A stretch of 64,000 bases of DNA from Anaerolineae bacterium (GTDB lineage: Bacteria; Chloroflexota; Anaerolineae; Aggregatilineales; Phototrophicaceae), in assembly GCA_022823165.1 (NCBI GenBank), contig JAJDXR010000019.1, forward strand, positions 1 to 64,000. Reading direction: 5' to 3'. Shown here one piece after another: positions 1 through 64,000 of this stretch; position 1 is the first letter of the stretch, and each line of letters begins with the position of its first letter. The notes beneath the pieces were generated by a model. The model did not search any database and was not told the origin of the DNA. It saw only the letters and a list, made by a program, of their open reading frames with translations. Position numbers and translations under genes: made by a program.

Positions 1-76
1 TTTACTACCGTTCGACTTGCATGTATTAGGCACGCCGCCAACGTTCATCCTGAGCCAGGATCAAACTCTCCGTATT
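1..76 (-). rRNA. rrs: 16S ribosomal RNA, 5' end only
   Basis: Read on the minus strand, this stretch contains the universal bacterial 16S 5' signature AGAGTTTGATCCTGGCTCAG (complement of 50-69), followed by the conserved GGCGGCGTGCCTAATACATG and AAGTCGAACG segments. The gene runs off the left edge, so only about the first 76 nt are present. The mature 5' end is placed by analogy to the E. coli numbering of the AGAGTTTGATC motif and is approximate. An rRNA-type promoter lies 115-145 bp upstream. Confidence 0.97.
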
Positions 77-154
77 CACAGGGTTTGATTCGCTCTGTCT
101 TAACCTGCTATTCCGCTGTTAATCAGCACCGCAGCCAACTCGCATCCGCCGCAT

Positions 155-177
155 AAAAAAGCGAGAGATATACTCTC
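155..177 (-). terminator. Hairpin plus T-tract in the rRNA leader
   Basis: On the minus strand the leader holds a GAGAG/CTCTC hairpin (arms 173-177 and 163-167, 5-nt loop). A GC and a run of six T (complement of 155-160) follow. It sits between the predicted rRNA promoter and the 16S 5' end. It therefore resembles a leader attenuator or early terminator that an antitermination complex would have to override. The stem is short and AT-containing, so function is uncertain. Confidence 0.35.
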
Positions 178-192
178 AACTTCAAGATATAC

Positions 193-221
193 AGCCTACA
201 ACCCGAATACCGCCCTGTCAA
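193..221 (-). promoter_or_regulatory. Predicted rRNA operon promoter
   Basis: The minus strand shows a perfect -35 hexamer TTGACA (complement of 216-221), a 17-bp spacer, and TAGGCT (complement of 193-198), which keeps the key TA...T positions of a -10 box. Its place about 115 bp upstream of the 16S 5' end and its orientation fit an rRNA promoter. The -10 match is only 3 of 6. Confidence 0.55.
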
Positions 222-251
222 GAGCCAGTTGCAGAACTTGACCGAACCGCG

Positions 252-686
252 CTAAATGTCCCGCGAGCCTTTGCTCTGCGGCACTGAGTGCGTGAGATTG
301 TATGCCATCGCTTCCTGCAGCAAGTTTTTCAGCGCCCTCACATTAATCTTGTCCCGCTCGAAAATATCGACAGCGCGTGACATTTTTGCCGTCAAGCTGG
401 CATTGAAGAGCTGTTCCGGGTCGGGAAGCTGCGCCCCGTGGTGGAAAGTGAGCTTGACCTTGGCTTTGAAGATATTGCCGTGGGCGACCATCCCGTGGTG
501 CGACCAAACCGGCGTTCCCATCCACTTCCAGTCTTCCACCACATCGGGATTGACTTCGTGAATGATCTTGCGAAGCTCGGCCAGGCCTTGGCCGCGCCAA
601 TCGTGAAATTCGGCGATATAGTTGTCGATACGCTTGGCGGCTTCTTGCCGATCGATTGCAGGCGATGCTTTCTTGGAAACAACCAT
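252..686 (-). CDS. DUF1801 (YdhG-like) protein
   Basis: About 144 aa. The body has the look of the DUF1801 family: an N-terminal helix region, the WKWMGTPVWSHHG segment, and KLTFHHGAQLPDP in the middle. The family's molecular role is not firmly established, and some members are called iron-chaperone-like. The ATG at 686 is preferred because AGAGGA lies 9 nt upstream; a TTG at 695 is also in frame but abuts that site. The gene lies between the rRNA leader and the AI-2E-type permease, all on the minus strand, with no clear functional link to either. There is no signal peptide or membrane segment. Confidence 0.8.
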   Translation of the reverse strand: MVVSKKASPAIDRQEAAKRIDNYIAEFHDWRGQGLAELRKIIHEVNPDVVEDWKWMGTPVWSHHGMVAHGNIFKAKVKLTFHHGAQLPDPEQLFNASLTAKMSRAVDIFERDKINVRALKNLLQEAMAYNLTHSVPQSKGSRDI

Positions 687-758
687 CCGGGCCAATCCTC
701 TGAAACTGAACGCTTTACGATGAAATTGACATGAGTTGGATTCGGGAAAGCGCCGGCG

Positions 759-1934
759 CTACGAGGGTTCGAGCGCCAGCTCATCCTGCCGGACGTCTGC
801 TGGCGCTTCATTGTCGGCATCGACTTTGCGCCGGTCCCCCAAGACGTCTTTGACGTACATTTCATCAACCAGGACGGCAACGCAAGCGCTGAGGGGAACC
901 GCCAACATCAGCCCCAGGAAGCCAAAGAAAAAGCCAAAAATAATCTGACCGAGCAGAATCAGGATCGCGGGCATATTCATACGCTCGCTGGCAAGTACCG
1001 GGCTGATCACCTGACTTTGAAAAAACGATACGCCGTAAATGATGACCACGACCCAGATAATGTTATGAGGCGCGTCCAGGATTGCCACCGCCACCGACGG
1101 AATCAAGGCGACAACTGGACCGAAGTTCGGGATGAATGACAATATACCCGCCAGCGCGCCCAAAGCGAACGCTTCATCCTGAATGCCCACCAGTCTCAAG
1201 CCCAGCCCGGTCAAGATGGCTACCACAACCATCGAAACCGCGGTAACGCTGAGCCAAGCGCGCAAGGTACTGTCCAGTCGGCGCAAGATGCACAGCATAC
1301 GATCGCGATACCACAGTGGCGTCAGCTTGATGATGCCATTGACATAAAGCTCAGGTTCGGCCAGCAGGTACATGCTCAAAAAGAAAATGATCAGCACACT
1401 AAGAATCGTATTGGCCACGCCGCCAACGACCGGCAAGACCGAGCCGCCAAGCCGCCCCAAGGCATCCGATACTTGCGATACCGCTTGCCCGATCAGATCA
1501 TCCGATGGCTGGACGGTTACGCCGCCGGCCAGCAGGTCTTCAATGATAGGAATTACGTCCCTCAAAATCGAGTTTTGCTCAAGAAGCGCGTCGCGCGTCA
1601 AGGATTGGCGCACCGCCTCCAAGCCGCCTTCCACCGCCGTTCTGAGCGGTTCATATTGGTCGGCAATCGTGCGCAAGATGGGCACGCCAAGCAATCCCAG
1701 AATAACGAAGAAGCTGATGACGCTGATGACAATGGCGACAACTCGATGAATCCCGAATCGGTTCATCAGCAATCGCACCGGCATGGTGAAAAGGACTACC
1801 AGAATCACCGCGGCGAAGGTCAAGAGCAGTGTGCCGCGGATCTGCCACAAAAAGACCAGACCAAGGCCGATGAGGATCGTCGCCACGATATTGCGCAATC
1901 CAATATTTACCGACCGGGCGGTTCTGGCAGTCAT
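759..1934 (-). CDS. AI-2E family transporter (PerM/TqsA-like permease)
   Basis: 391 aa with the AI-2E exporter family layout: paired N-terminal membrane helices, a central soluble stretch rich in charged residues (about residues 90-170), then a block of hydrophobic helices that includes FIPNFGPVVALIPS and the C-terminal GLMLAVPLSACVAVL. The last 35 residues are acidic and cytoplasmic. The family exports diverse small molecules or, in some members, cations; the substrate cannot be read from sequence. Length is usual (350-400 aa). It is preceded by a divergent LLM oxidoreductase gene about 170 bp away. Confidence 0.87.
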   Translation of the reverse strand: MTARTARSVNIGLRNIVATILIGLGLVFLWQIRGTLLLTFAAVILVVLFTMPVRLLMNRFGIHRVVAIVISVISFFVILGLLGVPILRTIADQYEPLRTAVEGGLEAVRQSLTRDALLEQNSILRDVIPIIEDLLAGGVTVQPSDDLIGQAVSQVSDALGRLGGSVLPVVGGVANTILSVLIIFFLSMYLLAEPELYVNGIIKLTPLWYRDRMLCILRRLDSTLRAWLSVTAVSMVVVAILTGLGLRLVGIQDEAFALGALAGILSFIPNFGPVVALIPSVAVAILDAPHNIIWVVVIIYGVSFFQSQVISPVLASERMNMPAILILLGQIIFGFFFGFLGLMLAVPLSACVAVLVDEMYVKDVLGDRRKVDADNEAPADVRQDELALEPS

Positions 1935-2105
1935 GCCTTGCTCAACTCCAACGTTTCAACGATACCGCGCCTGATGCGATCAGACTCAGGCGCGCGGAAT
2001 AATGCGACGACTATTGTATCATTCATAATCCGCTGCTGCTATTATAATTGTGCGGACAGCTAAGAATGCGGTCGAAACAACTCAAGGCAGCGAGGCGCCC
2101 AAGAA

Positions 2106-3125
2106 GTGAAGTTTGATGTGACGGTATTCGCGGAGGATCTCAACGCCGCAGCCGGCCTGGCGCAGTCGGTCGAAGCCTATGGCTTTGACGGCCTCTGGGT
2201 GGCGGAAGCGGCGCATAACCCGTTTCTGCCGCTGGCGCACGCTGCCCTGGCAACCCATAGAATCTCGCTGGGCACGGCGGTCGCGGTGGCTTTTCCACGC
2301 AGTCCGCAGCTCATGGCGCAGACCGCCTGGGACCTGGCCGAGCAATCGGAGGGACGCTTCATTCTGGGCTTGGGCACACAAATCAAGCCGCATATCACCA
2401 AGCGTTTCAGCGCTATGTGGGGCAAGCCGGTGCAGCAACTGCGCGAGTATATTCTGGCTCTGCGCGCAATCTGGAGGAGCTTTCAGTACGGTGACGAATG
2501 CCGCGTCCGGGGCGAATACTACAGCTTCGCGCTAGCGGATCCAGCGAGCTGGCCGCGGCCGATGCCCTACGCCAGCATTCCGATCTACATTGCCAGCGTC
2601 AACACGGGTTTGGCGCGGCTGGCTGGTGAACTCTGCGACGGCTTTCATGTGCACTCTTTCCACAGTCCGCGATATCTGCGCGAGGTGCTGATGCCGGCTT
2701 TCAGAATGGGGCGCGAGCGCGGCGCCGTCAATCAGCCGCTTTCGCTTTCTTGCGCGGTATTTGTGGTGACGGGCGAAAACGACGCGGCTGTCGAAGCGAG
2801 CAAATTGCTGACAAAGTCCCAAATCGCCTTTTACGCCAGTACGCCCAGCTATGAGCCCGTCCTGAAGCTGCATGGCTGGGAGGAGCTTGTGCCGCGCTTG
2901 AACAGCTTGCTGCGGCGGAATCGCTGGGAGGAAATGCACCAGCTCATCAGCGATGAAATGCTTGAGCAGTTCGCGGTTATCGCGCCGCCAGACGAGCTGC
3001 CATACAAGCTTCGCGAGCGCTATCAGGGCTTGCTCGACCGCAGCGGCTTCTACTTCCCCTTTGAGCCCTCTGAGGGCAGCAAGCAATTGATCTGGCGGCA
3101 CGCAGCCAAAGCGATGGGTCACTGA
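2106..3125 (+). CDS. LLM-class (F420-type) flavin/deazaflavin oxidoreductase
   Basis: 339 aa TIM-barrel enzyme of the luciferase-like monooxygenase superfamily. Diagnostic stretches are the N-terminal GFDGLWVAEAAHNPFLPLAH, the LGTAVAVAFPRSP strand, LGLGTQIKPH, and IPIYIASVN near residue 160. These resemble the F420-dependent TIGR03617-like branch rather than FMN monooxygenases, but the substrate is unknown. The start is GTG at 2106. The TGA stop overlaps the next ATG by one base, so it is probably translationally coupled to the metallopeptidase downstream. A clear paralogue lies at 3874-4860. Confidence 0.88.
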   Translation: MKFDVTVFAEDLNAAAGLAQSVEAYGFDGLWVAEAAHNPFLPLAHAALATHRISLGTAVAVAFPRSPQLMAQTAWDLAEQSEGRFILGLGTQIKPHITKRFSAMWGKPVQQLREYILALRAIWRSFQYGDECRVRGEYYSFALADPASWPRPMPYASIPIYIASVNTGLARLAGELCDGFHVHSFHSPRYLREVLMPAFRMGRERGAVNQPLSLSCAVFVVTGENDAAVEASKLLTKSQIAFYASTPSYEPVLKLHGWEELVPRLNSLLRRNRWEEMHQLISDEMLEQFAVIAPPDELPYKLRERYQGLLDRSGFYFPFEPSEGSKQLIWRHAAKAMGH

Positions 3126-3850
3126 TGCCGGCTGTCGTCTTGGGCGAAACTACCGTCGCCTACAAGGTACGCGTAAGTAAACGCGCCAAGCGCATCAACC
3201 TGAAATATAGCCAGCGCGACGGCTTGGAGGTCATTTATCCGCTGGGGATCACCAACCCGGCGCCGGAGGAGCTGCTCAAGGAGATGTCCTCCTGGGTGCT
3301 AGCGACTCATCAACGAGTCCGCAGCGCGGCGAATAACCTGCCGCCAAGGAACTACGAAAATGGCGAGATATTCCACCTGCTTGGCAGGCCCTATGCGCTG
3401 CAGCTCCGCGGCAATTCAGCAATCGACCGCGCCCAGGTCAAGGCAAGCGATAATTTACTGCTGCTGATCATGCCCGAGGGTTTTCCCGCAGCAGACCTGG
3501 AGGCGCGCCGACAAGCGGTCGAAGCCTATTACCGCGCGCAGGCGGCCAGCTATCTGCCGGCCCGGGCGCGGGATCTGGCGGCGGCCCACGGCTTCCAGTT
3601 CGCGCGCCTGCGGGTGAAGAATCAGAAGACGCGTTGGGGCAGCTGCTCAGCAAAAGGCAATATCAACCTCAACTTGCGCCTCATGATGGCGCCCGAGCAA
3701 GCCATAGATTACGTCATTGTGCATGAGCTCTGCCATTTGCGCGTCTTGAACCACAGCCCGGCCTTCTGGGCGCTGGTCGAGTCTTGTTATCCCGATTTTC
3801 GCCGCTGGCGCAGTTGGTTCAAGCAGCACGGCGGCAGTATGGTTTTCTAG
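3125..3850 (+). CDS. YgjP-like (DUF45) zinc metallopeptidase
   Basis: 241 aa. The C-terminal half carries the zinc signature HELCHLRVLNHSPAFW (HExxH with a downstream His), preceded by TRWGSCSAKGNINLN, the family's conserved block. The protein is soluble and full length for the YgjP family. Substrates are not established; the fold resembles SprT/WLM peptidases. The start ATG overlaps the upstream LLM stop (TGATG), and a second LLM gene follows 23 bp later, so the three probably form one transcript. Confidence 0.87.
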   Translation: MPAVVLGETTVAYKVRVSKRAKRINLKYSQRDGLEVIYPLGITNPAPEELLKEMSSWVLATHQRVRSAANNLPPRNYENGEIFHLLGRPYALQLRGNSAIDRAQVKASDNLLLLIMPEGFPAADLEARRQAVEAYYRAQAASYLPARARDLAAAHGFQFARLRVKNQKTRWGSCSAKGNINLNLRLMMAPEQAIDYVIVHELCHLRVLNHSPAFWALVESCYPDFRRWRSWFKQHGGSMVF

Positions 3851-3873
3851 CGCTGGAAACTGAAGCGAGCAGC

Positions 3874-4860
3874 ATGAATTTAGATGTCCGAATCTTTCCC
3901 TCTAATCAGGTACGCGCCGATGCGGATTTGATCCTGCGCGCCGAATGCTTGGGCTTCGCCGCCGCCTGGGTAGTGGAGACGGGGCGCAATCCCTTCTTTT
4001 CGCTGACGATTGCGGCCAAGGCAACCAGCCAGATTCAGCTGGGCGCTCTGGGCGCGGCGGCATTCCCGCGCAGTCCGATGGTCAGCGCACAAATCGCCTG
4101 GGATCTGGCGCGGCAATCCGGCGGGCGCTTCCGCCTCGGGTTGCAGGCGCCGGCTGATTATCCGGATGGGCGCATCGCCGGCGCCGAGCGTATGCGGGAG
4201 TACCTTGAAAGCCTGCGCGCCATTTGGCATACCTTTCAGACTGACGCGCGCCTGCGCTACCGCGGTGAACATTACACCTTTCGTCTGATGGCGCCTTTTT
4301 TCAACCCGGGCCCGATTGAGCATCCCGACATCCCCGTATATCTCGCGGGCTTGGATCCGGCAATCGCTGAACTGGCCGGTAGCCATTGCCAGGGTCTGCA
4401 GGTAAACGCGCTGCATACCGCGGACTATCTCAGTCAAGTCGTCAAGCCGTCTGCAGCTGCCGGCTTGATGGCGGCCGGGCGCGCCGAACCAGACTTCTCG
4501 CTGGCCATCCCGGTCTTGATTGGCAGCGGACTTGACGACGAGAGCTTCCGCCGCGCCAGGTTGGAATTGAAACAAGGGATTGCCTCGGCAGCCAACTCGC
4601 CCGAGTTTCGCCGACTTGCGGGCCACCACAAGTGGGATATCGACGTCGACGACCTGAATCAGTCGACCTGGGAGCGTGGAGAAGACCGGCTGGATGAGAT
4701 GATTCCAGACGAAATCATCGAGGCAATCGCCATCGTCGCAGAGCCGCAAGACCTGCTCGGCCGAATCAGGGCGCGCTATGCGGGCTTGGCGGATCGCGTC
4801 AGCCTGGCATTGAGCAGCGGGAACAGCGCCCTGATCGAGGCGATTATGGCGAGCCGCTAG
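3874..4860 (+). CDS. Second LLM-class F420-type oxidoreductase
   Basis: 328 aa from the ATG at 3874; upstream in-frame codons overlap the peptidase gene and are not needed. It parallels the gene at 2106: AAWVVETGRNPFFSLT, LGALGAAAFPRSPMVS, GGRFRLGLQA, and IPVYLAGLDPAIAELAG. The two paralogues have diverged clearly, so this is an older duplication and probably a different substrate. The stop codon shares a CTAG palindrome with the stop of the opposing GNAT gene, so the two reading frames overlap tail to tail. Confidence 0.87.
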   Translation: MNLDVRIFPSNQVRADADLILRAECLGFAAAWVVETGRNPFFSLTIAAKATSQIQLGALGAAAFPRSPMVSAQIAWDLARQSGGRFRLGLQAPADYPDGRIAGAERMREYLESLRAIWHTFQTDARLRYRGEHYTFRLMAPFFNPGPIEHPDIPVYLAGLDPAIAELAGSHCQGLQVNALHTADYLSQVVKPSAAAGLMAAGRAEPDFSLAIPVLIGSGLDDESFRRARLELKQGIASAANSPEFRRLAGHHKWDIDVDDLNQSTWERGEDRLDEMIPDEIIEAIAIVAEPQDLLGRIRARYAGLADRVSLALSSGNSALIEAIMASR

Positions 4861-5390
4861 CTGTACCGCGCTGGCATTGGCTCTTCGACAATATCGTAAA
4901 CGCGGAAACCGCGCTTTTGATAATTCGCCAGCGCGTGAGGGCCATCGAGGTTGCAAGTGTGCAGCCATACCCGCCGGGCGTCCATCTCCCAGGCGCGCGC
5001 CACTCCATAGCTCAGCAAGTGCTTGCCCAGGCCGCGCCCCATATAATCACTGCGCAGGCCGAAATAGACTATTTCTACCGCCTCGTCTTCGTGGCGGCAT
5101 AATTCGACGTAACCGGCCGGGGAGCCGCTGACGTACATCACATGGACTTGTGTGCTGGTTGAAGTTAATACTTGGCGCAACTCGGCATTGGGCATTTGCA
5201 GACGATCGCGCCAAGCCCATTCTTCCCCGACAGCCTGATAGAGAAACTTGTAGAAGCCGAGATCGGGCATTTCCATTTTCACGATCTCGACATCGCCCAC
5301 CTGAATGTAAGCCGGTACAAAATGATCGCGGCTCGTCATTTCCAGGTAAGTCGTTATGAGCAATTCAGCGTTTCTCGTCGCGATCGCCAT
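4857..5390 (-). CDS. GNAT-family N-acetyltransferase
   Basis: About 177 aa from the ATG at 5390. The frame is open upstream to 5486, but the sequence before MAIATRN does not look like part of the family. The acetyl-CoA binding motif is visible as LRSDYMGRGLGKHLLSYG, followed by the C-terminal VWLHTCNLDGPHALANYQKR with the usual N-x-ALxxYxKxGF pattern. The acceptor is unknown. It is oriented against the second LLM gene, and their stop codons overlap. Confidence 0.82.
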   Translation of the reverse strand: MAIATRNAELLITTYLEMTSRDHFVPAYIQVGDVEIVKMEMPDLGFYKFLYQAVGEEWAWRDRLQMPNAELRQVLTSTSTQVHVMYVSGSPAGYVELCRHEDEAVEIVYFGLRSDYMGRGLGKHLLSYGVARAWEMDARRVWLHTCNLDGPHALANYQKRGFRVYDIVEEPMPARYS

Positions 5391-5607
5391 GGGAAGATGC
5401 CGCTTGAGGATTCTAAAGGACAATTGCTCCTGCTGCGTTGCGCTAAGCATAGCGAACCGGAGGCCTTGACCGAATGGCACAAACACACAAAAATCGCTTT
5501 ACATAGCTAATCAATCTAGCCAAACTATTCCGCGCCAGCCGCATCTTGTGGCTGGCGAGCGCAAAGGCTAACATTTCAGACTGTAAACAATTGTCCGAGT
5601 CCAATCA

Positions 5608-6210
5608 ATGCGTCTTGCCCGTCGCTTAAGCCGATCGGTCCATAGCTTGCGTTATCGCTTCGTACCCACCGAGGAGCTGATTGCGCGCGTCAGCATGGGA
5701 GACAGCGAAGGCGCCAAGCACGCGCTGATCGAGATCATTAAAGAACGCCTGGCGCACCAAGACGGCAGTTTGGAAGGCCTCAACTGGACGTCCTTGAATC
5801 TGAGCAAGGCCATGCTGTCGGCTTCGAAAATGCCGCGGGCGCAGTTCGCAGGCGCCAAACTGCCAGGCGCTTACTTCGGATACTGTGATCTCCGCGCAGC
5901 CAGCTTTGAGCGCGCCGATTTGCGCGAGGCTCATTTTCGCGAAGCCGATCTGGCTGAGGCCAGCTTTGTGGGCGCGAATCTGGCGGGCGCGAATTTTGCC
6001 CGGGCGCAACTGCGAGCTTGCTCATTTCAGGCGGCCGACCTAAGTGGCGCCAATCTATGGGGAGCCGACTTGCGCGGCGCTGATTTCGCCGCTGCCAAGC
6101 TGGTCAATTGCTGCCTGACTGCCGCCCTGATCGATGAGTCAACGAGGCTGCCGGTTGCGCTGCGTCTTGAGGCGTCGGGCGCAGCCAATAAGGAATCTGG
6201 AAGTGGCTAA
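5608..6210 (+). CDS. Pentapeptide-repeat protein
   Basis: 200 aa. After about 55 non-repeat residues, the rest is a run of A(D/N)LxxA-type pentapeptides (for example ADLREAHFREADLAEA and ANLWGADLRGADFAAA), which predict a right-handed quadrilateral beta-helix. No enzyme domain accompanies it. Some pentapeptide proteins bind gyrase or act as scaffolds, but the family is too general to assign a role. It stands alone, divergent from the GNAT gene and just upstream of the composite repeat at 6213. Confidence 0.85.
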   Translation: MRLARRLSRSVHSLRYRFVPTEELIARVSMGDSEGAKHALIEIIKERLAHQDGSLEGLNWTSLNLSKAMLSASKMPRAQFAGAKLPGAYFGYCDLRAASFERADLREAHFREADLAEASFVGANLAGANFARAQLRACSFQAADLSGANLWGADLRGADFAAAKLVNCCLTAALIDESTRLPVALRLEASGAANKESGSG

Positions 6211-6212
6211 CA

Positions 6213-6540
6213 TGGTGGACATAACTTGCAATGCCGAGCTTGGTACAGGTTAATTCACCACAGAGTCACAGAAGTGGAACAAAGTAAGTCATGCAAATTT
6301 CACAGCATCGGGTCAGCCAAGGCTGACCCCTACAGGGTTCATAATATAATCAAAAGTTGTAGGTGCGCGCCTTGGCTCGCCCGCAAAAACACGGAAATTC
6401 GCTATTTTGCGATGATGCACCTATATTTTCATTACTTACTCGCACTTACTGAGGGGCGCGTAGACACTGCCCGCCGGCACAGAGATTTTTCTTGGGTCGA
6501 AGGGAAACCGCATCCGCTACAATAGACACTCCCGGAATCT
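6213..6540. repeat. Composite repeat, copy A
   Basis: This fills most of the 403-bp gap between the pentapeptide gene and etfB. It matches 62158-62463. The outer left arm (6213-6275, with ATGCCGAGCTTGG and AATTCACCACAGAG) and outer right arm (6448-6540, with GGGTCGAAGGGAAACCGCAT and AATAGACACTCCC) are in the same orientation in both copies. The 172-bp core between them is inverted relative to copy B. The right arm of this copy is degraded and about 22 bp longer. No convincing gene lies in it. Confidence 0.92.
6276..6447 (+). repeat. 172-bp repeat core, copy A (orientation 1)
   Basis: The reverse complement of this stretch matches 62219-62390 with about 11 differences by hand count, and both are exactly 172 bp. 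It is bounded by AGT on the left and ACT on the right. It contains the perfect palindrome GGGTCAGCC-AA-GGCTGACCC at 6310-6329, and a decayed GGCGAGCC/GGCTCGCC palindrome near 6362-6383. Its length and structure resemble a MITE or REP-type nonautonomous unit; no transposase is present. Confidence 0.9.
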
Positions 6541-6613
6541 AATCGGGATTAAGTTTCAAGCGAGTTAGGTGTACAATGATTGCTGAACGCTGATGGTCGG
6601 GAGAATTTGACCG

Positions 6614-7396
6614 GTGCATATCGTAACATTCACAAGGAGCACGCCGGACACAGCCGCCAAGGTATGGGTGGATTCGGATGGGAAGGTCACATGGGGAGAC
6701 GTCGCCACTGTCGTCAACCCCTGGGATGAATACGCATTGGAAGAAACCATTGCGCAGGCGACGAACGGCGGCGGTGAATCGACCGTTATCGCCATCGGCT
6801 CGGCGCTGCACAACGACGCCTTGAAGCACAGCATGGCTATGGGCCTCAAACATGCCCTGCGCATTGACGCAGCCGGCGCCGATACGCATGACAGTCTGGT
6901 TTGGTCGGCTCTGGCGGCTGGCGCCATCAGCAAGCTCGGCGATGTCGACCTGGTCATATTTGGCAAAGAGAGTATTGATGTGGCCACTGATCAGCATAGC
7001 TATCAGTTGGCGCGGCGCCTGGGCTGGACCATGCTCAGCTATGTCTCGGCTATCCTGGAAGCCGATTACGCCGCGGGCGCAATCAAGGTAGAAAGGATGC
7101 TTGAGCAAGGCAAGCAGGTGGTCTCGGGCCAGCTACCGGCGGTCATCTCGGTGATGAAAGGCATCAACGAGCCGCGCTACCCCAACTTTCTCGGTATCCG
7201 CAAGGCAGCCAAGGCGAGCATCCCCGTCTGGACGGCGGCCGACCTGGGCGTCGAGGCGCCTGAAGCGGCTACGTCCGTGCTGGGCTATATGAATCCGCCG
7301 GCCCGTGACGTGAGTACAGAAATCCTGGATGCCGGCGACGTGAGCGCGACGGCGCGGACATTGGCCGAGCGTCTGTTTAAGGAGAAAGTTCTGTGA
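6614..7396 (+). CDS. etfB: Electron transfer flavoprotein, beta subunit
   Basis: 260 aa, ETF-beta family. The GTG start gives MHIVTFTRSTPDT. Further hallmarks are ALRIDAAGADTHDS, LVIFGKESIDVATDQ and the adenine-nucleotide loop region, ending with ATARTLAERLFKEKVL. With EtfA it forms a soluble FAD/AMP heterodimer that passes electrons between acyl-CoA-type dehydrogenases and the membrane or other acceptors. It overlaps etfA by 4 nt (GTGA), a coupled pair. No ETF-quinone oxidoreductase or dehydrogenase is adjacent, so partners are elsewhere. Confidence 0.93.
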   Translation: MHIVTFTRSTPDTAAKVWVDSDGKVTWGDVATVVNPWDEYALEETIAQATNGGGESTVIAIGSALHNDALKHSMAMGLKHALRIDAAGADTHDSLVWSALAAGAISKLGDVDLVIFGKESIDVATDQHSYQLARRLGWTMLSYVSAILEADYAAGAIKVERMLEQGKQVVSGQLPAVISVMKGINEPRYPNFLGIRKAAKASIPVWTAADLGVEAPEAATSVLGYMNPPARDVSTEILDAGDVSATARTLAERLFKEKVL

Positions 7397-8430
7397 GCGT
7401 CTTCGTCTGGATTGAAACCTTTGAGGGCCGCGCTGTGCCGAGCAGTTGGGAAGCGCTCGGCGCTGCCAGGATCATCGCCGGCGCAACGTCGACGGACATC
7501 ACCGCGCTCGTCTTCGGGGAAAATGCGGCCGCCGTTGCCGCCTCAGCCGGGCAATACGGCGCCGCAAACGCTATCGTTGCTGAGGATGAGGCCTTGCGCG
7601 ACTATCTACTGGAGCGCTACGCCGCGCTGCTGAGCGAACTGGTAAGGAGCCATCGCCCCAGCGCGGTGCTTGCAGTCGCCAGCAATCGCGGACGCGAACT
7701 GCTTGCCAGCGCCGCGGCTGATACTAACAGCGGTCTAATCTCCGATGTCATTGAGTTGCGGGTGGAAGACGGCCGTATCATCGGCAAACGTCCAGCCTAT
7801 GCCGGCAAGGTTCTGATGGAGATGAGGGCCAACACGGCGACGGCTTTTGTCACCATTCGCGGGCGCGCTTTTCCGCCGGCGGCGTCTGCCAAAGGCGCTG
7901 AGCCAGCCATAAAGATTGCGGCAGCGGTAGGCGCGGCCGATGCAATTGCCACGGAAATCGAGAGTTTCGCCCCCGAAGTTGGCAAAATAAACTTGGCCGA
8001 CGCCGCCATCATCGTGAGCGGTGGACGGGGAATGGCCAACAACCCAAAAGCCCCGCCGGAAGGGATCAGCGGCGATGCGGCCAAGATCTGGAGAGCCAAG
8101 GACGGCTTCGAAAATACCTTGCGCCCCTTGGCCGACGTGCTGGGCGCGGCGGTCGGCGCCAGCCGCGCGGCGGTGGATGCCGGATACATCGCTTACGACC
8201 ATCAGGTTGGCCAAACCGGCAAGGTCGTCAATCCCGATTTATACATCGCCTGCGGCATCAGCGGCGCCATTCAGCATCAGGCCGGCATGCGCGGCAGCAA
8301 GATAATTGTAGCGATCAACAAAGACGCTCAGGCTCCGATTTTTAAGCTGGCGCGTTACGGCATAGTCGGCGATTTGTATGAAGTCCTGCCCGCGCTGACA
8401 GCCGCGCTGGAACAGCGTTTGGCGAACTGA
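7393..8430 (+). CDS. etfA: Electron transfer flavoprotein, alpha subunit
   Basis: 345 aa with an N-terminal ETF domain and the C-terminal FAD-binding domain: IIVSGGRGMANNPKAP, AVGASRAAVDAGYIAYDHQVGQTGK and ISGAIQHQAGMRGSKIIVAINKD, then KLARYGIVGDLYEVLP. The YDHQVGQTGKVV and GAIQHQAGM motifs bind FAD. GTG start at 7393 inside the etfB stop. A 260-bp gap separates it from the mrp operon, so etfBA is probably a stand-alone two-gene operon. Confidence 0.94.
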   Translation: MSVFVWIETFEGRAVPSSWEALGAARIIAGATSTDITALVFGENAAAVAASAGQYGAANAIVAEDEALRDYLLERYAALLSELVRSHRPSAVLAVASNRGRELLASAAADTNSGLISDVIELRVEDGRIIGKRPAYAGKVLMEMRANTATAFVTIRGRAFPPAASAKGAEPAIKIAAAVGAADAIATEIESFAPEVGKINLADAAIIVSGGRGMANNPKAPPEGISGDAAKIWRAKDGFENTLRPLADVLGAAVGASRAAVDAGYIAYDHQVGQTGKVVNPDLYIACGISGAIQHQAGMRGSKIIVAINKDAQAPIFKLARYGIVGDLYEVLPALTAALEQRLAN

Positions 8431-8690
8431 GCGCTTGGCGCCAGAGGGACCGCACAAGGAAGGCTATCAAGGAAGGCGAGGCTGCGCTGAATTTCTTGAG
8501 CGGGAAGGCCCGCCGGTTCCAGCGCCTAAACTGCCGTTAATCGACAAAAATCATCGGCTTCAATTATTACTTTTAGCCATTGATTGACCATGCGCGGCAG
8601 GTAGCCTTAACGTGGTACGCAATGGGTAGGATGACAGCAGCGCCGCTTGCCCGCATAGAGTATATCTAGCAAGACAAAATTCAAACCCGC

Positions 8691-11618
8691 ATGGAACTCG
8701 TCTTTATCAGCGCCGCCCCATTTGTACTGGCCCTGGCGCTAGCCTTGCCAATTGCGCCAAGAATACTGAACCAGACTAGGCAGACGCTGCTCTCGTCGCT
8801 GGTGATGGCGGCGCTGTTCGCCTGGCTGCTGAGCTTCTTCCCGAGCGTACAGAACGAAGGGGCAGTTGTTCAGACCTTTGACTGGGCGCCATCGTTGGGC
8901 ATCAGCCTGTCCTTTTACCTTGACGGCTTGTCGCTGCTCTTTGCGCTCATCATCACCGGCGTGGGCGCGCTGATATTCTTTTACGCCGGCAGCTATTTCG
9001 ACGAGGCGTCGGAATATAACCGCTTCATGATTTGGCTGTCAGGCTTCGCCGGCGCCATGCTCTCAGTGGTGCTGTCGGGCAATCTGCTGATGATGTTTGT
9101 CGCTTGGGAGTTGACCAGCGTCACCTCATTCATCCTCATCGGCTTCAAAGGCGCTGATGACGCCGAGGCGCGGGAAGGCGCTTTCAAAGCGCTTTTCGTC
9201 ACCGGCGGCGGCGCTCTGGCGCTGATTATCGGCATCATCATGCTCAGCGTGGCTGCGGGGCAGATTCTGTATCCCGAGGCCGGCCTGCGCTTCGCCGCCG
9301 ATTTCAGCGAGATCTTGCGCGCCTCGTCCTTAGCTCAGCACGAGTGGTATACGCTGTTTGCCATACTCATCATACTGGGCGGATTCACCAAGAGCGCGCA
9401 GTTCCCCTTCCATTTCTGGCTGCCCGGCGCTATGAGCGCGCCGACGCCGGCCAGCGCCTATCTACACAGCGCTACCATGGTCAAAGCCGGCATTTATTTG
9501 TTCGCCCGACTGTCACCCGTGATGTACCAGAACGAGCTTTGGTCCGGCACGCTGCTGACCACCGGGCTGCTTACCATGCTGGTTGGCGCCTTTTTCGCTG
9601 TCAAGCAGCGCGACCTCAAAGCGCTGCTGGCTTATTCCACCGTCAGCAAACTCGGCGCGATCGTCGCCATGCTGGGCTTACCGGGTCAAATCGGCGTGAA
9701 GGCGGCTCTGGTAGGCATCATCGCCCACGCGCTGTATAAATCCGCTTTGTTCCTGGTTGCGGGTACGATTGACCATGCGACCGGCGCCCGAGATATTGAC
9801 AAGCTGGGCGGGCTGCGCCAACGGATGCCGGCCATGTTTGCCGTAACTGTCATCTCGGCGCTGTCCATGGCTGGCATGCCCTTCTTTTTCGGCTTCGTCG
9901 CCAAAGAAGTCATGCTTGACGCCATGCTGCGCTACGAGGGAAGCCTGTCTCTGCTGGTGATGCTGGCTCTGATCTTCAGCGCCGCCTTCACCGCGATGGC
10001 CGCCTATATGCTGATTTACGATGTCTTCTTGAAGCAGCCGCGGCACAAGCTGCATTTCCACAAGCCGCCATCGTTGATCAGGCTGGCGCCATTGCTACTG
10101 TCCGCGCTGTCATTGAGCTTGGGCTTTCTGCTTGAGCCGGTCATCACGCCACTGCTGACGCCGGCCGTGCCCAAGTCATTCGAGTTGCATCTGTTCGCCG
10201 GCTTCAACGACGTATTCGCCTTGAGCCTGGGCATTCTGCTGGCGGGATTCGCGCTATTCCTGGCGCGCAGACCCGTGATCGCGCGCATCGACCTTCCACT
10301 CTCCTGCGATATGATTTATAAAGAAATGTTGGAATACATTGGCTGGGCCGGCCGCAGTGTGCTGCATACGCAATCTGGTTACGTGCGCTACTACCTGTCG
10401 ATTATTCTAGGCGCGGTGTCACTGCTGCTGTTAGTCTCCAATACGCTGCCCTCCTGGGGCGAGATCCTGAGCTACATCCCGAGCGACCTGTCTCTGACCA
10501 TCACCGATCTGGCAAAAGTCTTCATGCTGATCCTGACGGTGACCGCAGGCATTTTGACAGTTGTCGTACGCGAGCATGTCAAGGCAGCTATCGCCTACGG
10601 CGTCATCGGCTACGCTATCGGCGTCATTTTCCTGATTGAACACGCGCCGGATGTGGCATTGGTGCAGCTGCTGGTAGAAACCATGGCGACCGTGCTAATC
10701 ATCATCATGCTGGGGCGCATCCGTACGCGCACACGCTACAACGTCATTCAGAATTTGTGGAGGGGCCGCCACAGTTACAAGCTCGGGCTGGTTCGCGATC
10801 TGGTTATTTCCTTTACTATTGGCGGCGCCGTTTTCATTTTCTCGTTGATTGCGCTGCGCAACCGGCCCGAACAGCAAAGTATCGCCCAATGGCACCTGGA
10901 TAATGCGCGCCTCGTCGCTACCGAAGACGTAGTTGGCGCCATCGTGGCGGACTTTAGAGGAACCGATACGCTGCTGGAGATCGCCGTATTCACCACAGCC
11001 GCCCTGGGCGTCTTGACGCTGCTCGCGCGCGGACGTCAAAGCGGCAGCGCATTCGTCCCGCGAACGGCGCAGGTCGGGAGCCTGCGCGAGTTTGACGATG
11101 AGGTAGTCGATGAGATTCAAGACGCCACCAGCTTGTCGACGCCCTTCACGCGAACGGTTTCCTATATCGTCTTGCCCATCGCAATATTGATTGGCATCGC
11201 ACAGATCCTGTATGGCGGCGTGGGACCCGGCGACGGTTTTACCGCCGGCGTCACCATCGGCTTAGCCGTCTCGCTTTGGTATATTGTCCTGGGTTATGAC
11301 GAAGCCAAACGCCAACTACCCTGGTTCCGCCCCGAAATTATCACGCGTCTGGGTCTGGTCATCGCCATCGTCAACGCCGCGATTCCCTTGTTGCTGGGCC
11401 GGGGTTTTATGGAGCATGTTCAATACGACCAGGAGCTGGGCATTTATGACCTGGTCGGTTCCTTCGGCCTGCACCTCACGTCGTCGTTGATATTTGAGAT
11501 TGCCATCGCGATTACTGTGATGGGCGGCTTAGGCATCATCATGGAAGCGATCGCTTATCCTGCGGCGCGTTCCAACGGCGGGCAGCAATCAACGGATGCT
11601 GTCCATGCGACAGAATGA
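8691..11618 (+). CDS. mrpA: Mrp cation/proton antiporter subunit A fused to subunit B
   Basis: 975 aa. Residues 1-500 form a NuoL-like proton-pumping module with a membrane glutamate at 140 (FVAWELTSVTSF) and the SAQFPFHFWLPGAMSAPTPASAY lysine/histidine region, quoted here in part. Residues about 617-690 are the MbhD-like segment typical of MrpA. Residues about 816-960 are an MrpB domain (YGGVGPGDGFTAGV), so A and B are fused, as in group-2 Mrp systems. It heads the operon A(B)-C-D-E-F-G. A weak TTGACC-18-TAACGT promoter is possible at 8584-8613. The complex exchanges Na+ or other cations for protons. Confidence 0.94.
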   Translation: MELVFISAAPFVLALALALPIAPRILNQTRQTLLSSLVMAALFAWLLSFFPSVQNEGAVVQTFDWAPSLGISLSFYLDGLSLLFALIITGVGALIFFYAGSYFDEASEYNRFMIWLSGFAGAMLSVVLSGNLLMMFVAWELTSVTSFILIGFKGADDAEAREGAFKALFVTGGGALALIIGIIMLSVAAGQILYPEAGLRFAADFSEILRASSLAQHEWYTLFAILIILGGFTKSAQFPFHFWLPGAMSAPTPASAYLHSATMVKAGIYLFARLSPVMYQNELWSGTLLTTGLLTMLVGAFFAVKQRDLKALLAYSTVSKLGAIVAMLGLPGQIGVKAALVGIIAHALYKSALFLVAGTIDHATGARDIDKLGGLRQRMPAMFAVTVISALSMAGMPFFFGFVAKEVMLDAMLRYEGSLSLLVMLALIFSAAFTAMAAYMLIYDVFLKQPRHKLHFHKPPSLIRLAPLLLSALSLSLGFLLEPVITPLLTPAVPKSFELHLFAGFNDVFALSLGILLAGFALFLARRPVIARIDLPLSCDMIYKEMLEYIGWAGRSVLHTQSGYVRYYLSIILGAVSLLLLVSNTLPSWGEILSYIPSDLSLTITDLAKVFMLILTVTAGILTVVVREHVKAAIAYGVIGYAIGVIFLIEHAPDVALVQLLVETMATVLIIIMLGRIRTRTRYNVIQNLWRGRHSYKLGLVRDLVISFTIGGAVFIFSLIALRNRPEQQSIAQWHLDNARLVATEDVVGAIVADFRGTDTLLEIAVFTTAALGVLTLLARGRQSGSAFVPRTAQVGSLREFDDEVVDEIQDATSLSTPFTRTVSYIVLPIAILIGIAQILYGGVGPGDGFTAGVTIGLAVSLWYIVLGYDEAKRQLPWFRPEIITRLGLVIAIVNAAIPLLLGRGFMEHVQYDQELGIYDLVGSFGLHLTSSLIFEIAIAITVMGGLGIIMEAIAYPAARSNGGQQSTDAVHATE

Positions 11619-11676
11619 AGATCGGCGGCGGATTCACGAGCTGCGTATTTACGCGGCCTGCGGGGAGGATTAGCAG

Positions 11677-12021
11677 ATGATTGAATTTATGTTCGCCGTG
11701 GCCATTGGCATGCTGTTTGGCATCGGGGTCTTTCAGCTGCTGCGCCGCGATCTGATAAAAGCCGCCATTGGTTTCGCCATCCTGTTTTCAGCCATCAACC
11801 TGTTTTTTGTGGCGGTCGGCGCCTTTGAGGGCGATTTCGCGCCTTATGTCAGCAATGTGGAAGCCGGGCGGAGCACCAGCGACCCGCTGGTCCAGGCGCT
11901 GATACTGACGGCGATCGTGGTTAGCTTTGGCAGCTTTTCGCTGGTGTTGGGTTTCGTCAATATCATCTCGCGCCGGTTTGACACGGTGGATTCAAACGAT
12001 ATCAACAAATTGAAGCACTGA
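11677..12021 (+). CDS. mrpC: Mrp antiporter subunit C (NuoK-like)
   Basis: 114 aa with three membrane helices in the NuoK/MrpC pattern. FGIGVFQLLRRDLIKAAIGF near the N-terminus and DPLVQALILTAIVVSFGSFS in the last helix are typical. It lies 58 bp after mrpA and 91 bp before mrpD. It joins the NuoL-like A and D subunits in the membrane complex. The loop at residues 50-65 (EGDFAPYVSNVEAGRSTSD) is ordinary for the family. Confidence 0.92.
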   Translation: MIEFMFAVAIGMLFGIGVFQLLRRDLIKAAIGFAILFSAINLFFVAVGAFEGDFAPYVSNVEAGRSTSDPLVQALILTAIVVSFGSFSLVLGFVNIISRRFDTVDSNDINKLKH

Positions 12022-12112
12022 GGGCGGCTTGTTCAGCCCCGCGCTATCCTGCTATCCCTTGAAATCACGTTGAATCCACATTGAAACCATTGAAATGTAG
12101 CGTCCGACGACA

Positions 12113-13621
12113 ATGGCAAATAACACACTGCTGCTAGGAATTTTGGTTACGCCGCTGGTCGGCGCGATAGTCGCGCTGATCTTCGCCAATTCCAACCGTT
12201 CGCAGCGCTCAATCGGCGTGTTGACCGGCTTGATCGCCTGGGGTTTCAGCGTGTCGCTGCTGGCGCAGGTCCATGATGTCGGCGTGCAGACTTACGCTTT
12301 GGGCAATTGGGATCCGCCTTATGGCATAGTCCTGGTGGCTGACAAATTGGGCGCGCTCTTCGCCTTCATGGTGACCACCATCATGATCGGCGGCTTGCTT
12401 TATACCTATCATGGCCACGACAAGTGCATGAGCTACCCGGCCTTTATTCCACTCTTCCTGTTGATGGAAGTCGGTCTGGCGGGCGCTATGCTGACCGGCG
12501 ACCTGTTTACGCTTTTCGTCTTCATGGAGCTGATGGTATTGGCGTCGGTGTCCTTGACGGCAATCTCCGATGATCAATACGGCTTGGAAGCCGCGCTGAA
12601 GTATATCTTCATCAGTTCAATGGGTACGCTCTTCCTGCTGCTGGGCATCGCCTCGCTATACGCCACATTCGGCACCCTGAACATGGCGCAGATCGCGCAG
12701 ATCCTAATGACGGGGGAGCTGCCGATACTGGCGGCCTCCTCCGCGCTGATGCTGCTTTGCGCCTTTCTGCTTAAGAGCGCCGTGTTTCCGTTTCATTTCT
12801 GGCAGCCCGATTTTCATACGACTGCGCCCACGCCGATCAGCGCCATGCTTTCGTCTATCGTGGTTAAAGTAGGCGTCTACGGCATATTGCGGCTGGTAAC
12901 GCTGCTCTTCGTCGAGGGCGCGCAGGTCATGGAACCCTTGCTGTCGACGCTTGGCATCATCGGCATTCTCTTTGGCAGCCTCGGCGCCTTGCGCACCTAC
13001 AACGCCAAACGTATGCTGGCCTATTCGACATTCGCCCAGATCGGCTTCATACTGGTTGGCATTGGCTGGGGCGGGACGCTGGCGCTGATCGGCGCTATCG
13101 TCTACGCCTTCAACCACGCCTTTATCAAGTCATCCTTGCTCATGCTGATGGGCGTGGTAGCCAGCTACACCAAGACCAAGACCGCCAACTTCAGCGACAT
13201 CGCGGGTATCGGCAGTCGCCTGCCGCGGCCGCTGGGCTGGCTGGCGCTGCTGGGCGGGCTGTCGCTGGCCGGCGTCCCCCCTTTCAACGGATTCATCAGC
13301 AAACTGACGCTGATTCAAGGCGGCGTCGAAAGCGGCGAGTGGCTGGAGCTAATCATCATGGTCGGCGCCGGCATCTTGACGCTTATGTACATGATCCGCG
13401 CCTGGCAGCGCATTTTCCAGCAGAGCCCCCGCCCGACAACAGTCGGCGTCAAGGAAGAGGGCGACAGCATGTTTGCGCCGCTGCTCATGATTGTGGTTTG
13501 CCTGCTTCTGGGTACAATCTTTGCTGAGCCGCTGGTTCAATTGGTCAGCGCCACCGTGCAACAGATCCAGGATCCTTCCGTCTATATCAGGGCGGTATTT
13601 CCCGAGGGGCTGGGTCAATAA
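12113..13621 (+). CDS. mrpD: Mrp antiporter subunit D (NuoN/L-like)
   Basis: 502 aa and about 14 membrane helices. The key channel glutamate is at residue 139 (LFVFMELMVLASVS), and KSAVFPFHFWQPDFHTTAPT marks the central lysine region. MLAYSTFAQIGFILVGI and GVPPFNGFISKLTLIQGG are the standard later motifs. Length is usual for MrpD. It is the second NuoL-family pump module of the complex and lies between mrpC and mrpE. Confidence 0.93.
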   Translation: MANNTLLLGILVTPLVGAIVALIFANSNRSQRSIGVLTGLIAWGFSVSLLAQVHDVGVQTYALGNWDPPYGIVLVADKLGALFAFMVTTIMIGGLLYTYHGHDKCMSYPAFIPLFLLMEVGLAGAMLTGDLFTLFVFMELMVLASVSLTAISDDQYGLEAALKYIFISSMGTLFLLLGIASLYATFGTLNMAQIAQILMTGELPILAASSALMLLCAFLLKSAVFPFHFWQPDFHTTAPTPISAMLSSIVVKVGVYGILRLVTLLFVEGAQVMEPLLSTLGIIGILFGSLGALRTYNAKRMLAYSTFAQIGFILVGIGWGGTLALIGAIVYAFNHAFIKSSLLMLMGVVASYTKTKTANFSDIAGIGSRLPRPLGWLALLGGLSLAGVPPFNGFISKLTLIQGGVESGEWLELIIMVGAGILTLMYMIRAWQRIFQQSPRPTTVGVKEEGDSMFAPLLMIVVCLLLGTIFAEPLVQLVSATVQQIQDPSVYIRAVFPEGLGQ

Positions 13622-13687
13622 TATGAAACGCGCGTTTGGAACATGGCAGGCTCGGCCTTTCCCGCGCTACAGGCAAGAGGCGCAGCA

Positions 13688-14215
13688 ATGATCGAAAGCG
13701 CGCAAAAGTCCGGCAAAGTATTGGTGATGGCATTGCCTTTGGCTATCGGCTGGACGATTTACACCGCTGAGCCGACGCCCGGCAACTTGCTATTGGCTTA
13801 TGTATTCAGCCTGGTGGTCTTGCTGGCGACCGGTCAACGCGGAGACAACTTCCGGCTGCGCAACGCGCCAGCGCAGATATATAACCTGATCGCCTATGTG
13901 CTCTTTCTGGCGCTTGAGGTACTGGTATCGGGCGTGAAAGTCGCCCTGGTCGTAATTGCCCGCGAACTGAAGATCAGCCCCGGCACAACCGAGTTAAGCA
14001 CATTCGACGAGAGCAACAACGAGCTTATCTCCGCCGTGAGCGCGCATGGCATCACCATAACGCCCGGCGAACTCGTAGTCGACTTCAAGGAGTCAGCGCA
14101 GGAGGGCGCCACCATGATCGTACACAGCTTAAATTTGGAAATCTCCGCCAAGCGCCTGGAGCAGGACCAGCGTCTGCGGCTAAAGCGGATCAAAGGGATC
14201 CTCGGACATGATTGA
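13688..14215 (+). CDS. mrpE: Mrp antiporter subunit E
   Basis: 175 aa from the ATG at 13688, which has an AAGAGG-like site about 9 nt upstream; the longer frame from 13643 adds an unlikely N-terminus. MrpE features are two N-terminal helices (NLLLAYVFSLVVLLATG, LIAYVLFLALEVLVSGVKVA) followed by a soluble domain with NELISAVSAHGITITPGEL, close to the family's TP-GT-L segment. It overlaps mrpF by 8 nt. Confidence 0.9.
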   Translation: MIESAQKSGKVLVMALPLAIGWTIYTAEPTPGNLLLAYVFSLVVLLATGQRGDNFRLRNAPAQIYNLIAYVLFLALEVLVSGVKVALVVIARELKISPGTTELSTFDESNNELISAVSAHGITITPGELVVDFKESAQEGATMIVHSLNLEISAKRLEQDQRLRLKRIKGILGHD

Positions 14216-14489
14216 AAGCGAATTTGCTCTGACTGCCGTTAAGTTGATCTTGCTGGCTATGGTGAGCTTGCTGCTGCCAGCCTCGTACCGCGTCATAGCC
14301 GGTCCCAGGCTCTCGGACCGATTGGCGGCGGTGGACTTGATCACAACCTTGCTGATCGGCATTATCGTAATGCTGGCTCTGGTGGAAGGCACGCAGGTAT
14401 TCGTGGACATGGCGACAGCGCTGGCGGCATTCGCTTTTGTCGGCACGATCAGCATCGCACGCTATATTTCCGAAGGTCGGGTATTCTAA
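14208..14489 (+). CDS. mrpF: Mrp antiporter subunit F
   Basis: 93 aa, three membrane helices. The conserved YRVIAGPRLSDRLAAVDLIT motif at residues 26-45 is diagnostic of MrpF/PhaF. It starts inside the end of mrpE and ends directly before the mrpG ATG, so it is translationally coupled on both sides. Confidence 0.92.
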   Translation: MIESEFALTAVKLILLAMVSLLLPASYRVIAGPRLSDRLAAVDLITTLLIGIIVMLALVEGTQVFVDMATALAAFAFVGTISIARYISEGRVF

Positions 14490-14942
14490 ATGCTACTCGA
14501 GATACTGGGTGTAATCGCGCTGCTATTCGGCTTGTTTTTTTGCGCGGTTGGCGTGTTGGGCGTCATCCGCCTGCCGGATACCTTGACGCGGCTGCACGCC
14601 TCGGGCAAGGTCGCTACGCTGGGAGTGTTCGGTTTGCTGCTGGGCGCCGCCCTGCTGATGCCGTCGACAGCCTTGCGCTTGCTCGCTCTGGGGCTATTTG
14701 TGTTGCTCACCAGCCCGGTCGCCACCCACGCGATCGCCGCCTCGGTCCACCGCCGGCGTGAGATTCTTGATGAACTGGAGCAAGATCCGGCGCCGCCCGA
14801 AGAAGAAGCGGAGGAAGAGGACTTTCAGGTGGATGTTACCGCGGCGCTGTCCCGCTCCCGCATCCAGGACATCATAGAAGCGCAGGAACGCGCGCTGCGA
14901 CATCACCAGCCGGATATCAAGCGCCCCGGCGACAGCGATTAG
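14490..14942 (+). CDS. mrpG: Mrp antiporter subunit G, with acidic C-terminal tail
   Basis: 150 aa. Residues 1-95 are the three-helix MrpG core (LGVIRLPDTLTRLHASGKVA and TSPVATHAIAASVHRR). The last 50 residues add a hydrophilic, strongly acidic tail (PAPPEEEAEEEDFQ), longer than in many MrpG proteins. The ATG immediately follows the mrpF stop. It closes the operon; the opposing DUF368 gene ends 13 bp further on. Confidence 0.91.
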   Translation: MLLEILGVIALLFGLFFCAVGVLGVIRLPDTLTRLHASGKVATLGVFGLLLGAALLMPSTALRLLALGLFVLLTSPVATHAIAASVHRRREILDELEQDPAPPEEEAEEEDFQVDVTAALSRSRIQDIIEAQERALRHHQPDIKRPGDSD

Positions 14943-14954
14943 CGCATCACGCCC

Positions 14955-16007
14955 TCAGCGGACAAACAGGCGGATGACGGGATTGTCTCTGGTCTGCAGA
15001 TGATCCAGCAGGTTCACCAGCAGGAAGCCGGCAATCAGCAGAATTATCGCAAGCACGACGTTCTCTGAATTAGCGTTGGGCGCCACATTCTGTTCGACTA
15101 GACAGCGGAAATCGCCGTGGCGGTCGAAATCGCTGTTCAGGCAGACCTTCCAGGGGTAGATCTTCCACAAGGAGCCAGCCATGAACCCCACCAGCAGCGC
15201 CACCGTCAAATTGTAGTAGTGCTGCAGCAAATGGCTGAGCACTCGCGAAAACAAGAGGATACCGACGACTGCGCCCAGACCGACCATAATGACCGGCGGC
15301 AAATCGCGGTTGCTGACAGCTGTAAGCACAAAGTCATATTGGCCCATGATCAAGAGCATGAATGAACCGGATATGCCCGGCAGAATCATGGCGGTTATCG
15401 CTATCATGCCGCTGATAAACAGTGTTGGCGCTGAATGATCGGCTTCCGCCGGGACGATGTTAACGATGATGAAGGCAGCCACCGCGCCAACCACAAATAC
15501 GGCGCCGGCCGATGCCGACCAACTGACCTTGACGCCTATCGTCAAAATCGACCCCAAAACCAGGCCGAAGAAAAACGCGAATAGCAGCACTTTGCCGCCG
15601 GGGTCATCCATCGTGCTGCTGAGAAAGCTCGAGAGCAAGAGAATCGCTGAAGCCAGGCCGAGACCCAATGTAATGAGAAAGCGGAAAGACAGGTAGTCCA
15701 GCAATTCGCGAATCTTGAGTTGCGCCAGCAGGCGGATGGCTTCCAGATTAAAGGACTTGATGGCGTGGATGAGAGTCTCGTACACACCGAGGATGAAAGC
15801 CATCGTGCCGCCGCTGACGCCCGGCACGATATCGGCGGCGCCCATGGCGAAGCCGGTGAAAAAGAGGCGCAGGTATTCGACTGGTGATTTTGGCTTGGCT
15901 ATATCATCGTTTCGCAGGGCCACTACGCTGCTCCTGTGATTGGCTGGCATCGTCCATACATTTGGTCTACGCCAAGGGTCGCGCAACGAAACCCTTAGCT
16001 TTTTCAT
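14955..16007 (-). CDS. DUF368 membrane protein
   Basis: 350 aa, about eight to nine hydrophobic helices. The family signature GFAMGAADIVPGVSGGTMAF follows an N-terminal hydrophilic stretch, and the second half repeats the G-SGS idea in ILPGISGSFMLLIMGQYDF. The DUF368 family includes proteins proposed to move undecaprenyl phosphate across the membrane (PopT-type); assigning that here is inference. The start may be the internal Met at 15950 (MPANHRSS). It is convergent with the mrp operon. Confidence 0.85.
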   Translation of the reverse strand: MKKLRVSLRDPWRRPNVWTMPANHRSSVVALRNDDIAKPKSPVEYLRLFFTGFAMGAADIVPGVSGGTMAFILGVYETLIHAIKSFNLEAIRLLAQLKIRELLDYLSFRFLITLGLGLASAILLLSSFLSSTMDDPGGKVLLFAFFFGLVLGSILTIGVKVSWSASAGAVFVVGAVAAFIIVNIVPAEADHSAPTLFISGMIAITAMILPGISGSFMLLIMGQYDFVLTAVSNRDLPPVIMVGLGAVVGILLFSRVLSHLLQHYYNLTVALLVGFMAGSLWKIYPWKVCLNSDFDRHGDFRCLVEQNVAPNANSENVVLAIILLIAGFLLVNLLDHLQTRDNPVIRLFVR

Positions 16008-16220
16008 TTCGCACTCTTGATTCTATTCGCTTTGCTTTTTCCAGCCAGCGCTAGGCCGCCCGATGTGAGAGGCCGGCAGCGCATTAGGCAGTAAGTTGCC
16101 TTCGGCCTTCTGCGCGAGTATGATGCGAGAGATTTCGACAGGCGCGGGAATCGCTCCGGCTCAGCAAGATACTTGGGCGAGCGAGATTCTCGCGAACGAT
16201 ATGACTTAAGGAGCCGCCTA

Positions 16221-17600
16221 ATGCCCGGCTACGCCAGCTGGAAAGCGCTTTTTGCGCTTGAATACCTGCAACTCTACGAAGAAGGTTATGCCGTCGGCGA
16301 TTCGATCGCGCCGGACTTTGCAGCGCCCTACTTGCCGGACCGGTTGCGCGGCGCCCCGGATCTCGAAACACTGAGCGAAGCCGACTGGGAAGAAGCCTAC
16401 GGCTGCCTCTGGGCGCAGCGCGCGGCCGGCATCCACAGCGATTACCCCTTTGTCGAGCCGGACGACTTCGAGTCGATCATTGCGGATGCCGGCGCGATAC
16501 CGGCTCTGGCGCCGCTGACCGACGCCGAATATGCCGAACGGATAAAGGGCGCCTGGTACGGGCGAATCGGCGGCGTGATCCTGGGCAAGCCCTTTGAGAT
16601 GGGCCTGGATCGCCAGTTCATCAAGACCTATCTGGAGAGCGTAGACGCCTACCCGCTAGACGATTGGGCGCCGCCTGAATCGCCGAGCCTGGGATTCACA
16701 TTGCGCAGCAAAGCGTCTACCCGCGGCAATGTGCAATTCGCTGAGCCCGATGATGATATTCACTATACTATCCTGGGCTTGATGCTGCTCGAGGAGCGCG
16801 GATTCGCCTTCAGCAAGCTGGATGTCGCCAATAATCACTTGCGCAATATCCCTTATCACTGGCTCTGGTCCTGCACACGCCAGTCTTATTATCACATGGT
16901 CAATCTCAGCGACGACCGGCCGGTCGCAGACCAGATCGACGAGTTTCCCACAAAACTCAACCCCTGGCGCGAGGGCATCAACACAGCGATTCGCGCCGAT
17001 TTCTGGGGCTATATCGCGCCGGGCGATCCGCGGCGGGCGGCGCGCATCGCTTACCGCGAGGTGACGCTCAATGCCGTCAAGAATGGCGTTTACAGCTCAA
17101 TGTTCGTAGCCGGCGCTCTCAGCGCGGCGCTGAGCCGCCAGCCCACGGTCGACGCGATCATCCAGGGCGGGCTGTCAGTCATACCCAAGCAGTCAAGGCT
17201 GGCGCATATCGTTCAAGAGCTGCGCGACTGGTACGACAAGGACGGGGACTGGGTGAGCGTTTGCGACCGGATATACGACAAGTATGGGCGCCTGCCCTTC
17301 CTTCACGCGCTGCATAATATGGCTTTTGTAGTGCTGTCGTTGCTGCATGGAGATTTGGACTACAGCAAGACCATCACGACGGCGGTGATGTGCGGTATGG
17401 ACACCGATTGCACCAGCGGCACGGCGGCCAGCATTGTCGGCGCGGCAATCGGCTACGAAGCTCTGGATCATCGCTGGATCAACCCGCTGAACGACCATGT
17501 CAAGACGGCTGTCGCCGGCTTTGGCCACGGGTCCATATCCGGCTTGGTGGAGCGCAACATCGCGCTTTGGCGTCAACTGCGCGACCAGCCATTAGCCTGA
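16221..17600 (+). CDS. ADP-ribosylglycohydrolase-family protein
   Basis: 459 aa from the ATG at 16221, which has AAGGAG 6-7 nt upstream; an in-frame Met at 16173 lacks such a site. The ARH fold is seen from residue about 110: RIKGAWYGRIGGVILGKPFE, then DDDIHYTILGLMLLEERG (first metal-binding Asp cluster) and CGMDTDCTSGTAASIVGAAIG (second, with the DTD metal ligands). It would hydrolyse an ADP-ribose linkage or a related substrate. The N-terminal 110 residues are an unusual extra region. An alpha/beta hydrolase starts one base after the stop. Confidence 0.87.
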   Translation: MPGYASWKALFALEYLQLYEEGYAVGDSIAPDFAAPYLPDRLRGAPDLETLSEADWEEAYGCLWAQRAAGIHSDYPFVEPDDFESIIADAGAIPALAPLTDAEYAERIKGAWYGRIGGVILGKPFEMGLDRQFIKTYLESVDAYPLDDWAPPESPSLGFTLRSKASTRGNVQFAEPDDDIHYTILGLMLLEERGFAFSKLDVANNHLRNIPYHWLWSCTRQSYYHMVNLSDDRPVADQIDEFPTKLNPWREGINTAIRADFWGYIAPGDPRRAARIAYREVTLNAVKNGVYSSMFVAGALSAALSRQPTVDAIIQGGLSVIPKQSRLAHIVQELRDWYDKDGDWVSVCDRIYDKYGRLPFLHALHNMAFVVLSLLHGDLDYSKTITTAVMCGMDTDCTSGTAASIVGAAIGYEALDHRWINPLNDHVKTAVAGFGHGSISGLVERNIALWRQLRDQPLA

Positions 17601-17601
17601 G

Positions 17602-18369
17602 ATGCCGCAGATCAAGACAGTGCGCGGCAGCCTTTGGATTGCCGATCATCGCCGCCGGGCGGAATCGCCAGCCGCGCTCTTCATCCATGGTGCCGGCGGC
17701 TCGCATCGCAGCTTTCCCGCGGCGCTGCGGCAGCTACGGTCGATTTCGCCTATCCTGGTTGACCTGCCCGGTCATGGCTCCAGCGCGGGTCCCGGCCGCG
17801 GCAGCATCGCCGACTACGCCCTTGATATCGTCGCCCTGCTGGACGCGCTCGCGATTGACTCGGCGATTTTGCTCGGGCACAGCATGGGCGGCGCCATCGC
17901 GCAGTGGCTGGCTCTGGAACATGCTGAGCGAGTCAGCGCGATTATGCTCGCGGGAACTGGAGCTCGGCTGCCCGTCAATCCCGCGCTGATTTCAGGCATC
18001 GTTGAGGATCCGCGGACGACCATCGGCCAGCTCGCGCGCTGGATGTGGGCCAGGCAGGCGTCGCCGGAGTCGAAGCGGCAGTCCGCGGACATCATGCTGG
18101 CCACGGACCCGGCTGTCATCCAAAGCGACTTTATAGCCTGCGATAATTTTGATGTTTCCCGACGCCTGGCGGAGATCGCCGTCCCGACGCTGATCCTGGC
18201 CGGCGAGCAGGACCGGATGACGCCCCTTGCACTGAGCCGGGACCTGTCGCGCGGCATCAAGGGTTCGGAACTCGCGCTCCTCGCGAATGCCGGTCACATG
18301 ATGCTGTTGGAGCAGCCGGCACGCAGCGCTGAAGTCATCGAACAGTGGCTGAATCGCAGGCGAATCTGA
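17602..18369 (+). CDS. Alpha/beta hydrolase
   Basis: 255 aa. The oxyanion-side motif FIHGAGGSHRSF, the nucleophile elbow GHSMGG (Ser about residue 95) and the catalytic-His region NAGHMMLLEQP are all present, with an acid candidate in AGEQDRMTP. It is a general ester or C-C hydrolase of the fold; the substrate is unknown. It abuts the ADP-ribosylglycohydrolase gene and is probably cotranscribed with it. The opposing methyltransferase ends 11 bp beyond its stop. Confidence 0.87.
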   Translation: MPQIKTVRGSLWIADHRRRAESPAALFIHGAGGSHRSFPAALRQLRSISPILVDLPGHGSSAGPGRGSIADYALDIVALLDALAIDSAILLGHSMGGAIAQWLALEHAERVSAIMLAGTGARLPVNPALISGIVEDPRTTIGQLARWMWARQASPESKRQSADIMLATDPAVIQSDFIACDNFDVSRRLAEIAVPTLILAGEQDRMTPLALSRDLSRGIKGSELALLANAGHMMLLEQPARSAEVIEQWLNRRRI

Positions 18370-18380
18370 GCCCGTTTGGG

Positions 18381-19274
18381 TTAAGCCTCGGGCTGGCGAA
18401 AGTCAAAGACGCCGTCGCGCATAGCCCAGCGCAAGCCATTGTCGCTGATCAGCGCATCATCCACCCAGCGCAGCGATGAGCCGCTTACCGGGCAGCGCAA
18501 AAGGTCGAGCGGGTCCTCAGAATCCAGCAGCGAAGCGGCAACCGGTTTGTCCAGTTGCAAGTCGAGGAAGATACTCGGCGAAATCGTCCAGCCGGTAAGT
18601 TGCAGCGCGCGGTCGCCCAGCATCAGCAGCGATGTCGGCAGCGCCCGCTTGAGCAGGCCGAGGCGCAGCCAGGACACCGGCACGGTCCGGCGTAGAGCGA
18701 AGCCAAGATTCAGCACCTGTTCGCGAATATATTCCGGGTGGAAATTGAAGTTTAGCTCGACGAATTCGACCGGCTCCAGCGTGAAGGGATTCCAATCGTT
18801 GCTGCCGGCAATATGGCGCAGCATCGCCTTAAAATTGCATTTGTTGGCGTATTCCAATATGAACGCGCCCGAATCCGCCAGGGCATTCCGGATTTGGCCC
18901 AGAACGGCGGGCACATTTTCGAAATGATGGATGACGCGAATCATGATGGCGGCGTCAAAGGCGCAAGCCTGAAAGGGCATCCGGTAGGCGTCCGCCGCCA
19001 CATACAAGAAGCCGTCATCGCCGTAGCGGCTGCGCGCGTACTGCAACTGCTCCAGTGAATAATCCAGCAAGACTACTTGCCGGAACATACGATACTCGCC
19101 GGACAGTCGGCCGAAGCCGGCGCCGATTTCCAGCAGCCGGCGCCCGGACCGGGGCAGCAGACTCGCCAGAACACGTCGTTCGACCGCATCTTCGTACCCG
19201 CGCCCCTGCCCCTCCCAGAAGTCCTGCCGGTAGGTCGAATCGCCATAGTCGCAGATGCGATGTCCGTCACTCAT
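18381..19274 (-). CDS. Class I SAM methyltransferase with Trm112-like C-terminal domain
   Basis: 297 aa. The N-terminal part is a Rossmann methyltransferase: motif I LLEIGAGFGRLSGEY, then VVLLDYSLEQLQYAR and a post-I block CAFDAAIMIRVIHHFEN. The last 45 residues (DLLRCPVSGSSLRWVDDALI to the end) look like a Trm112p-type small domain with a single Cys, so the zinc-ribbon form has decayed. The substrate is unknown. It sits 17 bp downstream of metK on the same strand, which could supply its SAM. Confidence 0.82.
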   Translation of the reverse strand: MSDGHRICDYGDSTYRQDFWEGQGRGYEDAVERRVLASLLPRSGRRLLEIGAGFGRLSGEYRMFRQVVLLDYSLEQLQYARSRYGDDGFLYVAADAYRMPFQACAFDAAIMIRVIHHFENVPAVLGQIRNALADSGAFILEYANKCNFKAMLRHIAGSNDWNPFTLEPVEFVELNFNFHPEYIREQVLNLGFALRRTVPVSWLRLGLLKRALPTSLLMLGDRALQLTGWTISPSIFLDLQLDKPVAASLLDSEDPLDLLRCPVSGSSLRWVDDALISDNGLRWAMRDGVFDFRQPEA

Positions 19275-19291
19275 GAGCCAGCTGCCACCCC

Positions 19292-20506
19292 TTAAGCCAG
19301 CCCGGCTGAACGGCGCAAGGTTTCCGCAATATCGGCGCGCTCCCAGGGAACGCTGATATCTTCGCGGCCGAAGTGCCCGTAAGCCGCCACTTGCTTATAG
19401 ATTGGCCGCCGCAAGCCCAAGTCGCGGATGATGGCGGCGGGACGCAAATCAAAGTGCCGCTCAATCAGCGCTTTCAGGTTTTCGTCGCCTATACGACCGG
19501 TTCCGAAGGTCTCAACCGCCAGCGAAGTCGGTTCGGCGCGGCCGATGGCGTAGGATACTTGCAATTCGAAGCGATCGGCCAAGCCGGCTTTGACCACATT
19601 CTTGGCCACGTAGCGCGCCATGTAGGCCGCGCTGCGATCGACCTTGGTCGCGTCTTTGCCCGAGAATGCGCCGCCGCCATGCCGCGCCACGCCGCCGTAG
19701 GTATCGACGATAATTTTGCGCCCGGTCAGGCCGGCGTCTCCCAGCGGACCGCCGGTGACGAAGCGACCGGTGGGATTGATAAAGTAGCGTGTCTCCTCGT
19801 CGACTAATTCCGCCGGCGCCACATCAGGGATGATGCGCTCGATAATCTGGCGGCGTATCTCCGCCTGCGATATGTCGGGCGCGTGCTGGGTCGAGATGAC
19901 AACCGTGTCCACCCGCCGCGGTTTTCCGCAATGGTACTCCACTGTGACCTGGCTTTTGGCGTCCGGTCGCAGCCAGGCCAGCTCGCCGCGCTTGCGGGCT
20001 GCGGCCAGCCGGCTGGTCAGGCCATGCGCCAGCGACACCGTCAGCGGCATCAGCTCGGGGGTTTCGTCGCAAGCGAAGCCGATCATCATGCCCTGATCGC
20101 CGGCGCCGGTGGCTTCGACATCGACGCCGGCGTCATCGCCTTCGCGCGCTTCCAGAGCCCTGTCCACACCCTGCTTGATATCGGCCGATTGCTCCTTGAC
20201 CGAGATCAGAACGCCGCAGGTGTCCGCATCGAAGCCGTAATCGGCTCGTGTGTAGCCGATCTCCCTGACCGTGTCTCGGACGATATTTTCCATATCGACG
20301 TAAGCGCTGGTTGTGATCTCTCCCATGACGACAACCAAGCCAGTAGTAGTGGCCACTTCGCAAGCCACGCGCGCCATGGGATCTTGCCGCAAGATGGCGT
20401 CCAGGATGGCGTCGCTGATCTGGTCGCACATTTTGTCCGGATGCCCTTCTGAAACTGACTCCGATGTGAACAGATATTTGGGGGATGTCATGAAGGTGGT
20501 CGTCAT
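19292..20506 (-). CDS. metK: S-adenosylmethionine synthetase
   Basis: 404 aa from the ATG at 20506, which has AAGGA 6 nt upstream; the frame is open nine codons further. All three MetK domains are present: N-terminal [20 protein letters not shown], the central [16 protein letters not shown], and the C-terminal [20 protein letters not shown]. It makes SAM from methionine and ATP. A SAM-I riboswitch and a transcription terminator precede it on the same strand, so it is repressed when SAM is abundant. Confidence 0.97.
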
Positions 20507-20612
20507 GTCTTTCCTTTCTGACCCGCTCGACAACTGCCGCTCCCGGCATAGGGCGCTCAGTCCGTCATGGGCCGCCTGCGGGATTCTAGCGTTTCCGCGA
20601 TGGCGGCAGACA

Positions 20613-20634
20613 ACAAAAAACGCCTTGCAAGGCA
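20613..20634 (-). terminator. Riboswitch-controlled terminator before metK
   Basis: On the minus strand, GCCTTGCAAGGC (complement of 20622-20633) with an upstream CGCCT able to pair with AGGCG is followed by GTTTTTTG. It lies 30-50 nt after the riboswitch P1 stem and about 105 nt before metK. This placement is the usual attenuation layout for SAM-I. The exact pairing, and which upstream bases form the antiterminator, cannot be resolved by eye. Confidence 0.7.
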
Positions 20635-20662
20635 GCGGGCGTAGGCGCAGTTCACTCTCTTA

Positions 20663-20770
20663 CGCTCATCTGCCAGAGTATCCACTCTGCCGGACTTAGC
20701 ACCGTCCCTGAAACTTCGGGGGTTGCCGCGAGATCAATGAGCCGGTTCTCTCACTCGCTCTTGATGAGTG
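20663..20770 (-). promoter_or_regulatory. SAM-I (S-box) riboswitch upstream of metK
   Basis: Minus-strand sequence shows the S-box core: CTCATCAAGAG opening P1 (complement of about 20758-20768), GAACCGGCTC, the conserved GCGGCAACC, GGTGCTAAGTCCGGCAGA and the closing GATGAG (complement of 20665-20670), which pairs with the opening CTCATC. Together with an adjacent terminator and metK downstream, this is a confident call. Ligand binding would stop transcription of metK. Confidence 0.94.
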
Positions 20771-20799
20771 CCGCGAGCAATTCAGCCGCGACTTATGAC

Positions 20800-20827
20800 A
20801 TTATAGCATAGCTGAAGTCCGCCGCAA
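20800..20827 (-). promoter_or_regulatory. Predicted metK leader promoter
   Basis: Minus strand has a perfect TATAAT (complement of 20800-20805). A TTGCGG (complement of 20822-20827) lies 16 bp upstream. The start point would fall about 25 nt before the riboswitch, as expected. Confidence 0.65.
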
Positions 20828-20896
20828 GCAATCGACGACTAAATGGACACCTGCGTCGCGTCCTTCGGTTGCGCTCGTTGCCTGAATGGTCTGCTC

Positions 20897-21571
20897 TTAT
20901 TTCGGGGTGGAGCGCTGCACGTGCATCAGGAATTCGTTGCGCGTATCCTGGTTGTACCTGAAATCGCCCAGCATGGCGCTGGTGGTCATGTTGGCGCCGT
21001 GCTTCTTCACACCGCGAATCGTCGAGCACAGATGCCGCGCTGTCATCACCACGGCGACGCCTCTGGGATCGAGCACCTCGACCAGAAACTCGGCGATCTG
21101 GCGCGTCAGACGCTCCTGCACTTGCAAACGGAGGGAAAACATGTCGACGATGCGGGGAATTTTGCTTAGTCCGATCACCTTGTGTTTGGGCAAGTAAGCC
21201 ACGTGCGCGTGACCGATGAATGGTAACAAGTGGTGCTCGCACAAGCTGTAATACTCGATATTGCTGACAATGACCATATCATCGTACTCAATATCGAAGA
21301 CGGCGTTGTTGACCAAGCTGACCGGATCCGTCGTGTATCCGCTTACCAATTCTTGATAGGCTTTGGCAACGCGCTTGGGAGTATCCAGCAAGCCCTGCCG
21401 GTTAGGATCTTCACCGATGGCGCGCAGCAGACCTGCTACCGAGTCTTGCACGGCGGCTTGGTCCACAGGCGATGCGTCCAGACCAAAGCGGTTCAGCAAT
21501 TCCGATGATTCGAGTTTCGCCTGGATCCCGTTTTCCAAACCGGCTGGCGCCGTCGTTTCATGTCTGCCCAT
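20897..21571 (-). CDS. folE: GTP cyclohydrolase I
   Basis: 224 aa, FolE type I. Zinc and active-site residues are in [18 protein letters not shown] (Cys-Glu-His-His) and [34 protein letters not shown] is the family's N-terminal block. It opens GTP to dihydroneopterin triphosphate for folate or pterin synthesis. Within Chloroflexota this could also feed other pterins. A promoter with perfect -10 lies 90 bp upstream. It is independent of metK, which is downstream. Confidence 0.96.
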
Positions 21572-21660
21572 TACAAGTACGCCTCATCCCGTGGCCGTCA
21601 ATGCCTATTGAGCGCGCGATTCCGCGCCCAAGCGCGGCCCAAATCAGCCAGATTGCCAAC

Positions 21661-21690
21661 ATTATAAGCGCATAGACAATACTAACGCAA
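21661..21690 (-). promoter_or_regulatory. Predicted folE promoter
   Basis: Minus strand TATAAT (complement of 21661-21666) with TTGCGT (complement of 21685-21690) after an 18-bp spacer, about 90 bp before the folE start. The -10 is perfect, the -35 matches at TTG only. Confidence 0.6.
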
Positions 21691-21835
21691 TGTTAATTTG
21701 TTAACGGGAGTAGTGAATAGGCGGTTATGACAGACTGCGCCGAGCGATCAGACCGGTGGACTTTCCACTGACGCCATTTTCCCAGTTAGGCTAAAATGGC
21801 TGTAGAAAGACATTGCGCCTGGCACAGGAGCAGAT

Positions 21836-22489
21836 ATGGCGAATTCAAATTTGATCACGCTTGCCCAGCCGCGATCGGCCGCTGCTGAAGCCTACCGCAG
21901 TCTGCGCACCAATCTGATGTTCAGCAGCGTGGAAGCCCCCATCCGCACCCTGCTCGTGACATCGGCCGCTCGAGACGATCAAAAGAGTATTACGCTGGCG
22001 AATCTGGCCGTCACCTTTGCGCAAGGCGGCAACAAGACCATCCTGGTGGACGCCGATTTGCGTCAGCCGCAGCAGCACGACATCTGGGGCCTCAAGAGCA
22101 GCCGCGGTCTCAGCGGCATGATGCTGGACGACGCGGCGATAACGGACCCGCCGGCGCAGACCAGCGAGGTCGACAATCTGCAAATCGTGACGGCGGGGGA
22201 GCTGCCGCCTAATCCGGCTGATTTACTGGGCGGCAAACGCATGGACGCCATCATCGCGGCGTTGACGCAGCAAGCGGATTATGTGCTCTTTGACAGTCCG
22301 CCGATTTTGGCTGCCACGGACGCCGCGCTCCTGGGCATCAAATTGGACGGCGCTCTGCTGGCGATACGCGCCGGCGACACGCGCCGCGATCATACGGCAC
22401 AGGCGCGCCAGGCTCTGGAACGGGTGCATGTGCGAATTGTGGGCGCCGTGCTGACCAACGCGCCGCGCGAGAACCGGGTCGCCTATTGA
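21836..22489 (+). CDS. BY-kinase-like (CpsD/CapB) ATPase with degenerate P-loop
   Basis: 217 aa. The family pattern is clear: AEAYRSLRTNLMFSS at 17-31, Walker A' ILVDADLRQP at 69-78, and Walker B YVLFDSPPI at 149-157. The Walker A site, expected as S-x-x-P-G-E-G-K-S-T, instead reads SAARDDQKSI (43-52): both glycines are replaced and only Lys50-Ser51 remain. There is no C-terminal tyrosine cluster, just a final Tyr. It may be an inactive regulator of polysaccharide export. It opens the glycan operon, with the Wzz-like partner at its far end (29311). Confidence 0.85.
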   Translation: MANSNLITLAQPRSAAAEAYRSLRTNLMFSSVEAPIRTLLVTSAARDDQKSITLANLAVTFAQGGNKTILVDADLRQPQQHDIWGLKSSRGLSGMMLDDAAITDPPAQTSEVDNLQIVTAGELPPNPADLLGGKRMDAIIAALTQQADYVLFDSPPILAATDAALLGIKLDGALLAIRAGDTRRDHTAQARQALERVHVRIVGAVLTNAPRENRVAY

Positions 22490-22613
22490 ACCCGACATTT
22501 GGGACCTTCACCCGCCGCGCCCCGGAATCCGCTGAGGCATTAGGCCGGGGCCGCTGTATAGGTCATCGGCGCGCCATAATGATTTCAGACCCCGGAAGGA
22601 GCGCATCACGACG

Positions 22614-23684
22614 ATGAAGGGACTGATCCTCAGCGGCGGCAAAGGCACACGTCTCTATCCGCTGACTTATACGCGGGCGAAACAACTAATTCCCGTGGCC
22701 AACAAGCCGGTGCTGGTGCGGGTCATCGAGGCAATCCGCGAAGCCGGCGTGCGCGAGGTTGGCATCGTGGTGGGCCATACCGCGCCCGAAATCAAAGAAG
22801 CGCTGGGCGATGGTTCGCAGTGGGATGTAGAGCTGTCCTATATCCCGCAAGTGAGCCCGGACGGGCTGGCGCACGCTGTTAAGATCTCGCGTGATTTCTT
22901 GGGCGACAGTCCATTTGTTATGTTCCTGGGCGACAATGTCATCGAAGGCGGCATCAGCAGCTTGATACGAGACTTCGCGGACAACAGCTGGAATAGCCAG
23001 ATTGTGCTCAAGGAAGTGGAGAATCCGTCGGCTTATGGGGTGGCGAAAATGCGCCCCGATGGCAGCATTGAAGCGCTGATTGAGAAGCCCGCTTCACCGC
23101 CGAGCAACTTGGCGCTGGTCGGCATCTATATGTTTGATCAGCGCATTTTTGAAGCCGTGGACGCTATTGAACCCTCCGCGCGCGGCGAGTATGAAATCAC
23201 GGACGCCATTCAGTGGCTGATTGACCACGGCTATACGGTTTTCCCGCATGTGCACGCCGGCTGGTGGATCGACACTGGCAAACCCACCGATATGCTCGAC
23301 GCCAACAGCCATGTGCTGGAGGAGTTGACGCCGACGGTGGCTGCGACGGCGCTTGTCGACGCCGACTCTGATGTTGACTCGCGCGTTACGCTGCAAGCCG
23401 GCGCCCGCATCAGCAACAGCATTATTCGCGGGCCGACGATTATCGGCCAGGGCACCCTCATCGAAAATAGCTACGTGGGTCCCTTCACCAGCATTTACCA
23501 TGGCTGCGCAATTTCCAATTGCGAGATCGAACGCAGCATCATCCTGGAAAACAGCCGCGTCATGGATGTCGACCGCACCTTGCGCGACAGCTTGATCGGC
23601 CGCAACGCCACAGTCCAGCGCAGCGGCAGCCGGCCAAGCGGCTTGAAGATGAATCTGGGCGACCACGGTACCTTATGGGTGTGA
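22614..23684 (+). CDS. rfbA: Glucose-1-phosphate thymidylyltransferase (long form)
   Basis: 356 aa, longer than the 290-aa RmlA, with a C-terminal left-handed beta-helix region (residues about 245-330) as in the RmlA-long/archaeal type. The nucleotide-binding N-terminus LILSGGKGTRLYPLTYTRAK is classic, followed by VMFLGDNVIEGGI and EKPASPPSNLALVGIYMFD. It makes dTDP-glucose from glucose-1-phosphate and dTTP. It starts the RmlA-B-D run. Confidence 0.91.
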   Translation: MKGLILSGGKGTRLYPLTYTRAKQLIPVANKPVLVRVIEAIREAGVREVGIVVGHTAPEIKEALGDGSQWDVELSYIPQVSPDGLAHAVKISRDFLGDSPFVMFLGDNVIEGGISSLIRDFADNSWNSQIVLKEVENPSAYGVAKMRPDGSIEALIEKPASPPSNLALVGIYMFDQRIFEAVDAIEPSARGEYEITDAIQWLIDHGYTVFPHVHAGWWIDTGKPTDMLDANSHVLEELTPTVAATALVDADSDVDSRVTLQAGARISNSIIRGPTIIGQGTLIENSYVGPFTSIYHGCAISNCEIERSIILENSRVMDVDRTLRDSLIGRNATVQRSGSRPSGLKMNLGDHGTLWV

Positions 23685-23715
23685 CCGCAACAGCGGACTG
23701 CATGGGACGGTTGGC

Positions 23716-24738
23716 ATGAAGAACATTTTGGTGACGGGCGGCGCAGGATTCATTGGCAGCGCCTTTGTGCGGCACATGGTCGGCAGCTACCCGGATTACA
23801 ACATTATCTGCTTTGACAAGCTAACCTACGCGGGCAATGTCGATAATTTGCTGCCGATAAGCGATGAGGAGAATTACCGCTTTGAGCGCGGCGATGTGGC
23901 TGATCGTACAGACGTCAGCCGGGCATTTAGCGAATATCGCATTGACACGGTCGTCAACTTTGCCGCTGAGACCCACGTCGATCGCAGCATCCTCGCCCCG
24001 GACGCCTTCATTCATACCGACGTCGTCGGCGTGTACATTTTGCTCGATGAAGGCAGAAAGCATGGCATCGAACGCTTCTGCCAGGTTTCCACCGACGAGG
24101 TCTATGGCGACATTGAAGACGGCTTGTCGCAGGAAAATGACCGATTCTTGCCCAACAGCCCCTACGCCGCCAGCAAAGCCTCCGGCGAGTTAATGGCTCG
24201 GGCTTATCATGTCACCTATGGCATGGACACCGTGATCACCCGCGGCAGCAACACCTATGGACCATATCAATACCCGGAGAAGCTGGTGCCCTTCTTCACC
24301 ACCGAAGCTATGGACAACCGTCCGCTGCCCTTATACGGCGACGGCAAGCAGATACGCGACTGGCTGCACGTCGATGACCACGCGCGCGGCGTCGACCGCG
24401 TTCTGCATGACGGCCTGGCGGGCGAAGCCTACAATCTCGCCGGGGAGAACCAGCGCTTCAACATCGATGTGACGGCGCGCATCCTGGATTTGCTGGGCAA
24501 GCCGGAAGCGCTGATTCGCCACGTCCCCGACCGCGAAGGGCACGACCGGCGTTATGCCATGTCGGCGGCAAAGGCGCGCGGCCTGGGCTGGCGCCGGCAG
24601 TTCGACTTCGAGACCGGGCTGGAGGCGACGGTGCGCTGGTATCAGAATAACGAATGGTGGTGGCGCAAGATCAAAACCGGCGAGTATCTCGACTATTATA
24701 AGCAGCAGTACGCCGAACGGCTGGCGGTCCAGGAATAA
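23716..24738 (+). CDS. rfbB: dTDP-glucose 4,6-dehydratase
   Basis: 340 aa extended SDR. NAD binding TGGAGFIGSAFVRHMV, the catalytic block VSTDEVYGDIEDG (Asp-Glu pair) and YAASKASGELM (Tyr-x3-Lys) are present, as is RGSNTYGPYQYPEKLVPFF. It converts dTDP-glucose to dTDP-4-keto-6-deoxyglucose. This product is needed both by RmlD here and by the WecE-like transaminase at 37754. Confidence 0.95.
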   Translation: MKNILVTGGAGFIGSAFVRHMVGSYPDYNIICFDKLTYAGNVDNLLPISDEENYRFERGDVADRTDVSRAFSEYRIDTVVNFAAETHVDRSILAPDAFIHTDVVGVYILLDEGRKHGIERFCQVSTDEVYGDIEDGLSQENDRFLPNSPYAASKASGELMARAYHVTYGMDTVITRGSNTYGPYQYPEKLVPFFTTEAMDNRPLPLYGDGKQIRDWLHVDDHARGVDRVLHDGLAGEAYNLAGENQRFNIDVTARILDLLGKPEALIRHVPDREGHDRRYAMSAAKARGLGWRRQFDFETGLEATVRWYQNNEWWWRKIKTGEYLDYYKQQYAERLAVQE

Positions 24739-24795
24739 GCCAGCCGCGCATGTAGAGAGCGCCGCGATGAAGCCCGATGAGTCGGCAGGTTGCCC

Positions 24796-25656
24796 ATGCG
24801 AGCCTTGATCACCGGCGGCGCCGGACGGCTGGGTCGTCAGCTTGAACGCCTGCTCAACGCGAATCACGACGTCATCACGACGGACATTGCGGGTGATGTC
24901 AACGTCAAGGTCGACTTGACGGATTACGATGCTTGCCGCCGTTTGATCCAAGACTCTAGGCCGGCCATCGTTTTGCATGCGGCCGCCTGGACCGATGTCG
25001 ATGGCTGCGCGCGCGATCCACAGCAGGCGCTGACGGTGAACGGGCTGGCGACCGCTCACCTGGCCGCCCTGACAGCGAGCCGCGGCCTTCCCATGCTCTA
25101 TATCAGCAGCAACGAAGTTTTCGATGGCGCGCTGGGCCGCCCGTACAGCGAATATGACCGGCCCAATCCAATCAACCCTTACGGCTACAGCAAGCGCTAC
25201 GGCGAGCGCGCGCTTGCGCAGGTCAATCCTCGGCACTACATCGTGCGCACGGCTTGGCTCTTCGCTCACGGCGGCGGCAACTTCATTCAGGCTATTCTCG
25301 CTGCTGCCGGCGCCGGGAAAACGCTGCGGGTTGTCACCAATGAAGTCGCCAACCCCACCTATGCCACGGACCTGGCCGCCGCCCTTGCCGACTTGATCGA
25401 GAGCGAACGCTTCGGCAGCTACCACCTGGTTAATGAAGGCGCGGTCAGTCGCTGGCAATTCGCGCGCGCGATCCTCGATTGCGCCGGCTACGCGGAGACG
25501 CCTATCGAGCGCATCAGCCGGCATGAGTGGCGGCGCCCCTCCTTGCCGCCGGAGCAGACTGCCTTGGCCAATGTCGCCGGCGCAAGCATCGGGCTTCGCC
25601 TGCGCCCCTGGCAGGAAGCCTTGCGCGCTTTTCTGGATGCCGAGGCCCCGTCTTAA
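24796..25656 (+). CDS. rfbD: dTDP-4-dehydrorhamnose reductase-like (RmlD)
   Basis: 286 aa from the ATG at 24796; a TTG two codons earlier is also in frame. NAD(P) motif ITGGAGRLGRQL, AAAWTDVDGCARDPQQAL (the family's A-Y-T-x-VD region), YISSNEVFDGALGRPYSE and YGYSKRYGERAL (Tyr-x3-Lys) place it in RmlD. It would complete dTDP-rhamnose after RmlC, but no RmlC epimerase is in this window. The stop overlaps the next ATG (TAATG). Confidence 0.9.
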   Translation: MRALITGGAGRLGRQLERLLNANHDVITTDIAGDVNVKVDLTDYDACRRLIQDSRPAIVLHAAAWTDVDGCARDPQQALTVNGLATAHLAALTASRGLPMLYISSNEVFDGALGRPYSEYDRPNPINPYGYSKRYGERALAQVNPRHYIVRTAWLFAHGGGNFIQAILAAAGAGKTLRVVTNEVANPTYATDLAAALADLIESERFGSYHLVNEGAVSRWQFARAILDCAGYAETPIERISRHEWRRPSLPPEQTALANVAGASIGLRLRPWQEALRAFLDAEAPS

Positions 25657-26606
25657 TGGCCCCCGAAAGCTTTGCCGTTGTCATTCCCAATTGGAACGGC
25701 AAGCGATTTCTCGCGGTCTGTCTGGATTCGCTGCGGCGGCAAACTCGGCCCGATATCACGGTCATCATCGTCGACAATGCCTCCAGCGATGGCTCGCAAG
25801 CATTCCTGCGCGCCCGCTATCCCGAAGTTTGCCTTATCGAGTTGCCTGAGAATCAAGGCTTTGCCGGGGCTTGCAACATCGGCATTGCAGCCGCCAACTG
25901 CGATATCATCGCCCTGCTGAATAACGATACCGAAGTGGACGAGCGCTGGGCGGACGAAGTGGTCACGGCATTTTCCGCGCGACCGGAAGCCGGCATCGTC
26001 GCCAGCAAGATGCTGCTTTTCGATCAGCGCGATCGTTTTCATACGGCCGGCGATTTCTTTACTGTCGACGGCCGCGCCGGCAATCGCGGCGCCTGGGAGC
26101 TGGACACGGGGCAGTACGACCGCGGCGAATATGTCTTCTCGGCCTGCGGCGGCGCGGCCGCCTATCGTCAGTCGATGCTGGCCGAGACCGGCGCGCTGGA
26201 TCAGGATTTTTTCTTCTTGCTTGAAGATGTGGACCTGGCCTGGCGGGCTCAGCTGGCCGGTTACCGGGTGTGGTATGAGCCGGGCGCTGTCGTCTATCAT
26301 CATCTCTCGGCAACCGGCGGCGGCGCAACCGCCAGCTACTTCGACGGTCGCAACGGCATCTGGTTGCTGGCGAAGAATCTGCCGGCCAGCTTGCTGCGCA
26401 AATACGCCGGGCGTATTCTAGCGCGGCAGATCGCTCTGGCCTGGGCTGCGCTCAAAGCCTGGCGCGGGCGAGAGGCGCGGGCGCGGCTGCGAGGTATGCT
26501 GCGCGGACTGATGACACTGCCCGTCGCCCTGAAAAAGCGCCGGCAAGCGCAAGCAATGAAACGAGTTTCAGATGAGTACCTGGACAGCATGTTGACGCGG
26601 ACCTAG
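25656..26606 (+). CDS. Family 2 glycosyltransferase (rhamnosyltransferase-like)
   Basis: 316 aa. The start ATG overlaps the rfbD stop; a longer open frame upstream is an overlap with rfbD. GT-A features are VVIPNWNGKRFLAVCLDSL, NQGFAGACNIGIAAA, the LLNNDTEVDERW DxD-like motif and EDVDLAWRAQLAGYRVWYEP (the ED-x-D-x-xWR block). C-terminal helices are Arg-rich, suggesting membrane association. Being next to rfbD suggests rhamnose transfer; this is inference. Confidence 0.88.
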   Translation: MAPESFAVVIPNWNGKRFLAVCLDSLRRQTRPDITVIIVDNASSDGSQAFLRARYPEVCLIELPENQGFAGACNIGIAAANCDIIALLNNDTEVDERWADEVVTAFSARPEAGIVASKMLLFDQRDRFHTAGDFFTVDGRAGNRGAWELDTGQYDRGEYVFSACGGAAAYRQSMLAETGALDQDFFFLLEDVDLAWRAQLAGYRVWYEPGAVVYHHLSATGGGATASYFDGRNGIWLLAKNLPASLLRKYAGRILARQIALAWAALKAWRGREARARLRGMLRGLMTLPVALKKRRQAQAMKRVSDEYLDSMLTRT

Positions 26607-26728
26607 CAGCAGCCGCAATTTCCTGACAGCTGAGACCAACGCTCCTATGTGTACATTTGCTTGTTCTGGACTATGATAAACCCTGCAAGAGTCGAAATGT
26701 TCCAATGCCGCCGTCCGGAGAAGCGTTT

Positions 26729-27466
26729 TTGAGCAATCCATTTCTGAGCATTGTGATTCCAGCGCACAATGAGGCGGGGCGCCTGCCGCCCAGCCTGGAG
26801 CAGATCAACCATTTCCTGGATCAACAGGATTATGCGGCTGAGGTCATCATTGTCGAGAACGGCAGCATTGACCGGACCTATGAAGTTGCGCAAGAGGCAG
26901 CGCGCGAAACCGACCGAATCCGCGTGATACAGTCGCCGGAAGGCATCCGCGGCAAAGGCCTGGCGGTCAAGCAAGGCATGCTGGCGGCGACCGGCGACTG
27001 GCGTTTCATCTGCGATGCGGATCTGTCCATGCGCATTGAGGATTTGGCCAGCTTTCTGCCGCCGGAGACCACCGGCTACGACATTGTCATCGCCAGCCGG
27101 GAAGCGCCGGGCGCGGTGCGTGTGGCGGAGCCTGAATATAGACACATCATGGGCCGGGTCGCCACCTTCATCATCAAGTTGACCGCGCTGCCTGACTATG
27201 AAGATACTCAGTGCGGTTTCAAGCTCTTCAGCGCCACTGTGGCGGAAGATTTGTTCCAGGCGCAGCGGATGAATGGCATCGGCTTTGACGTCGAGTTGCT
27301 GTTTATCGCCAAGCGCCGCGGCTACCGCGTCAAAGAGCTGCCGGTTACCTGGTATTACGATCCCTATTCCACTATGCGCCTCTGGGACGATTCAGTCAAG
27401 CTGCTGCGCGAAATCTGGGAGATCCGCCGCAACTGGCGCCTGGGACTCTATGAGCGGGTCCAGTAA
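26729..27466 (+). CDS. Family 2 glycosyltransferase, dolichyl-phosphate glucosyltransferase-like
   Basis: 245 aa from a TTG at 26729 with GGAG 8 nt upstream; an ATG at 26705 is the alternative but lacks a ribosome site. GT-A pattern: LSIVIPAHNEAGRLPPSL, IVENGSIDRTYEVA, the acidic motif ICDADLSMRIEDL, and DTQCGFKLFSATVAEDLF (typical of DPG-synthase-like GT2). The C-terminus lacks obvious membrane helices, so it probably acts at the membrane face on a polyprenyl-phosphate acceptor. It overlaps rnhB by 17 nt. Confidence 0.87.
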   Translation: MSNPFLSIVIPAHNEAGRLPPSLEQINHFLDQQDYAAEVIIVENGSIDRTYEVAQEAARETDRIRVIQSPEGIRGKGLAVKQGMLAATGDWRFICDADLSMRIEDLASFLPPETTGYDIVIASREAPGAVRVAEPEYRHIMGRVATFIIKLTALPDYEDTQCGFKLFSATVAEDLFQAQRMNGIGFDVELLFIAKRRGYRVKELPVTWYYDPYSTMRLWDDSVKLLREIWEIRRNWRLGLYERVQ

Positions 27467-28115
27467 GCGGCCCAAGACGGCCGGTCTCTATCACGAACGC
27501 CAATTCCTGCGAGCCGGCTGCCGCTGCATAGTCGGCATCGACGAAGTGGGGCGCGGTCCTTTGGCTGGGCCGGTGGCCGCGGCGGCGGTCGCCCTGCCGC
27601 TGCATCGGAAAGATCTCAGCAGCCGCCTGCGCGGCGTACGCGACAGCAAAGCCATGAGCGCGGCCCAGCGCGAATCCGCCGCCGCCGCCATCAAAGAGCT
27701 GGCTATCGCCTGGGGCATCGGTTGCAGCTCGGCAGCGGAAATCGACCAGCTCGGTATTGTTCCGGCGACCAGGGCGGCTATGCAGCGCGCCTTCAATCAG
27801 GCGCTGGCGAAGACCCCGATTCAGCCGGACTGCCTGTTCCTCGATTACATGCTGTGGCCCGAGCGCCGCGATATCCCGCAAGTCAGCATCGTCGACGGCG
27901 ACAAGCGCTCGCTTAGCATCGCCAGCGCCAGCGTCATCGCCAAAGTATGGCGGGACGCGCTTATGCGGCGGCTGGACGCCGACTACCCGGAATATGGTTT
28001 CGCGCGGCACAAGGGCTATGGAACGGTGATCCACCTGCGCGCGCTGCGCCGCTACGGCCCTTGCGCCGAGCACCGACGCTCCTTCGAGCCGGTCAGAAAG
28101 GCGCTCGCAAGCTGA
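27450..28115 (+). CDS. rnhB: Ribonuclease HII
   Basis: 221 aa from the ATG at 27450. Catalytic acidic residues are in GIDEVGRGPLAGPVAAAAVA (Asp-Glu) and the conserved DGDKRSLSIASASVIAKVWRD; RHKGYGTVIHLRALRRYGPC is the C-terminal family block. It cleaves RNA-DNA hybrids, including misincorporated ribonucleotides. It lies inside a glycan operon between two glycosyltransferases and shares 17 nt with the upstream one, so it is cotranscribed with genes unrelated to its function. Confidence 0.95.
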   Translation: MSGSSKRPKTAGLYHERQFLRAGCRCIVGIDEVGRGPLAGPVAAAAVALPLHRKDLSSRLRGVRDSKAMSAAQRESAAAAIKELAIAWGIGCSSAAEIDQLGIVPATRAAMQRAFNQALAKTPIQPDCLFLDYMLWPERRDIPQVSIVDGDKRSLSIASASVIAKVWRDALMRRLDADYPEYGFARHKGYGTVIHLRALRRYGPCAEHRRSFEPVRKALAS

Positions 28116-28168
28116 AGTTCGCCGCGCATTCGTGGTATCATCAGCGCGGAAACGCAGGAGAGACTCGT

Positions 28169-29314
28169 TTGAAGCTGGCGCTCGTTCACGACTGGCTAAA
28201 TCAAATCGGCGGCGCGGAAGACGTGCTGGACGCGCTCGCGGCGCACTACCCGCAAAGCCCCATCTATACCAGCATTTACGCGCCGCAGACCATGCCCGAG
28301 CGCTACCGAAGTTGGGATATCCGTACGCTGTGGATCAACAAGCTGCCGGCGATCCAGCGGCGACATCAAGTCTACCTGCCGCTGTATCCCTTGGCCTGGA
28401 ACCATTTGAGCTTCTCCGAGTACGATGTGATTTTGAGCAACAAGAGCGGATTCTGCCACGGCTTTCAGTTTGACTCGCGGGCGCTGCACATCTGCTACTG
28501 TCTGGCGCCGACGCGCTATGTCTGGCAGCTGGACAATTACCTGGCTGGCGAGGATTTGGCGCCGCTTGCCGCCAAGCTGGTCAGACCGCTCGCCGCCCTG
28601 CTGCGACGCTGGGATTATGCCGCCGCGCAGCGCGTCTCCCATTTCGTAGCCATCAGCAGCGCTATCAAAGCGCGCATCCGCCGCTATTACAAGCGCGAAT
28701 CGGAGGTGATATTTCCGCCAGTCGATACCGCGAGATTTCAGCCGGCGCCGCGGGCTGCTGTCGAAGATTATTTCCTGATCGTCTCGCGTCTGGCGCCCTA
28801 CAAGCGCATCGACCTGGCCGTCAGAGCGGCAACGGAATTGGGTGTCCCGCTCAAAATCGCAGGCAGCGGGCGAGACCTCGAGCGGCTGCGCGCGCTGGCG
28901 GGAGATAATGTCGAGTTCCTGGGATATGTCGCGGATGACGCGCTGCCCCGGCTGATGGCCAAATGCAAGGCGCTGCTCTTCCCGGGGCTGGAAGACTTCG
29001 GCATCACGCCGGTTCAGGCGCAAGCGGCCGGCAGACCGGTCATCGCCTACCAAGGCGGCGGCGCTTTGGACACGGTATTACCGGGGCGAACAGGCGAGTT
29101 TTTCAGTGAGCCTGCGGTAGACTCTCTCAAGTCGGTACTGTTGCGCTTTGAGGCCGGCGCTTACGATCCCGAAGCCATACGCCGCCACGCGCTGCAATTT
29201 GATACCGCTGTCTTTCGCGAGCGCATCAGCGCTTATGTCGACCAAGCCTGGCAAGCGCGTCAAGCCAGGAGCAAGTTTCAATTTCAGGATCCCGTCGGTG
29301 CTGTGGAAAGATGA
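28169..29314 (+). CDS. Family 4 glycosyltransferase
   Basis: 381 aa from TTG at 28169, with CAGGAG 8 nt upstream; the open frame before it runs into rnhB. GT-B features: VHDWLNQIGGAEDVLDALA near the N-terminus, ICYCLAPTRYVWQLDNYLA, VSRLAPYKRIDLAVRAATEL, and the C-terminal LLFPGLEDFGITPVQAQAAG (GT4 EX7E-like region). It transfers a nucleotide sugar in surface-polysaccharide assembly. The stop overlaps the Wzz-like ATG (ATGA). Confidence 0.91.
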   Translation: MKLALVHDWLNQIGGAEDVLDALAAHYPQSPIYTSIYAPQTMPERYRSWDIRTLWINKLPAIQRRHQVYLPLYPLAWNHLSFSEYDVILSNKSGFCHGFQFDSRALHICYCLAPTRYVWQLDNYLAGEDLAPLAAKLVRPLAALLRRWDYAAAQRVSHFVAISSAIKARIRRYYKRESEVIFPPVDTARFQPAPRAAVEDYFLIVSRLAPYKRIDLAVRAATELGVPLKIAGSGRDLERLRALAGDNVEFLGYVADDALPRLMAKCKALLFPGLEDFGITPVQAQAAGRPVIAYQGGGALDTVLPGRTGEFFSEPAVDSLKSVLLRFEAGAYDPEAIRRHALQFDTAVFRERISAYVDQAWQARQARSKFQFQDPVGAVER

Positions 29315-29997
29315 ACAGAATGGATTTCGCAGAATTATTTCGTATATTGCTCCGGCGCTGGTGGCTGATCGTCTTGCCGGTGGCGCTGGCCGCCGTCATT
29401 GCCGTTCCCGAGTTTCTGCGCGCGTCGAGCAGCGGGCAGAGCGGCTACAACGCGCGCATCAGCTACAGCGCCGCGCAAATATTCAACCTGCCAGAGCGCG
29501 ATGGCGATTACGCCGATGTCTGGGTGGCCTCACAATATACGGTCGACGCCTTGACGGACTGGGCGCGCAGTTCGAGTTTTCGCCGCGAGATCCAGGACCA
29601 ACTGGCCGACCAGGACACGCCATTGGACAGCTTGCAGATCGCCGCTGACAACGCGCGCAGCGTCGGCGTCATCTATTTCAGCCACAGCAACAGCGAAGCG
29701 CTGCAAGCGATCGTTGACGCCGCCATGCTGGTTCTGACGACCCGCAGCCAGCAGTACTTTCCCCAGCTCGGAGGCGATTCGGCGCAGGTGACCATCCTGG
29801 ATCAGGCGACCATCGCCGCCGCTCCAGCGCCGCTGACCAACCGCCTGTCGCCGCTGATTCGGCTGGGCATCGCGGTCCTGCTTGGGCTGGCGCTGGCTCT
29901 CTTCGCCGAATATATCGACCAGACCATCTACCATCAGGACGATTTACGGCGGCTTGGCCTTCCCGTGCTGGGCAGCGTACCCCGAGATCGCGCTTGA
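29311..29997 (+). CDS. Wzz/YveK-like chain-length determinant protein
   Basis: 228 aa. An N-terminal membrane helix (LLRRWWLIVLPVALAAVIAV) is followed by an external domain with short helices. A second helix near residues 190-205 (LIRLGIAVLLGLALALFAEY) leads into a short basic tail (YHQDDLRRLGLPVLGSVPRD), the family's usual C-terminus. It likely controls polymer length with the BY-kinase-like gene at 21836. It overlaps the SDR gene downstream by 4 nt. Confidence 0.85.
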   Translation: MNRMDFAELFRILLRRWWLIVLPVALAAVIAVPEFLRASSSGQSGYNARISYSAAQIFNLPERDGDYADVWVASQYTVDALTDWARSSSFRREIQDQLADQDTPLDSLQIAADNARSVGVIYFSHSNSEALQAIVDAAMLVLTTRSQQYFPQLGGDSAQVTILDQATIAAAPAPLTNRLSPLIRLGIAVLLGLALALFAEYIDQTIYHQDDLRRLGLPVLGSVPRDRA

Positions 29998-30770
29998 CCG
30001 TGGCCGACATATTTGATTTAAGCGGACGCGTCGCCATCGTCAGCGGCGGCTCACGCGGCATCGGCAAAGCCATCGCTGAACGCTACGCGCTGGCCGGCGC
30101 CAAAGTCGTGTTATCCAGCCGCCGGCAAGCTGCGCTGGACGAGGCCGCGCGAGTTATATGTGAAGCGGGCGGAGAAGCGGTGGGCATCGCGGCGCATAAC
30201 GGCGACAAGCAGGCGCTCAAGGCTTTGGTGGAAGCAACAACAGAGCGCTACGGCAGGCTCGATATTCTGGTCAATAATGCGGCGACCAATCCGCATTTCG
30301 GCGCTGTCCTCGAGGCCGACGACAGCCACTGGCGCAAGACCCTCGAGGTAAATCTGATGGGCAATATCTGGCTGACTCAAGCCGCGGTCGCTCAGATGCG
30401 GGCCGGCGGAGGCGGGAAAATCATCAATGTGGCCTCCATCGTCGGCTTAACCCCCAGGCGCTTCCAGGGCATCTACAGCCTGACCAAGGCCGCTGCCATC
30501 AGCCTGACCAAGACGCTGGCGACCGAACTGGGGCCGGACAATATCCAGGTGAACGCCATCGCGCCGGGCTTGGTAAAGACGCAGTTCGCGCAGGCGCTAT
30601 GGAGTAATGAAGACTTGTTGGCGCAGGTGCTGGCGCGTACGCCCGTTGGCCGCATCGGCCAGCCGGAGGACATGGCGGGCATTGCGCTCTTCCTGGCCTC
30701 TTCGGCTTCGGACTATACGACCGGCGCCGTCTTTGTGCTCGACGGCGGCGTCACGGCCAGCTCACTATAG
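29994..30770 (+). CDS. SDR-family oxidoreductase
   Basis: 258 aa, classical SDR. Cofactor motif SGGSRGIGKAIAERYA, NNAATNPHFGAVLEADD, catalytic Ser in INVASIVGLTP, and Tyr-x3-Lys in YSLTKAAAISLTKTLA, then IAPGLVKTQFAQALW. It starts with TTG in the stop of the Wzz-like gene, or with GTG at 30000. It resembles short 3-oxoacyl-type or dicarbonyl reductases but the substrate is unknown. It ends the operon; the bactofilin gene faces it. Confidence 0.9.
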   Translation: MTVADIFDLSGRVAIVSGGSRGIGKAIAERYALAGAKVVLSSRRQAALDEAARVICEAGGEAVGIAAHNGDKQALKALVEATTERYGRLDILVNNAATNPHFGAVLEADDSHWRKTLEVNLMGNIWLTQAAVAQMRAGGGGKIINVASIVGLTPRRFQGIYSLTKAAAISLTKTLATELGPDNIQVNAIAPGLVKTQFAQALWSNEDLLAQVLARTPVGRIGQPEDMAGIALFLASSASDYTTGAVFVLDGGVTASSL

Positions 30771-30815
30771 GCGCGCTAAATCTTGCGTTGATTGTCGCTG
30801 CCTGGAGCAACTCTC

Positions 30816-31382
30816 TCAGGCGTCGGCTTCGGCGCTTGAACCCGCGCTGGGGTCGGCCGCTTCAGCGCCGGTCGATTCGGCAGCCGCTGCCGCTTCTCCA
30901 TCGTCGCCCGACAGGTCACCGGATTCGACCACTGCGATTTCGCGCTCCGCCAATTCGCTGTCGGACGGCGGACGGGTGGCGGAATGGCCGACCATGGTGA
31001 TTTTGCCGTCAATGAAAGCGCCTTCTTCGGTGGTCAAGGCCGAGGCGCTGATGTCTCCCCAGATGCGGCCGGTTCGCAGCAACTGTACTTTGTTGCCGGT
31101 GACGTTGCCGCGCACTGTGCCGGCGATGGACACGTTGCGGGCGTTGATGTCGGCGCGGATATCCGCCGATTCGCCGACCAGGATGTTCCCGCTGATTTCC
31201 AGCGCGCCGCTGAAATGCCCATCCATACGCACATTGCCGGAACTGGCGAAGGCGCCCTCAAAATGGGTATTGGAGCCGATGACGGTATCAAAGCCCACCG
31301 GGCGTCCGGCCGGAACGACAGTGACCGACTCCGGCGATTCAGCGTCTGGCTGGCTGCGGCGATTGGCAAAAAACGCGCTCAT
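30816..31382 (-). CDS. Bactofilin-family polymer-forming protein
   Basis: 188 aa. A central bactofilin domain runs from about residue 30 to 130: IGSNTHFEGAFASSGNVRMD, SGALEISGNILVGESADIRA, SIAGTVRGNVTGNKVQLL and GRIWGDISASAL. These are regular beta-helix rungs. The C-terminal 55 residues are Ala/Glu/Ser rich and likely disordered. Bactofilins polymerise at the membrane and guide local cell-wall or polysaccharide work. Its place next to the glycan operon, on the opposite strand, is suggestive only. Confidence 0.89.
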   Translation of the reverse strand: MSAFFANRRSQPDAESPESVTVVPAGRPVGFDTVIGSNTHFEGAFASSGNVRMDGHFSGALEISGNILVGESADIRADINARNVSIAGTVRGNVTGNKVQLLRTGRIWGDISASALTTEEGAFIDGKITMVGHSATRPPSDSELAEREIAVVESGDLSGDDGEAAAAAESTGAEAADPSAGSSAEADA

Positions 31383-31460
31383 GTGATTCCCTCTGTGACT
31401 TGACTTACTCGCAAGCGTACGCTTAGTCCGCTGTAGTTGGTTACAATAGCCAACGCCGGT

Positions 31461-32426
31461 TCAAGCGAGCCCGGCTTCACGCAGGCGGAAATGATCCAGC
31501 GCCGAAAGCTCGCGCACCTGCTCCGCGGCGCGGTAACTGCTGCGCACCAGCGGGCCGCTCTCGACCCATTTAAATCCCATGTCCAGACCCCGCTGGCGCA
31601 AAAGATCAAACTCGTCCGGGGTATAGTAGCGCTCAATCGGCAGATGACGTTTGCTGGGCTGCAGATATTGGCCCAGCGTCAAAATGTCCACGCCAATTCC
31701 CGCCAGATCGGCCATGGTAGCCAGCACTTCGTCCAACGTTTCGCCCAGGCCCAGCATGATGCCGCTCTTCGTCAGCACCAGCGGATCCATCCGTTTGGCG
31801 TTTTCCAAAGTCGCCAGCGCCCATTCGTAGCGGTCTTGGGGCTGCACCCGTTTGAAGAGCCGCGGCACGGTTTCCACGTTGTGGTTGAGAATCTCCGGCT
31901 GGGCGTCCAGCACGATTTTCAGCGCCAGCTCGCTGCCTTTGAAGTCGGGAATCAAGACCTCTATCGAACAGCCAGGCTGGAGCTGGCGGATGCGGCGGAT
32001 GACCATAGAAAAGAGCGGCGCGCCGCCGTCGGGCCGGTCATCGCGATTGACGCTGGTGATTACGACATGCTGCAATCCCATCGCCCGCACACTCTCGGCA
32101 ATGCGATTCGGCTCTTGCCAATCAAGCGGATTGGGGTGCCCGGTCTTGATATCGCAGAAGCCGCAACTACGCGTGCAAGTATCGCCCATCATCAGGAAGG
32201 TCGCCGTACCCTTGCCCCAGCACTCGCCAAGGTTAGGGCATTGCGCTTCTTCGCAGACTGTATGCAGGGTCTTGCCGCGCATCAGTCGGCGTACCTTTTC
32301 GTAGGTCTCGCCGCTGGGCGCGCGGACGCGGATCCAGGGTGGCCGCCGGCGCGGGCTCTTGGGGTCCGGCTGCCAATCAGCAGCGCTGCTTACCGGTATC
32401 CGGTCCGGCGAAATCGTCTGGCTCAA
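31461..32426 (-). CDS. lipA: Lipoyl synthase
   Basis: 321 aa from a TTG at 32426 with GGAG 7 nt upstream; the frame opens at an ATG at 32471. It carries both iron-sulfur motifs: the auxiliary cluster C-x4-C-x5-C (Cys58, 63, 69 in [12 protein letters not shown]) and the radical-SAM C-x3-C-x2-C (Cys84, 88, 91 in CTRSCGFC). The C-terminus has [14 protein letters not shown], a LipA hallmark. It inserts sulfur into octanoyl-carrier protein. LipB is not adjacent. Confidence 0.96.
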
Positions 32427-32635
32427 GGTGTGGCTCCGACATCTATCATACGTAAGGAATACGGGAAGCAATACCTAGATTATACAATAGCCTGCGGAGT
32501 CTCGGTAAGACCAAGCAGGTCACAAAAGGATTTGCCGCCAAGTGCAGCCAGAAAACGGAGGACACCGAGTAAGGATGGCGGCGCAAATATCTGTGTTATC
32601 CTAGGCTTCACTGCCTTTAGGCCGAGAGCGCGGCT

Positions 32636-33721
32636 ATGCGGACAGTCACGTTAAAGAACGTCAGCAAGACTTTCTACGACAAGAGTCGCAAATTGACGCC
32701 GGTCCTGGCGATAAAAGATTTCAACCTGCGGATTGAAGACGGCGAGGCCGTTGTGCTGCTGGGTCCATCGGGCTGCGGCAAGACGACGCTGCTGCGCTTG
32801 ATCGCCGGTTTGGATCAGCCTGATTCAGGCGAAATCTATTACAACGATCTGCCGCTGGACGCCGTCGCCGTTGGCGATCGCGGCATTGGCATGGTCTTCC
32901 AGAATTATGTGCTGATTCCGCATTGGGAGAGCCGCAAGACGGTGGGGTTCTTCCTGCGCTTGCGCGACCGTGAAGTAGAAGTGCCGGCGCGCGTAAAGAC
33001 TGTGGCCAAAATCACCGGCGTCGATATTGAGCGCCTGATGGGGCGTTTTCCCCGCAGCCTGTCCGGCGGCGAAAAACAGCGCGTGTCCATCGCGCGCGCC
33101 TTCGCCCGTGACCTGGAGCTGCTGCTCTTTGACGAGCCCTTCGCCAATTTGGACGCCAAATTTCGCGGCCAGGCGCGGGTCGAGCTGAAGCGCCTGATTC
33201 AGGAGTTCAACGTTACGCTGGTATACGTGACGCACGATCAAGTAGAAGCGATGAGCATCGCCGACCGCATCGTGGTGCTAAACGCCGGACGAATCATGCA
33301 AGCGGGAACCTATCAGGATTTACATGAGGACCCCGACAGCTTGTTTGTGGCGGAATTCCTGGGCACACCCACGATCAATTCATTTTGGGGGCGCGTCCAG
33401 AACGGCGAATGGGATGGCAGCTACATGGGCAAAGCGCCCTTGCCCGGAACTCGCCCCAATGGCGCGGAAGTGATTGTTGGCATTCGTCCGCAACATATAA
33501 CCCTATGTGATGAGCAGGCCGGGATCCCGGCGATTATAGACCGCGCGATTCCGTTTTACGCGGAGAAGTTTCTGCTGCTGGAAGTCTGGCTCAGAAAACG
33601 GCGCTGGCGCATTCAAGTCGCGCTGGACGCAGATCACAAGCCCGGCGATACCGTCCATTGCCAACTGGATTGGACGCGAGCGCTTTTCTTTGACGCGCAG
33701 AGCGGCATGCGCATCCGCTAA
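32636..33721 (+). CDS. ABC transporter ATPase, MalK/UgpC-like, orphan
   Basis: 361 aa. Walker A LLGPSGCGKTTLLR, Q-loop GMVFQNYVLIPHW, signature LSGGEKQRVSIAR, Walker B LLLFDEPFANLD and H-loop TLVYVTHDQ are intact. Residues about 240-360 form a C-terminal TOBE-like domain (GIRPQHITLCDEQ), which is typical of carbohydrate-importer ATPases that may serve several permeases. No permease or binding protein adjoins it. It is convergent with the ComEA-like gene; their ends overlap by 4 bp. Confidence 0.88.
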   Translation: MRTVTLKNVSKTFYDKSRKLTPVLAIKDFNLRIEDGEAVVLLGPSGCGKTTLLRLIAGLDQPDSGEIYYNDLPLDAVAVGDRGIGMVFQNYVLIPHWESRKTVGFFLRLRDREVEVPARVKTVAKITGVDIERLMGRFPRSLSGGEKQRVSIARAFARDLELLLFDEPFANLDAKFRGQARVELKRLIQEFNVTLVYVTHDQVEAMSIADRIVVLNAGRIMQAGTYQDLHEDPDSLFVAEFLGTPTINSFWGRVQNGEWDGSYMGKAPLPGTRPNGAEVIVGIRPQHITLCDEQAGIPAIIDRAIPFYAEKFLLLEVWLRKRRWRIQVALDADHKPGDTVHCQLDWTRALFFDAQSGMRIR

Positions 33722-34314
33722 TCGAAGGCGACCTGGTCTTGAAGAGTCTCCAAGGTCTTGGGCCCGATGCCTGGCACCTGATCCAGATCGTCCAGGTCTG
33801 TGAAATCGCCTATCTGCTCGCGATACTCAATGATGCGCTGCGCCGTGACCGGGCCGACGCCGGGCAGCGATTCCAACTCCTCATGAGAAGCCGAATTGAT
33901 GCGGATGCGCTGGCCGCCGGAAGGCGTCGCCAGCGCAAAGGCAGCGCCGTCGCCGGACGCCGCGGCGACGTGAATCTGGTCGCCGTCGCGAACTACCGCA
34001 GCCAGGTTCACCGCTGACCGGTCGGCGGCAGCGCTTAAGCCGCCGGCGGCAGCAAGCGCTTCCTGAACGCGGCTGCCCCAGGGCAGGGTGTAAACCTGCT
34101 CGGGATTCGCTACCGCGCCGGTTACATAAACCTGGATCGGTTCGCGCGTGGGCGTGGGCGCCGGCGTTTCAGTCGGTCGCGGCGGATGTATCGTGATGCT
34201 GGCCGGCTCTGGGCGCGCCCTTAACAGGGCGGCGCCGCTCAAGCTCAGGGCGGCGGCCAGAATCAGGAAGGCGGCAATTGTCCAGCGCGGGGAGAGAGTG
34301 GATCCCGTGTCCAT
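33718..34314 (-). CDS. ComEA-like protein (SLBB plus helix-hairpin-helix)
   Basis: 198 aa. An N-terminal membrane anchor (residues 12-32) is followed by a Pro/Thr-rich linker, then an SLBB-type domain (VYVTGAVANPEQVYTLPWGS), then a C-terminal double helix-hairpin-helix (ASHEELESLPGVGPVTAQRI and DLDQVPGIGPKTLETLQDQV). ComEA binds DNA outside the membrane during natural transformation. No comEC is next to it. Confidence 0.88.
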   Translation of the reverse strand: MDTGSTLSPRWTIAAFLILAAALSLSGAALLRARPEPASITIHPPRPTETPAPTPTREPIQVYVTGAVANPEQVYTLPWGSRVQEALAAAGGLSAAADRSAVNLAAVVRDGDQIHVAAASGDGAAFALATPSGGQRIRINSASHEELESLPGVGPVTAQRIIEYREQIGDFTDLDDLDQVPGIGPKTLETLQDQVAFD

Positions 34315-34370
34315 GTCAGCTGGGTTCCATCTGTATCATGTGAAAGGAGGCCAAGCGGCTGCGAGACTAT

Positions 34371-34937
34371 CTACGCGCCGTCGGCTTGCTCATCAACCCA
34401 CACGGGCAGATGCCCCAGGGCGACGATGTCGTGCCATTGGGCGCGGTCGCCCTCGGTGAAAATGGCGGTTTCCGCGATGACGTCAGCGCCGGCCTTGTCC
34501 ATAATCAGGCGCATGCCCTGCAAGGTGCTGCCGGTGGAAATCACATCGTCGAGGATGGCGATGCGCTTGCCGGCGACCAGGCGGCGATCCTTTTCGTCGA
34601 GGAAGAGCCTTTGCGGCTCGCCGGTCGTAATGCTAAGCGTTTCGCTTTGCAACGCTTCCCCCATGTAGGGCTTGTGCGACTTGCGCAGGACCACATAGGG
34701 CAATTCCATGAGTGTGCTGAGGGCATGGGCCAACGGGATGGACTTGGCTTCGGCCGTCACCAGCACATCAATCGGCTTGTCGGCCAGAGCTTGCGCCAAC
34801 TCGGCGCTGGCCGCATTGACAAATTCATAATCGCCCAGGATATTCAGAATGGCAATCTTGACGCCGGGCTTGATTTCCATCAGCGGCAGCTTGCGCTGGA
34901 TGCCAGCCACTTCAACCGCATAGAATTCCTCTGCCAT
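34371..34937 (-). CDS. Phosphoribosyltransferase (adenine/xanthine type)
   Basis: 188 aa from the ATG at 34937 (AAGGA upstream). The PRPP-binding signature is ILDDVISTGSTLQGMR, with the upstream loop VTAEAKSIPLAHALS. It resembles adenine phosphoribosyltransferase and its xanthine-type relatives; which purine is used cannot be told. It is between the ComEA-like gene and an ABC ATPase, with no operon link clear. Confidence 0.8.
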   Translation of the reverse strand: MAEEFYAVEVAGIQRKLPLMEIKPGVKIAILNILGDYEFVNAASAELAQALADKPIDVLVTAEAKSIPLAHALSTLMELPYVVLRKSHKPYMGEALQSETLSITTGEPQRLFLDEKDRRLVAGKRIAILDDVISTGSTLQGMRLIMDKAGADVIAETAIFTEGDRAQWHDIVALGHLPVWVDEQADGA

Positions 34938-35062
34938 CGCCAGTCCTTCTCGATTAGCGTCGTCTCGAATTCGCATTATAGCGCGTGCCTACGCTGCGAA
35001 AACAAACAATTGATTTCAGAATCGCGCCGACTCGCTGAATTGGCGATGCCGCCAGCCAAGAT

Positions 35063-35755
35063 TCAGGCAGCGCCGACGCCTGCGACAATCTTGCCGTCCA
35101 CAAGCGATAGCACACGATCCATGCGCGTGGCCAACGTCTGATCATGGGTGACCAGGACAACCGTGGCGCCACTTTGGTCTCTGATGTTCGACAGTGATTT
35201 CAATACCGTTTCACCGGCTTGCGAATCCAGGTTGCCGGTAGGCTCGTCCGCCAGCAGAATGGGCGGGTCATTGGCAAGCGCGCGAGCGATGGCGACGCGC
35301 TGCTGCTGCCCGCCGCTGAGCTCGTTGGGACGATGGTGCAAGCGACTGCCCAGCCCCAGCATTTCCAACAAATCTTCGGCGCGCTTAAAAGGCTTGTGGC
35401 GCCTGACCTGGGCAAATTCTATCGGCAAGGCGACATTTTCCAGCGCGGTGAGCGTCGGAATCAGATTGAAGAATTGGAATACAAAACCAATCTTTTGGTT
35501 GCGGATGTCGGTGAGCTGCCCCTCGCTCATCCGTGTTACGTCCACGCCGTCAATGGCGATTGAGCCGCTGGTGGGGCTGTCCAAGCCGCCGATGATGCCC
35601 AGCAGCGTACTTTTGCCGCTGCCCGACGGCCCGATTATGCCGACCATTTCGTTGCGGTGAATCTCGAGATCCACGCCGCGCAAGGCATGCACCACATGCG
35701 TACCCAATTTCAATTGGCGCGTTACTGCGCGAGCTTCTATGACCGGCTGGCTCAT
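35063..35755 (-). CDS. ABC transporter ATPase, MacB/LolD-like, orphan
   Basis: 230 aa. Walker A IIGPSGSGKSTLLGIIGG, signature LSGGQQQRVAIARALAND, Walker B ILLADEPTGNLDS and H-loop TVVLVTHDQ are intact. The FQFFNLIPTLTALENVALP block is typical of the MacB/LolD group, whose partners are FtsX-type permeases. No such permease is adjacent in the window. Minus strand, upstream of the phosphoribosyltransferase gene with a gap of about 125 bp. Confidence 0.9.
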   Translation of the reverse strand: MSQPVIEARAVTRQLKLGTHVVHALRGVDLEIHRNEMVGIIGPSGSGKSTLLGIIGGLDSPTSGSIAIDGVDVTRMSEGQLTDIRNQKIGFVFQFFNLIPTLTALENVALPIEFAQVRRHKPFKRAEDLLEMLGLGSRLHHRPNELSGGQQQRVAIARALANDPPILLADEPTGNLDSQAGETVLKSLSNIRDQSGATVVLVTHDQTLATRMDRVLSLVDGKIVAGVGAA

Positions 35756-35856
35756 CGGTTGGCAGTCTCCCCTATGCTATCTTGAAGTAGTACGCGGCAA
35801 GCCGCCAATCGTTTCTTGAAGCCGGTCGCGCGGAATCCGACTTAAGCGATTGGCAA

Positions 35857-35872
35857 GCCAGCCAAGGCTGGC
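35857..35872. repeat. Solo GCCAAGGC-type palindrome abutting the RNase J stop
   Basis: GCCAGCC-AA-GGCTGGC is a perfect palindrome. Its plan (inner GCC-AA-GGC, then CTAC) matches the palindromes in the composite repeats at 6310-6329 and 62284-62303. The CTAC continues straight into the RNase J stop codon on the minus strand. On that strand it is a 3' hairpin, and it could act in transcript ending or stability. Confidence 0.7.
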
Positions 35873-37534
35873 CTACATTTCGTTGACGATACTGAAGATC
35901 ATGGGCCGGCGTTTGGTCTCGCTGTATATGAGCTTGCTCAAGTTTTCTTCGACCAAGGTATGCCGATTGCCATTGAGATTGCGCCGACTGCGATTGACGG
36001 TAGTGGCGATATTTTCGCGAATTTGCTCCAGGAAGTCTTCAGCTTCGCGCAAATATACAAAGCCTCGCGATACAATGCGCGGCTCGTCAAGCAGCTTGCC
36101 GCTGCGCTGATCCACATTGACGCTTACCAGCACGAAGCCGTCTTTGGCGAGAATTTCGCGATCGCGAATCACAGCTCGGCCGACATCGCCGACGCCGCTG
36201 CCATCCACAAACACATAACCGCCGGGCTGCCGTTCGCCGACTTTGACGCCACGCCCGTCCAATTCGACGGTGGCGCCGTTCTCGATGACCGTGACGTTCT
36301 CGGCGCGCATGCCATTGTCCACCGCCAACTTGGCGTGCAAGTGCAGATGTCGTATTTCACCATGCACCGGAATCAGGTGCTTGGGCTGCGTCAGGTTCAG
36401 CATGAGGCGCATTTCTTCCTGGCATGCGTGGCCGGAAACATGCACCGACTCGATGGGATCATAGATGACATCCGCGCCGCGCTGGATCAGGCGATTGATG
36501 GTGCGATAGACCATTTCTTCGTTACCGGGAATGGGATGCGATGACAAGATGATGGTGTCGTTTTCGCGCACATCCAGTTGGCGATGGCGGCCGCTGGCCA
36601 GCTTGCCCAAGACGGCCGAGGGCTCGCCTTGTGAACCGGTGACCATGAAGACGACTTTGTGCGCCGGCATGTTCTGCGCCTGGCCGATGCTGATCAGCAT
36701 ATCGTCGGCAACATTCAGATAACCGAGCTTGCGCGCGATCTTGGCGTATTCCGACATGGTGTAGCCGGTGATGCAGACCTTGCGCTTGTGGTTGCGGGCG
36801 GCGTTCACAACTTGCTGTACGCGCGACATAAGCGAGGCGAAAGTCGCCACCATGATGCGGCCTTTGGCTTGCCGAAAGACTCGATCCAAGGCGCCGCCGA
36901 TGACCGCTTCGGACTGCGTCCAGCCGGTTTTGTCTGAGTTTGTGCTGTCCGCCAGCAGCAGCGCAACGCCACGCTGCGCGAAGCCCGCCAGGCGGGCGTA
37001 GTCGGTCTTTCTGCCGTGCACGGGCGTATTGTCGAATTTGTAGTCGCCAGTAACCACCACAACGCCATAGGGCGTATTGACGCCATAGCCGACGCAATCG
37101 GGAATGCTGTGGCAAACGTGGAAACTCTCCAATTTGAAGGGCCCGATCTGGATAGTGTCGCCGGCTTCGAAGATATTCAGATCGGTCGTCTTTAGCAGCC
37201 GCGCATTCTTGAGCTTGACTTGCAGCAAGCCGGCCGTAAGCGGGGTCGCGTAAAGCGGGAGCTCTGGGAAGGCTTTGACAAGATGCGTCACCGCGCCGAT
37301 ATGGTCTTCGTGACCATGCGTGAAGCAGACGCCGTGCAGGCGAATGTCTTCTCGCTCTTCCAGCCAACGAAAGTCGGGAATGATGTAGTCGACGCCGTGC
37401 ATATCGTTGGCGGGAAACATGATGCCGCAATCGATCAGGAAGCCGTCGCCGCCCAGCTCGAAAAGCGTCATGTTCTTGCCGATCTCTCCCAAGCCTCCAA
37501 TCGGCGTTATTTTGAATTTCGGTTGTTTTGCCAT
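35873..37534 (-). CDS. rnj: Ribonuclease J
   Basis: 553 aa from the ATG at 37534 with GGAG 9 nt upstream; the frame is open 12 codons further. Metallo-beta-lactamase core with the metal ligands THGHEDHIG (His73, His75, Asp77, His78) and later DSTNSDKTG and the beta-CASP motifs. The C-terminal domain (GRAVIRDREILAKDGFVLVS and on) is present, so it is full length. It is a 5' exo/endo-ribonuclease in mRNA decay and rRNA maturation. Its TAG stop is directly joined to the palindrome at 35857. Confidence 0.96.
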   Translation of the reverse strand: MAKQPKFKITPIGGLGEIGKNMTLFELGGDGFLIDCGIMFPANDMHGVDYIIPDFRWLEEREDIRLHGVCFTHGHEDHIGAVTHLVKAFPELPLYATPLTAGLLQVKLKNARLLKTTDLNIFEAGDTIQIGPFKLESFHVCHSIPDCVGYGVNTPYGVVVVTGDYKFDNTPVHGRKTDYARLAGFAQRGVALLLADSTNSDKTGWTQSEAVIGGALDRVFRQAKGRIMVATFASLMSRVQQVVNAARNHKRKVCITGYTMSEYAKIARKLGYLNVADDMLISIGQAQNMPAHKVVFMVTGSQGEPSAVLGKLASGRHRQLDVRENDTIILSSHPIPGNEEMVYRTINRLIQRGADVIYDPIESVHVSGHACQEEMRLMLNLTQPKHLIPVHGEIRHLHLHAKLAVDNGMRAENVTVIENGATVELDGRGVKVGERQPGGYVFVDGSGVGDVGRAVIRDREILAKDGFVLVSVNVDQRSGKLLDEPRIVSRGFVYLREAEDFLEQIRENIATTVNRSRRNLNGNRHTLVEENLSKLIYSETKRRPMIFSIVNEM

Positions 37535-37753
37535 GTGGCTGTACTCCAAGCAGTAATTGCCCGCCGACATTCATTGTCGCGGGTCCTCCTAGGTTATTTG
37601 GCGTTTCGATGATAACTGCCGATTCAATTGCTCCGCTTAATCCTGACGCCATTCAACGCTGCTCATGCCGCCGCCAGCGGCATGTTAAAGATCGTGAACT
37701 CGGGTCGTATTTATCTTGCGCCACAGCCATTGTAGCATAAGTGGCGGGGCAGT

Positions 37754-38905
37754 TTAATCCCAGGATTCAAAGGCGGCAATCGCGCTAAGGACCTCGTCTT
37801 GCTCTGAAGGCTTTAGCGCGTAATAGAATGGCAAGCGCAGGAGCCGGTCCGCCACTGATTCGGCAACCGGGCAGTCGCCGGCTTTCCCGCCGAAGCGCCG
37901 GCCCATGTCGGACACATTCAGCGGCAGATAATGGAATACACTCAGAATGCCACAGTCTTTGAGGTGCTGAATCAGCGCGGTCCGCGCGCTAAATGAAGGC
38001 AGCACCAGGTAATACATGTGGTAGGACTGATCGCAGTAAGCGGGAACGGTCGGCAATTGCACTCCGTTTTCAGACGCCCAATCGGCCAGCTGATGGTCAT
38101 AGCGCTCCCAGATCTCCCGCCGCCGCGCCTGGATGTCGGCTGACCCTTCGAATTGCGCCCAGAGATATGCCGCCAGCATATCGGACGGCAGATAACTGGA
38201 TCCCAGATCAACCCAGGTATACTTGTCCACCTGGCCGCGGAAGAAACGGCCGCGATTTGTGCCTTTTTCACGAATGATTTCGCCCCGCTCAATCAAGCTG
38301 CTGTCGTTGATCAGCAAAGCGCCGCCTTCGCCGCAGGTGAAATTCTTGGTTTCGTGGAAGCTAAGCGTGGCGAATTGGCCAAAGGTGCTTAGATTGCGCC
38401 CTTTGTAGCGCGCAAACAGCGCATGAGCGCTGTCTTCGACGACTGTGATACCGTGTTGCCCGGCAAGCGACATGATAACGTCCATTTCGCAGGCCACGCC
38501 GGCGTAATGCACCAAGACAATGGCGCGCGTTCTGTCGCTGATCAAGCCGGGCAGCTTGCGCTCGTCCAGATTTAGCGTATCCGGTCGGATATCGGCGAAG
38601 ACCGGTGTGGCGCCGCGCAGCACAAAGGCGTTGATGCTCGATACAAAGGTGAAGGCCGGGACGATGACTTCGTCGCCGGGCTGAATGTCGAGCAAGAGCG
38701 CAGCCATCTCAAGCGCGTGAGTGCAAGATGTCGTCAAAAAAGCTTTCGATACGCCAAGCCTCTGCTCCAGGAACTCGTGACACTTCTTAGTGAACTTGCC
38801 ATCGCCCGATATATGCGCCGCCGCCAGGCTGTCCGCAATATACCCGGTTTCGGCGCCGAGAAAAGTCGGTCGATTAAAAGGTATACGATAACTGGCCATA
38901 TTCAT
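37754..38905 (-). CDS. wecE: dTDP-4-amino-4,6-dideoxygalactose transaminase (WecE/RffA-like)
   Basis: 383 aa, DegT/DnrJ/EryC1/StrS family. PLP lysine in SFHETKNFTCGEGGALL, VVEDSAHALFARYKGR, and ADIRPDTLNLDERKLP. The N-terminus IPFNRPTFLGAETGYI and the C-terminal VFHYLPLNVSDMGRRFGG fit the WecE/FdtB branch. It aminates dTDP-4-keto-6-deoxyglucose, the product of RmlB at 23716. The next gene upstream on the same strand is the WecD-like acetyltransferase, with which it forms an operon. Confidence 0.92.
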   Translation of the reverse strand: MNMASYRIPFNRPTFLGAETGYIADSLAAAHISGDGKFTKKCHEFLEQRLGVSKAFLTTSCTHALEMAALLLDIQPGDEVIVPAFTFVSSINAFVLRGATPVFADIRPDTLNLDERKLPGLISDRTRAIVLVHYAGVACEMDVIMSLAGQHGITVVEDSAHALFARYKGRNLSTFGQFATLSFHETKNFTCGEGGALLINDSSLIERGEIIREKGTNRGRFFRGQVDKYTWVDLGSSYLPSDMLAAYLWAQFEGSADIQARRREIWERYDHQLADWASENGVQLPTVPAYCDQSYHMYYLVLPSFSARTALIQHLKDCGILSVFHYLPLNVSDMGRRFGGKAGDCPVAESVADRLLRLPFYYALKPSEQDEVLSAIAAFESWD

Positions 38906-38943
38906 CCAAACTTCAATGCGCGCGCTGGCAAAAGTCCGCCGCC

Positions 38944-39678
38944 TCAGTTAAACCACTTGTGAAACCACAATTCGACGGAGCGGGTGACAAACCCGTTGCG
39001 CTGATAAAGCCGCTGCGCCGCGATATTTCGCCCTTGGGTAACGACGTTCAGGCGCTCCAGATCTTGCCCGGCAAACCAGCGCCCGGCCTGCTGAATCATC
39101 CCGCCCGCGCAGCCCAAGCCGCGAGCCGACTCCGCCACGCCCACCAGCCCAATGTTGCCCTCGCCCGGGGGCTTATGCAAGTGGCAGGAGACAAAGCCGA
39201 CCGCAGCGCCCTTGTGCTCGGCGACAATCACGGCGGCGCCCGCCTCGTCCTTAAGGCTGCGCCGCAGCCAAATCTGAAACATACCTGTGGCCCGGTCGCG
39301 CCCAAATCTCGCATCGACGTAAAAACGCGACTGGCCGAAACTCGCGCCCGCTATGGGCAGCAGTTGGTCAAGGTCACGTTCAGCGCCGAGGCGAATGCGG
39401 ATATCCTCTGAAAACTCAGCAGGCCGCAACGCTGAGCAATGAGCCGATAAGGTGAGGCGAATATCGACGAATTCAAATCCAGATGATTGCAGCGCCGCAA
39501 TCGAAGCCTGGTCGGAGGCATCAGTTAGAAAATACAGACATTCGATGGCCTCATTGTCGCAAGCATGCAGCAGCATGTCGCAGGTGTCCATGTCAGCCTG
39601 ACGGCTGGTCGCGCGGGCTATGCGGCGGCCGAAGTGCGCCGAATCCCATTGGAGGAATTCAATGAGCTGTTTACTCAT
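38944..39678 (-). CDS. wecD: dTDP-fucosamine acetyltransferase-like (WecD/RffC)
   Basis: 244 aa. The N-terminal FLQWDSAHFGRRIARAT and the C-terminal GNAT part (VGVAESARGLGCAGGMIQQA, then NIAAQRLYQRNGF and VELWFHKWFN) match the WecD arrangement. It would N-acetylate the amino sugar made by the neighbouring transaminase, giving a dTDP-Fuc4NAc-type donor. It overlaps the upstream GT2 gene by 8 nt. Confidence 0.86.
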   Translation of the reverse strand: MSKQLIEFLQWDSAHFGRRIARATSRQADMDTCDMLLHACDNEAIECLYFLTDASDQASIAALQSSGFEFVDIRLTLSAHCSALRPAEFSEDIRIRLGAERDLDQLLPIAGASFGQSRFYVDARFGRDRATGMFQIWLRRSLKDEAGAAVIVAEHKGAAVGFVSCHLHKPPGEGNIGLVGVAESARGLGCAGGMIQQAGRWFAGQDLERLNVVTQGRNIAAQRLYQRNGFVTRSVELWFHKWFN

Positions 39679-40618
39679 TTGGAACCCTTGAGTTTTCTTC
39701 GGTCTTTTCGCGCACCACGTATGCCGGCCGATCCATTATCCGCAGGTACATTCGAGCCAGGTATTCGCCGATAATGCCCAATGTAAACATCTGCACACCC
39801 GCAAAAATGGACACGAGCGAAGCTACGAATGTAAAGCCAGGCACCTCGAAGCGGAAGGCGAATAACTGACTCAAGACGAGGTACACCATAATCACCGCGC
39901 CGAAAGCAGTCATTACCAGCCCCAGGGCGCTCGCAAAACGCAGGGGCAGCGTACTGAAGCCCGTTATCATGTTGAAGGCGTGGGTGATCAACTTGCCAAA
40001 GGTATAATTGGACTTGCCGATGGTGCGCGGCGCGTGAGGAACATGAATCGCCACGAAGTTGCTCGTCGCCCAGGTGAGCAATACATCAATGTTCGCCAGC
40101 GGGCCGCGATAGCTTGCGAACCCGTCTCTTAGTCTGGTGCGAAAAACGCGGAAGGCGCTGACGTTGCGCGCAACCTCGGCGCCCATCACGCCTTGCAGAA
40201 CGACTTTCGTCGTTTGCGAGGCTATGTTTCTCAGCAGGCTATGCCGCAAGTTTGTTGGCGCGCCATAGACGACATCGTAACCTTCGGCAAGCTTATCGAC
40301 CAGCGCCCTAATCTGCCCGGTCGGGTGTTGCAGGTCGTCGTCCATTGTCACAATCAGGTCGTAGCAGGCAGCGCGTATCCCGCAGAGCAAGGCGTTGTGC
40401 TGGCCGAAATTGCGCATAAGCTTGAAGCCGCGCGCAAATTCGTATTCGGCTGCCAACTGCTCGATAACGCGCCAACTGCTATCGCCGCCATCGTCTTCGA
40501 CCAGGATCACTTCGTAGCGGTCCGCGAGTTTGGGAAGCTCCACAGCCAGTTCTTTGACAAGCAGCGGAATGCTGTTTTCGCTGCGATAAACGGGAATGAC
40601 AACCGAAATGGTAGACAT
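39671..40618 (-). CDS. Family 2 glycosyltransferase, polyprenyl-phosphate type (ArnC/GtrB-like)
   Basis: 315 aa from the ATG at 40618; a longer frame runs 66 bp upstream. GT-A domain with ISVVIPVYRSENSIPLLV, the VEDDGGDSSW and TMDDDLQHPTGQI acidic motifs, then a pair of C-terminal membrane helices (LRFASALGLVMTAFGAVIMV and FVASLVSIFAGVQMFTLGII) as in ArnC/GtrB. It loads a sugar onto a polyprenyl phosphate. It probably starts the GT2-wecD-wecE operon. Confidence 0.88.
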   Translation of the reverse strand: MSTISVVIPVYRSENSIPLLVKELAVELPKLADRYEVILVEDDGGDSSWRVIEQLAAEYEFARGFKLMRNFGQHNALLCGIRAACYDLIVTMDDDLQHPTGQIRALVDKLAEGYDVVYGAPTNLRHSLLRNIASQTTKVVLQGVMGAEVARNVSAFRVFRTRLRDGFASYRGPLANIDVLLTWATSNFVAIHVPHAPRTIGKSNYTFGKLITHAFNMITGFSTLPLRFASALGLVMTAFGAVIMVYLVLSQLFAFRFEVPGFTFVASLVSIFAGVQMFTLGIIGEYLARMYLRIMDRPAYVVREKTEENSRVPNE

Positions 40619-40813
40619 CAGCCTATATCTTCGCCCAGACTGTTGGAGAGAAGCCGTGATTCGTCGCGCGCAACAATACAACATGCTTCTTCAAACTTCA
40701 CCTCACCGAGATGTGGACAAGCGTTGGCCATTAAAAGGCGGCCTCCGCCATTGACGATGACCGGCGCATTCAACTGATTATAATCCGCCAATTCGCGCCA
40801 GGACAATCTATGA

Positions 40814-40819
40814 TATAAT
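40814..40819 (+). promoter_or_regulatory. Predicted icd -10 box
   Basis: A perfect TATAAT lies 48 bp before the icd ATG. The sequence about 17 bp upstream is not a good TTGACA. A second TATAAT is at 40779-40784. Confidence 0.4.
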
Positions 40820-40866
40820 CCCGCCGATTAAAGAATCGAGCGGCAATTGAAGGAGACCAGCAGGTA

Positions 40867-42123
40867 ATGGCTTACGACAAAATCAAAGCGCCCGACTCTG
40901 GCGAAAAGATCAGCTTCAGCAATGGCAAAATGCAGGTGCCGGACAATCCCATCTTGCTCTTCATTGAAGGCGACGGCATCGGATACGACATAATGACCGC
41001 CAGCAAACGCATCTGGGACGCGGCTGTGGCGAAAGCCTATGGCGGCAAGCGGCAAATCTCATGGCTGGAAGTCTATGCCGGCGAAAAAGCAGCGGACGTT
41101 TATGACGGCGACTACATGCCCGAGGAGACATTCGCCGCCTTCCGTGAATATAAAGTCGGCATAAAGGGACCGCTGACGACGCCGGTCGGCGGGGGATTCC
41201 GCAGCCTGAATGTGACGCTGCGGCAGGTGCTGGACCTCTATAGCTGTGTGCGTCCGGTGCGCTGGTATGACGGCGTGCCTAGCCCGCTGAAGCAGCCCGG
41301 CGATGTCGACGTGGTGATCTTCCGCGAGAACACCGAAGACACCTACGCCGGCATCGAATACGAGTCCGGCACAGAAGAAAACAAGAAGCTGGCCGCTTTT
41401 CTCAAGAACGAGCTGGGCGCGACCAATTTCTTCGAAGATGCCGGGCTCGGCATCAAACCGATCAGTCCCTTTGGCAGCAAACGGCTAATCCGCGCCGCCA
41501 TTCAATACGCGATTGAACGCAAGCGGAAGAGTGTCACGCTGGTTCACAAAGGCAATATCCAGAAGTTCACCGAAGGCGCCTTCCAAAAGTGGGGCTATGA
41601 GCTGGCCTGCGAAGAGTTCCCGCAGCAGACGATCTCCTGGGACGAGGTAGCGGCCAAGCATGGCGGCAGCGTCCCCGAGGGCAAGATCCTGATTCAAGAC
41701 ACCATCGCCGATATCATGTTCCAGAAAATGCTGCTGCGCCCGCGGGAGCATGACGTCATCGCCACGACCAATCTCAACGGCGACTACTTGAGCGACGCGC
41801 TGGCAGCCGAAGTCGGCGGCGTAGGCATTGCGCCCGGCGCCAATATCGGCGACGAAATCGCGCTATTTGAAGCGACTCACGGCACGGCGCCGAAATATAC
41901 CAACAAGGACATGGTCAATCCCGGCTCGCTGCTCTTCAGCGGCGTTATGATGCTGGAGCATCTCGACTGGTTCGAGGCCGCCGACCTAATCACCCGCGCC
42001 TATGAGAAGACTATCGACCAGCGTTACGTCACTTATGACTTTGCGCGGCAGATGGAAAACGCCACCAAAGTCGCCACGAGCGAGTTCGCCACGCGCATTA
42101 TCGAGAACATGGACAGCGTCTAG
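40867..42123 (+). CDS. icd: NADP-dependent isocitrate dehydrogenase
   Basis: 418 aa, the E. coli Icd type. Substrate block [20 protein letters not shown], with the Ser and Arg residues that bind isocitrate, then [13 protein letters not shown] and [10 protein letters not shown]. The cofactor signature is [14 protein letters not shown] plus TYDFARQME, which keeps the Lys-Tyr and Tyr/Arg positions that bind the NADP 2'-phosphate, so NADP is expected. It is a TCA-cycle enzyme. A terminator hairpin follows. Confidence 0.96.
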
Positions 42124-42144
42124 CTCTTCAGATTTCAAAACCGT

Positions 42145-42180
42145 GAGAGAGGGCGATCCAGCGGGTCGCTCTCTTGTTTT
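42145..42180 (+). terminator. Terminator after icd
   Basis: GAGAGGGCGA and TCGCTCTC pair around a short loop (about 42147-42174), followed by TTGTTTT. It lies 20 bp after the icd stop. Confidence 0.7.
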
Positions 42181-42330
42181 GCTGCGCAAAGCGACGGCGG
42201 ATTCCCCCAGCCCGCGTCCGCTTTTGCTTGCGCGGCACAGTCAGACGCGAGATTGCGCCAAGTCAAATTTGACTGACATCGACAATAGAATAGACTATAG
42301 TGCATCGGATCAATTGCTCGGCCGGCATCG

Positions 42331-43488
42331 ATGCCTACAGATAGCGCGGACTTAGCCCCAGCCATAGAAGGATATTTCAAGCGAACGCAGTCACAGCGAA
42401 GCGCAGCGCGCGAATTGCTCGTCCTTGCGATAGCAATAATTATCGCGGCGGGAAGTATAGCGCTGCAATCGCCTATGCTTACCGCCTCGCTTGCAGGGCT
42501 TGCAGCGGCCTTGGCGCTGTACCTGGTGTTCAGGCTGCGCGCGAAAAGAGTGCGGGTGCGCCTGGAGCATGCTGTCTTCACCGTCGCCGGCGACGGCTAC
42601 GACATCCAACTGTCGGCTCCGTTTCGCTGCAAGACCGGCGTCGAACGCAACTTGATGGCGGATCGCGACCAGGAAACCTGTTTTATCCGCATGGTAATCG
42701 ATGCCCATGGCAAGCCGCTGGTTTTGGAAGAGCAGGTGCATGCAGGTTACGTTCCACCGCCCTTGGACGAAATTGTGGGGCTATCCAGCGCCTTGGGCCT
42801 GGCCGAATTGACCAGCCTGACGCCCTATCCCGGTACGCTCTGGGCGCTAATCGAGCAGATGCGCAGCTGGGAGGGGACAAGCGCGCGCATTCAGGCTGAC
42901 GACGAAATTCAGAGCCTGCGCCGGATTGGCGAGCAACATCTGAGCAACAAGCGCTACATCGAGGCGATCGCAATTTATTCGAGCATCATTCGCCAAGCCC
43001 CTGATTCGGCGGCCTCCTACTTTGGCCGTGGAACAGCCAGATACTTCGCGGGCAAAGACCTGGACAAAGCGGTGAATGATCTGACGACGACACTCCGCCT
43101 GGATCCCCAGCGTAACGATGTCTATCGCATGCGCGCGTTGGCGCGGGCTGCGCTGGGAGAGTGGACCAGCCTGCGCGATGATTGCTCGGCGGCTTTACAA
43201 GTTCAGTCGCAGACTGCCGAACTTTACAATTTGCGCGGAACAGCCTGCTATCATCTGAAAGATTACGACGGCGCTTTAGCCGACTATGAAGCGGCGATCA
43301 AGCTGGAGCCTGGCCGACCCGAGTCCTATTACAATCGCGGCATTGCCCGGCAGCAAGCGGGCCGCCACAGCGAGGCGCTGGCTGATTTTGAGTACGCGCT
43401 GCGCCTCAATCCGGAATTTGAACCGGCGGCGCGCAGCCTCGACGCCATACAAAGACAAACTGGACGGCAAATCAATTCAGAGTCTTGA
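42331..43488 (+). CDS. Membrane-anchored TPR-repeat protein
   Basis: 385 aa. Two hydrophobic stretches (residues about 29-46 and 50-68) anchor it. The C-terminal 200 residues are tetratricopeptide repeats: GEQHLSNKRYIEAIAIYSSI, GRGTARYFAGKDLDKAVNDL, NLRGTACYHLKDYDGALADY and YYNRGIARQQAGRHSEALAD. The middle is unrecognised. It is probably a scaffold for protein contacts. Its stop overlaps the end of the opposing arsC by 17 bp. Confidence 0.82.
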   Translation: MPTDSADLAPAIEGYFKRTQSQRSAARELLVLAIAIIIAAGSIALQSPMLTASLAGLAAALALYLVFRLRAKRVRVRLEHAVFTVAGDGYDIQLSAPFRCKTGVERNLMADRDQETCFIRMVIDAHGKPLVLEEQVHAGYVPPPLDEIVGLSSALGLAELTSLTPYPGTLWALIEQMRSWEGTSARIQADDEIQSLRRIGEQHLSNKRYIEAIAIYSSIIRQAPDSAASYFGRGTARYFAGKDLDKAVNDLTTTLRLDPQRNDVYRMRALARAALGEWTSLRDDCSAALQVQSQTAELYNLRGTACYHLKDYDGALADYEAAIKLEPGRPESYYNRGIARQQAGRHSEALADFEYALRLNPEFEPAARSLDAIQRQTGRQINSES

Positions 43489-43882
43489 GCCATGCTCGCA
43501 GCTTCAACTCCAAGCCATCGCGAACCGCTATGAACGACTCCAGGATTGCCGCGTCGTCGCCCTCGACCGCGGCCGGATCGGGAAAGCTCCAGTGGAGGCG
43601 CCGCGCCGGCCCCGGAAAGTGCGGGCAAGCATCGGCGGCTGCATCACAGACGGTAATCACGTAGTCGAACTCGGTTTCAAGATACCGCGTTAGGTTTTCA
43701 GAACGCTGGGCCGAGATATCAATGCCGCGTTCATGCATGGCGCGCGCGGCGTAGGGATTGACCGACGAAGGCTTGGCGCCGGCGCTGTAGACCTCGACCC
43801 GGTCGCCCGCCAGATGGCGCAGCAGCCCCTCGCCCATTTGAGAGCGAGCTGAATTCGCCGTGCAGAGGATGAGAACCTTCAT
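43472..43882 (-). CDS. arsC: Arsenate reductase, thioredoxin-coupled type
   Basis: 136 aa from the ATG at 43882, which has AGGA 8 nt upstream; an ATG nine bases earlier is in frame. LMW-phosphatase fold with CTANSARSQMGEGLLRH (the P-loop Cys-x5-Arg). The second cysteine pair of the ArsC relay is in VCDAAADACP, spaced seven residues as in the S. aureus enzyme, so the reductase relay is intact rather than a phosphatase. No ars operon adjoins. Confidence 0.87.
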   Translation of the reverse strand: MKVLILCTANSARSQMGEGLLRHLAGDRVEVYSAGAKPSSVNPYAARAMHERGIDISAQRSENLTRYLETEFDYVITVCDAAADACPHFPGPARRLHWSFPDPAAVEGDDAAILESFIAVRDGLELKLRAWLKTLN

Positions 43883-43951
43883 AAACACCATCCTATGATC
43901 GTTTTACGTTAAGCAACGAGCCGGTTAGCCGCGCCCGTGATTTCGGCGCCG

Positions 43952-44794
43952 TCAGGTCAGCCGGTCCTGGGCGCGCGCGAATGACTGCGACAAGAATAGC
44001 GCTATCATCGCCAGCGCAATCAAGACCAGTCCGGTCCAAATGGCGGCATCAATGTCGCGCTCAAATATGCTGTAGACTAGCAGCGGCATTGTTTGCGTTT
44101 TGCCCTGCAAATTACCCGCGAAGAGAATAGTCGCGCCAAATTCGCCCAAGGCGCGCGCCCAGCTCAGAATCATGCCCGATACCAGCGCCCGCCAGGCAAT
44201 CGGCAGGGTGATATACCAGAACATCAGCCAGCCGTGGGCGCCATCGACGCGGGCGGCGTCTTCAATTTCCCCGGCGATGCTGGAAAAGCCGACTTGAGCC
44301 GAGCGAATATAAAAGGGCGCTGAGATGAAGAACTGAGCGATGACGACAGCCAGAATGGAAAAGGGAATGATGACGCCCGAATCCGCCAGCAGCGAGCCGA
44401 CGACGCCGCTTCTGCCGAAGGTGAGCAACAGCGCCAAACCAGCGACGGCCGGCGGCATGACGATAGGGAGTTCAATAAACAGGCTGACCAGCCGTTTGCC
44501 GCGGAAATTGTAGCGAGAAAGCGCGTAGGCCAGCGGCGTACCCAAGACAGCCGCCAGGCAGACCACTGCGAAAGTAGACGTGAAGCTGAGGAGCGCCGCG
44601 GAGAGAATTGTCGCGGAATTGGGCAAGCCCTCCCAAGCCCGCGAGCTGAGGCCCCGAGACAGCAGCACGGCAACGGGCAGCGCCAGCAGCAAGAAAGCGA
44701 AAATGCTGACCGAAACGACGAGCAGCTTATCCGCTGGCAGGCGGTTGCGGGCGGCAGGCGGTTTCCGGATCTTCGGATTCCTCGGCGGCTTCAA
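43952..44794 (-). CDS. modB: Molybdate ABC transporter permease
   Basis: 280 aa from a TTG at 44794 with GGAG 7 nt upstream. Five to six membrane helices; the ATPase-contact EAA-like loop is EIEDAARVDGAHGWLMFWYITLPIAW, quoted in part as EDAARVDGAHGWLMFW. LGEFGATILFAGNLQGKTQT is the characteristic ModB C-terminal block. The first 68 bases overlap the end of modA in another frame. No modC is adjacent; an ATPase elsewhere must serve it. Confidence 0.92.
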   Translation of the reverse strand: MKPPRNPKIRKPPAARNRLPADKLLVVSVSIFAFLLLALPVAVLLSRGLSSRAWEGLPNSATILSAALLSFTSTFAVVCLAAVLGTPLAYALSRYNFRGKRLVSLFIELPIVMPPAVAGLALLLTFGRSGVVGSLLADSGVIIPFSILAVVIAQFFISAPFYIRSAQVGFSSIAGEIEDAARVDGAHGWLMFWYITLPIAWRALVSGMILSWARALGEFGATILFAGNLQGKTQTMPLLVYSIFERDIDAAIWTGLVLIALAMIALFLSQSFARAQDRLT

Positions 44795-45614
44795 GCATCG
44801 GCTCCGGAGTCAACTTTGGCGGCGGATCTTCCGATAGTATAGCAGGCGCGCAGAAGCCAAACTCGACCAGAATCGAAGCGGCTGCATTCGACAGCACAAA
44901 CTCGACAAATCCAGCAGCCAGCGACGCATTTCCGGAATTCGCCAGGACGGCGATGGGATAAGAAGCCAACTGATTGTGCGCCGCCTCAATTTCGATAGTC
45001 CGCAGCTGACCGCCGACAGCGCCTATGACATCCGATTGGTAGACTATGCCCGCGTCGGCTTCACCCAATGCGACGCGCGTCGCCACCTGCCGTACGTTGC
45101 TTTCTTCCGACACCAAATTGAGATAGACATCGTCGACGAACTCCGCGCCGTGCGATGCGAACATGGCATCGGTATAATCGCGGATCGGCGTGCCTGCCGC
45201 GGCCAGGACCAGCAGTAGGTCTTCGCCGGCCAAGTCGCGGATCGAGTCTACGTCAGCGGGATTATCGCCAGGCGTAATCAATACCAGTTGATTATGCGCG
45301 AAGATGCGCACATCGTCTTCAGCGACGATGCCGCCCTCGACAACCAGCTCCATCTGGCGCTCGTTGGCGCTGGCGAATACATCAGCCGGCGCGCCCTGGA
45401 TCAATTGAGCCGCCAGGGTCGAAGAACTGGAGAAATTCAGCAATATGCCCGCATCGGGATTGGCCTGCAAAAACTCATCCCTCAGCGCCTCAAAGACATC
45501 GGTTAGGGAGGTCGCGGCAAATACGGTCAAAGCCTGCGCGGCCGGTTCTTGAGCCAAACAGTTCAGGCCGAAGGACAATGAAACAATTAACGCGGCCAGG
45601 CGCCCGAGCGGCAT
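44727..45614 (-). CDS. modA: Molybdate-binding periplasmic protein
   Basis: 295 aa from the ATG at 45614, with GAGGAG upstream. A signal peptide (LAALIVSLSFGLNCLAQ) precedes the ModA body: VFAATSLTDVFEALRDEF, FSSSSTLAAQLIQGAPADVF, TRVALGEADAGIVYQSDV. It binds molybdate or tungstate. The last about 30 residues (LTPEPMLEAAEESEDPETAC...) are an acidic Pro-rich extension that overlaps modB by 68 bp, an unusual tail for ModA. Confidence 0.93.
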   Translation of the reverse strand: MPLGRLAALIVSLSFGLNCLAQEPAAQALTVFAATSLTDVFEALRDEFLQANPDAGILLNFSSSSTLAAQLIQGAPADVFASANERQMELVVEGGIVAEDDVRIFAHNQLVLITPGDNPADVDSIRDLAGEDLLLVLAAAGTPIRDYTDAMFASHGAEFVDDVYLNLVSEESNVRQVATRVALGEADAGIVYQSDVIGAVGGQLRTIEIEAAHNQLASYPIAVLANSGNASLAAGFVEFVLSNAAASILVEFGFCAPAILSEDPPPKLTPEPMLEAAEESEDPETACRPQPPASG

Positions 45615-45777
45615 GAAGGTCTCCTCAGAACTACGGCAGCATGATATGCCATGCCGACCATAAAGCAAGCGTCATGGGCTATACGCCCAGTCTACGATCA
45701 GCCGACGCTTGCTCAACGCTCGCTTGATTGCGGCGCTTTATCCATTATGTTGATAATAGCTGTCCAGAGAGGCTCGC

Positions 45778-46410
45778 ATGCGTTACGGTCACCGGCCGGG
45801 GCCGCCATCCTGGTTCATCATCTTGCTAGGCATCGCCATAGTTTTTGGCGTTTATTATCTATGGATGGGTCTGCGGAGCTTTATGTCGTCGGGCGTTTCC
45901 GCGTCGGAATCAACCTTGCAGGCGAACGAGCAACATACAGCGACCGCGATACGCATTGAAGAGATAGAGTTCAATGCGCCGACGCTATTGCCCAGCATCA
46001 CACCGGTGCCGCCCTGCCACGACTTTGAAGTAAGCGTGCCCATAGCCACCGTCCGCACCGGCCCGAGTATCAGCAGCAACATCGTCACTGGTCTGCGCGC
46101 AGGCACGGTCGTCTGTGTGATCACTTTACTGCCGGATTCAGATTGGTATTTGGTGGACCAGAACGAACGCACGCGCCGTATTGAGCAAGTGTATATGCAC
46201 CGGGACATCATCCGGGCTTTGAATCCGACGCCGACGCCGACGGCAACGTTGACGCCCACCAACACCCTGACGCCTACCGCAAGCGCGACGCCTACAAAAA
46301 CTCTGGCGCCGACGGCCGCCCCAATTCAAGACCGCAGGCCAGCGCCCCGGCCGCCCTCCCCCGCCGCTTTACCCAGCGAGACTTCAACCGCGGCGAGCAT
46401 CAGCCTCTAG
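45778..46410 (+). CDS. Anchored SH3-like protein with Thr/Pro tail
   Basis: 210 aa, unrecognised beyond its parts. Residues 12-34 are a membrane helix (FIILLGIAIVFGVYYLWMG). Residues about 75-140 resemble a bacterial SH3 fold (VPIATVRTGPSISSNIVTGL, then AGTVVCVITLLPDSDWYLVD). The rest is a Thr/Pro-rich linker (NPTPTPTATLTPTNTLTPTA), a tail style frequent in Chloroflexota surface proteins. It may contact peptidoglycan. It is 80 bp upstream of the next membrane gene. Confidence 0.7.
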   Translation: MRYGHRPGPPSWFIILLGIAIVFGVYYLWMGLRSFMSSGVSASESTLQANEQHTATAIRIEEIEFNAPTLLPSITPVPPCHDFEVSVPIATVRTGPSISSNIVTGLRAGTVVCVITLLPDSDWYLVDQNERTRRIEQVYMHRDIIRALNPTPTPTATLTPTNTLTPTASATPTKTLAPTAAPIQDRRPAPRPPSPAALPSETSTAASISL

Positions 46411-46495
46411 CTTGCGGGAACGTACCAAGCGACTATACTGATTGCAGGTCTGTACGGTCTCTCGCGCGGGTGGGCGCGGACGAAAGGGATTGCGT

Positions 46496-47734
46496 TTGGC
46501 TGCAATTATTCAAGTCGTCGGCGGCGTCATGTTTGTGTTCATCCTGCTGAGCATCGTCGTGACGGAAGTCAACAACCTGATCGCCCGGGCGACCAAGCTG
46601 CGCCCGAAGAACTTGCGCAAGAACATCAATCGAATCATTGACGATCCGGTCATCCAGGCCAAGGTATATACGCATCCCTTGATTCAGTTGGTGAAGGCGG
46701 ACCCGATAGCGCCCAGCCGGCGCATTTCGGAGCGGGAGGCCTCCAGGATCGCCAATGGCGCCGTCAGTTCGGTCGATTTTATTGATGCCAAAACATTCGT
46801 CGATGTCGTACTCACTACGATCAAGGCGGAATCGGATCAGCAATTGTTCGGCTCGCTGCTCAATGTCATCGACGGAATGCCGGCCGGTCCCGAGCGGCGC
46901 GGACTGCGCGCCATGGTCAACAGGATTGTCACCACCGGCCAAGGCATGGGTGACTTGCGCAAAGCCCTGCCCTACGTGCAAGACCGGCGCTATCGCAGCG
47001 CGCTTTCCGAAATCGTCAACCAGATCGACGAAGAAGTCAGCCTGCTTGGCGTCGAGCCGAGCTCAAATGTGGCGCTGATGGCGGGCATCAAACAGATCGA
47101 AAGCCAAAACCTGCGCAATTCACTGGCCACGGTAATGTACAGCGCCGGCAGTTGGGATGCGGCCCGCCAGAATCTTGAAACCTGGTTCAGCAATTCGATG
47201 AGCCGCGCCAGCGACGATTACAAGGCGCGGATGAAGCTCTCATCGGTAGTGGTCGCTCTGTTTTTCGCCCTGGCCTTAAACATCGACACTTTGAACATCG
47301 CGCGAACGCTCTGGGAAGATCCGGCGCGGCGGGAGCAAATCAGCAGCCAGTTGGACTATTCCGTACAAAGCGGCGAGTTGCAATCTCAAGTGGACGTCAC
47401 TCAACCCGGCGGTGATGACGAATTCCGCGCCAATCAAGCCCAGCCCGCCAATGAATTGGAGGACGCCTTGGGGACGGGCGTGGAGATTGCCAATCAATTG
47501 CAGGTTATCGAAGAGCTGAGGCTCCCGATTGGCTGGACAGTTCAGAATGCAAGCGGCGCGCCCGACATGCTGAGCGACCCGAACAATCTCTGGAATTATT
47601 TCCCGGCTAATAATCCCGACGGCTGGCTGGGCTTGCTGGCGGTGAAATTCCTGGGCATAGCGGCGACCGTCATCGCGGCGGCGCAAGGCGCGCCCTTCTG
47701 GTTTGGAATCGTCAACCGAGTGCTGCGTCGCTAG
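46496..47734 (+). CDS. Membrane protein of unknown function
   Basis: 412 aa from a TTG at 46496 (or 46490) with AAAGGG about 8 nt upstream. Hydrophobic helices are near the N-terminus (IQVVGGVMFVFILLSIVVTE), in the middle (SSVVVALFFALALNIDTLNI) and at the C-terminus (LGLLAVKFLGIAATVIAAAQ), ending GAPFWFGIVNRVLRR. That end pattern (G-A-P-F-W-F) recurs in a widespread uncharacterised family. The region between helices 1 and 2 is soluble and largely helical. No function can be assigned. Confidence 0.72.
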   Translation: MAAIIQVVGGVMFVFILLSIVVTEVNNLIARATKLRPKNLRKNINRIIDDPVIQAKVYTHPLIQLVKADPIAPSRRISEREASRIANGAVSSVDFIDAKTFVDVVLTTIKAESDQQLFGSLLNVIDGMPAGPERRGLRAMVNRIVTTGQGMGDLRKALPYVQDRRYRSALSEIVNQIDEEVSLLGVEPSSNVALMAGIKQIESQNLRNSLATVMYSAGSWDAARQNLETWFSNSMSRASDDYKARMKLSSVVVALFFALALNIDTLNIARTLWEDPARREQISSQLDYSVQSGELQSQVDVTQPGGDDEFRANQAQPANELEDALGTGVEIANQLQVIEELRLPIGWTVQNASGAPDMLSDPNNLWNYFPANNPDGWLGLLAVKFLGIAATVIAAAQGAPFWFGIVNRVLRR

Positions 47735-47801
47735 CGGCTTTTGCGCCTGCGGCTCATCGTCAAGCATGCGCTACGGCCTACGGATTCCCGGCGAGGGCCC
47801 T

Positions 47802-47823
47802 GCGCTTGTGAAAAGACAAGCGC
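47802..47823. repeat. Perfect hairpin GCGCTTGT/ACAAGCGC
   Basis: GCGCTTGT at 47802-47809, loop GAAAAG, ACAAGCGC at 47816-47823. No T-tract follows on the plus strand. It lies 67 bp past the stop of the upstream gene and may be a 3' end processing or weak stop signal. Confidence 0.5.
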
Positions 47824-47930
47824 TATGTCGAGCGCCTGCGCATTTGCCAGCCCCTTCGGCATGACTGATTCGCAGCCGAACGCGTATTATGCTTCTTTCA
47901 AAACTGACGCATTTTTATAGATATTCTCTG

Positions 47931-47960
47931 TTGACAAGCGGGTAACGATTCGCACAAAAT
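47931..47960 (+). promoter_or_regulatory. Predicted promoter of the sigma-factor gene
   Basis: A perfect TTGACA at 47931-47936, an 18-bp spacer and CAAAAT at 47955-47960. It is 76 bp before the GTG start. The -35 is ideal, the -10 matches 4 of 6. Confidence 0.55.
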
Positions 47961-48036
47961 AGTTTGGACACAGACCTCTGCGCCGCGTCAAAAAAATAGA
48001 CTTAGTTTTATTCATCCACACAGGCGAGGATAGACC

Positions 48037-49206
<1,170 letters not shown>

Positions 49207-49238
49207 CTTATAGATCAGGTTTGTGTCGGCAGTAAGCG

Positions 49239-49271
49239 GGCGAAACGGCTGAGCCGTTCGCCGGCTTTTTG
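49239..49271 (+). terminator. Terminator after the sigma-factor gene
   Basis: GGCGAA-A-CGGCT-G-AGCCG-TTCGCC forms an 11-bp stem with a bulged A, followed by GGCTTTTTG. It is 33 bp past the stop and just before the aminotransferase gene. Confidence 0.85.
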
Positions 49272-49288
49272 TATAGGGTGGAACAACC

Positions 49289-50485
49289 TTGACCAACTCC
49301 CTCGAACACTTATTGAGCGCGCGCGCCCTCGGGATGCGCCAAAATGTCATCCGCGAGATTCTGAAGGTGGTGTCGCAGCCGGGCATGGTATCGTTGGCCG
49401 GCGGCATCCCGGCGCCAGAGACCTTCCCAATTGAAGAGCTGTATCGCATTAACGAGACGGTGCTCGATCGCTACGGAGCGGCCGCGCTGCAATATGACCT
49501 GACCGAGGGCTTCGCGCCCTTCCGCGAGGCGCTGGTCGGCTACTTGGCGCGGAAGGGCATCAGCGCCGATGCCGAGAGGCTACTGGTCTTTAACGGTTCG
49601 CAGAGCGTGCTGGACACGCTGGGCAAAATACTGATCACGCCAGGCGATGTCATCGCTTTGGAATCCCCCAGTTATCTGGGCGCCATTTCCGCCTTCAGCA
49701 GCTACTTGCCCGAATACATCAGCATCGAGACCGATGACGACGGCATCGTGCCCGAAGCGCTGGAGCGAGCGCTCGATCAGCAGCCGGTCAAATTCATTTA
49801 CTTGGTGACGACCTTTCAGAACCCCACCGGGCGGACGCTCAGCGTGGAGCGGCGGCGTGAAATCGCGCGGATCATCAAGGCGAAAAATGCGCTGGTCATT
49901 GAAGACGACCCCTACGGCGATTTGCGTTATCGGGGTCAGCCCGTTCCCGCGTTGCAGACCTTCGCGCCGGAGAACACCGTCTACGTCAGCACCTTGTCCA
50001 AGATATTCGCGCCCGGCTTAAGGCTGGGCTTTTGCCTTGCGCCGCCGCTGATTCGCGAGTGGCTGTATCGAGCCAAGCAAGGCGCTGACCTGCACAGCAA
50101 TACCTATGCGCAGGCGCTGGCGACCGAATACATCTGCGGCGGATTCATCCAGCGGCAGATTCCGAAGATCATCGAGCTGTATCGCCCGCGGCAAGAGGCG
50201 ATGCTGACGGCGCTGGAACAACACATGCCCCGCGACTACCGCTGGATCAAACCGGAAGGCGGCATGTTCATCTGGGTCGAGGGACCGGCGGATGTCGATG
50301 CCGAAAAAATCTATTGGGAGGCTGTCGAGCAGAAGGTCGCCTTCGTGCCGGGCAAATACTTTTATATTGAGCCGGAAGACGGGCTGTCGACCATGCGCCT
50401 GAATTTCACGCGGGTCGCGGAAGCGACAATTGAAACGGCAATCGAAACACTGGGTCGGGTGATTCGGCAGCTCGACAAGGACTGA
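49289..50485 (+). CDS. PLP-dependent aminotransferase (LysN/MocR-core type)
   Basis: 398 aa, fold type I. Start TTG with AGGGTGG upstream. PLP lysine in VSTLSKIFAPGLRLGF, with YLVTTFQNPTGRTLSVERRR, IEDDPYGDLRYRGQPVP and GGMFIWVEGPADVDAEKIYW. It resembles 2-aminoadipate aminotransferase and the MocR catalytic half, without a GntR DNA-binding domain. Substrate is probably an aromatic or aminoadipate-type amino acid. It is between a sigma gene and an MFS gene. Confidence 0.9.
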   Translation: MTNSLEHLLSARALGMRQNVIREILKVVSQPGMVSLAGGIPAPETFPIEELYRINETVLDRYGAAALQYDLTEGFAPFREALVGYLARKGISADAERLLVFNGSQSVLDTLGKILITPGDVIALESPSYLGAISAFSSYLPEYISIETDDDGIVPEALERALDQQPVKFIYLVTTFQNPTGRTLSVERRREIARIIKAKNALVIEDDPYGDLRYRGQPVPALQTFAPENTVYVSTLSKIFAPGLRLGFCLAPPLIREWLYRAKQGADLHSNTYAQALATEYICGGFIQRQIPKIIELYRPRQEAMLTALEQHMPRDYRWIKPEGGMFIWVEGPADVDAEKIYWEAVEQKVAFVPGKYFYIEPEDGLSTMRLNFTRVAEATIETAIETLGRVIRQLDKD

Positions 50486-50523
50486 GCTTTTTGCGGCGCC
50501 ACACTGGCGACTGGACTGGGGCC

Positions 50524-51768
50524 ATGCCGAAACTAAAACGAAATCCGCCACAATCAGCCGGGGACGGGACCGGCGCGCGCGCGCTAATTCTCGCTTTCTA
50601 CCTGCCGGCCTTGATGGCGACGATCGGGCAGGGTTTGCTGGCGCCCATCCTGCCACTATTCGCCGCCGACTTTGAGATCGGCTATGTGCTTATCGGCCTG
50701 GTGCTGGCCGGCGAAGGCCTGGGCACACTCATCGCGGATGTGCCGACCGGGCTGCTGCAGCGCCGCTTCGGCAACAAACAGGTGATGATGATGGGCTTGC
50801 TTTTGAAGTCCGTCACAATTCTGCTGCTCTTCGCCGCGCCCACGATTTGGATCGTGCTGCTGCTGCGGCTATTCGCCGGCTTCGGACGATCGATGTTCAC
50901 GGTGTCGGCGCATGTCTATGTGACGGACAATGTCGCCTTGGGGCAGCGCGGCAAAGCCATCTCGATGTACGGCGGTACGCATCGGCTGGGCGGCTTCATC
51001 GGGCCGGCCATCGGCGGAATCGCCGCCGGCTTGTTGGGCTTGCGCGCGGCCTTTCTCATCGCCGGACTGGTCACGGCTGTGGGCTTGATTATGGTCGCGC
51101 TATTCACGCAGGGCAGGCGCGAGGAAAAGCGCAAGACCGGCGCGCGCGAGGAACATCCGCTGCATTTGCTGTCCGTGCTGCAATCGAATTATCGCGTCCT
51201 GGCGTCGGCGGGCATCGCGCAGGTTTTCGCCCAGATGATCCGCGCGGGCCGCATAGTCGTCATTCCCCTGTTTGCCGCTGATGTCCTGGGCTTGGGTTTT
51301 GAAGAGATCGGCTACATCGTCAGCATTTCAGTCGCCATCGACTTCAGCCTGTTTGTGGTCGCGGGCTGGCTGATGGATCGTTTCGGCCGCAAATTCGCCA
51401 TCGTGCCCTGCTTCGGCATTCAAGCGATCGGCATGGCGCTGGTGCCATTCGCGGCCAGCTTCGCCGGCCTGCTCTTCGCGGCCGCGCTGATCGGCTTCGG
51501 CAATGGCTTGGGCGCCGGCTCAATGATGACCCTGGGCTCGGATCTGTCGCCCGACCGATCACGGGGAGAATTCCTGGGCGTCTGGCGCTTGATCGGCGAC
51601 CTGGGCCATACCGGCGCGCCCCTGGTTGTTGGCGTCGTGGCCGACATTCTCGTGCTCAGTTCCGCCATCTGGTTCATCGCCGGCACGGGCCTGGCGGCGG
51701 CGAGCATATTTTTGTTCCTGGTGCCAGAGACACTCAAGCGGAAAGCGCCGCTGGCGGTGGTTTCGTGA
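50524..51768 (+). CDS. MFS transporter
   Basis: 414 aa from the ATG at 50524; a TTG 11 codons earlier is also in frame. Twelve hydrophobic helices. The motif-A loop after helix 2 reads DVPTGLLQRRFGNKQ, and the second half repeats it as GWLMDRFGRKFAIVP. It is a single-component efflux or uptake permease; no substrate can be named. It is downstream of the aminotransferase by 38 bp and may be cotranscribed. Confidence 0.88.
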   Translation: MPKLKRNPPQSAGDGTGARALILAFYLPALMATIGQGLLAPILPLFAADFEIGYVLIGLVLAGEGLGTLIADVPTGLLQRRFGNKQVMMMGLLLKSVTILLLFAAPTIWIVLLLRLFAGFGRSMFTVSAHVYVTDNVALGQRGKAISMYGGTHRLGGFIGPAIGGIAAGLLGLRAAFLIAGLVTAVGLIMVALFTQGRREEKRKTGAREEHPLHLLSVLQSNYRVLASAGIAQVFAQMIRAGRIVVIPLFAADVLGLGFEEIGYIVSISVAIDFSLFVVAGWLMDRFGRKFAIVPCFGIQAIGMALVPFAASFAGLLFAAALIGFGNGLGAGSMMTLGSDLSPDRSRGEFLGVWRLIGDLGHTGAPLVVGVVADILVLSSAIWFIAGTGLAAASIFLFLVPETLKRKAPLAVVS

Positions 51769-51828
51769 ATCCTCCACTCCCAAGGTGAGGGAGGGGAGGC
51801 CTGCAATAGCGCGATTTCCAGTCTCGCC

Positions 51829-52812
51829 ATGTTAACCAAGCTGAACTACCTCACTGTGGATTGGCCGCTGCGGCAAGCGCGCCTGTTCCCGCAGGTTCGT
51901 CCGCTGATCGTCGAGATCGGCTTTGGCAATGGCGACCATCTGATTCACCTGGCTCAGACGCGACCGGAATACAACTTCATCGGCTTGGAGATCTCCAGCC
52001 AGTCCATGGACAAAGCCGAAGCCAAGATCGACAAGCGGCGCCTGGCCAACGTACGCCCTATCCATTGCCGCGCGGAAACGGCGCTAGCTCACTTGCTCGG
52101 TCCGCAGACGGTGACGGAATTCCACATCAATTATCCCGATCCCTGGTTCAAGAAGCGCCATCAGCGCCGCCGTTTGATCCAGCGCGAGACGGTGGATCTG
52201 CTGACCAGCCGGCTGCGCGCGGGCGGGACGCTGCATCTGGCCACGGACATCACCGAATACGCTGAGATGGCGCATGAAACGCTGGCGCATACGCCCGGCC
52301 TGACGAATCAGTTTGAGACGGCCTGGGCCAACGACATCGCGGGGCGCTTTCGCACCAAATACGAGCTCAAGGGTTACCGCGAAGGCCGGCGCGGGCACTT
52401 CTTCCGCTATCAGCGCAACGCCATGCCGGTGGCGCATCCCGCAGTCATTAAGGAGCTGGACATGCCGCATCTCTTCTTGCACTCGCCCCTGTCCGCCGCC
52501 GAGATCGTCGACCGCTTCGAGGCGGCGCGGCATCAAGCCGGCGGCGCGCATATCGCGGTTCTGCGCGCCTACGCCGATCCCAAACGCGACACCGCCGTAT
52601 TTGAAGTCGTGGTCGAGGAGCCGAGCATCGAGCAGCACGCCCTGCTGCTGCTGTCGCCGCGGGCGGACGCGGGCGAGTACATGGTCAGGCTGAGCGCGGT
52701 GGGTCATGCGCGGTCGACGGCGGGCATGCACCGGGCGGTGGCGGCGGTAGGCGAATGGGTGACGGGCCTGGATGCGGGCGGACGCGTACTGGCGCGGAAG
52801 CTGCGCACTTAG
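51829..52812 (+). CDS. trmB: tRNA (guanine-N7)-methyltransferase with C-terminal extension
   Basis: 327 aa. Residues 1-210 are TrmB: EIGFGNGDHLIHLA motif I, LEISSQSMDKAE, and HINYPDPWFKKRHQRRRLIQ (the family's PDPW-KKRH block), then GTLHLATDITEYAEMA. The last about 110 residues are an extra domain (HLFLHSPLSAAEIVDRFEAA to the end), so it is longer than the usual 200-240 aa. It methylates G46 of tRNAs. Its TAG stop overlaps the stop of the opposing RM gene by 4 bp. Confidence 0.92.
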   Translation: MLTKLNYLTVDWPLRQARLFPQVRPLIVEIGFGNGDHLIHLAQTRPEYNFIGLEISSQSMDKAEAKIDKRRLANVRPIHCRAETALAHLLGPQTVTEFHINYPDPWFKKRHQRRRLIQRETVDLLTSRLRAGGTLHLATDITEYAEMAHETLAHTPGLTNQFETAWANDIAGRFRTKYELKGYREGRRGHFFRYQRNAMPVAHPAVIKELDMPHLFLHSPLSAAEIVDRFEAARHQAGGAHIAVLRAYADPKRDTAVFEVVVEEPSIEQHALLLLSPRADAGEYMVRLSAVGHARSTAGMHRAVAAVGEWVTGLDAGGRVLARKLRT

Positions 52813-55760
52813 GGCATGTTGGCTTCGACTAAAGCAATTTGGTCTGGCGAGAGATCGTATAACTGGTAAATGTATCTGTCGATGCGTTCTTGTGAAGATT
52901 TCTCGTTGGCGTGGCGGTTGGCATAGATCTTCTCAATCTCCGCCTCAATACGCGCCACCAGTTCTGGCTTCTTAATGAAGTCAGGCAACGGTATGCGGTC
53001 CGTGATTGGGTTGTCAAAGTGCATGGTAAGCGACGCCTGCGCGAACAAAAAGTAGTATACAAACCAGTTTATCAATTTACTGTTTAGTAGAGCCAAAACA
53101 AATTCAGGTGAAAGACTGTCCGACAACACTTGAATCTGATTGACCGAGTCAAGAATCAAATGATCTGCGTAAGCGCCATTGACTAGTTGCGCTACCAGGT
53201 GGCGCTGTGTAACAATGTTTTGAACGAGTATGCCGCGCTCGCGAATACGCGCCTTTTCCGGTACGTCACTCGAGTCAGTATAGCCAGCTAATTCGCCAAA
53301 ATAATATCTCTTGAGAGTTCTCCCAGCAATTACTGGCGCTCCTTGACGAAATGAATTCAGTTTACCTTGCAGTGCGCCACCTCGTACATTTGAAATGAAG
53401 CGTCCCAAGAATTGTCCATGCGCAAGCAGATGGCGAGCTACCAGTATTGCTTGTTCATCAATATCATTTACGTAGAATCGGAAAATGCGGCACTCCGTCT
53501 TGTTAACCGTGCCAACTCGCCGAAAGAATTGCCCGTCTCGCTTCAAGTTGTGATAATCCCTGTTCGTCCCGTTCTGACGATGGATATAGATGACTTGTTC
53601 TAGGTTCACTTCTTCCCAAGCACGCCCGCAATCGGCAAGGATTTCCAGCCCATCCAGCAGCGCTTCGCGCAGCTTGCGCCAGTTAGAAGCGTACAAGAAC
53701 GATTTCGGGACGATTAGCCCGTGTCCGCCATTGCGCCGCAACAGTCGTTGACATTGCGCCATGAAAAGCCCGGCCGTGTTAGTCATGCCGATGCTGTATT
53801 CGCGTCTTAAGTAGCTTCTTTCAGCCGCGTCGAGCTTCGCGCCATAGGGCGGATTGCCGAAGACAAAGTGAAAGCCTGGATTATTAAGCGGCTGCCCGGA
53901 TTCATCGAGAAAGACTTCCGGAAATTCTATTGGCCAATGAAACGGTTGAGAAGAGATGGAAAACAATTCCCGAAACTCACGTTTGAGATCTTCAGAAGCA
54001 CTTTCTAGCTCGACTTGAATGTCATGGTGACGCGGGTCGTTGTGGCCCGTTTGAATGAGTTCGTTTCTCAGCCGACCGATAGTAGCCAAAGCATCGGCAT
54101 GGTCCGCTAAACGCGGATCATCCGGTCTTAATCCAAGCAAGCTGTTGCCTACCTTGATATTCTGATTAAGGATGAGGGGCAGTTTTTCTGTCTGTTTCGA
54201 GCCTTCCAAAGTGCGCAAGATGAGATTCATCACCGCAATCTCGGCGGCTTGCGGGTCGAGGTCGACGCCATACAAGTGTTTTTCTAGGATGAGTCGGCGA
54301 TAGTTATTTCGCAGATACTCGCGTTCGTCTTCGAGGCGCTGAGCTTCAATCCTGTCGTCTATCGTAGCAGTAGCGAATCTTGCGGCAATCTCCTTGACTT
54401 TCTGGTCAAATTCTTCGGTTAAGCGCGAGATTTCGGACAGATAAAATTCGGCGAGAACCTGATATGCGTATATGAGAAACGAACCGCTTCCGCAAGCGCT
54501 ATCGAGAACACGCAAGTCACGAATGTCAACGGAAGTTTTGCGCTTCTGCCCGTATGCCTTAATGCCATTCGGTTTACCGTTTCGCGTCCCATAGAGATAG
54601 CGTCCCAAGGTATTGTCTACGATGAACTCGACGATATATTGCGGCGTGTAATAACTGCCTTGCGCCTTTCTTGTTTCTAAATTGTCTTGAATCGTAATGA
54701 CCCCGTCGTCAAGGACGAGTGTTTTGGCTAGATACTCTTCATAAGTATTGCCAATGATGTCGGCTGGCATTGCGCGAAAACGGGCTTCGTACAGCTTTTC
54801 AATGAGTGGGGTCAACACTGCTTCGCTAAACGCAGCGACATCTACCTCACTCGACGCAAACAGCGCGGAATTGTGGTGTTCGTCGAAATGCCGAAAGAAT
54901 TCACGCAAATAATGGTAGGGCTCGCGCGCATAAGGATTGTCTTTGCCGTAGTCATACGCGCGCTTCAAAGATCCCGGAGCAATTACGTAATGATCTTCCG
55001 CGAAGCGCACAACCACGAGCCTGTCCAAGAACCGCTGAACCACGGCCCGAAGGGACGTTAAGCGCAGGTTTCCGCTCTGGGAATACGCCCAAGCATTCGC
55101 TTCAGGATTGAGCGTTACGTCTATCGCTAACTGTTCACGTTGTTCATTTATAAAATCCAAGTACTTTGTATCAACATCCTGGACTATACGTTGGTTGTCC
55201 AATCGCTCCAAGCTACCACTATGTATTTCTTCCCAAGACAATTGCCAGAACTGTTCAAAATCGTCTTTATAGGCGGCTGGCGTCTCAAACGCAAGAACAA
55301 GCCAATCACGTCGCGCGTTAAAGAGACGAAGGCGTTCAAAATTGCTCAAGATTGCCCATTTTCCGCCATTCTCGAACGCGTAATTGATAGCTTGTTGTTC
55401 TTCTCGCGTACGATCTGTGGCCATTGAAGGCAATGAAAGCTGCCCGGGACCCATCGTCCATTCATTGGAATTTGAAAGTCGCTGTATAGCGCCGAACCTT
55501 TTTGCCTCAATAAATATCCTCTCACCACTTTCAAGTTGGAGCACACCGTCGACTCTTCTGCCCCTTACGACCGCCTTTTCTCGCTCGAATTTCGTAACAT
55601 CTTCCGTCGGCCATCCCAGCACATCGCGAAATAGTGGCAAAATGAAGCTGCCCAAGACGCTGCTTTCGCTAACATCACCTTTCTGCTCTGGTGTAAGTTG
55701 ATAGAATTTCGCAATCAGCACTTCAAGATTTTCGCGAGCTTCTGTCTTGGATAGAGGCAT
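52809..55760 (-). CDS. Single-chain restriction-modification enzyme (Eco57I/type IIG-like)
   Basis: 983 aa. N-terminal nuclease of the PD-(D/E)xK kind: Asp71 in RRVDGVL, then Glu85 and Lys87 in FIEAKRFG. The methyltransferase part has motif I VLDSACGSGSFLIYAYQVL (about 415-430) and the adenine-specific motif IV GNPPYG (about 635). The C-terminal 250 residues are a TaqI-like specificity domain. It would cut and methylate with one chain. Its DNA is visibly AT-richer than both neighbours, and it sits precisely between trmB and an M16 gene, signs of transfer. Confidence 0.88.
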   Translation of the reverse strand: MPLSKTEARENLEVLIAKFYQLTPEQKGDVSESSVLGSFILPLFRDVLGWPTEDVTKFEREKAVVRGRRVDGVLQLESGERIFIEAKRFGAIQRLSNSNEWTMGPGQLSLPSMATDRTREEQQAINYAFENGGKWAILSNFERLRLFNARRDWLVLAFETPAAYKDDFEQFWQLSWEEIHSGSLERLDNQRIVQDVDTKYLDFINEQREQLAIDVTLNPEANAWAYSQSGNLRLTSLRAVVQRFLDRLVVVRFAEDHYVIAPGSLKRAYDYGKDNPYAREPYHYLREFFRHFDEHHNSALFASSEVDVAAFSEAVLTPLIEKLYEARFRAMPADIIGNTYEEYLAKTLVLDDGVITIQDNLETRKAQGSYYTPQYIVEFIVDNTLGRYLYGTRNGKPNGIKAYGQKRKTSVDIRDLRVLDSACGSGSFLIYAYQVLAEFYLSEISRLTEEFDQKVKEIAARFATATIDDRIEAQRLEDEREYLRNNYRRLILEKHLYGVDLDPQAAEIAVMNLILRTLEGSKQTEKLPLILNQNIKVGNSLLGLRPDDPRLADHADALATIGRLRNELIQTGHNDPRHHDIQVELESASEDLKREFRELFSISSQPFHWPIEFPEVFLDESGQPLNNPGFHFVFGNPPYGAKLDAAERSYLRREYSIGMTNTAGLFMAQCQRLLRRNGGHGLIVPKSFLYASNWRKLREALLDGLEILADCGRAWEEVNLEQVIYIHRQNGTNRDYHNLKRDGQFFRRVGTVNKTECRIFRFYVNDIDEQAILVARHLLAHGQFLGRFISNVRGGALQGKLNSFRQGAPVIAGRTLKRYYFGELAGYTDSSDVPEKARIRERGILVQNIVTQRHLVAQLVNGAYADHLILDSVNQIQVLSDSLSPEFVLALLNSKLINWFVYYFLFAQASLTMHFDNPITDRIPLPDFIKKPELVARIEAEIEKIYANRHANEKSSQERIDRYIYQLYDLSPDQIALVEANMP

Positions 55761-55869
55761 AATGGGAGATTCCTGCGCACGAAATTGGGATGAGTTGGAT
55801 TATAGCGTAATCGTCGACATGCGTGATATGCTATGTTGTCGATTCATCCGCACTTCCGGAGTCGCCACC

Positions 55870-57147
55870 ATGCCCACCCTCACCCACCACACCCTCGCCA
55901 ACGGACTCACCGTCCTGCTGCGCGAATCCCACAGCGCGCCGGTCATCAGCTGGTGGCTGGCTTACCGCGTGGGCAGCCGCAACGAACCCACCGGCAGAAC
56001 CGGCATCTCCCACTGGGTCGAGCACATGATGTTCAAGGGCAGCGAGCAATTCCCGGCCGGCCTGCTCGACCGCGCAATCGACCGCGCCGGCGGGCAGTGG
56101 AACGCCTTCACGTCCATGGACGCGACCAAGTATTTCGAGACCCTGCCTGCCGACAAGATAGACATCGCCATGCGCGCCGAAGCCGACCGCATGGTCAACG
56201 CCGCGTTTGACGCGGACGAGACCGAGTCCGAGCGCACGGTCATCATCTCCGAGCGGCAGGGGGCGGAGAATCAGCCGACCTTCTGGCTGCAGGAAGGCGT
56301 TCGCGGCAGCGCCTTTCGCGTACACGGTTATCATCACGAAATCATCGGCGACGAGACTGACTTGCGCAGCATGACCCGCGACGAGCTCTACGGGCATTAT
56401 CGCCGCCACTACCGCCCGGCCAATGCCGCGGTCATCGCCGTCGGCGCCTTTGATACCGATGACATGCTGGCGGATATCGAGGATCTGTACGGCTCGATAC
56501 CCGACGCCGATGCGCCCGATCTCTTTGTACGGAAGGAGCCGGCGCAGCAAGGCGAGCGGCGCGTTGCGGTGGAGCGGCCCGGCAAGACGGCTTTCCTGGA
56601 GGTATGTCACCATATTCCCGGCGCGGCGCATGAGGACTGGATGAAACTCAAGCTGCTTGACGCCATACTGAGCGGTTCAAGCGGCGCGTCGGACAACAAG
56701 ACCAGCCGTCTTTATCAGGCGCTGGTCAAGACCGAGATTGCCGCCGGCGTCGGCGCCTGGCTGACGCCGACGATTGATCCCTACCTCTATAGCATCCTGG
56801 TGACCCTGCGCGAGGGCCGGACAGCCGCTGAAGCGGAGGCGATCTTGCTGCGTGAGATTGAGCGGCTGCAGACCGACGGCATCAGCGAGGCCGAGCTGCG
56901 CAAAGCCCGCAAACAAACCAGAGCCGCCTTCGCCTACAGCACGGAAAGCGTCACCGAGCAAGCCTTTTGGCTGGCGCAATCTTTCATCCTGGGCGATGTA
57001 CACTGGTTCGACAATTACTCGGCGCGGCTGATGGCGGTCACAGCTGACGATGTGCTTGAAGTCGCCCGGCGCTACCTGACGCCGACTAAGCGGGTCGTGG
57101 GCCTACTCAATCCGACCGACCCGGAGCAGGAGGCAGCGCCCGCATGA
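55870..57147 (+). CDS. M16-family zinc peptidase (active subunit)
   Basis: 425 aa from the ATG at 55870; the frame is open 41 codons further but those are not family-like. Catalytic motif HWVEH (His48, Glu51, His52) in GISHWVEHMMFKGSEQF is the inverted HxxEH of M16, and the downstream ESERTVIISERQ carries the third ligand. The C-terminal M16 half is present. It overlaps the second M16 gene by 4 nt and likely pairs with it. Confidence 0.92.
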   Translation: MPTLTHHTLANGLTVLLRESHSAPVISWWLAYRVGSRNEPTGRTGISHWVEHMMFKGSEQFPAGLLDRAIDRAGGQWNAFTSMDATKYFETLPADKIDIAMRAEADRMVNAAFDADETESERTVIISERQGAENQPTFWLQEGVRGSAFRVHGYHHEIIGDETDLRSMTRDELYGHYRRHYRPANAAVIAVGAFDTDDMLADIEDLYGSIPDADAPDLFVRKEPAQQGERRVAVERPGKTAFLEVCHHIPGAAHEDWMKLKLLDAILSGSSGASDNKTSRLYQALVKTEIAAGVGAWLTPTIDPYLYSILVTLREGRTAAEAEAILLREIERLQTDGISEAELRKARKQTRAAFAYSTESVTEQAFWLAQSFILGDVHWFDNYSARLMAVTADDVLEVARRYLTPTKRVVGLLNPTDPEQEAAPA

Positions 57148-58454
57148 CAGACCGGCAAGCGAGCATCCCCAATGCCAGCAACATTACTCGGCGCCAACTT
57201 GATAACGGCGTCACCATCCTGGTCTACGAGAATCCGGCCGTGCAGTCGGTCAATATCATGGGCTCGATTCACGCCGGCGGCATCTACGAGTCGCCCGCGA
57301 AAAGCGGCTTGGCTTCGCTGGTTGGCGGCGCTTTGATGACTGGCACTGCCAGCCGCGACTTCGACCAGATTCATGGCGCGCTGGAAGATATCGGCGCTGA
57401 TCTGGGCTTTCGCGGGCATCTGCACAAGTTGGGCTTTTCGGGCAAGGCGCTGGCGGAAGACTTGCCTACGCTGATCGACATCGCCCAGGACGCGCTGCGC
57501 AACCCGACCTTCCCCGACGAGCATGTCGAGCGGCTGCGCGGCGAACGGCTGACATGGCTGCAGTACAGCAGCTTCGACACCCGTTATCGCGCTTCCAAAG
57601 CCATGCGCGAGGCGCTCTACCCGGCTTATCACCCTTATCATTACGGCGCGTCCGGCGACGAAGCCAGTATCGCCAACATTGCGGCGAGCGACCTGAGGCA
57701 ATTTCACGCTCAACATTTTGGTCCGCGCGATATGATTCTGGTGATTGTGGGCGCGGTAAAAGCTGATGACGCCGTCGAACTGGCCGGCGAGGCTTTCGGC
57801 GATTGGCGCAACGACAGCCAGCCCCAAGTCCGGCAAGTGCGGCGGCCGCCCGCAAACGGCAGTTCGTCCCGGCAAGTCGTCGTAGTACCGGGCAAGACGC
57901 AATCCGATATCTGCATGGGCGTGTTTGGTCCGGCGCGGCTGGCTGAGGATTATGTGCCGGCTCAGCTGGCCAACAGCATCCTGGGCGAATTTGGCATGAT
58001 GGGGCGAATTGGCAAGAGCGTACGCGAAGAAAAAGGCTTGGCTTATTACGCCTACAGCCGCCTCGGTGGCGGGCACGGGCCTGAACCCTGGACGGTGAGC
58101 GCGGGCGTCAACCCGGAGAATGTTGACTTGGCGATTGCTTCGGCGCTGGAAGAAGTCGAACGCCTGACCAGCGAGACCGTCTCGGGCGACGACCTCGCCG
58201 ACAATCAGAGTTACTTCACCGGTCGCATGCCCTTGCGTCTGGAAAGCAACGAAGGCATCGCGTCTGATATTCATGGCATGCAGAGCTTCGGGCTCGGCCT
58301 GGATTACCTGGCCACTTACGCGGCGACGGTGTATCAGATTGGCGCGGACGATTTATTAAGAGCCGCCCGCCGCTATCTCGGCGCGGACGACATGGTCATC
58401 GCCGTGGCCGGCCCCGAGCGCGACAGCTTGCAGAGCGCCGGCTCAAGCGACTAA
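57144..58454 (+). CDS. M16-family peptidase-like protein (inactive partner)
   Basis: 436 aa with the same two-lobe plan, but the place of HxxEH reads SGLASLVGGALMTGT with no His or Glu ligand, so it cannot bind the catalytic zinc. In M16B heterodimers one chain supplies the zinc and the other an Arg/Tyr pair; this fits the second role. It is translationally coupled to the active subunit. Confidence 0.92.
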   Translation: MTDRQASIPNASNITRRQLDNGVTILVYENPAVQSVNIMGSIHAGGIYESPAKSGLASLVGGALMTGTASRDFDQIHGALEDIGADLGFRGHLHKLGFSGKALAEDLPTLIDIAQDALRNPTFPDEHVERLRGERLTWLQYSSFDTRYRASKAMREALYPAYHPYHYGASGDEASIANIAASDLRQFHAQHFGPRDMILVIVGAVKADDAVELAGEAFGDWRNDSQPQVRQVRRPPANGSSSRQVVVVPGKTQSDICMGVFGPARLAEDYVPAQLANSILGEFGMMGRIGKSVREEKGLAYYAYSRLGGGHGPEPWTVSAGVNPENVDLAIASALEEVERLTSETVSGDDLADNQSYFTGRMPLRLESNEGIASDIHGMQSFGLGLDYLATYAATVYQIGADDLLRAARRYLGADDMVIAVAGPERDSLQSAGSSD

Positions 58455-58468
58455 GCTGGCGACTCCCC

Positions 58469-58744
58469 ATGAATAGCGATCTGGCCAAACTCAGGAATAT
58501 CGGCGCCAAAACAGCCGCCAAGCTGGCCGATGTTGGCGTCACGTCCGCGGCTCAGCTTGAAGAGTTGGGCGCGGTCGAAGTATTCAGGCGTCTGCGTACA
58601 CAGCGACAAGTCAATGTGGCTATGCTGTGGGCGCTGCAAGGCGCGCTGCTGGACCTGCCCTGGTACGCGCTGCCGGACGATATCAAGCAGGCGCTGCTCG
58701 ACGAATTAGCGTCCCAGCCGTCCGCGCCGGAAGCACAATTTTAA
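58469..58744 (+). CDS. TfoX/Sxy C-terminal-domain protein
   Basis: 91 aa. The helix-hairpin-helix-like TfoX C-terminal domain is evident: KLRNIGAKTAAKLADVGVTS, then RTQRQVNVAMLWALQGALLD and LPDDIKQALLDEL. The N-terminal TfoX domain is absent, as in many stand-alone members. In enteric bacteria TfoX promotes competence, but stand-alone C-terminal proteins have no fixed role. It is 15 bp after the M16 pair. Confidence 0.83.
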   Translation: MNSDLAKLRNIGAKTAAKLADVGVTSAAQLEELGAVEVFRRLRTQRQVNVAMLWALQGALLDLPWYALPDDIKQALLDELASQPSAPEAQF

Positions 58745-58828
58745 TCTCAAGACGCCAAGTGTATAATTGTCTCCGCATTGATGCGATGCGCTTTCGGTAA
58801 GGGACGTAACGAGCAAGAAAGATTGTTA

Positions 58829-60073
58829 ATGGCGGATAAACGCGTAGTTATTACAGGCATGGGCTTGGTCTGCCCGGTGGGCAACAACGTGGATGATTCC
58901 TGGTCGAATATCCGCGCGGGCAATTCCGGCATCGACTGGATCAGCCTGTTTGACGCTGACCTGGTCGAGAATCGCGTCGCTGGCGAGGTCAAGGACCTGG
59001 ATTTGGCGGCTAAATTCGGCCGGCGGGAAATGCGGCGTATGGATCGCGCGCAGATGTTGGCGCTGGTCGCCGCGGAAGAGGCGCTCAACGACGCCGACAT
59101 CGTCATCAACAAAGACAACCAATACGATGTAGGCGTGGTTGTGGGCTCGGGAATTGGCGGCATCGTCACGGTAGTGCAAGCGCTGCAGGGCTTTGAAGCC
59201 AAGGGACACCGCGGCGTCAGCCCGGTCATCGTGCCGGCCCTGCTCCACGACGGCATCAGTTCGCGCGTGTCGATGCGCTTCGGGCTCAAGGGACCCAATT
59301 ACAACATCACAGCCGCCTGCGCCACCAGCAACAATTCGCTGGGCGATGCGGCCGACCTGATACGCATGGGCCGAGCCAAGATGATGGTAGCCGGCGGCAG
59401 CGAAGCCTGCATCATGCCTATGGTCATCAGCGGCTTTAACAATATGAAGGTGCTGACGAATACCGAAGATGTGCCGGAAAAAGCCGCCCGCCCCTTTGAC
59501 GCAACGCGCGACGGTTTCGTCGCGGCGGAGGGCGCCGCCCTGCTCATCCTGGAAGACCTGGATCATGCGCTGGCGCGCGGCGTAAACATTTACGCCGAGC
59601 TAACCGGCTACGGGCATACGTCCGACGCCTTCCATGTGACCGCGCCCAACCCCGACGGCGTGGACGCGGCCGAGGCGATGCGGCGCGCCATGCGCGAAGC
59701 AGACATCGGCGCGAAAGACATCAGCTATATCAACGCGCACGGCACCGGCACCCAGCTCAATGACAAGAGCGAGACCCTGGCCATCAAACAGGCCCTCGCC
59801 GAAGACGCCTATAGCATTCCCATCAGTTCGACCAAATCCATGACCGGGCACATTCTGGGCGCGACGGCGGCGGCGGAAGCGATCTTCTCGGTCAAGGCGC
59901 TGCAAGACAACTTCATCCCGCCGACCATCAACCTGGAGACGCCCGATCCGGATTGCGACCTGGACTACACCCCGAACGCGGGGCTGGCAAAGCCGCTGCA
60001 GCACGTGCTCAGCAATTCATTTGGCTTCGGCGGCCACAATACAGCCGTGGTGATCAGCCGATACGCCGAGTAG
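58829..60073 (+). CDS. fabF: 3-oxoacyl-ACP synthase II
   Basis: 414 aa from the ATG at 58829. Catalytic residues align to E. coli FabF: Cys164 (TAACATSNN), His304 (YINAHGTGTQLND) and His341 (KSMTGHILGA). The end is NSFGFGGHNTAVVISRYAE. It extends acyl-ACP with malonyl-ACP. A longer N-terminus (from 58778) is open but not needed. Other fatty-acid genes are not adjacent. Confidence 0.95.
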   Translation: MADKRVVITGMGLVCPVGNNVDDSWSNIRAGNSGIDWISLFDADLVENRVAGEVKDLDLAAKFGRREMRRMDRAQMLALVAAEEALNDADIVINKDNQYDVGVVVGSGIGGIVTVVQALQGFEAKGHRGVSPVIVPALLHDGISSRVSMRFGLKGPNYNITAACATSNNSLGDAADLIRMGRAKMMVAGGSEACIMPMVISGFNNMKVLTNTEDVPEKAARPFDATRDGFVAAEGAALLILEDLDHALARGVNIYAELTGYGHTSDAFHVTAPNPDGVDAAEAMRRAMREADIGAKDISYINAHGTGTQLNDKSETLAIKQALAEDAYSIPISSTKSMTGHILGATAAAEAIFSVKALQDNFIPPTINLETPDPDCDLDYTPNAGLAKPLQHVLSNSFGFGGHNTAVVISRYAE

Positions 60074-60097
60074 TCGCCTTCGTTTAGTAGCCGCCTG

Positions 60098-60613
60098 TTA
60101 CGGCGCCACGATCCGGGTGAGGATATCCTCAAAAGCGGCATCAGCCAGGGCCTGTATTTCAGCATCGCTGCGGTCTTGAATCGGATGCCGCACATAGCAG
60201 GCGGCTGGTTCAAAGCCAAGCGCCTCGCCTTGCGCCGCAGCAGCCGCTACAAACTCGCTTGAAGCGACGAACACGCCGGGAATCCCGCGGGCTTCAAGGT
60301 CCGTGATGTCGTGCACACTGCACGACGTGCAGGAGCCTCAATCGGCCAGGGCTTCTATCACCACATCGCATTCGCTGGCGATCCGCTGCTTGAGGTCGAC
60401 TGGCGCCACGCGCGTGAAGGTCGGCTTCTCATAGCGCTGTGTTTCCACGCCGAGGCGCCGCAAATGCCGCTCCACGCGATCGAGGAAGACATCGCCGCGC
60501 GGCTTGGAAATGTCGAGCAAGGCGACGCGCTTGTCAGCCAGCGATGTCAGGCGCGGCAAGGCTTCGCGGGCAGCGGCTTGGCGTTCGCTGGTCGGGTCTA
60601 GCAACTTTGTCAT
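60098..60613 (-). CDS. UGSC-family selenoprotein (in-frame UGA at 60338-60340)
   Basis: 171 aa if UGA at residue 92 is read as selenocysteine. The first part (1-91) ends VVIEALAD. The reading frame continues past UGA as G-S-C-T-S-C-S-V-H-D and then ITDLEARGIPGVFVASSEFV to a TAA. This is exactly the U-G-S-C motif that gives the family its name. Start ATG with GGAGGAG upstream. UGA is a normal stop elsewhere in the window. A small hairpin (60318-60332) follows the codon. It lies 22 bp after the thioredoxin-fusion gene. The reaction is unknown; a redox role is inferred. Confidence 0.92.
60318..60332 (-). promoter_or_regulatory. Candidate bacterial SECIS hairpin for the UGSC gene
   Basis: On the minus strand CTGCAC-GTC-GTGCAG forms a 6-bp stem with a three-base loop whose first base is G. 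It starts 5 nt after the UGA. Bacterial SECIS elements are stem-loops just downstream of the UGA with a G at the start of the apical loop, so it fits, though its distance is at the short end. Confidence 0.5.
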
Positions 60614-60635
60614 TCTCTCCTCCGGCTCTACTCAT

Positions 60636-62105
60636 TTATAGTTTGATTGGGACCGTGACCGGGACGCTGCCCTTGGGCCCATTGGCGGCCCAGCCGGTAA
60701 TCACCGCCGACCACATGCCAGCGCCGCCGCCAGCGTGCGCGATCAGCAAACCGCCGGGCCGGAATTTGCGCAGGCGCTTGCCCGCCAGGCGCTCGGGCAT
60801 GCCGGCAGCAATGCCGTCGGCGCCCTGTATCACCGCGCGTCCATCCACAGTCGTGTGTTTGTCCAGCTCGCTGCGGAAGCGCGCCTTGCTCCAGCCGGCT
60901 TGGCGAAATACGCGCATATGCTCGGGCGAGATTATCAGCAGGGCATCGGCGCCGTTGTAGGCTTTGGCGTGGTGGACGGTGCGCAGCGACAGCGCCAGGC
61001 TGCGCGTCAGCGATTCGGGATTGCGGGAGGCCTGATCGCCGATGGGATGTAGGCCGCCGCCGGCGAAGAGCGTCACGGTTGATTCATCGGCTGCGAAACC
61101 CCGCTCCACCGCCAGCGATTCCCAGAAGGAGTCCTGCTCGCGCTCGGCGAAGCAAAAGCCGAGCTTGCCCGGCTGCCCCAGCGTCGCGCGATCGACGCCG
61201 CCCGGGCGCCCGCCGCCGACATTGCGAATCACCAACTGCAGCGCTCGCCCGATTGTGGAGTTGGCGCGATTGCCCTGCCCCAGCGCATTATGGCTGGCGT
61301 TCATGCCGATGCGCTCGCGGATGGGCCCGTTGACGATGATGATGGGCGCGGAAAAATAGGTGGTCGCCAGGACGCCGTGCATGCAGAATTCGTCGCGGCA
61401 AGCCGCCTCCACCGCCGCCAGGACAACCGGCAGATACTCTGGTTTGCAGCCAGCCATTACCGCGTTGATTGCCACTTTTTCGACTGTGCAAGGCGCATTG
61501 TCGGGCGGTATCACTCCCACAAGCTCTGAGGGCAAGCGCGCCGTCCCGGCCAACATGCGCAGCACCCGTTCTTCGGTCGGCGGGACGACCGGCAGACCGT
61601 CGGACCAGCCGCGTTCGTAGACAAGCTCATGTTCGTCTTGCTGCCTGGCCACCTCTATTCGGCGCGCTTGCAAGAGAGTGTCGCCGAATTTGAAGGCCAG
61701 TTTCTCGGGCAGGCCGGGATCAAGCGACTTCGAGCCGCAGCCGGGGCTGAATTTCGGCAAGTCTTCGCCGAGCGCAGGCATGGCAGTCAGCCGACGCCAG
61801 TCGTCCCGCTGCCAGCCGACCAGTCGCTCCGTCTCTTGCCCGGCTTTAATGCGAATCAGCGTGGGGACGATTTCAATCTGACGCCGATAAGAAAACTCAA
61901 GCTCCCGGTCGTCACGCACATCATCGACGCCGGGCGGAAATTGAGGGTCGTCTTGCGAGTAGACCAGCAAATTCTGTTCGCGGGCCATGGCGGGCAAGAC
62001 AGTTTCGATCAGCCGGCAGGTCGCGCAATCCTGCTTGACGACCGCGACGAAGCCGGTGAACTCACGGGGAATCATAGACTTCTTCTGTTGGTTTGCTGCT
62101 GCCAT
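60636..62105 (-). CDS. Thioredoxin-fold fusion protein of the UGSC locus
   Basis: 489 aa. Residues 15-110 look like thioredoxin: CATC (Cys27, Cys30) in VKQDCATCRLIETVLP and the cis-Pro loop IVPTLIRIKAG. Residues about 115-489 are a large domain I know only from uncharacterised proteins that travel with UGSC proteins: GWSDGLPVVPPTEERV, APCTVEKVAINAVMAGC, and Cys at 206, 220, 236 and 241. It could pass electrons to the UGSC protein encoded 22 bp downstream. The start may be the inner Met at 62075, which has AGAAG upstream. Confidence 0.75.
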   Translation of the reverse strand: MAAANQQKKSMIPREFTGFVAVVKQDCATCRLIETVLPAMAREQNLLVYSQDDPQFPPGVDDVRDDRELEFSYRRQIEIVPTLIRIKAGQETERLVGWQRDDWRRLTAMPALGEDLPKFSPGCGSKSLDPGLPEKLAFKFGDTLLQARRIEVARQQDEHELVYERGWSDGLPVVPPTEERVLRMLAGTARLPSELVGVIPPDNAPCTVEKVAINAVMAGCKPEYLPVVLAAVEAACRDEFCMHGVLATTYFSAPIIIVNGPIRERIGMNASHNALGQGNRANSTIGRALQLVIRNVGGGRPGGVDRATLGQPGKLGFCFAEREQDSFWESLAVERGFAADESTVTLFAGGGLHPIGDQASRNPESLTRSLALSLRTVHHAKAYNGADALLIISPEHMRVFRQAGWSKARFRSELDKHTTVDGRAVIQGADGIAAGMPERLAGKRLRKFRPGGLLIAHAGGGAGMWSAVITGWAANGPKGSVPVTVPIKL

Positions 62106-62157
62106 GCGACCATTGTAACGCTGGCGCGCTCGCTTTGCATCTGGGAGTGCCTATCTT

Positions 62158-62463
62158 GGTGGATATTCCCTGAATGCCGAGCTTGGCACAGGTTAATTCA
62201 CCACAGAGACACAGAAGTAAGTGCGAGTAAGTAATGAGAATATAGGTACATCATCACAAAATAGCGAATTTCCGTGTTTGCGCGGGCGAGCCAAGGCTCG
62301 CCCCTACAACTTTCGGCTATATTTTGAACCCTGTAGGGGTCAGCCTTGGCTGACCCGATGCTGTGAAATTTGCATGACTTACTTTGTTCCACTGAGGACA
62401 CAGAGTCTTTTCTTTGGGTCGAAGGGAAACCGCATCCACTTCAATAGACACTCCCTCGCATCT
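62158..62463. repeat. Composite repeat, copy B
   Basis: Second copy of the repeat at 6213-6540, filling the gap between the thioredoxin fusion gene and the AhpD-like gene. Outer arms (62158-62218 and 62391-62463) are in the same direction as copy A. The right arm here is cleaner, with ACTGAGGACACAGAG followed by GGGTCGAAGGGAAACCGCAT. The CACAGAG-type words flanking the core suggest that a core unit inserted into an older CACAGAG repeat. Confidence 0.92.
62219..62390 (-). repeat. 172-bp repeat core, copy B (orientation 2)
   Basis: Reverse-complement counterpart of 6276-6447, same length. Here both palindromes are perfect: GGGCGAGCC-AA-GGCTCGCCC at 62284-62303 and GGGTCAGCC-TT-GGCTGACCC at 62337-62356. 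Adjacent CCCCTAC and GTAGGGG words face inward, so the core is itself roughly two-fold symmetric. Confidence 0.9.
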
Positions 62464-62533
62464 AGTTGGCAAAGCGCGCAAATCGAATTATCCTAAAATT
62501 AGCAATGCGGTCAGCGACTTCAAGGCGGATACG

Positions 62534-62665
62534 GTGAGGCTCTCTGACATATTCAAAGAAGGATCGGACGCGCGCAAGTTGTTCGGCAAATTCTACGCGG
62601 TGGGGGCGATCGTCGTCATCCTGGCGGTACTCGCGCTGCTGGCTTTGGCGACCCGCGGCGGCTAA
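62534..62665 (+). CDS. Possible small membrane protein
   Basis: 43 aa from a GTG at 62534 with AAGG 8 nt upstream. It has a basic, soluble start (LSDIFKEGSDARKLFGKFYA) and one membrane helix (VGAIVVILAVLALLALATRG). The frame is open further upstream into repeat copy B. Its end faces the AhpD-like gene. No homologue is recognised; it could be chance coding, but the charge pattern and helix are tidy. Confidence 0.38.
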   Translation: MRLSDIFKEGSDARKLFGKFYAVGAIVVILAVLALLALATRGG

Positions 62666-62667
62666 GG

Positions 62668-63273
62668 CTACTCGTAGTCCTCTTTGCCATCAGCCCAGTA
62701 CTGCTCCAGCGACACTCCCAAGCCGTCAGCAATCCGGTTGACATAGGCATAATAAGCCACCACCTGCGCGATATCCAGGATGGCGCGGTCGCTGAAACCG
62801 ACATCGCGCAGCCGCGCAATATCGTCTTCGGTCATATCCCCGGGCGCGCGCGTCAACTTGGCGGTGTAATCCAGCATTTGCCTGTCCGCAGGCGACAGAT
62901 CGGCGCTGCGATAATCGGCTTCAAGGCGAGCGGGCAGTTCCTGGTCTCCGGTCAACTGACGGAGGTTGCGCGCATGATGCCGCAGTCAGTATTCGCAGCG
63001 GTTGATGGCTGAAACCACCACCCCGATCATTTCCCGCCGAGCGCGAGAAAGCGGCGATTCTCCGTACATCAGCGTCTTGTACAAATGCTGGTGATTGAGC
63101 AATGAGGCCGGGTTAAGGCTGTGAATCTTCATGATATGGTCAACCTCGCCAGACGCGGGGTCGGCCGCCCGGCGATAGGCGCGCCGCAAGGCGCCGGTCG
63201 CCTCGTTCTCAGGTACAGTTGCGATCCAGGCGACCGGTTTCTCGTCTGAGCGCTTCGGATGGTCCTTGGTCAT
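62668..63273 (-). CDS. AhpD-like selenoprotein (in-frame UGA at 62986-62988)
   Basis: 201 aa if UGA at residue 96 is selenocysteine. The carboxymuconolactone decarboxylase/AhpD motif, normally C-x-x-C then x2-H-H, reads Cys93-Glu-Tyr-UGA96-Leu-Arg-His99-His100. So the second catalytic Cys is replaced by UGA, a known selenoprotein form of AhpD-like enzymes. The frame continues LRHHARNLRQLTGDQELPAR to a TAG. Start ATG with AAAGGA 7 nt upstream. It would reduce peroxides or disulfides. Upstream is the Cys-rich gene at 63286. Confidence 0.92.
62955..62986 (-). promoter_or_regulatory. Candidate SECIS stem for the AhpD-like gene
   Basis: Minus strand ACTGCGG (beginning in the UGA codon) can pair with CCGTCAGT with one bulged T, leaving a 17-nt loop. 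This is a weak candidate; other folds over the same 60 nt are possible and no conserved loop G could be confirmed. Confidence 0.3.
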
Positions 63274-63285
63274 GTCAAGGTCCTT

Positions 63286-64000
63286 TCAGGCATCGACGAA
63301 GAGCGGCACACTCAGCTGCCAGGCAGTATAAAGCGCATGGAAGAAGGCCACAAACTCGCGGATGCAGGGGTCAGCGGCGTCCGCCTGCGACATTTGGAAG
63401 GCGTAGCCCGCGCGCCTTGCAAGCTCGGACGACGAGATCTCCTGGATTTCCGCGGCTTCCAGGTCGCGCTCAATCGCATGAACAAAGAGCAAGAGGATGC
63501 CGGCATGATTGGGGATGATGCGCTCGCCGACGCCGAAGATCATCTCCAGCAGCTGATCAGCCGAGACGCGCAACTCACCCAGCCGGACTTGGGGGGCGTC
63601 CGGCAGTTCGAAATAAGTTGGGCCTTCAGCCGCGTGATGGCCATCCGCATTGCGCAGCGCCTTGATTGAAGCGCCGTCATAACCCAAATTCTGAATGCCT
63701 TGGCGCAAGAGCAGCCAGACGAGCGGTTCGTCCGGCATTGGCAGCCGATCCAGCAGCCAGGTTTCGGCCAGCGCCGTGATCGGATATTGGATGAAGCCGG
63801 CGCAGCCATAGGGTCGGCCCGCGCGATTTGCCGGGCAACTCAGACAATGCTGGGCATGGTCGTCCAGCGCGGCCGCGTGATCGAGCAGGTCTTGCACGAC
63901 GATGAGCTGCTTGTCGCCGCTGTCGCTTGGCGTACTCTGGCTGAATTCGAAACCCATTTGCGCTGGCGGCCGTTCGTCGCCGGCGGCGCGAAACCACTCA
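63286..64000 (-). CDS. Cys-rich protein of unknown function, cut by the window edge
   Basis: At least 237 aa; the frame stays open to the right edge. If it starts at the Met at 63957 it has 223 aa, but the upstream residues are also codon-like. Notable are CLSCPANRAGRPYGCAGFIQ near residues 38-57 of the short form, with three Cys and a Cys-x2-Cys, and LGYDGASIKALRNADGHHAA. It ends 13 bp before the AhpD-like ATG, with the ribosome site of that gene between, so the two are probably cotranscribed. I do not recognise the family. Confidence 0.65.
   Translation of the reverse strand, partial: EWFRAAGDERPPAQMGFEFSQSTPSDSGDKQLIVVQDLLDHAAALDDHAQHCLSCPANRAGRPYGCAGFIQYPITALAETWLLDRLPMPDEPLVWLLLRQGIQNLGYDGASIKALRNADGHHAAEGPTYFELPDAPQVRLGELRVSADQLLEMIFGVGERIIPNHAGILLLFVHAIERDLEAAEIQEISSSELARRAGYAFQMSQADAADPCIREFVAFFHALYTAWQLSVPLFVDA

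Follow-up and report, generated by a model that had tools for sequence, protein, structure and literature searches.

Does a single in-frame UGA end translation of a small gene in an Anaerolineae bacterium (phylum Chloroflexota), or is it read as selenocysteine (Sec), and what might the full-length product do together with its neighbours? The window analysed here is the whole stretch of 64,000 nucleotides at the start of contig JAJDXR010000019.1. On its minus strand lies a frame (60098..60613) that opens with an ATG at 60613-60611, directly preceded in the sequence by the ribosome-binding-site-like GGAGGAGAGA (60614..60623, minus strand), and closes with a TAA at 60100-60098. With TGA translated as U, this frame encodes 171 aa and contains one UGA only, at codon 92 (60338..60340, minus strand), followed by 79 codons; the product starts with M, ends in VAP and carries the Sec context EALAD-U-GSCTSCSVHD. 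The initial annotation had assigned the gene to the UGSC family with the UGA at the U of the U-G-S-C motif, and re-reading the frame returned the same coordinates, motif and downstream length. Under the standard code, the frame falls into two ORFs (60338-60613 and 60098-60316), and annotation pipelines would call both this gene and an AhpD-type neighbour (see below) truncated.

Selenocysteine at the UGSC motif

The joined protein passes the cut-offs of both family profiles, with 141.4 bits (E 4e-41; cut-off 25 bits) against Pfam UGSC PF24696 and 147.6 bits (cut-off 125) against NCBIfam NF041046. Selenoproteins of the UGSC type have been on record since 2008 (the "UGSC-containing protein" of Zhang and Gladyshev; PMC2398784), and the present gene is a further member of that family, sharing its U-G-S-C motif, UGA and SECIS-like hairpin, with no difference in these traits. 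The 2008 paper ranks UGSC among the most abundant aquatic selenoprotein families, with 255 Sec vs 21 Cys forms in the GOS data (PMC2398784), and the function of the family has been described as uncharacterised (PMC13188914).

A search for the Sec machinery, proposed at the outset as a check, was positive for every component: the host genome (4.1 Mb, 94 contigs) encodes a tRNA-Sec with anticodon TCA, and SelA, SelB and SelD were each found above their family cut-offs by profile search. Among 80 GTDB loci, collected through the neighbouring partner gene described below, 75 contain a UGSC gene with the UGA, and this codon is conserved at the Sec position in almost all UGSC homologues across many phyla. 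A survey of 400 genomes from the phylum yielded about 90 UGSC matches, of which nearly all have exactly one TGA within the match, so that the UGA at this site is no chance event. If the UGA were a real stop, the locus would be a pseudogene or would encode a truncated protein of 91 aa, perhaps with re-initiation at a downstream GTG (60316), and the two standard-code ORFs do exist; however, the codons past the UGA are under purifying selection among UGSC homologues (dN 0.10-0.31 vs dS 1.0-1.7), which together with the recurrence of the UGA and the presence of the Sec machinery leaves this reading largely refuted and very improbable.

Independent support for the Sec position in UGSC comes from Geodermatophilus obscurus (L124) and a Blastococcus (L058), where the codon is TAG and where the Rfam tRNA-Sec model identified a tRNA-Sec with anticodon CTA, the two changes occurring together. 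The use of UAG for Sec with tRNA-Sec(CUA) in Geodermatophilaceae, UGSC proteins included, has been published already (PMC5330540); these proteins share family, position and hairpin with the present gene, which differs from them in pairing UGA with UCA. That a Cys or Ser codon was turned into TGA by a sequencing or assembly error, as the draft state of the genome might allow, is implausible and of negligible probability in view of the identical UGA in independent genomes, the UAG in the two actinobacteria and the covarying hairpin tied to the site; such an error had been considered unlikely from the start, and the UGA shared by independent homologues of many phyla excludes it in practice.

Forms lacking Sec were sought in the fetched loci, and only two were found, one with Cys (L170) and one degenerate fused copy (L167). 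The rare UGSC-like domain of L170, on the minus strand, reads GLGACWGTS, with Cys in place of Sec, and that of L167 (5891-6361, plus strand) reads GFGDTRSGS, with neither Cys nor Sec.

The SECIS-like hairpin (60308..60326, minus strand; fold z -2.13) consists of an 8-bp stem closed by a GUG triloop and spans positions +14 to +32 counted from the U of the UGA, as GUCGUGCA-GUG-UGCACGAC. Across 52 distinct UGSC sequences, 91.6% of cells pair. Changes on both sides were observed in five of the eight pairs, giving 18 double-change cells vs 3.1 after shuffling, a value reached by none of 500 shuffles; the covariation score was 0.228 vs 0.110 for shuffled data, and slid versions of the hairpin scored lower. 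At the loop codon (+21), 87 of 88 homologues have xGT, and those with Ser there always use AGT (72/72), although AGT accounts for about 15% of Ser codons in the same genes, loop ones counted. In the present gene the hairpin folds at -12.4 vs -3.3 kcal/mol under synonymous shuffling (P 0.01); averaged over the family, z is -2.4 against a codon-preserving null. The constraint therefore applies to RNA and protein alike. An Rfam search returned no SECIS match for this hairpin, and its assignment rests on position, loop and covariation, by which it fits a bacterial SECIS, to which SelB would bring Sec-tRNA for insertion at the UGA. The hairpin, the selection past the UGA and the swap to UAG all add to the case for Sec beyond what was noticed initially. 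Judged from these comparisons of sequences, the gene product is almost certainly a true selenoprotein of the known UGSC family, which bears out the initial annotation.

A dedicated partner gene

Immediately upstream, 22 nt from the UGSC gene and on the same strand, lies a gene of 489 aa (60636..62105, minus strand) whose adjacency is conserved and which is fused to UGSC elsewhere. Its closest relatives come from MAGs assigned to Anaerolineae and Chloroflexi (L045-L047), in keeping with a Chloroflexota host. Residues 8-109 (61779..62084, minus strand) form a predicted thioredoxin-like domain with a C27-A-T-C30 motif (AF2 pLDDT 92; VIA-align Z 9.7 to thioredoxins; phmmer E 0.006), and Foldseek matches of the full-length protein were dominated by thioredoxins. 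The remainder is a UGSC-associated domain of about 350 aa (60639..61691, minus strand), marked by the motifs DGLPVVPPT, VEKVAINAVMAGC and GMNxxxNxLGxGxRAN, for which searches of Pfam, NCBIfam and PDB sequences gave no match; with Pfam and NCBIfam, even relaxed thresholds yielded no credible one. A likeness of the partner to class I fumarase (Foldseek E ~0.005) was discarded as not credible, with a TM of ~0.2 and an rmsd of 14-19.

In most of the phylum's loci the ~350-residue domain lies beside UGSC, and 78 of the 80 partner-derived GTDB loci contain both. In 72 of the 80, UGSC follows the domain on the same strand at a distance of at most 350 nt, with a divergent arrangement in three and a greater distance in three others; in L073, one of the two loci without UGSC, the contig ends just past a UGSC start. 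In distant members, UGSC and the partner domain form one protein, with 12 such cases (L044, L160-L166, L168, L169 and two copies in L167), 11 of which are read through a UGA. A UGSC/Unknown_1 fusion is mentioned in the 2008 paper (PMC2398784), and Unknown_1, as presented there, may be the same domain as that of the partner. In the portions of the published UGSC papers available to us, we found no statement on a conserved partner gene or on the relation of UGSC to GrdB described below. Taken jointly, a UGSC selenoprotein with a dedicated partner is very probably what this pair of genes encodes, as far as genomic comparison can tell.

All eight partners of the phylum with a detectable thioredoxin domain pair with a UGSC of the UxxCxxC type, vs 5 of 18 other partners. 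The fused thioredoxin domain is absent from the partner in many homologues, and another reductant must therefore be possible. The pair is flanked by selA and selB in 9 of the 80 GTDB loci, these two genes being named from sequence rather than by profile search. Some genomes of the phylum encode up to nine UGSC paralogues, some beside catabolic genes, and in multi-copy genomes the pair occurs near genes for Amidohydro_2 proteins, luciferase-like monooxygenases and CoA-transferases III, a neighbourhood that fits a role in catabolism but proves nothing.

Predicted fold, kinship with GrdB and candidate function

The predicted structure of UGSC (pLDDT 93.5) comprises five strands alternating with helices, with Sec92 at the N-terminus of the helix that follows the third strand. 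Foldseek and VIA-align matched this model with flavodoxin, receiver, PurE and other Rossmann-like folds, and a PDB sequence search with UGSC gave no match. A thioredoxin-like fold has been suggested in print for the family; the flavodoxin/Rossmann-like fold of the model speaks against this suggestion.

Profile comparison (hhalign) aligned UGSC with GrdB of glycine reductase (94.9%, E 4e-8) and placed their Sec motifs in register, using a GrdB profile built from two sequences only and an aligned region of 78-118 columns around the Sec motif. For this comparison, GrdB of the same phylum was translated through its own UGA (AT-U-GTCTRCG), and GrdE, used as a negative control, gave no signal. With a threshold of E <=0.01, GrdB models matched 34 of the 57 UGSC members. 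These profile matches identify UGSC as a homologue of the Sec-bearing domain at the C-terminus of GrdB. GrdB (PF07355 / TIGR01917) and PrdB resemble UGSC in that a hydrophobic strand precedes their UxxC(xxC) motif, and the use of thioredoxin as electron donor by glycine reductase can be likened to the UGSC-partner system. In contrast to UGSC, GrdB has a GRDB domain of about 350 residues preceding the Sec; no match to GRDB (PF07355) was detected in UGSC or in the host genome, where PF09338, expected of a GrdE/PrdA-type partner, was also absent, as were GrdB and GrdE. Kinship of the partner with GrdE or GrdB was tested and rejected, with no profile-level homology.

In four other genomes of the phylum (L138, L139, L140 and L142), short frames were observed that match GRDB residues 204-347 only and stop exactly at the GrdB Sec position, with a PNCxH-like sequence past that stop in L139 and L142. 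These short frames are probable PrdB/GrdB-like selenoproteins.

On this basis, UGSC and its partner might act as a two-component selenolate reductase, with UGSC as the selenolate subunit presenting Sec from the helix N-terminus and the ~350-residue domain of the partner holding the substrate. The Sec selenolate would attack or reduce the substrate at the interface of the two proteins, a Sec92-Cys95 selenenylsulfide would form, perhaps relayed by Cys98, and it would be re-reduced by the thioredoxin domain of the partner through its CATC motif, in cis whenever the partner contains that domain. The relation to GrdB suggests, as a candidate reaction, the reductive cleavage of a carbon-heteroatom bond; such GrdB-like chemistry is a reasonable possibility that we would rate at slightly less than even. 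More tentative still is the broader proposal that UGSC and a partner that often carries its own thioredoxin domain constitute a new class of two-component selenoenzymes, a compact relative of glycine reductase distributed in many bacterial phyla, expanded to as many as nine paralogues within certain genomes of the phylum and clustered with selA/selB in some. The dedicated partner and the kinship with GrdB are the parts worth following. Together with the fusions, they allow an "unknown redox protein" to be tested as a two-subunit enzyme.

UGSC might instead be an ordinary redox protein, such as a general antioxidant or disulfide reductase in line with the published thioredoxin-like view, with no GrdB-like substrate reductase activity. 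The UxxC motif and the thioredoxin domain of the partner are both consistent with such a role, but the five-stranded alternating alpha/beta model, the profile homology to GrdB and the combination of a large obligate partner with multiple paralogues, some near catabolic genes, are better accommodated by a substrate-specific enzyme, and we regard the general redox role as unlikely. Less probable again, at perhaps the level of an outside chance, is that UGSC and its partner bind a metal or cluster through UxxCxxCxxHD and serve in cofactor or metal handling, as do proteins of the MCR activation complex. The best structural match of the UGSC model, chain H of 8s7v (VIA-align Z 12.1 over 129 residues at 2.8 A, about 2 above the next row), belongs to that complex, which contains McrC and Mmp7, both with nitrogenase-like FeS clusters (PMC12176620). 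Chain H, not identified by name, is probably Mmp7 judging by its length; it resembles UGSC in predicted fold but gives no sequence match and, to the extent tested, shares neither function nor motif with it, and Rossmann-like folds are common. A role in metal binding is further opposed by the motif itself, whose only constant positions among UGSC subfamilies are U and the first Cys; UGSCSAA and UGSCTSW forms have lost the second Cys and the His. The two-component selenolate reductase is the reading that we prefer.

Other selenoprotein genes and surroundings

A second UGA case nearby, on which the initial annotation had relied in arguing against a sequencing error, proved real. It lies in an AhpD/peroxidase-related gene (TIGR01926; 62668..63273, minus strand) with a CxxU motif, its UGA at 62988-62986 being followed by a hairpin with an AGUU loop; several AhpD homologues in the phylum likewise have one TGA within the match. 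With a gap of about 560 nt from the UGSC pair, this gene probably belongs to a separate transcription unit. Elsewhere in the same genome, another AhpD-like gene (G000:C93:7185-7736, minus strand) contains one in-frame TGA, and SelD (L014:1483-2544, plus strand) is itself a selenoprotein, with an in-frame UGA placing U at residue 17 (MQQTAIKLTALASCAGU). Given the second AhpD-like gene, the host genome likely encodes at least four selenoproteins (UGSC, SelD and two of AhpD type). Upstream of the AhpD gene in the window is an ORF of 223 aa (63286-63957, minus strand) that contains CLSCPANRAGRPYGCAG and matches neither Pfam nor NCBIfam, and the intergenic region between the two selenoprotein genes (62250-62400) contains the palindromic GGGCGAGCCTTGGCTCGCCC and GGGTCAGCCAAGGCTGACCC, which resemble REP repeats.
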